Positions 1 through 22,289 of a stretch of DNA of 22,289 bases are shown piece after piece. Source of the stretch: a virus. Below the pieces are notes generated by a model. That model searched no databases. It was given only the letters and a program-made list of their open reading frames with translations, and was not told the origin of the DNA. Positions within the stretch are counted from its first letter, which is position 1, and every line of letters starts with the position of its first letter. The DNA is taken from IMG/VR virus record IMGVR_UViG_3300028840_002428, positions 1 to 22,289 of that record; one strand, 5' to 3'. Both the position numbers and the translations under genes were made by a program.

Positions 1-2217
1 TATGCCAACGTCCTTCGCCACGTAGATGTCGCCGTGGTCAAAGATGCGCATCCGCTCTTGTTCGGTTCCCGAACCAACATTGCACGTGTAGAATATTAGC
101 TCTCCCGATGTGTTATCCGGCGCGCCCCAAATGGCATTGCTTTCCCCGACAATCTTCGCGCCCACGCCCTCGTCGTCATCCGTCCCCGCAAAGTAGATTG
201 TACCTAAGGTTTCTCCATTCCCAATAAACGCATCGATGCGTGACAGCCCCAGCTCGCCGCCACTAGAAACCCCGATGTCCAAATCATATTGCGGCGTATT
301 GTCCTGGATGCCCATATTGCCAGCGAAATATGCGCCGCCATTGCTGTTGATCGTCGCCACGTATGCGGGCGTCGAATTCATAACAACAAAAGACCGCGCG
401 CCTGCGGCATCTGATAACTTTACCGCTGGATCGCCGCCCTTCGATTCGATCAACAAGCCGTTTGTATCGTCGTAGATATACGCCCCCGTCGCGCCGCCGA
501 TCTCGATTCCCTTCGCCTGTGTCACCGCCGCCGTCAAATCAACGCCGTTGTCAATATCCACGTTGCCATCGAATTGCGCGTTGCCATCGCTGTCTGTACT
601 TGCAACGGTCGCGTCGGCGCTATCCAATACGCGGATTTCATTGGTTCCGTCAGCGTTGTTGAGCTTGAGATTAATCCACGAGCCGTAGAGCGTGGGCGTC
701 GAGGAAGAATCATCCACCATAAGCCCCGTGCTCGACTCGTACAGGTCCGCGCCGCCGCCGATTTGGAGACTGCTCGCCTTCGCCGTTGCATTCGGAGTCT
801 GAATCTGGTCTCCACTGAAGGTGAACATCGCGTTTGCTGCCGCATTTTCGATGTTATCATCGCCGCCACCCACGCCCAAACGAATAGAACCCAACACATC
901 CAGCTCTTGCCCCGGAGACGCGATACCAATCCCCACGTCGCCCCGGAAATATGCGTTGCCGTCGCTGTCAATGGTCGCTTCTGTTTGCGGCGTGCCCGCA
1001 TTATCCGTGATGCGAAATTCTTTCGCGCCCGACGCATCGCCAAGCTGCACAATGACTTCGCCGTCGGAATCGACCGTGAGCGTATCGTCTTGAAATGCCA
1101 ACGGAACATAGCTGCTTGTCCCGGTATCATACACATACACACGCCAATCGCCTTCGGCGTCCTGGCGAATGCGGAAGTGCTCATCGCCATCGCCCGCGAT
1201 GTCCAACAAATCGGAGCCTGCGGAACCCGAGATGCCTAGCGCGGTAATGTCAAGTCCGCCATCGGAATCAATGGCCGCGACTTTGTTATCGCCGCCGTCT
1301 AGCACCTGCATTTCGTTCGATCCTGCTTGATCGCCAAGCTTGATTTGCACATCCAGGCCAGTGATGTTCGGCGTGCCGAGTGAATTATCCACTAATAGCC
1401 CCGTGCCCGATTCATGCAGAGACGCCCCTCCACCAATTTCCAACGCAGTAGCCGCGCCGGTAGCATTCGGGAGTTGCAACAATCCGCCATTGAACGTTAT
1501 CATAGCGGTGCCCGCACTGTTTTCAATGCTATTGTTCGAGCTGCCGTCGCCCAACCGCACGCTGCCATTTACATCCAACGCGGCGCCAGGCGTGCCTTCT
1601 TTGACTCCAACGTTGGAAGCAAAATACGCTTGGCCGTCGGAGTCTATGTCAACGACAGTGGAACCGCCCGAGTCTTTGAGTATCCATTTATAGGTTCCTC
1701 CTTGGTCCCCAAGCTTTACAACAACATCGTCGCCCCAAATTTCTGGCGTTGCCCCGCTATCATTCCAGACAATTCCCGTGCTTGGATTGTATAGTTCTCC
1801 CGTGCCAACCCCAAACGTCAACCCTTGGTTGCTCGCCGTCGCATTCGGCAAATTGACTTGCGCTCCAGGGATGTAGATCAACGCGGTTCCAGCCGCATTC
1901 TTGATGTTCGCGTCGGTCAACCCATCTCCTATAACCACGCTTCCAAAGACATCCAGTGTGTCTGTTGGCGATGCTAGTTTGATTCCGACGCGGGAATTGG
2001 CTTCATCCACATATAACGTGTCCCCCGCATTCAACGTGCCGGTGAAATCGAACTTTATCCCGTTCGAGGAATAAAAAACAAGTCCATCCGTCACATGTGT
2101 ATCCATGTAATGCGTGAGGTCATCGACATTCACGCGCGGCGCTATGGTTTGTAGCGTCGCCCCATGCGCCATGGGCGCAATAGCCAGTATGATCAGCGCT
2201 ACAAGTAACCGTCTCAT
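1..2217 (-). CDS. Modular tail fibre with signal peptide (partial, runs off left edge)
   Basis: The reading frame is open from the ATG at 2217 to the first base, giving 739 codons without a stop, so the C-terminus lies outside the window. Residues 1-19 form a typical Sec signal peptide: two arginines, a hydrophobic core (LLVALIILAIA) and a likely cleavage after AHG. The rest is low-charge, Gly/Asp/Asn-rich beta-repeat sequence with motifs of the type VGIGxASPGxxLDVxGSxRLG and DSDGNAYF. These are common in fibres that end in an intramolecular chaperone (Peptidase S74 type). Three modules of about 125 residues repeat at 77-202, 203-327 and 428-552. The start has a good ribosome binding site (GAGGAAAGG, 8 bases upstream) and overlaps the preceding stop as ATGA. 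The inferred role is a host-recognition fibre, but a signal peptide is unusual for that. A host-type surface protein captured into the operon is an alternative. Confidence 0.8.
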   Translation of the reverse strand, partial: MRRLLVALIILAIAPMAHGATLQTIAPRVNVDDLTHYMDTHVTDGLVFYSSNGIKFDFTGTLNAGDTLYVDEANSRVGIKLASPTDTLDVFGSVVIGDGLTDANIKNAAGTALIYIPGAQVNLPNATASNQGLTFGVGTGELYNPSTGIVWNDSGATPEIWGDDVVVKLGDQGGTYKWILKDSGGSTVVDIDSDGQAYFASNVGVKEGTPGAALDVNGSVRLGDGSSNNSIENSAGTAMITFNGGLLQLPNATGAATALEIGGGASLHESGTGLLVDNSLGTPNITGLDVQIKLGDQAGSNEMQVLDGGDNKVAAIDSDGGLDITALGISGSAGSDLLDIAGDGDEHFRIRQDAEGDWRVYVYDTGTSSYVPLAFQDDTLTVDSDGEVIVQLGDASGAKEFRITDNAGTPQTEATIDSDGNAYFRGDVGIGIASPGQELDVLGSIRLGVGGGDDNIENAAANAMFTFSGDQIQTPNATAKASSLQIGGGADLYESSTGLMVDDSSSTPTLYGSWINLKLNNADGTNEIRVLDSADATVASTDSDGNAQFDGNVDIDNGVDLTAAVTQAKGIEIGGATGAYIYDDTNGLLIESKGGDPAVKLSDAAGARSFVVMNSTPAYVATINSNGGAYFAGNMGIQDNTPQYDLDIGVSSGGELGLSRIDAFIGNGETLGTIYFAGTDDDEGVGAKIVGESNAIWGAPDNTSGELIFYTCNVGSGTEQERMRIFDHGDIYVAKDVGI
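562..936 (-). repeat. Fibre module 3 of 3
   Basis: This module encodes fibre residues 428-552. It repeats the landmarks of module 2: ELDVLGSIRLG, NIENAAANAMFTF, IQTPNATA, QIGGGADLYESSTGLMVDD, LKLNNADGTNEIRVLD and TDSDGNAQFDGN. It is separated from module 2 by about 100 residues. That spacer holds a short extra LGDASGAKEFRI...DSDGNAYFRGD element. Confidence 0.75.
1237..1611 (-). repeat. Fibre module 2 of 3
   Basis: This module encodes fibre residues 203-327. The landmarks in order are ALDVNGSVRLGDG, SIENSAGTAMITF, LQLPNATG, EIGGGASLHESGTGLLVD, IKLGDQAGSNEMQVLD and AIDSDGGLDIT. It directly abuts module 1. Modules 2 and 3 are the more similar pair. Confidence 0.75.
1612..1989 (-). repeat. Fibre module 1 of 3
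   Basis: This module encodes fibre residues 77-202. It opens with VGIKLASPTDTLDVFGSV, then has NLPNATAS, a TGIVWNDS element and a DIDSDGQAYFASN close. It matches the next module and the one at 562-936 in motif order. It is the most diverged copy, because its middle lacks the IGGGA-LxES element. Confidence 0.7.
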
Positions 2218-2540
2218 TTTAGCTGCCTTTCCTCTTCAGGCCGGAGCCCAAAAAAACTGGATTCTTGCGCATATATGCGCAACCAGAAAAGAAACGATGG
2301 CGCATCAAGACCAGACATCGCTTGCGCCTCATCCAGACGATCCAACACATCATGAAAGCGCCGCTTTTCACTCTCTTTGATTGCGCTGTCAATGTCACGC
2401 GATACGCGAACAAAAGCACCCAGCAGACGCCCACGCACCTTCGGCCCTTTTGCGCGCTGTTCGAATGTAGCATAGTCGAAAGCTTCTTTCCCTTTAAAGA
2501 TGCTTATTTGTGCGGTCTGTGCTTTTCTCGCGTGCATCAT
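2214..2540 (-). CDS. Small soluble protein of unknown function before the fibre
   Basis: This 108-residue protein is not recognised. It is charged and looks alpha-helical, with no signal peptide or membrane segment. The N-terminus has a short QISIFKGKEAFDY stretch. Residues of about 35-85 are rich in Arg, Lys, Asp and Glu with heptad-like spacing, and could be a helix pair. It starts 6 bases after the stop of the giant tail-tip gene, with GAGG just upstream of two consecutive ATGs at 2540 and 2537. It ends in an ATGA overlap with the fibre gene. Tight coupling to the fibre suggests an assembly, attachment or chaperone role, but that is inference from position only. Confidence 0.7.
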   Translation of the reverse strand: MMHARKAQTAQISIFKGKEAFDYATFEQRAKGPKVRGRLLGAFVRVSRDIDSAIKESEKRRFHDVLDRLDEAQAMSGLDAPSFLFWLRIYAQESSFFGLRPEEERQLK

Positions 2541-2546
2541 GTAACC

Positions 2547-5500
2547 TCACTTGAAATGTGGCAAGTTGCCAAGTGGCCCCGCCCCCGCCATCGGCGTGGC
2601 GCTTGTGGCCGTAAATTGCACGGTCATCGGGTCATAGACAGTCACGTCTGGATTTGTCAAGTAAAAATGCGGAATCTTGCAAAGCAACGGAAATACTTTT
2701 TGGTTGTCCTGCCACGGATACGAATTGCATGGCGTCGTTGAAATTGGCTCAATGACCTGATTGAGCCCTGCGTTTGATGTTGCCAGCGGGCTAATTACCA
2801 CAAGCGCGAAATGCAGGTAGCCACGTTTGCGATATGTCATGTAGGCATTGGCAATGTTTGTCACATCGCAGCTTTGGCGCGTTGCCGCAGGGTCTCCCGT
2901 GTAGTATGCGCGCACAGTTAAGGACACCCCGAGCCAATCAAAATCGCCATTAGGCTTCACTCCAACTAATGCCAACTTGACGCTTGGAATCGCCGGATTG
3001 CTTACGAGGTCATAGGTCCCCGCCGCGCCGTACACGTCGCCAATGGTATCGCCGCTTTCAAGCACGAAGTTTTCCGCGTCCGGGCATGCGCCGACGGCGG
3101 GCGTGTAAAACCCGTCGTATTGCGTGTTGTACTTCCAACGGAACTTGTGGTCCCATGGCTCGGGGTCAGTAGTATGAAACTCATTCCAATGCTTGATCTC
3201 TCCCATTGGGAATTCCGCGTAATATTCCCACGCGACGTAGCGCTCCCATGTGCCGATTGTAACCAATACATCCATGTAGGCCGCTGCAATGGTAACGCCA
3301 TCCGGCAATCTATCCAGCAGCGGAAACCGTATTGCCGAGGCGCTCGCCTTGTAAGACACATCATATGTCGCGCCATAAATGATTACCGCCGTATTGTCGA
3401 GGTCTACAGTCACCGGCGTAGCCACGTCCACATTGAGCTCTAGCGCGAAGCCGTTCGCAGCTGCTAGCGCGAAATTTGCATACCATGAATAGATTTCCCC
3501 GTTGCCAACAAACCAATCATCATTGGCATCATACCACGGATCTATGACATAACCCTCGCCCAAAAAATACCAGTAGTACGGAAACCATGTGCCCCATTTC
3601 GCATAGCCAAACGTTGCGCCCAATGGGCCAAACTCGATTCCGCCGTAGAATGGAAACGTGGGACATTCACCGCCAGGGCCAGGCGGTAGTCGTTGATCAT
3701 CTGGATCGTTCCAGACCCATGGCTTGCCAAGTGGGTCCGTTGACAATCCGGCGGCGGCCCACGTGTACAAATTGCCGCTGTACAAAGCCGCAATGCTGGT
3801 TGTCCGGCCTTTTGCTGCGATAGCGTCCGCCACGAGTTGCTGAGGCGGATCGGGCAGAGAGTCGGTCCAATCCATCCGCGTGCTGGGCGCGCTGAAATAT
3901 GATAGCATTTGATAACGAATGGCCTGCACGGTAACAATATCGCCCGATGTGTACACCTCCGATGTCGTGGTGTCAATTGCCGTCATGGCTCGCAATGTGT
4001 CGTTGATGTCTCGCGCGGAAACAAAGGCCGCTTGCGATAGCCGCCCTTGGGGAGCATCGACGCGAAAACAAATCTCGTCTTCTGCGAACAACGCTTGCGC
4101 TGTCGCCAACTTTACCGCATACAATCCCAGCGTGAAATCAATCTCATCAATGTCGGCGGAACTTATCGCTTGCCAGTTGTCTACATATTTCCGCGTCCAG
4201 AAAAAATTTGGGTCGCCTTGCTCGGGGCCGAATGTTTGCGTACCGTTGGCAACGGCAAAACGCGAGCCTGCCACAACCGTTCCCGCCGCGATCAAAGCGG
4301 CAAGCGTGCCGCTGGGGTCAGCGACTTCCAGCACGTCGGCTTTGCTGCCCCAATTCTTTTCGTTGTAGGGTCGCGAACCACACGGCGCAATGTGATCGTC
4401 ATAGAACGTGTCATCGGCAGCGCCTTTGTGCGGCCCGTTGTCCTGCCAGGATAGTTGCGCCCCCGCGCATCCGTTGGCCTTGGTAATAATCCAAGCCGGA
4501 ACCTCTTGGCCTGGGTCGCCGCCGATGGGCCACGTCGTAAGCCAGACGGGGTTTGTTGGATGCAGGAATGCCATAACATAGCCTTCCCGCGCCCCCTTGG
4601 CCGGTCCTTGCGCATTAACAAGCGTGGCGTTTTCGTAGCCAAGGGGGTTCCGATTCCGCGCCCACTCGGGCGCGCCAACAACGTTATATCCGCCGTACCA
4701 ATTGCTTACAACAATCGTTGGCCCATAGGCCGGGTCCACCCAGAAGTATTGTCCCCAATGAACGCCTAGATAACACTCGATTCGATACCCGCCCGTGATT
4801 GGCGTGAAGCTGCGAACATACCCGGTAGACCAGGCGACGAGGTTGTCCGTCCGATGCGGATGAGGCAAGATGCGGACCATTGCGCCATAGTAGGCTAACG
4901 GGTCCGCCGGTGTTGTACGTGTAAGATCTTGCCGCCATGTATTGTATTCGACCGCCCCGTGCGTTCGCACTTGCAACTCGCCGTCCGACGCGGCAATCGC
5001 GGGAATCAAAATCTGTTCACTTGTGTCGTTGCCTTGGTTCAGTCGGCAATATCGCGCAAGGGCAAGGTCGCCAGTAATAGGTTGACTGCCATCGCGCGAA
5101 GCGCCCCAACAATTAATGAATGGCCAACTTCGCCACTCACCATATGGGTCGCTATCATTATCAAGCACTGCGTTATCGCGTTGATTTTTTCTGCCTGCAC
5201 ACCATCCTTCCCACGCCAGCTTCGCTGGCAATGTCCCATAGGACGGCGTGCCTGTGTTCGGCGTTGTCCATGTCGGCGTTTCTGTTAGGTCATGCGCAAC
5301 GCCCTGATGGAATTCCTCCTCGACAACATCCCAAAAGCCGAAGTTGCCGCAGCCTTGCGGCTGGAATTGCGGCGTGTATTGTGGCGTATAGGCAAGCTCA
5401 AGCGCGGGCGTCAGGAAACCCGTGATGCTGGGATGCCCCACGCGTTGCCATTTCCAGTTACGTATGGAGTTATCGCCCGCGAAGATTTGCGCGAATGCGC

Positions 5501-8294
5501 CAGGAATTCCTATCCACATTTGTTGCAGGATATACCAGGCATATGCAGGGTAGAGATAATCGGTCAATGGCACGGGCTCAAAATACTGGCAACCATTCAC
5601 CAAGTAACATTGAGCGCCAAAGTTGCTTAACCCTTGTGGCGTGCTTGACTCGTTGCGCTTGGCACAATACCACCTGTAACCCCGACCATCGGGACCCGTA
5701 TAGCCGTAGACCCCGCCATAGTCGGGGCGACAATAGACGCATCGCCGTGATTCGAGCCGACATGCTCGGGGGTTGTAGGCCCCGAAGGCAACTTCGTAAA
5801 AGTAGTTGATCTCGAAAGCGGACACGTTGACTCTAAGGTCTTCATATCCCGCGACGCCATTAACTGTCGAGCCCAAGTAGACTGTTGATTCACACGACTC
5901 ATGGTCTTGATCTCCTAAATCATGGGTCACAAATAAGCGTCGATTCGTTACAAGCCCCGCGCCCGGAGCGCCAGGGTCCGTGACAGTCAAACTTAGCGTG
6001 TTAGAGTCCTGACAGAGATTCCCCGCGCGGTCAACCATGCCGCCCGCCGGGATCTGTATTGTATAAGCTCCCGTTGCAAGACAAGGCACATCGAACTCAA
6101 AAACAACGTCCGTGCCTATGATGTTCACCGGGTCCACCGCGCCGCCGTTGATGCTGATGGCCGAAGCAATCACACCTGCGACGGGCCTGTCAAACGTCGC
6201 CACAACGTGCGCGAGCGATCCGGTCCAAATTGTAGGGGCGTCCGTCGTCAATGTCGCCGTGGGACCGTCGCCCAAATACTCGACACTCAGCGTATTGCTT
6301 GCCGTGTTGAGGAGCACACCCGGCCACGTTCCATCAATGCCGACATCCCAGCCCACGGGCGCGCCCGGCCCAGGTCCCAGATATGCGTGATAGCACAGGT
6401 CCGCCGGCAACTGGCATGTAATCATTCCCGAGGTTGCGCCCCCGATCAGGCTTGGCGTGAGGTCGAACGTGTAATGATCGGACGCCACTTGCACCCAGTT
6501 GCTCAGGGTAGCGTTTACAATGTAGAGTTCCGAGGATAACAACCCGCCCACGCCGCCATTGTGAAACTTTAGCACGCACGGAATCGGCCCGCTGTTCACT
6601 GTGCTCGCCCCGGTCGTATATAAGACCGGGTCCGGTTGGTACCAACGATTCAAACCATTGTCAAGGTATGACGCGCCCGTGGTCCAATTGTGAGCAAGCG
6701 TGTTCGATACCGCGTTGTCATTGCCAGCTTCGTCCTTGCAGACAGTCGCCGCGACTTGCACGGACGGACTAGCGCCTTTGACCACGAGCACAAACGTATA
6801 TTTTGATCCGTCGCCCCCGAAAGCCTCAATCTCAGCATCCGCATTCGGCGTGATGTCTGCCTCGCTGAAACCATATACCGGCTTCGGCGTAGTCCCGTCC
6901 GCTTCGAAAAACTCCACCATAACATCAATGGCTTTGTTGGTCGTATTCGTCGCTTCACTTGAGGTCAGATCGCAATCCGGAGCGTCGGTGTTGTACTCCA
7001 ATTTAATCCGCGTTGCATGCGTCGGCTGCCCGCCCGTCTCATTCGCCGCCCCATAGGGCAATTCAATCGTGACATCTTGCGGGCTTGTGCTAGGATTGTT
7101 GACCGTGAAGTGGAGCCGGTAGTGGTCATCCGCTCCACCAACGCGCGTGAGTGATGTTTTGGTGATATTGGTCACACTGAAATCCGACATCCCCAGGCCG
7201 GTCACATCCTCCTTGAATTGTATGTCGATTGTGTTAGGCGTTGTGTTGAACGTGATCCGCTGCGCGCCTGCCGATGAAAATACCATGCAACAACGCCGCG
7301 GCTCAGCGGTCTCACTGGAACAGTCCACATCCACCCAATTACCATTGATCAGAGCCCGTACCCAGAAAGACTTTTGGCCGGCGTCATTGACGAAATAGTG
7401 AGAGACGGCGCAATCGTCGCCGTTGTCATCCTTGAGGCGGAACGCGCCGCTAGACCATTGCGCCGACCGCGAGTCATACACAACTGACTTGCGGACGCCA
7501 TAGAAAAATGATGGATACTCAATAGGATACCAGTCTTGCGGGAAGTTGTATTCCCGGCCAATCCAAATTTGCCGTGTTACTGGGTTCGAATCGCGCGACG
7601 TATTGAAGGCGTCTCCGACATCCTTATCAAGGGTTAGGGTTAGAGTAGATGGGCGAGCAGGAGAAAGCCCCTCTTGGATACCAGAGATCGCCACAATGTG
7701 ACTGTGCATACCCAACGCACAGTTATTACCCAAAAGTGCCACGTAATCCTGAACCTGTATCGGCGTTGCACCGTGGATATAGCCGCGCGGGTCATGGCCT
7801 TGGCCAACTGCCGTATTGATTACAATTTGGTTTCCGGTTGCGGAGATGACGGTATAGTAAGTGCCATCCTGGAAGTTCGGCTTTTTTGTTCCGTCCCATC
7901 CCATGCCACCGTAGAGCGTGGATTGAAACGCCCCGTTGAAAATGACTGACCACCATCCGTTGGTCCACTTTTCCAATGACCACAAGAATAGCTGCATCAT
8001 CAGTAATTGATGGTCGAGATCTTTCGCGCTCTGCGATGCGGTGAACGGATTCGCGCCGACATACTTCCCGCCCTTTGTGTTCGCTAGCGCCCATCCCTTT
8101 TTCGATTCGTGATTGGTGGTTTGCGCCAAGTGACAGTCCTGGCAGTTGGTTATAGGACACCAAACAATCGAGCCGCCCGACATGCTCGGGGCGCAATACG
8201 GGAACCCCGAGATATATGGGGCAGCTGCCCAGTATCCACCAGGGGCGTCCGAATGCACAAAATGATCAAGCTCGTGTCCCATGTTAGCAGGCAT
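2547..8294 (-). CDS. Giant tail-tip/receptor-binding candidate with Ig-like domains, 1915 aa
   Basis: This is the largest gene in the window and it occupies the slot after the hub where central fibre or tip proteins normally lie. There is no signal peptide. Residues 1-340 are unrecognised and include CQDCH at 51-55. Three bacterial Ig-like domains are visible at about 345-440, 441-537 and 678-772, recognisable from strand patterns such as IDIQFKEDVTG, FSEADITPNAD and VVATFDRPVAGV. From about 780 onward the sequence is exceptionally rich in Trp, Tyr, Pro and Gly. It includes a Cys cluster at 845, 852, 855 and 877. About 35-40 cysteines are spread over the protein. The start overlaps the preceding gene by 11 bases, and an alternative ATG lies at 8282. 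The inferred role is receptor binding or a cell-surface-interacting tip. No enzymatic motif was recognised, and the long C-terminal region matches no family I know. Confidence 0.72.
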   Translation of the reverse strand: MPANMGHELDHFVHSDAPGGYWAAAPYISGFPYCAPSMSGGSIVWCPITNCQDCHLAQTTNHESKKGWALANTKGGKYVGANPFTASQSAKDLDHQLLMMQLFLWSLEKWTNGWWSVIFNGAFQSTLYGGMGWDGTKKPNFQDGTYYTVISATGNQIVINTAVGQGHDPRGYIHGATPIQVQDYVALLGNNCALGMHSHIVAISGIQEGLSPARPSTLTLTLDKDVGDAFNTSRDSNPVTRQIWIGREYNFPQDWYPIEYPSFFYGVRKSVVYDSRSAQWSSGAFRLKDDNGDDCAVSHYFVNDAGQKSFWVRALINGNWVDVDCSSETAEPRRCCMVFSSAGAQRITFNTTPNTIDIQFKEDVTGLGMSDFSVTNITKTSLTRVGGADDHYRLHFTVNNPSTSPQDVTIELPYGAANETGGQPTHATRIKLEYNTDAPDCDLTSSEATNTTNKAIDVMVEFFEADGTTPKPVYGFSEADITPNADAEIEAFGGDGSKYTFVLVVKGASPSVQVAATVCKDEAGNDNAVSNTLAHNWTTGASYLDNGLNRWYQPDPVLYTTGASTVNSGPIPCVLKFHNGGVGGLLSSELYIVNATLSNWVQVASDHYTFDLTPSLIGGATSGMITCQLPADLCYHAYLGPGPGAPVGWDVGIDGTWPGVLLNTASNTLSVEYLGDGPTATLTTDAPTIWTGSLAHVVATFDRPVAGVIASAISINGGAVDPVNIIGTDVVFEFDVPCLATGAYTIQIPAGGMVDRAGNLCQDSNTLSLTVTDPGAPGAGLVTNRRLFVTHDLGDQDHESCESTVYLGSTVNGVAGYEDLRVNVSAFEINYFYEVAFGAYNPRACRLESRRCVYCRPDYGGVYGYTGPDGRGYRWYCAKRNESSTPQGLSNFGAQCYLVNGCQYFEPVPLTDYLYPAYAWYILQQMWIGIPGAFAQIFAGDNSIRNWKWQRVGHPSITGFLTPALELAYTPQYTPQFQPQGCGNFGFWDVVEEEFHQGVAHDLTETPTWTTPNTGTPSYGTLPAKLAWEGWCAGRKNQRDNAVLDNDSDPYGEWRSWPFINCWGASRDGSQPITGDLALARYCRLNQGNDTSEQILIPAIAASDGELQVRTHGAVEYNTWRQDLTRTTPADPLAYYGAMVRILPHPHRTDNLVAWSTGYVRSFTPITGGYRIECYLGVHWGQYFWVDPAYGPTIVVSNWYGGYNVVGAPEWARNRNPLGYENATLVNAQGPAKGAREGYVMAFLHPTNPVWLTTWPIGGDPGQEVPAWIITKANGCAGAQLSWQDNGPHKGAADDTFYDDHIAPCGSRPYNEKNWGSKADVLEVADPSGTLAALIAAGTVVAGSRFAVANGTQTFGPEQGDPNFFWTRKYVDNWQAISSADIDEIDFTLGLYAVKLATAQALFAEDEICFRVDAPQGRLSQAAFVSARDINDTLRAMTAIDTTTSEVYTSGDIVTVQAIRYQMLSYFSAPSTRMDWTDSLPDPPQQLVADAIAAKGRTTSIAALYSGNLYTWAAAGLSTDPLGKPWVWNDPDDQRLPPGPGGECPTFPFYGGIEFGPLGATFGYAKWGTWFPYYWYFLGEGYVIDPWYDANDDWFVGNGEIYSWYANFALAAANGFALELNVDVATPVTVDLDNTAVIIYGATYDVSYKASASAIRFPLLDRLPDGVTIAAAYMDVLVTIGTWERYVAWEYYAEFPMGEIKHWNEFHTTDPEPWDHKFRWKYNTQYDGFYTPAVGACPDAENFVLESGDTIGDVYGAAGTYDLVSNPAIPSVKLALVGVKPNGDFDWLGVSLTVRAYYTGDPAATRQSCDVTNIANAYMTYRKRGYLHFALVVISPLATSNAGLNQVIEPISTTPCNSYPWQDNQKVFPLLCKIPHFYLTNPDVTVYDPMTVQFTATSATPMAGAGPLGNLPHFK

Positions 8295-8691
8295 TCATCC
8301 AGGCGTAGATATACAGCGGGCAGCAATCCCACTTGTCAGTTGCAAGGGCCGCGCCTCCGCAAATGATCGCCGGGCCAGAATCATCGGGAACGAAGACAAG
8401 CACTTTGTCGCCCACCGAAAAGCCTGGCAAGCTGTCATCCTCCATCAACGCGTTGACAACGTCAAGGCCGGTATCCGCCTTGTTCCAGCCTGCGCTCAGC
8501 TGGACGGTAAAGCGCTTGATCCCGTTTGGGTCCGGGGTTTGCACGGTGGAGACTTCGCCGAAATACATTCCGCCCGCGCCCGGTCCTGGCGACGGGGCAG
8601 GACGGCGACCGATGCGCACGGAGGTGAGGTCGCGCCCGTCCGCGCTTGCCCGCGTCAATGATCTTGCATTCGCAAGTGTATCGTGTGGCAT
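8284..8691 (-). CDS. Small tail-tip protein, OB-fold spike candidate
   Basis: This 135-residue protein has a flexible N-terminus with Pro/Gly repeats (residues of about 30-40), then a beta-strand-rich core. The core reads YFGEVSTVQTP, RFTVQLSAGW, then GFSVGDKVLVFVPDD and PAIICGGA. A strand pattern ending in GDKVLV-type sequence next to a hub gene resembles the OB-fold proteins that cap or connect hubs (gp5/gpV/gp45 types), but the match is by eye and weak. Four cysteines lie in the last 30 residues, two adjacent. The start overlaps the hub stop as TGATG and the end overlaps the giant gene, so the three genes are probably translationally coupled. Confidence 0.65.
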   Translation of the reverse strand: MPHDTLANARSLTRASADGRDLTSVRIGRRPAPSPGPGAGGMYFGEVSTVQTPDPNGIKRFTVQLSAGWNKADTGLDVVNALMEDDSLPGFSVGDKVLVFVPDDSGPAIICGGAALATDKWDCCPLYIYAWMNAC

Positions 8692-10334
8692 CAGTTGGAC
8701 CCCACATAGTACGTGGATTGATAACGAACGAAATCATAGTCGATTTGCAAAACAGCCACATCGTCGAGAGTATAGCCGTTGATGTTGATGCTATCGCCAA
8801 GCCGAATCGCGGTGACAACGGTCGGAAGGGTAATCACCCAAGACGCATCCTCGCCTTGCAACTCTTTCAATCGCGCCTCGCCCCAGTCCTCGAGCTCCGC
8901 ATCGTCCTTGCGGTTGTCCGTGTCGCCGCTGATTAGAGACAGGGAACCGTCCGCTTGCACGGAATAGGCCCCGTCGGCGTACATGTCCCAAGCAAAGCCG
9001 TCGTCCGTGAGGCGTTGCCGGCGGTACTTGTAATACGATCCGGTTGTCACGTCGCTTGTTTCTAGCCTCGCCTCATCGAGATAGACGCAGACCAACTTCA
9101 CCCAGTCCGGCGTTATCATCGCCGCCGCCGCGCCATCGGCAAAATCCGGCTTGGCCTGGGGCTCGCTGAACCATACCCAACGGTTGTCCTTGATCGTGAA
9201 CCCACTCATAACCGTGCGCGGCGTTCCTTCATCGGCATATTTCACGAGACAGAAAGGCATGGCCTTTCGACTCGAATGATTCGGGTCATCGTCCAACAAC
9301 TCGCCGAGCACATGCGGTTGGCGATCCTCGGCAAGGCCCGTGAGTGGATTGGTTACCGATACTGTGGGGATCTCATAACGTCGGCCAACTTCCGCCGCGT
9401 ATGGCGTATAGTCGGAATTTGCGGAGCCGTCCTGTGCTTGCTTGACAGTGTATTTCGGCGGGCACAACAACACCGCGCTTTCGATGGTGGCATCCCACGC
9501 CTCGGTGAGAGTCAATGTCGATTGCACGCGCTTACGTCGCCCTTGCATGGCCAGGCGGTTAACAAGACCGAAATCATCAACGCGATATTGAATGCGTTCG
9601 GCAGTCGGGTATCCGTAGGGTTGATCGCGGGCGGCCAAGTCATTGCGCACGCTATAATTGATTCGCCGCACTGGCCCGGCCCCAATGCGAAATGACGAAA
9701 GCAAATCGTTCGTGTTCGCCGCGTATCGCAAATACGTTCGTCGCCGATTGTCCGAAGCCGCCAAACGTTGCACTTGTTCCAGCGCCACGCCATGCGGCAT
9801 GCCGAAAACAATTTGCGGGCCAACCGTTGTCGTCGGGAATGCTCCCGTGTCAAAATGCAAATAGTCGCTGTTGCTGTTCACGGAATATTGAAAGTCCGTG
9901 TAGCCATCATGAATATCCGAGCAGATTCGCCGTGAGTTCAGCGCCTCTTTGGGCAAGCCGGTTTCCTCGTCGATTTCGTTATAGTTATAAGAGCACGTGT
10001 CATCATTGAGATGGCCGCGTTCGTCCAGCGCAAGGATTTCCACGCGGTCGCCCATCTCATAGGTCTGGCCCGCCGCCTCAATGTACCCCCGGAACGTTGG
10101 CCTTGCACAAATATGCGGATTGACGTACACCAACACCGCCGTTCCTTGCGCGAGTAACCGAGTCGGGAACCGCCGTGCTGGAAAGTCTATGCGCGCCTCG
10201 GATGGCGCAAACCCGGAGCGCAACGTCAAACGCCGGAGCACGCCGTCTAGGCGCAGCTTGCCACCGATATAGACCCATACAATGGGTTTGTGAAATCCCG
10301 TGGGGCCTGTTCTCGTTGCGCCGATCCATCCCAT
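8691..10334 (-). CDS. Tail hub protein, gp27/gpD-like
   Basis: This 547-residue protein has features expected of the baseplate/tail hub family. Residues of about 15-60 carry a beta-rich segment on the imposed field geometry (WVYIGGKLRLDGVLRRLTL). A segment near 80-105 reads FRGYIEAAGQTYEMGDRVEI followed by LALDERG, the typical 'modifies the coordinate frame, then evaluates' arrangement of hub beta-barrels. The C-terminus (AIRLGDSININGYTL, then VLQIDYDF) matches the hub habit of a final small beta domain that locates the binding groove. The start is a TAATG overlap with the upstream Fn3 gene, with only a weak ribosome binding site. In siphophages the hub sits below the distal tail ring and carries the central fibre, fitting its place immediately before the OB-like and giant genes. 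Confidence 0.65.
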   Translation of the reverse strand: MGWIGATRTGPTGFHKPIVWVYIGGKLRLDGVLRRLTLRSGFAPSEARIDFPARRFPTRLLAQGTAVLVYVNPHICARPTFRGYIEAAGQTYEMGDRVEILALDERGHLNDDTCSYNYNEIDEETGLPKEALNSRRICSDIHDGYTDFQYSVNSNSDYLHFDTGAFPTTTVGPQIVFGMPHGVALEQVQRLAASDNRRRTYLRYAANTNDLLSSFRIGAGPVRRINYSVRNDLAARDQPYGYPTAERIQYRVDDFGLVNRLAMQGRRKRVQSTLTLTEAWDATIESAVLLCPPKYTVKQAQDGSANSDYTPYAAEVGRRYEIPTVSVTNPLTGLAEDRQPHVLGELLDDDPNHSSRKAMPFCLVKYADEGTPRTVMSGFTIKDNRWVWFSEPQAKPDFADGAAAAMITPDWVKLVCVYLDEARLETSDVTTGSYYKYRRQRLTDDGFAWDMYADGAYSVQADGSLSLISGDTDNRKDDAELEDWGEARLKELQGEDASWVITLPTVVTAIRLGDSININGYTLDDVAVLQIDYDFVRYQSTYYVGSN

Positions 10335-11653
10335 TATGATGTCACCGCCGCGCTAATTACTTGGTCGCCGCTCGGTGGCGTTCCGTCACTGATTGCAGTC
10401 ACTTCATGGCTGTATTCGCCATACGCCCCCGATTGGCTATAGGGGCGCACTTTGTAGGTGTAGGTTTGACCTTCCGTCAAACTTCCGCCCGGCAACGCGG
10501 AGCCGTCGTCATCCACGGAATACTCGCCGTCTGCCTGATAGGCCACCGTGTCAAACTCCGTATCATCGCGGTAGAAGGCAACGCCGCCCGTCTCCGGCAC
10601 GTCCGCCGTGCATGTGACGCGAATATCGCCAGCGATAATGCTTTCCGCGCGGATGTCGTAGATCGTGTCCGGTGGCGCTCCCGCAATGTAGGTAAGCCCG
10701 CCCGCGCCATCGTCAATGTATTGGAAGTCGAGCGTCGCAATGTTCGCAATTCCACCATAGCCATTTACGGCCATCACGGCAACGCGCCATGTTCCCGCGA
10801 AAACTTGCAGGGTCAATGTCGTGGCGCCTGGGTATCGTCTCCGGCAATAGGCCCAGCGCGTATCAGCAAAAGGCAGCTCATCAAAAAACGGGAATTGATT
10901 GACCGCCCATAAATAGCCCATTGTGCCAGAGCCGCCCGTCTCCGTAAAACTGAACGTCTGTGCGCGACTTTCTCCGGTTCCGATGTCGTCGAGGCTATGC
11001 GTTATCTCGGTAATGGTCGCGGGCGCGGCCGTTATGGTTGCCGTTGCCGTCTCTCCGTTATCGCCGCCCACGCCATTCCCTATATTACCGGCAATGTCGC
11101 GATACAGGATCTTGAATTCATACGTGCCTGTCGATAAATCAGAAACAACATATGACCGGAGCTCTTTTTGTTCTATGGTCGCAAGTAGCGTGTCCGCGCC
11201 CAAACCGTCGCCCTCGTCATAGTATATTAGATAGGCGTCGAAATCATCCTCGTCGGGCGAATCCGACCACGACAAAATAACATTGTCGCCCACCGGATAA
11301 GCGTAGAAGAAGGCCGTGCCGTCGAGAATGTCCTGGGCAGGATCGCGCAACGTGCCAAGGATGTTCACCATCTTCAGCCATGTGCCCGCGGGCGTCCAAG
11401 GCAAGAGAAACAAGTCCGCGTCTTGCTGCACGGTCTCACGCACGCCATCAACGAAAACATGCCAGTCGTATTCCTCGTCATCTATGTATGAGGGTATGAT
11501 TGCCTCGCCGCGCAACGTGGGCTGCCCGTCCGCATAAAGCAATAAGTTACTGTCAAGACCAAGGCCCGCAACACGACCGAAGCGCGGAGCGTAAACAAGC
11601 CCATCAACCCAGGGTTCCATGTTTAATATGTCATGCCCAAAGACTGGCATCAT
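10334..11653 (-). CDS. Tail protein with fibronectin-III and Ig/PKD-like domains
   Basis: The 439-residue protein is a string of beta-sandwich domains. Residues 1-110 are a head domain with repeated Trp/Asp and no clear family. Residues of about 120-200 form an Fn3 domain, with VILSWSDSPDEDDFDAYLIYY and YEFKILYRDIAGN. Residues 210-312 look Ig- or PKD-like (TFSFTETGGSG ... WRVAVMAVNGYG). Residues 325-425 are a second Fn3 domain, ending YTYKVRPYSQSGAYGEYS. Fn3 domains are frequent in siphophage tail-tip proteins, where they are thought to aid weak surface contact. The gene begins with ATGATG right after the preceding TAA and ends in a TAATG overlap with the hub gene. A side-fibre or distal-tail decoration role is inferred. 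Confidence 0.72.
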   Translation of the reverse strand: MMPVFGHDILNMEPWVDGLVYAPRFGRVAGLGLDSNLLLYADGQPTLRGEAIIPSYIDDEEYDWHVFVDGVRETVQQDADLFLLPWTPAGTWLKMVNILGTLRDPAQDILDGTAFFYAYPVGDNVILSWSDSPDEDDFDAYLIYYDEGDGLGADTLLATIEQKELRSYVVSDLSTGTYEFKILYRDIAGNIGNGVGGDNGETATATITAAPATITEITHSLDDIGTGESRAQTFSFTETGGSGTMGYLWAVNQFPFFDELPFADTRWAYCRRRYPGATTLTLQVFAGTWRVAVMAVNGYGGIANIATLDFQYIDDGAGGLTYIAGAPPDTIYDIRAESIIAGDIRVTCTADVPETGGVAFYRDDTEFDTVAYQADGEYSVDDDGSALPGGSLTEGQTYTYKVRPYSQSGAYGEYSHEVTAISDGTPPSGDQVISAAVTS

Positions 11654-12343
11654 TTACCCTGGCAATAGGAATATGGTAGGGTTCGTCGGCAAACCTGGAA
11701 TGGGGCTTTCTTGCTGTGCAGTGATGCGGAGATGTTCCCCCGGCTGAAATTTGAGGCGGTTGGGAAAGGCAGTCCAGCCGCTTCCATGTGTTCCATCGCT
11801 CACTGTTATGTCTGCGGATTTGCTACCCACGTCGGCATCGCCCGACGCTTTTTGTATTCGGAAAACAAGATCGGCGCCCGTTGGCCCTTCGTCCATGATA
11901 ACCTGCCCAGCAGCGAAACCCGCGCCATACTCGAACTCTATGGTATCATGCAGGTCGAGATTGCCGCCCGAGGAGTCCATGACTCCGTGCTTGTAAATCG
12001 TCACGGGGCGATCCCACCATTTGAAGAGGCGACCATAGCCGACATACGTAAAGTAGAGCGTGACTTGTGAACTTGTCAAAACCCGCCCGGTCGTTTTATC
12101 CAACACACATTCATTCGTGCTCGGGACGCCCATCTTCAGAACATCATAGCGCGTACCGCCCAAATCTTGCGCCGTTGCCGCGCCATAGGTCGCGTCAGTG
12201 TTCCCGATTACCTGATCATTTGTTGCCTCTTGTAGCCATCCCGCGTAGTAGGTCACTGCATTTATGGTGACCGCAACGGAGCACGTGACTATTTCGTTTG
12301 TTACGTCGTGGCCGTCCGCGTAAAACTCTGTTTGGACGCTCAT
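11654..12343 (-). CDS. Tail-tip protein of unknown family
   Basis: The 229-residue product is not recognised. It is predicted to be mostly beta, with no signal peptide or membrane helix. Its start has a good ribosome binding site (ACGGAG, 7 bases upstream). The sequence opens with FYADGHDVTNEIVTCSVAVTI, a strand pattern common in distal tail and baseplate proteins. It later carries aromatic stretches (YVGYGRLFKWWDRPV) and a C-terminal barrel-like segment ending in FQPGEHLRITAQQ. Its position between the tape measure block and the Fn3/hub genes matches where distal-tail proteins and lambda L/K-type proteins lie. A role in forming the ring that joins tube to tip is plausible but unproven. Confidence 0.65.
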   Translation of the reverse strand: MSVQTEFYADGHDVTNEIVTCSVAVTINAVTYYAGWLQEATNDQVIGNTDATYGAATAQDLGGTRYDVLKMGVPSTNECVLDKTTGRVLTSSQVTLYFTYVGYGRLFKWWDRPVTIYKHGVMDSSGGNLDLHDTIEFEYGAGFAAGQVIMDEGPTGADLVFRIQKASGDADVGSKSADITVSDGTHGSGWTAFPNRLKFQPGEHLRITAQQESPIPGLPTNPTIFLLPG

Positions 12344-12355
12344 AGATAGGCTCCG

Positions 12356-12772
12356 TCAATAATAATGGACCCAACGCCCCCGCCAGACGCATTGCCAACC
12401 ATAGCCGGACGGGGCGGCCACGGCGCGCTGTATTGGGCCGCTCTCGAAATCCACAAGGCGCATATTGGTGAACGAGCCGACGGAAAACGTCAGGGTTGCA
12501 ATCACATACGTGATGCGCGCCGTATCAATCGAGGCGATCAGTGTTTTCAGCGTTCCCTCGGAAGACGCACACAGGCGATTTCGGAAGATGCCTTCCTCGG
12601 CAAACACGAACTGCTTGCTATCCTCTTCGGTTTGACGCGTGCCCAAGACCATGTAATCGCGCCCCGAACAATGCGGATATACAATATCCTTCACTTCCCC
12701 GTCTTGGGCGTTGCGCCCGGCGAGATGATGCCATTCGCCAAATGTCACGCCACCCCAGCTGAGCGCGGTCAT
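12356..12772 (-). CDS. Small tail-tip candidate (lambda M slot)
   Basis: This 138-residue protein is not recognised. It is beta-rich with a mixed hydrophobic core, including VTFGEWHHLAG near the start and ITYVIATLTFSVGSF at about 85-105. The start ATG overlaps the preceding stop as ATGA, indicating translational coupling to the signal-peptide gene. It falls in the slot after the tape measure where lambda-like genomes encode gpM, a small tail-tip initiator protein. Length is similar to gpM (about 110 residues), but no sequence signature was seen that secures the assignment. Confidence 0.6.
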   Translation of the reverse strand: MTALSWGGVTFGEWHHLAGRNAQDGEVKDIVYPHCSGRDYMVLGTRQTEEDSKQFVFAEEGIFRNRLCASSEGTLKTLIASIDTARITYVIATLTFSVGSFTNMRLVDFESGPIQRAVAAPSGYGWQCVWRGRWVHYY

Positions 12773-13209
12773 TTTTCGATTTCCTTTGGCAAGTCCCCAT
12801 TTAGGATGGCAGCCTCTTCTTGCAGTTGCGCGAGCATGCTTTGGAGTTGTGTTTGGCCCTGCGCGTTGATCGTCAATGCGGCCCTGAGCAAGTACGGCTT
12901 GAGATCCGGCAGCTCGTCGTAGATCTTCCCGATGGCCCCGGCGCCATAGCCTTCCTGGGAACGCAGCATCACGCGCGAGCGTAGGAGCAAGTGCATTTCC
13001 GACGGGGCAATCTTTTCATTGGTCACCGCGTCGCAGAGCTCCTTGTCAATGTAGCCCTCGAAAAATTGCGGGTTGTCGCTCGCGTATCGCATGAGCACCA
13101 CCTTCACCGGGTCTGCTGGCACGGTCTCTCGCGGCGCTTGCGACCTTTGCGCTTGGGCCGCCCACAAACAACCCATGATAACTACGACAATCAGCGTTAC
13201 TCGTTTCAT
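12769..13209 (-). CDS. Exported small protein in the tail operon
   Basis: This 146-residue protein opens with a clear export signal: MKR, a hydrophobic core (VTLIVVVIMGCLWAA) and a likely signal-peptidase site after AQA (about residue 20). A cysteine at 14 within VIMGC is a weak lipoprotein alternative, because the residue at -2 is Met rather than a small residue. The mature part is mostly helical. It has a C-terminal stretch (YLLRAALTINAQGQTQLQSMLAQLQ, split as hydrophobic and Gln-rich helices) that may form a coiled coil. The start is well supported by AAAGGGG 8 bases upstream. It lies 21 bases after the tape measure and is coupled to the next gene. A superinfection-exclusion factor or a periplasmic helper for tail or DNA passage are possible roles, both inferred. 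Confidence 0.72.
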   Translation of the reverse strand: MKRVTLIVVVIMGCLWAAQAQRSQAPRETVPADPVKVVLMRYASDNPQFFEGYIDKELCDAVTNEKIAPSEMHLLLRSRVMLRSQEGYGAGAIGKIYDELPDLKPYLLRAALTINAQGQTQLQSMLAQLQEEAAILNGDLPKEIEK

Positions 13210-13230
13210 TACTCTAACCCCTTTCGTAAG

Positions 13231-15144
13231 TTACAATCGCGCGCCCTCTTCGATTGGGCCATTGCGAAAGTGCTCATATTTCAGGCGGCGGGAAATCGCT
13301 TCCTCGTGTTGCTCGCGGAGCTCCTCGTTTTTTTTGGCAAGCTCAGTCACGCGCATTTGTCGCCGCAGAGATTCCTCTTGCGCTTGGAGTTGGTCGGCGC
13401 GTTCCATTGCCCCTTGTCGCGCAATATGCCCCTCTGGGAACTCAGCGGCGTGGCCCTCGAAATACTCAACGCCCATTGATAACCGATTCGCGCGGCGTTG
13501 CAACCCCAACATGCGCTCATCGGCCACGGTCGCCCGATACTCCTCGGCGGTCATGGGTGGACGCTCTTGCGCGGTGGCCGGGAGCGCTGGCATTGCTCGC
13601 GGTTGACTGCGCCGTACGTAGTCCTTCGTTGCCTGCAAATGCTCCGGACTCATCATGGCCCAAGACCAGAGGCCCTCGCGCTCGGCCTTGGGAAATGCTG
13701 ATCCCCGCAAGCTCTTGGCCAGTTCCGACCGGCCCAAAAATTTTTGCGCCGCGCCCTCGCCCTCAAAGACGAGCTTCCGCATGTAGCCGATTTCTTGCGG
13801 GCTTTTGCCTGCCTTGCGCATATCGGTTGCCATTCGACGGAAGCCCTTTTTCCATGATGCGCCTTGCGCTCCGGCTTCCAAATCGACGCCCGCGGCTTTC
13901 GCCATCGCCTGTATGGAATCCGGGATCGCCGCCATTGCGATCTTGTTCATTGCGTCATTTGGGATGATGTTTTCCGATAACGCGAAAATTTCCGCAAGCC
14001 ACTTTGGCGCTCCCGCCTCGCGGTATCGACCCACAGCCAACTGATGACGCACGTCTTGTTGGCTTATGCCACGCAATCCCATTTCTTGTTCGATGGGGAT
14101 GTTCGTTTGCCACTGCTGAATCGACTTGCGCAACTCGGCGAACCCGTAAGCAGCATCTTTCAACCGTTGGCTGAGCTTTTGGCCTACTGCGTCCTCTGCC
14201 GTCTCGCCAATGCGCCGCACGGCATCCTCAACTTGGTCTACGTTCTGAGTAAGCGATTGTGCAGCCGCAACGGCTTCTGCCCCAAAAATCTCTTGGATTG
14301 TCGAGGCGTCTAAACTTGAAAGGTCTCGCAACTGATCAAGCAAGCTCCCGCGCGTCGTGTAACCTTCTTCGATGGCTTTGTCCATGCGCAAAATGACGTT
14401 GCGCACCCCTGTGAATGTCCGCTCACTCCGGCCCCCGCGTTGCGTTGCCACGACCAATGCGCCGCCCAGCTCGTCGAGGGAATGCCCCAACGGTTCGGCA
14501 ACGGCGGCCACGTCCGGCAGCAAACGCGCGAGATCTTCGAATGTCAAAAAGCCTAGCTCGGCGGTCCGATTGATTTTGGCCTGCGCTTCCGAAACACTGT
14601 CCAACGTCTTCCCATAAATCAGATACGTCTTGAGCAGTGCCTTCACGCTCAGCGGCAACTCTGTTCCGGTAAGGCGTGTCAACTCGATTGCGCTCGACAA
14701 AACGTCTTTTTGAATGGCTTCGCTCAAATGTGACGCACCAGACTGGATGGAGAACAGAGCGTCCGCAATTTCCTTGCGCGTGATTCCAAAGGCATTGGCC
14801 AGCTCGAGCACTTCGTCTTTCTTGCTGGCAATCTTTGATAGGTTGTCGCCCAGCGACAGGAGCCCGGTCATCTCGCTTTCGAATTTGGAAGACTCCTCGC
14901 GCAGGCGCTTGTACTCCTCGACGGTCGCGCGGACGGCAGCGCTCACTCCAGCCGCGCCAACGAAGCCGCCTGCCAACGTCATGGCTGTGCGCTTCATGCC
15001 GCCAAGCGTTCGGTCGAAACGCCGTGCCTGACGGATCTGACCACGGAATGCCGTCTCGCTTTTTTTCTGCGTGGCAATGAGACGACGGAAACCCTGAACG
15101 GCTTTCGCTTCCTCGGAATCTAAAACGAATGTTACGTTTCCCAT
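13231..15144 (-). CDS. Tail tape measure protein, TP901 family
   Basis: This 637-residue protein sets tail length and forms the core of the tail tube, and it is ejected during infection. An N-terminal segment with alternating coiled-coil and a short hydrophobic stretch (about residues 53-71, AMTLAGGFVGAAGVSAAVR) is followed by the conserved TP901-type region. That region covers about residues 75-280 and is recognisable from the AFGITRKEIADALFSIQSGA and ELGFLTFEDLARLLPDVAA patterns. The C-terminal third is Arg/Glu-rich and helical (RRQMRVTELAKKNEELREQ). Using the usual 0.15 nm per residue gives a tail near 95 nm, a short-to-middling siphophage tail. The only ribosome binding site is a weak GAG, consistent with coupling to the preceding mini-gene. 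Confidence 0.85.
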   Translation of the reverse strand: MGNVTFVLDSEEAKAVQGFRRLIATQKKSETAFRGQIRQARRFDRTLGGMKRTAMTLAGGFVGAAGVSAAVRATVEEYKRLREESSKFESEMTGLLSLGDNLSKIASKKDEVLELANAFGITRKEIADALFSIQSGASHLSEAIQKDVLSSAIELTRLTGTELPLSVKALLKTYLIYGKTLDSVSEAQAKINRTAELGFLTFEDLARLLPDVAAVAEPLGHSLDELGGALVVATQRGGRSERTFTGVRNVILRMDKAIEEGYTTRGSLLDQLRDLSSLDASTIQEIFGAEAVAAAQSLTQNVDQVEDAVRRIGETAEDAVGQKLSQRLKDAAYGFAELRKSIQQWQTNIPIEQEMGLRGISQQDVRHQLAVGRYREAGAPKWLAEIFALSENIIPNDAMNKIAMAAIPDSIQAMAKAAGVDLEAGAQGASWKKGFRRMATDMRKAGKSPQEIGYMRKLVFEGEGAAQKFLGRSELAKSLRGSAFPKAEREGLWSWAMMSPEHLQATKDYVRRSQPRAMPALPATAQERPPMTAEEYRATVADERMLGLQRRANRLSMGVEYFEGHAAEFPEGHIARQGAMERADQLQAQEESLRRQMRVTELAKKNEELREQHEEAISRRLKYEHFRNGPIEEGARL

Positions 15145-15147
15145 CTG

Positions 15148-15201
15148 TTACTCACAGGCAAAAAAGTATAAGTCCGCAAACGTCGGCGCATACTCAGGCA
15201 T
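15148..15201 (-). CDS. 17-residue mini-gene coupled to the tape measure
   Basis: The ATG at 15201 overlaps the stop of the upstream gene as TGATG. The 17-codon frame encodes MPEYAPTFADLYFFACE, ends in TAA at 15148-15150, and lies 3 bases before the tape measure ATG. The frame fills the whole space between two supported genes, which is what a translated coupling gene would look like. A short GAG/GGGG stretch precedes the start. It may encode a tiny tail assembly peptide, or simply carry ribosomes to the tape measure start. A chance frame cannot be excluded at this length. Confidence 0.5.
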   Translation of the reverse strand: MPEYAPTFADLYFFACE

Positions 15202-15968
15202 CAACCCCGCTCGCCATCGGCGGTATCGTTGCCATCGTCCGTTCGGGCATCGCCGTTTTTTTTTGCGTTCTCCGCAAGCGCCTTTTGTATCGCGATGATC
15301 GTTGGCCAATCAAACAGCGCCTTTAATATTTCCAGTCGGTTTGTCGTGGACAACAAGCCCAGATAGCCAACTTCCCATTGACTCACACGGTAATTGACCG
15401 CTAAGGCTTCCACAGCAAGCGCAGTCTGCTCTTCTTCAGGCATGAGCTCCGACGGCGTCTCCCCTTCCGCCAGTTCAATTAAGCCCACGTCGCGCTGGAA
15501 CAATTCCCAGGCTCTCTCTGCTCGCTCACACAAGCCAGCAAAGCGCGTCTCTATTTGCTGTTGCCAGTTGCCCGAAGCGTCAATGGACAAGCGCCGAGGG
15601 ACGGGAGCGGGCTGCACGGGGCTTGTGGCCATGGGCACAACCCACTCCCCGCCATCGCTCAAGGCAACCTTATGGCCGGGGATAGAGTCCTCGCGCGCCA
15701 GATCATCAGGCGTCGGTGGCGTGTCGCGGAACCAGCCCAGGAAATATGCACCATCATTGCATGCCCTCCATTCTTGGGCTTCCGGGTCGAAGCGCACATC
15801 GGAAGGCTTGCCGAGTGAAACGATAATCCCGCCATGCCCCCCGGGCCCGGATGCGGTTTCTCGCGTCGCGAGGCCGCGCATATCCAATACGGAGGCTAAG
15901 CCTACCTCCGCAAGATCCGAGGCGGTCGCCCCGGCCCTGTTCGGCAGAAAATAAAGGAAAGCCGCCAT
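15201..15968 (-). CDS. Unknown protein in the tail assembly chaperone slot
   Basis: The ATG at 15968 (255 residues) is preferred over an upstream ATG at 16082, because it starts 1 base after the stop of the preceding gene (TGATATG) and opens with a hydrophobic, well-formed N-terminus (MAAFLYFLPNRAG). The upstream extension would be an out-of-frame reading of that gene. Residues 1-100 form a compact beta-type domain with Gly-rich and Trp-containing segments. Residues 130-255 are helical (ERAERAWELFQRDVGLIEL and WEVGYLGLLSTTNRLEILKALFDW), with an acidic C-terminus. In this position between tube and tape measure, phages encode tail assembly chaperones, and the helical half would suit that role. 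A possible fusion by frameshift is noted separately. Function is otherwise unknown. Confidence 0.68.
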   Translation of the reverse strand: MAAFLYFLPNRAGATASDLAEVGLASVLDMRGLATRETASGPGGHGGIIVSLGKPSDVRFDPEAQEWRACNDGAYFLGWFRDTPPTPDDLAREDSIPGHKVALSDGGEWVVPMATSPVQPAPVPRRLSIDASGNWQQQIETRFAGLCERAERAWELFQRDVGLIELAEGETPSELMPEEEQTALAVEALAVNYRVSQWEVGYLGLLSTTNRLEILKALFDWPTIIAIQKALAENAKKNGDARTDDGNDTADGERG

Positions 15969-15969
15969 A

Positions 15970-16269
15970 TCACGCGTCCGCCCCTTCCTCATCATCGGCT
16001 CGCGTGGCGTCCGGGTGTTCCGCCAAATAGGCGTTGAACACCTGGTCCAACGCGCCAACCTGGAGCGGAGGGACGCCCTCATCGCCCTTGATAATACGGG
16101 CCATGCTCAATATGGGCACGGTGTCCTCGGGCTCGATTGTCCCGCGTGTCACCAACTCACATTGTTTGCGATACATTTCCCGCACGCAGTCAACCGCAAG
16201 TTGGCGCATAGCCTTTTCGACTTCCCGCGCTCGTGCATGCAATTGTGTTCCCGTTGAAAACTGACCCAT
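15970..16269 (-). CDS. Putative tail assembly chaperone (G-like)
   Basis: The 99-residue protein is short and helical, with an acidic C-terminal tail (DDEEGADA). It has no sequence motif I can name. Length, charge and its place directly after the tail tube gene and before the tape measure fit lambda gpG-type tail chaperones, which bind the tape measure during tail assembly. The start is well supported by AAAGGG 7 bases upstream. Its last codons run through a GAAGGGGCG stretch, and the next gene begins 1 base after its stop in the +1 frame. Confidence 0.6.
   Translation of the reverse strand: MGQFSTGTQLHARAREVEKAMRQLAVDCVREMYRKQCELVTRGTIEPEDTVPILSMARIIKGDEGVPPLQVGALDQVFNAYLAEHPDATRADDEEGADA
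15979..15987 (-). promoter_or_regulatory. Candidate +1/-2 ribosomal frameshift site between tail-chaperone genes
   Basis: The coding strand reads GAAGGGGCG here, with codons GAA GGG GCG. A tRNA on GGG could shift forward one base to another GGG, entering the frame of the following gene, which stays open upstream to at least 16082. Tail chaperones commonly use frameshifting (usually -1; Mu-type -2), but this is not the classic slippery heptamer. The separate ATG 1 base after the stop gives a simpler explanation. Confidence 0.25.
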
Positions 16270-16283
16270 GGTCTCGCCCTTTC

Positions 16284-17237
16284 TTATGCGATAGCGGTAG
16301 CCGCTGACACAACCATAATCGCGTTTGTTCCATCGTACGTCGGAGTTATGATGACTTCCGCCATAAGCGGTTCGCCTTGGGAGCCACCTACTGTCTGGCA
16401 GGAAATCCGTCCATCATCTATTGTGAATGAGATGTGCTCCGATGTTGCGTCGGCAACGCGTGTTCCACCCTCGTCAACTTTGCGGAGATACACCACGCTG
16501 TCCGACGCGCCTTGCTCCGCGCCTGCCGCCGTCAGCGTGCTGAGAATGCCTACGTTGCTGGACCGCACACGAATTGACGGATTGCGATTCATGATTCCCA
16601 CAAACGTGGGATACGCCTCGCCGTCACCTTGACGGACAATTTCCTCGATGCCAAAATCAACTGTGATATCCTCAATACCCGTGATCGCCGAGCCGTTGAT
16701 TTTCACGGGACCGCAAACAAACGCCTCTGTCACATCGGGCGATCCCGTCAATTGCTGGCTGCCGGTAATCGTCAACGGCGACGTGCTGCCGTCGCTGGAG
16801 ATGGCCGAAATTTCGAGGTCATACGTTGCAAATGCGTTCAGCGGCGCATTGATTGTACGCGGAATGATAAGCCCATTTCCGATGCTGAGCTTCGTATGCT
16901 CGGCGGTTGTCGGCGGTGTGCGTGTGCCGCCGCTGAGCATCTTTTGCAACCATGCCTCAACGGCGTTGAGACCGCTTGACCCGCTCGCTTCAATCAACAG
17001 GCCCGAAATGCCTACCTTGCCAAGCACTGTTGCAAGCGCCGTTGTGCTTACACGCAGTCGCGGCTCTTGGCTCATGACAGCAACATATTTCGGGTCAACG
17101 CAACCATCCGCCGCCGCCAGCTCCTCACTCAGGTTTGTGTCAAGTGCCCAGTCCACAAGTTGGGAAATGAGGTAATCCTCCCCGGAGTTGGGGTCGGCGT
17201 TTAGCGCATATAGGGTGTGAAGTGTTGATACTGCCAT
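16284..17237 (-). CDS. Major tail tube protein with internal duplication
   Basis: The 317-residue protein lies between tail-completion genes and the tail chaperone slot, where the tail tube protein is expected. The same motif series occurs twice. The first copy at about residues 44-125 reads DGCVDPKYVAVM, EPRLRV, then AWLQKMLSGGTRT, TTAEHTKLSI. The second at about 205-278 reads DGEAYPTFVGIM, NPSIRV, then YLRKVDEGGTRV, ATSEHISFTI. Tube proteins that carry two tube domains per chain, such as T5 pb6, form trimeric rather than hexameric rings, so a trimeric ring is inferred here. The start shares the TAATG junction with the preceding gene and has AAAGGA 10 bases upstream. The function assignment rests on position, length and beta-rich repeats. 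Confidence 0.72.
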   Translation of the reverse strand: MAVSTLHTLYALNADPNSGEDYLISQLVDWALDTNLSEELAAADGCVDPKYVAVMSQEPRLRVSTTALATVLGKVGISGLLIEASGSSGLNAVEAWLQKMLSGGTRTPPTTAEHTKLSIGNGLIIPRTINAPLNAFATYDLEISAISSDGSTSPLTITGSQQLTGSPDVTEAFVCGPVKINGSAITGIEDITVDFGIEEIVRQGDGEAYPTFVGIMNRNPSIRVRSSNVGILSTLTAAGAEQGASDSVVYLRKVDEGGTRVADATSEHISFTIDDGRISCQTVGGSQGEPLMAEVIITPTYDGTNAIMVVSAATAIA

Positions 17238-17710
17238 TAGACCGTTGTCCTTTCCGCATTGCGCAAATTCATGATGCGGACTTGCATCAAGTCTTCGTAG
17301 AAGTCCTGCATTTCTTTTTGCTCCGCTTGCGTCGTGCGCGTAAGCTCGGCGGCCTTATCCGCTTGCCCGGTCGCCTTGCGATAAGCATATAGATGTTTTG
17401 GCCCAGTCAATATTCCTCGCGCGCGCTTTGATGTGCCGCTCAATCGCACCCCGCTTGTTACCATGCGCTTCATCTCGCCCGACCAGACAAGCGGCAACTG
17501 GTGGCCCATTACACGTTGCTTGCGCCGGAGATAAGCATCCGTCCGTTTCTGATACCGATATTTCCATGCCGCAATTGGCTTAAAATGCTGTGGTAAAAAC
17601 ATCTGCCACCAAAACCGCACGGTGTCTCTTAGTGAGTTGCGATTCAGCGGCGCAAACCGCCGAGCAACTTGTCGCGGACTTCCTCTTTCTATGATCTGTC
17701 CTCGTATCAT
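17237..17710 (-). CDS. Basic neck/tail-completion candidate
   Basis: The ATG at 17710 gives 157 residues. It is chosen over a GTG at 17719 because it makes an ATGA overlap with the preceding stop and has GGAG 8 bases upstream. The protein is strongly basic, with many Arg and Lys (RRFAPLNRNSLRDTVRFWW, YRYQKRTDAYLRRKQR). The C-terminal 50 residues are helical and mixed-charge. It lies between a tail-terminator candidate and the tube gene, where lambda Z or HK97 gp10-like tail-completion proteins sit. The motif LVWSGEMKRMV followed by a Gly/Arg-rich loop resembles the 'mature then bind' loop of gp10-like proteins. The assignment is tentative. Confidence 0.58.
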   Translation of the reverse strand: MIRGQIIERGSPRQVARRFAPLNRNSLRDTVRFWWQMFLPQHFKPIAAWKYRYQKRTDAYLRRKQRVMGHQLPLVWSGEMKRMVTSGVRLSGTSKRARGILTGPKHLYAYRKATGQADKAAELTRTTQAEQKEMQDFYEDLMQVRIMNLRNAERTTV

Positions 17711-18207
17711 GGCCCCCACTCCACGTTGAACGACATCCAGTGAAAATGGTCGCCTTCGCCGGACCGGTTCGGGAAGTTGCGCTCGGGCGGGTCGCGTTGC
17801 ATAATCCGCTGAATGGAGAGGTAGCCGCCAGATCCGGCCAACTCGCTCATGTCGTCAATCACGCCGCCGACGTTGTTCAGGAATTCCAAGGCGGCATCGT
17901 CAACCGCGGCTTCCGCCTGATACGCCACTGAGACGCCGGCCTCGAACATCAGGACTAGGGAGCCACCTTCTTGAAAGTGATTGCGCGCCCCGCCCGCAAT
18001 CATGTTGTATGACCAACTGTCGCCTTGCGTGATTACCGCGAAGGGCCGGGTCAAACTACTGGCGGAAACATAGGCCATATAGGTGCGCGCCCGCGCCGCC
18101 GCGACCGTGCTCACGCCAAGCCACATTTGCCACGCGCTACAATTCGCGAGAAGCGTTTGCAGATTGTAGATCGGCAAACTTAACGGCCCTGTCGGCGTCA
18201 CTGCCAT
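17707..18207 (-). CDS. Tail terminator candidate
   Basis: The 166-residue protein has an N-terminal helix with NCSAWQMWLGV and an Ala-rich continuation, then RPFAVIT, a pattern typical of tail terminator or U-like proteins that cap the tube at the head side. The central part is mixed alpha/beta, and the C-terminus ends with FHWMSFNVEWGP, a final strand. The start is supported by GAGG 7 bases upstream and lies 3 bases after the preceding stop. The stop overlaps the next gene. The length is near that of known terminators (130-170 residues). The family link is by pattern and position only. Confidence 0.58.
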   Translation of the reverse strand: MAVTPTGPLSLPIYNLQTLLANCSAWQMWLGVSTVAAARARTYMAYVSASSLTRPFAVITQGDSWSYNMIAGGARNHFQEGGSLVLMFEAGVSVAYQAEAAVDDAALEFLNNVGGVIDDMSELAGSGGYLSIQRIMQRDPPERNFPNRSGEGDHFHWMSFNVEWGP

Positions 18208-18210
18208 TGA

Positions 18211-18588
18211 TCAACCTCGATGGTTCACAAACATGTCTTGGCGGCCTTTGAACTCGGCGTCGAACTTCTGCACTTGTAAAAGCGCCAAGCCTTCGTTGTC
18301 GTCGGCCTCGACTTCCACGACTGACCAGTCCGCCGCGTCGAATGTTACAACGTCCTTGCGTGCCGGGGTGGCGATGCCTTCCGTGGCATCCGTTGAAACC
18401 ATTACATCAGCCTGAGTAAGTTCGCCGACGCCTTCCGCGCAGACGTTTTCGCGCTGGGGTTGGCGATCAACAATCGCGGTGATGGATTTCAACGCGCCGC
18501 CATCGGGCGTATAACTCACCGTCTCGCCAAGCCCATCCAGCAACATGGCGCGCCCCGATTCCTCAAAAGCGTCGGCAAACCAACTCAT
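18211..18588 (-). CDS. FII-like head-tail joining protein
   Basis: The 125-residue protein has a short helical N-terminus (FADAFEESGRAMLLDGLGE) followed by a small beta-barrel pattern. The barrel segments are ITAIVDRQPQRE, VMVSTDATEGIATPARKDVVTFD and DWSVVEVEADDNEGLALLQVQ. The order 'strand, data-frame strand, RKDVVTF strand, DWSVxxV strand' resembles lambda FII and related head-completion proteins, and length agrees (FII is 117 residues). FII seals the portal after DNA packaging and provides the tail docking site. The ATG follows the previous TAA directly (TAAATG) with AGGA inside the preceding gene. Confidence 0.65.
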   Translation of the reverse strand: MSWFADAFEESGRAMLLDGLGETVSYTPDGGALKSITAIVDRQPQRENVCAEGVGELTQADVMVSTDATEGIATPARKDVVTFDAADWSVVEVEADDNEGLALLQVQKFDAEFKGRQDMFVNHRG

Positions 18589-19359
18589 TTAGTCCTGCCA
18601 GACTTGCACGCGCAGCGTGGTTGTCATAGTTGTGGGCCCGTCTAGGTAGACAGTCACGGCATCGGTGCTGGGCACAATGCTTGTTATGCTCCGGCCTTGC
18701 CCCGATGTAACAATCGAAGCGAACGGGTAATCGTCGGAATCCGTGCCGCTCACGGTAATTGCCACGCTCGATGTATTGGTTGTCACGTCATCCGTGGCGA
18801 ACACGAGCGTTTTTCCCGAGGCGATAAGCGTGGTCGCGGTGCAGGTCGTGAACGTGCCGGCCGCTGGCGTTGTGTCGCCAATTGTGGCCCCGTCAATGTT
18901 CCCTCCATCAATATCAGCAAGCACAGCGCCCAAAGACGTAAAATCGCCAGCGGCGGGCGTTGTGCCCCCGATGGTAACACTATCCGCTGTGCCACCGTTG
19001 ATATCCGCTGTGGTTGCGGTGAGGGAGCTAAACGTGCCAGCAGCAGCGGACGAACCACCAATGGTTGTTCCGTCAATGGCCCCGCCATCCAGATTTACCG
19101 TTGTTCCCGTTAGCGTGGTAAACGTGCCGGCCGCTGGGGTCGTTCCACCAATCACGGTTCCGTCAATCGTGCCGCCGTCAATGTCCACGGTTGCAAGCGT
19201 CGAGCCCGATGGCAACGTCGCGCTATCGTTTACCGTAAGACTGGAAACGCGCAAATTCACGAACGACCCGTTCTGGGTTTCGTAGTACGCGCCCAAACAG
19301 ATCGCGACACCAAGAGCCAACCACGCAAGCGGCAACAGGTTTCGGCCTTTGTATTTCAT
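18589..19359 (-). CDS. Membrane-segment protein with 4 x 30-residue repeats next to the capsid gene
   Basis: The ATG at 19359 (256 residues) is preferred over an ATG at 19392, because AAAGGA lies 10 bases upstream of it and the N-terminus then begins with a basic, hydrophobic export signal. That segment is MKYKGRN followed by LLPLAWLALGVAICLGAYY, either a signal anchor or an uncleaved signal. Residues 57-176 are four exact 30-residue repeats built on DGGxIDGTxIGGTTPAAGTFTTL. The C-terminus is Thr/Ser/Asp-rich and beta-like (FATDDVTTNTSSVAITVSG). The repeat type is common in phage fibres and in head fibres, so a head fibre is one option. The export signal, however, suggests the product can reach the membrane or periplasm. 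It is placed between the capsid and head-tail joining genes, which is an odd slot for an exported protein. Confidence 0.72.
   Translation of the reverse strand: MKYKGRNLLPLAWLALGVAICLGAYYETQNGSFVNLRVSSLTVNDSATLPSGSTLATVDIDGGTIDGTVIGGTTPAAGTFTTLTGTTVNLDGGAIDGTTIGGSSAAAGTFSSLTATTADINGGTADSVTIGGTTPAAGDFTSLGAVLADIDGGNIDGATIGDTTPAAGTFTTCTATTLIASGKTLVFATDDVTTNTSSVAITVSGTDSDDYPFASIVTSGQGRSITSIVPSTDAVTVYLDGPTTMTTTLRVQVWQD
18832..19191 (-). repeat. Four tandem 90-base repeats (30 aa each)
   Basis: The array codes for residues 57-86, 87-116, 117-146 and 147-176 of the repeat protein, with no length change between units. DNA similarity between units is visible, for example shared GTGCCGGCCGCTGG-type strings near 18855 and 19116 on the plus strand. 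That may allow copy-number change by recombination or slippage. Confidence 0.8.
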
Positions 19360-19395
19360 CGTTTCAAAGTCCTTTCCGGGGCATTGCCCCATGGC

Positions 19396-20355
19396 TTACG
19401 TGGTGATGTTGTCAAGCAACTGCAAGCACTCGGTGAACAGGATTTTTTCGTCCGTGTCCATGCGCGCGCGGATGATGTCCGACCGAACCGTTTCGTCGCG
19501 GTAGCTTTCCATCGTTGCGCCGATAGACGAACCATCTTGTCCCCAATGGAACATGCGCCCGAGTCCCGGCTCTCGAATGTCATTTGACGTGCAGATCCGG
19601 GCAACCGCCGCGTATTCATCCGACCAAATCGGGGAAATGCTCACGCTCTGCTCGCTGTTTGCCGTGTTCTTCGCGCTTCCCGCAACGATGATGTATGGTA
19701 GGTCGAAAGCATCCTGGAGCTCCGCAATCCCGATTTCCGCAGGCAGCACTGACTTTACAGCTTTCACTTTGTCAATGATTTCCGAGCACCGTCGCACGTT
19801 GAGAAACACTCGGCGGTTGACGATGAGCGCATTGGCCCAAAGACCGGTTGCGTCCCATAGCGCCTTGACCCTGGCGGCAACGTCCGTAATCGGCGTTGCG
19901 GCGGTCACGTCATCCCATTCATTCGTAACACTGGTCGGCGTCCATGTTGACGCGTTGAACACCATGTCCGCCACGCGCTTTTCCATATTGCGCAACACAA
20001 CATCGCGGGCACGTTGCGCGGAGACCAGCTCTGCGTCGAAGAAGTCTACGTAGAGGTCGGCTTCCCGATCATCCACGGGCTCCTCGGCGCCATGCTCCTC
20101 GGTCGCGTAGCTGTCGGTTGTGAAGTCCCAGTGCGACCGAGCGTAACCCGTGCCGGGCGCACGTCGCGTTTCGCGGTTCTCCAGCAATTGTTCGATGGGG
20201 ATTTTCCCAAAGATTCCGCTCGACTTGGCAACCTCGATGACCGGCAACACCTGGGGTGCAATAAAGCCCGCGCGGTCGGCGGCCAAATCGAACTCTTCCA
20301 AACTCCCGGCCAACTCGGGCCGCAGAGTCGAGAGGCTTGATGTTGGGTGAGGCAT
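19396..20355 (-). CDS. Major capsid protein (HK97 fold)
   Basis: The 319-residue protein forms the capsid shell. The ATG at 20355 is chosen over a GTG at 20364, because AAAGGAG lies 8 bases upstream of the ATG but directly touches the GTG. The landmarks agree with the lambda E / HK97-like class. They are an N-arm with EEFDLAADRAGFIAP, a spine-like region around VLRNMEKRVADMVFNA, and VNRRVFLNVRR in the P domain. Further on come VKSVLPAEIGIAEL and PYIIVAGSAKNTANSE, and a C-terminal VRSDIIRARMDTDEKIL segment. There is no N-terminal scaffold domain of HK97 type, which agrees with a separate scaffold upstream. The ribosome binding site lies in a short hairpin loop (see separate entry). Confidence 0.88.
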   Translation of the reverse strand: MPHPTSSLSTLRPELAGSLEEFDLAADRAGFIAPQVLPVIEVAKSSGIFGKIPIEQLLENRETRRAPGTGYARSHWDFTTDSYATEEHGAEEPVDDREADLYVDFFDAELVSAQRARDVVLRNMEKRVADMVFNASTWTPTSVTNEWDDVTAATPITDVAARVKALWDATGLWANALIVNRRVFLNVRRCSEIIDKVKAVKSVLPAEIGIAELQDAFDLPYIIVAGSAKNTANSEQSVSISPIWSDEYAAVARICTSNDIREPGLGRMFHWGQDGSSIGATMESYRDETVRSDIIRARMDTDEKILFTECLQLLDNITT

Positions 20356-20360
20356 CGGTT

Positions 20361-20375
20361 TCACTCCTTTAGTGA
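20361..20375 (-). promoter_or_regulatory. Hairpin carrying the capsid gene ribosome binding site in its loop
   Basis: The coding strand reads TCACT AAAGG AGTGA, a 5-base stem with the AAAGG of the Shine-Dalgarno in the loop, 8 bases before the ATG at 20355. No U-run follows, so it is not a terminator. It could present the ribosome binding site for high-level capsid translation or serve as an RNA end-protecting structure. The function is inferred. Confidence 0.4.
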
Positions 20376-20441
20376 GTTTCGCCGATCCTCGCTTTCGCCT
20401 TTGTTACCTCCGTGAAGTTTGATCCGCTTTCCGCTATCCGC

Positions 20442-20795
20442 TTACGCAGGCAATACTTCAATTGCATCATTGTTCGCTGTGGCGGCTTCCAGCGCTTCGC
20501 CAACGGCAACCGTCCCGCTGTCGGAAATCTTGCCACTTGCCGCTGCATACACCGCCGCGCCCTTGGCAATCGCTTTCGACGCGATCATGATCTGCGTGCC
20601 TTGCGCCGTTGTGAGGCGCACGGCGACTTCTTCGTCGGCGGCCAACGCGTCAGTCTCTAGCGTGCCGACACAATCCGTATGCGCGGCGCTGCAATATTCG
20701 AGCTGTCCACTTCCATCCAAATGGACACGCCGATATTGGCTCAATGCGCCGCTTGCTGTGAATGTGCGGGTTGGAGTTGCTACAAAATTCGCCAT
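20442..20795 (-). CDS. Capsid decoration/cement protein, DUF2190-like
   Basis: The 117-residue protein is Ala/Thr/Val-rich and matches the DUF2190 pattern. It has an N-terminal FTASGALSQYRRVHLDGSGQL region, a central AHTDCVGTLETDALAADEEVAVR strand pair, and a KAIAKGAAVYAAASGKISD turn typical of this cement fold. The family includes proteins that bind at capsid three-fold axes and stabilise expanded heads. Position between protease/scaffold and capsid matches lambda D. The start has AAAGGGG 8 bases upstream. The 85 bases before the capsid gene hold no further gene. Confidence 0.82.
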   Translation of the reverse strand: MANFVATPTRTFTASGALSQYRRVHLDGSGQLEYCSAAHTDCVGTLETDALAADEEVAVRLTTAQGTQIMIASKAIAKGAAVYAAASGKISDSGTVAVGEALEAATANNDAIEVLPA

Positions 20796-20855
20796 TTTTC
20801 TTACCCCTTTCTTTGTCGTTGTCGGTTCGGGCTTTGCTTGGCCTTGTTCGTTTTG

Positions 20856-21317
20856 TTAGATCTCGCGTTCCGCGAATGCCAGCGCTCCTTTCCGGTTTCC
20901 TTGGCGCTCATTATAAGCGACCACGTACGCCTTGTGAAGTTCCGGGTCCGCTTTTCGCGCGGCCTTGATGGCATCGGCGTGTCTCTTGCCCTTGGCCAAG
21001 TGCGCCCCAATAGCCGATTCCCAACGATCAATCGCATCGGCGTTGGTCGCCTCTTCCTCATCGCCACCTTCAGACCCCAGCGCGTCAACCCCCGGCTTGG
21101 AGGCCTTCGCCTTGAGCTCCTCGATCTCCTTGGCCTGATGCGCCATCCATGCCCCCTTGGCTTCGTCCGCCGTAGCCTTGCGTTCGAGCTGATCACACAA
21201 GAAGTCGGCGGTCGCCTGTGGGACGGCGGCCTTCAGTTCTTGGTAGGTCGCCGCCACGGGCTCTTGTGACGGTGTTTCCGCAACAATAGCGGTGTCCGCC
21301 GTTGTTTCTGTCGCCAT
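20856..21317 (-). CDS. Nested scaffold protein (in-frame internal start)
   Basis: This start lies inside the protease gene at residue 299. It has an excellent AAAGGAG ribosome binding site 10 bases upstream, and codes for 153 residues starting MATETTADTAIVAE. The product is the charged, helical scaffold region without the protease domain. This is the arrangement of lambda Nu3 within C: the full-length protein gives protease and the internal start gives extra scaffold. The capsid and scaffold would then be made in different ratios from one operon. Confidence 0.65.
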   Translation of the reverse strand: MATETTADTAIVAETPSQEPVAATYQELKAAVPQATADFLCDQLERKATADEAKGAWMAHQAKEIEELKAKASKPGVDALGSEGGDEEEATNADAIDRWESAIGAHLAKGKRHADAIKAARKADPELHKAYVVAYNERQGNRKGALAFAEREI

Positions 21318-22211
21318 TTTTGTCTTGCTCCTTTCTCTGTTTGTTTCCTCTCGCAAATCTTCGAGGACCAATTCAAACGGCTTTATGCCGTCGATCAACC
21401 CTACTTTGATTGCGTCCGCGCCCACGTAAACCCGACCATCCGCCAAGGCTTGCACGACCTGAATGCCCATGCGTCGGCCCCGCGCGACGGCCTCATTGAA
21501 CTGATTGCCCAACTTGTCCACCGTCGCCTGAAATTCCGTCAAATGCTCCTCGGTGACTTCCGTCCCCGGCGTGCCCGCTCCCTTGAATTCGCCGGTCCGC
21601 AAAACGTGGACCTTGATTCCCTCGCTCTCGGCAAACGCGGAAGAATCCTCCACAACCAGAAAAACACCGATGCTGCCGATCAATGCGTTTGCGTTTGCGA
21701 AAACCTTGTTGGCCTGCGATGCGACATAGTAGGCCGCGCTTGCGCCCCGGTCCTCAATGTAGGCGTAGACTGGCTTTTCTTTGGACGCTCGCGCCACGTC
21801 GTCGGCGAGATCGGGAATGCCCGATACCGTCCCGCCAGGCGAATCAATTACAAGCGCAATACCAGCGATGGAATCATCAACAAGCGCATTGCGCACTTGC
21901 CGCCGGGCCCGGACGGTTGAGGCAGCCTCCATCAAGCTAGAGCCATATTTCATGAGCGTACCGCTCAGTTGAATCATGGCGATTCCGCCAGTAAGCACGG
22001 GGTAGCTTATGTCAGTCGCCACTTGGGGCTCGGCAAGTTGCTTGGCGATATGGTCGCCTAAATCGCGCGCTCGAACCGTTGTTGCAAGGGCCTGGAACGT
22101 CGCGGACTCCATCGCCCACGGACCGAAATACTGATCAAGGTGCGAAACGCGCTCGGTGGCCCACCCCGGCGGCTGGATGTCAAACTCAAGCATCGTCGCT
22201 CCCATCGTCAT
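20856..22211 (-). CDS. S49 (SppA-like) head maturation protease with C-terminal scaffold region
   Basis: This 451-residue protein has a ClpP/SppA-type fold in residues of about 70-285. Residue landmarks are ALVIDSPGGTVSG (113-131), a RGASAAYYVAS segment with the nucleophile Ser158, and TGEFKGAGTP with the catalytic Lys210. This Ser-Lys dyad is the S49 arrangement, as in lambda gpC. Residues 290-451 are charged and coiled-coil-like, with many Ala, Glu and Lys, and are a scaffold-type domain cleaved or released during head maturation. A strong internal start at 21317 could produce this scaffold alone. The start is not certain: ATGs at 22211, 22205 and 22193 all lie in frame, and GAGG is spaced best (6 bases) for 22205. 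The 5' end overlaps the portal gene by 26 bases. Confidence 0.87.
   Translation of the reverse strand: MTMGATMLEFDIQPPGWATERVSHLDQYFGPWAMESATFQALATTVRARDLGDHIAKQLAEPQVATDISYPVLTGGIAMIQLSGTLMKYGSSLMEAASTVRARRQVRNALVDDSIAGIALVIDSPGGTVSGIPDLADDVARASKEKPVYAYIEDRGASAAYYVASQANKVFANANALIGSIGVFLVVEDSSAFAESEGIKVHVLRTGEFKGAGTPGTEVTEEHLTEFQATVDKLGNQFNEAVARGRRMGIQVVQALADGRVYVGADAIKVGLIDGIKPFELVLEDLREETNRERSKTKMATETTADTAIVAETPSQEPVAATYQELKAAVPQATADFLCDQLERKATADEAKGAWMAHQAKEIEELKAKASKPGVDALGSEGGDEEEATNADAIDRWESAIGAHLAKGKRHADAIKAARKADPELHKAYVVAYNERQGNRKGALAFAEREI
21328..21334 (-). promoter_or_regulatory. Internal ribosome binding site for nested scaffold
   Basis: The coding strand has AAAGGAG here, 10 bases before the in-frame ATG at 21317. 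It is as good as the sites before independent genes such as the capsid protein, and much better than expected by chance inside a coding region. Confidence 0.6.
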
Positions 22212-22289
22212 CCTCTTTCATGGGTTTTGCAGGTTGTGCCTTTTGCTGAGGCAGAGCCGCCAGATCGCGCCATGTTACCCCGGCGTTCA
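22186..22289 (-). CDS. Portal protein C-terminus (partial)
   Basis: A frame open from the right edge ends in TGA at 22186-22188, giving 33 codons from 22287. They encode NAGVTWRDLAALPQQ and then a Pro/Lys segment and an acidic tail (KEDDDGSDDA). The 'NAG-T-RD-A' stretch resembles the C-terminal end of lambda B-type portals, and a portal is expected directly upstream of an S49 protease. The stop lies inside the protease gene, overlapping by 26 bases, so translation is likely coupled. The evidence is limited by length. Confidence 0.6.
   Translation of the reverse strand, partial: NAGVTWRDLAALPQQKAQPAKPMKEDDDGSDDA

Follow-up and report, generated by a model that had tools for sequence, protein, structure and literature searches.

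Three genes of one phage virion operon encode proteins whose N-termini have the features of Sec-type export signals, and we regard it as about an even call that these exported, late, operon-coupled and fibre-derived proteins end in the host envelope and not in the particle. That the three proteins are exported at all, as well as their topology and function, we infer from their sequences.

The stretch of DNA analysed (22,289 bases, hereafter the window) matches positions 8987-31275 of IMGVR_UViG_3300017963_002993, a contig of 35,527 bases, without a single difference. It holds a single minus-strand operon that begins with the genes for an S49-type prohead protease (20856..22211; PF01343, 8e-38; phrog_53, 1e-65), a cement protein (PF09956) and the major capsid protein (19396..20364; phrog_1005, 6e-38). 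Further on follow the genes for the head closure protein Hc1 (18211..18588; phrog_82, 2.8e-5), tail proteins, the tail tape measure protein (13231..15144; PF10145, 5e-13), an Ig-like protein of 1,915 aa and a fibre. Viral contigs supplied relatives of the capsid gene in two sets, of 15 and 80. Of 392 genomes of the phylum to which a Pirellulales MAG belongs, 10 contain the capsid family, one of these matches lying on a contig of 6.1 million bases (E = 5e-111); of 297 genomes of the phylum to which an Acidobacteria MAG belongs, 5 contain it, with mostly weaker matches. From this distribution across the two phyla, the host of the phage is read as probably, not certainly, a planctomycete.

Three export-type N-termini in a virion operon

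A sequence-only reading of the window had claimed three hydrophobic N-termini in one virion operon, each preceded by basic residues and a ribosome binding site, and on all of these points it was borne out. The open reading frames and their hydrophobic stretches lie on the minus strand at 12769..13209 (a 146-aa helical protein), 18589..19359 (a 256-aa repeat protein) and 1..2217 (a fibre-like protein cut at the window edge). The cores are preceded by MKR in the 146-aa protein, MKYKGR in the repeat protein and MRR in the fibre, and a Shine-Dalgarno motif stands before the ATG at all three starts (GAAAGGGGTTAGAGTA-ATG at 13209, GGAAAGGACTTTGAAACG-ATG at 19359 and GAGGAAAGGCAGCTAAA-ATG at 2217). 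An alternative start at 19392, which would lengthen the repeat gene, lacks a Shine-Dalgarno motif, and 19359 is clearly the better of the two.

The signals were called by rules for the n-, h- and c-regions and are thus rule-based readings. For the h-region, the hydropathy was summed over an uncharged core of at least 8 residues starting within the first 20 residues and preceded by positive charge. By this score the 146-aa protein, the repeat protein and the fibre reached 39.4, 37.9 and 40.4, respectively, while 16 of the remaining 17 operon proteins scored 0 and one scored 17.4. With a cut-off of at least 34 for a signal-like N-terminus, 95 of 100,000 composition-matched random N-termini and none of 5,805 internal segments passed; among real genes, the proportion was 3 of 20 in the operon of the window against 7 of 1,422 in 91 relatives (Fisher p = 2.6e-4). 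Chance is excluded as the source of the three signals.

Wrong starts or hydrophobic stretches read out of frame could also produce such N-termini, and exactly this was found in four terminase genes of relatives (G003, 15513; L014, 344; L141, 3357; G004, 17420 on the reverse complement). Their apparent signal peptides were rejected, as the hydrophobic stretch is the '...ALDDA...' helix of the preceding gene read in another frame. The N-termini of the window do not overlie neighbouring reading frames, the overlap of the fibre with its neighbour amounting to 4 bases only, and they come with Shine-Dalgarno motifs, so that an artefact of this kind is already largely refuted and highly improbable. 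In compact phage genomes, the end of a preceding gene read out of frame is a general cause of falsely called signal peptides.

No homologues of the three whole window proteins were found. Elsewhere, a signal-like open reading frame in L119 (13125-13871) was dropped because the gene calls in that region are unclear. A clear signal peptide (MRRAILLLAIAALCFPAVA↓S; arrows mark predicted cleavage sites) was seen on a 151-aa protein encoded between the portal and protease genes of a relative, L015 (1881-2336), and no homologue of this protein was found.

Properties and gene context of the three proteins

The N-terminus of the 146-aa protein, MKRVTLIVVVIMGCLWAAQA↓Q, is composed of the n-region MKR, the h-region VTLIVVVIMGCLWAA and AQA↓Q, and thereby has the basic n-region, the uncharged hydrophobic core and the small residues at -3 and -1 of an SPI signal. 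The cleavage site AQA proposed earlier is present as AQA↓QR, however, there is also a lipobox-like IMGC with Cys14, so that either SPI or SPII may process the protein. Measured against the lipobox criterion used here, [LVI][ASTVI][GAS]C at about residue 15-35, the Met at -2 is unusual and Cys14 falls one residue short of the range. Searches of Pfam, PHROG and NCBIfam gave 0 matches, phage records and viral contigs returned only the protein itself, and homologues occurred in 0 of 294 Planctomycetota genomes. The AF2 model is helical with a pLDDT of 48, too low for a fold search. The product would be a small helical periplasmic protein or a lipoprotein.

The repeat protein consists of an N-terminal anchor (LLPLAWLALGVAICLGAYY), shaft repeats like those of tail fibres (IDGGTIDGTTIGGTTPAAGTFTT) and a C-terminal domain. 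The Sec-type signal proposed for it stands with respect to the n- and h-regions but not the cleavage site: no A-x-A follows the 17-residue core, and on this ground the N-terminus is more likely an uncleaved signal anchor than a cleaved signal. The shaft repeats are shared with the tail fiber protein family phrog_892 (6e-6). Among viral contigs, 409 relatives of the shaft were found, of which 80 were examined as far as their start or the contig end; none of these 80 has a hydrophobic N-terminus, and most open with shared sequences such as MAGYTRQS or MAGYTRQSVADI, presumably serving tail binding. The protein of the window lacks this fibre N-terminus of its relatives and has a membrane anchor in its place, which speaks against it being a part of the tail. 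In comparison, the fibres with IDGxTIGGTTPAAGTFTT repeats (phrog_892, 80 loci) have the same shaft repeats, at most 67% identical in the best segments, but carry non-hydrophobic and mostly shared N-terminal domains, whereas the window protein has the anchor and its gene adjoins the capsid gene. Two alignments to the N-terminus of the repeat protein (L053 and L056) were rejected as they run through stop codons. As a tail-fibre shaft in which an anchor replaces the usual N-terminus, the repeat protein would project from the inner membrane.

Between the capsid and g166 genes, G002, G004, L009, L010 and the prophages G120 and G362 encode a small membrane protein with a coiled-coil tail behind a single membrane span, which recurs at the same place with little sequence similarity. 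The repeat protein may be the window phage's different filling of this slot.

The fibre, truncated by the window edge, has 866 residues on the longer identical contig (G001). Its proposed signal with the site AHG was confirmed: MRR, LLVALIILAIAPMA and AHG↓A make up the N-terminus MRRLLVALIILAIAPMAHG↓A, which has all features of an SPI signal. VGIGxASPGQELDV repeats and a tail-fibre-like C-terminal part follow, and the match to the tail fiber family phrog_9942 (1e-7) is restricted to residues 765-831 of 866. No match to the part within the window was obtained among 50,697 phage records, and a search of viral contigs with the fibre returned only itself. Given its cleavable signal peptide, the fibre would be set free in the periplasm or further outward. 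In G001 its gene is the last tail gene before one that reads by eye as an endolysin gene, for which no family match was found.

Two further genes were noted on the same contig. A 68-aa protein that begins with a coiled coil and has a single membrane span (L018, 2306-2512, minus strand) is a possible holin of the phage. To the left of the window, convergent with the endolysin-like gene, a gene at L018 6344-7249 (plus strand) encodes a 301-aa kelch-repeat protein (PF24681, 2.8e-16) with a fourth export signal, starting MRYTTLLCIAIIALPTSA↓E.

All three genes are tightly packed within the operon. The repeat gene begins 36 bases past the capsid stop and is followed by the Hc1 gene at a gap of 0 bp. 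The 146-aa gene begins 21 bases past the stop of the tape-measure gene and overlaps the next tail gene (12356..12772, minus strand) by 4 bp in an ATGA coupling, and the fibre start overlaps the gene of a 108-aa protein (2214..2540, minus strand) likewise by 4 bp. No promoter- or terminator-like site serving any of the three alone was found beyond chance expectation. The tight gaps together with the lack of an own promoter or terminator indicate late co-expression with the capsid and tail genes, and the gene arrangement leads us to expect that the three proteins are produced late, together with the particle. In this coupling the genes differ from lambda lom and bor, whose expression takes place in the lysogen. 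In relatives, Hc1 comes after the capsid gene and the next tail gene after the tape-measure gene, and neither insert is present: the repeat gene is absent between capsid and Hc1 in L004 and G002, and the 146-aa gene is absent between tape measure and next tail gene in G002, L009, L010 and G362. Their absence between the same neighbours marks both genes as accessory.

Signal-bearing fibres in a second phage group

Signal peptides are rare on fibres of this kind: among 49 with VGIG-type repeats whose start lies on the contig, only that of the window and that of L250 carry one. The latter led to a family, L295-L322, comprising 24 fibres with complete N-termini. A signal peptide is present in all 24. 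Its 12 sequence variants share a basic start followed by a hydrophobic core, and the cleavage site always reads AxA↓Q. The mean identity within the family is 54% over the signal versus 92% over the following 23 residues. Sequence drift combined with a strictly kept pattern indicates that this segment evolves as a cleaved signal peptide does.

The L250 and L295-L322 fibres resemble that of the window in having a signal peptide and VGIGT repeats and in being encoded last among the tail genes, ahead of the lysis genes, and both kinds of fibre match the tail fiber family phrog_9942. In L295-L322 the fibre gene lies between the tail genes and a cassette whose members read as holin, spanin-like and amidase genes. 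The phages concerned are of a Bacteroidota type and form a group separate from the window phage; the likeness between the fibres is confined to the repeats. The two cases are therefore probably independent. The tail gene preceding the L295-L322 fibre resembles that of Cellulophaga phage phi12:1, which in the same slot has an ordinary fibre without a signal, annotated as a tail protein. Given this slot, the signal-bearing fibre of L295-L322 may still be a virion protein.

Probable destination of the putatively exported proteins

The earlier suggestion that some products of the operon may be placed in the host envelope gained support from the exclusion of chance and of an out-of-frame artefact, and from the parallel in L295-L322. 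Its second suggestion, that parts of the virion are recruited from a membrane-anchored pool, found no support, and the repeat protein lacks the fibre N-terminus of its 80 relatives. A different way to keep the three proteins within the particle would be a hydrophobic N-terminus that serves cytoplasmic assembly of head or tail or contact with the membrane at infection. The coupling with capsid and tail genes, the tail-fibre-like repeats and C-terminal part and the ordinary fibre of phi12:1 in the corresponding slot are consistent with virion components of this kind. However, the basic n-regions, the hydrophobic cores and the small residues at -3 and -1 are features of Sec signals, the N-terminus shared by the relatives of the repeat protein is missing from it, and in L295-L322 the segment behaves in evolution as a signal peptide; we therefore consider a place in the virion unlikely, although it is the strongest competitor to a location in the envelope. 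A role in lysis, with the repeat protein and the 146-aa protein as an outer-membrane lipoprotein forming a spanin-like pair or acting as a holin accessory, would fit the single-pass coiled-coil membrane protein that relatives encode near the position of the repeat gene, the IMGC of the 146-aa protein and the position of the fibre gene before the endolysin-like gene in G001, as read from sequence. Yet the repeat protein is built as a fibre shaft, not as a coiled coil, Cys14 lies just outside the usual lipobox range, the two genes are 5 kb apart without overlap, unlike the layout of a two-component spanin, and no PHROG lysis family was matched, which makes this role distinctly unlikely.

The genes might also be lysogenic-conversion morons, expressed from the prophage in the manner of lambda lom and bor. 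The lom gene is located in the late tail region of lambda. That the repeat and 146-aa genes are accessory inserts, that the same phage has another exported-type gene in that of the kelch protein in G001, and that related capsid genes occur in Planctomycetota genomes would agree with this explanation, but as the genes have neither a promoter or terminator of their own nor intergenic space, and are coupled to late genes, expression from a prophage is very unlikely.

Under the reading we prefer, that of envelope proteins, the three products would enter the Sec pathway late in infection. An exclusion or adhesion role, as proposed before, is plausible. The likeliest use would be a late modification of the envelope of the infected cell, in which masking or binding of the receptor used by the phage itself would keep other phages, and progeny already set free, from attaching. 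Purified T5 receptor-binding protein, when added, blocks infection by T5, and the neighbouring lipoprotein Llp has similar phenotypes (PMC9586334); by the same effect, the exported fibre could block the receptor directly. Against masking stands that no route was seen by which a large periplasmic fibre could cross the outer membrane, as it would have to.

The claim that no described system matches the pattern proved too strong, since exported phage proteins beside or within tail genes are known, such as T5 Llp next to pb5 and T1 Cor (PMC9586334, PMC13164509). It holds for the fibre, as no description of a Sec signal on a fibre-like protein or tail fibre was found in the literature searched. Llp of T5 and Cor of T1 and phi80 are small exported proteins, and the gene for Llp adjoins that of the receptor-binding tail protein; the 146-aa protein is similarly small and exported-looking, and its gene belongs to the tail block. 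In contrast to them, it is without a database match, its lipobox is doubtful and its gene does not adjoin the fibre gene; moreover, Llp is early-expressed according to the description in reference 22 of PMC9586334. The lambda proteins Lom and Bor, exported and produced in the lysogen (PMC7067206), are envelope proteins of a tailed phage as read here for the window proteins, but differ in that the window genes have no own promoter and are tied to late genes.

As a tentative and rather doubtful generalisation, more than one lineage of tailed phages may replace the N-terminus of a fibre with a Sec signal or an anchor, yielding a general class of late receptor masks or progeny shields in the envelope. 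Fibre genes are routinely annotated as parts of the particle and used to predict host range, and if some fibres are exported, such predictions would be wrong for these genes. The 24-member L295-L322 family with its strongly kept signal offers a clean test set for exported fibres, and, if the reading is true, a new late alteration of the infected-cell surface would become testable.
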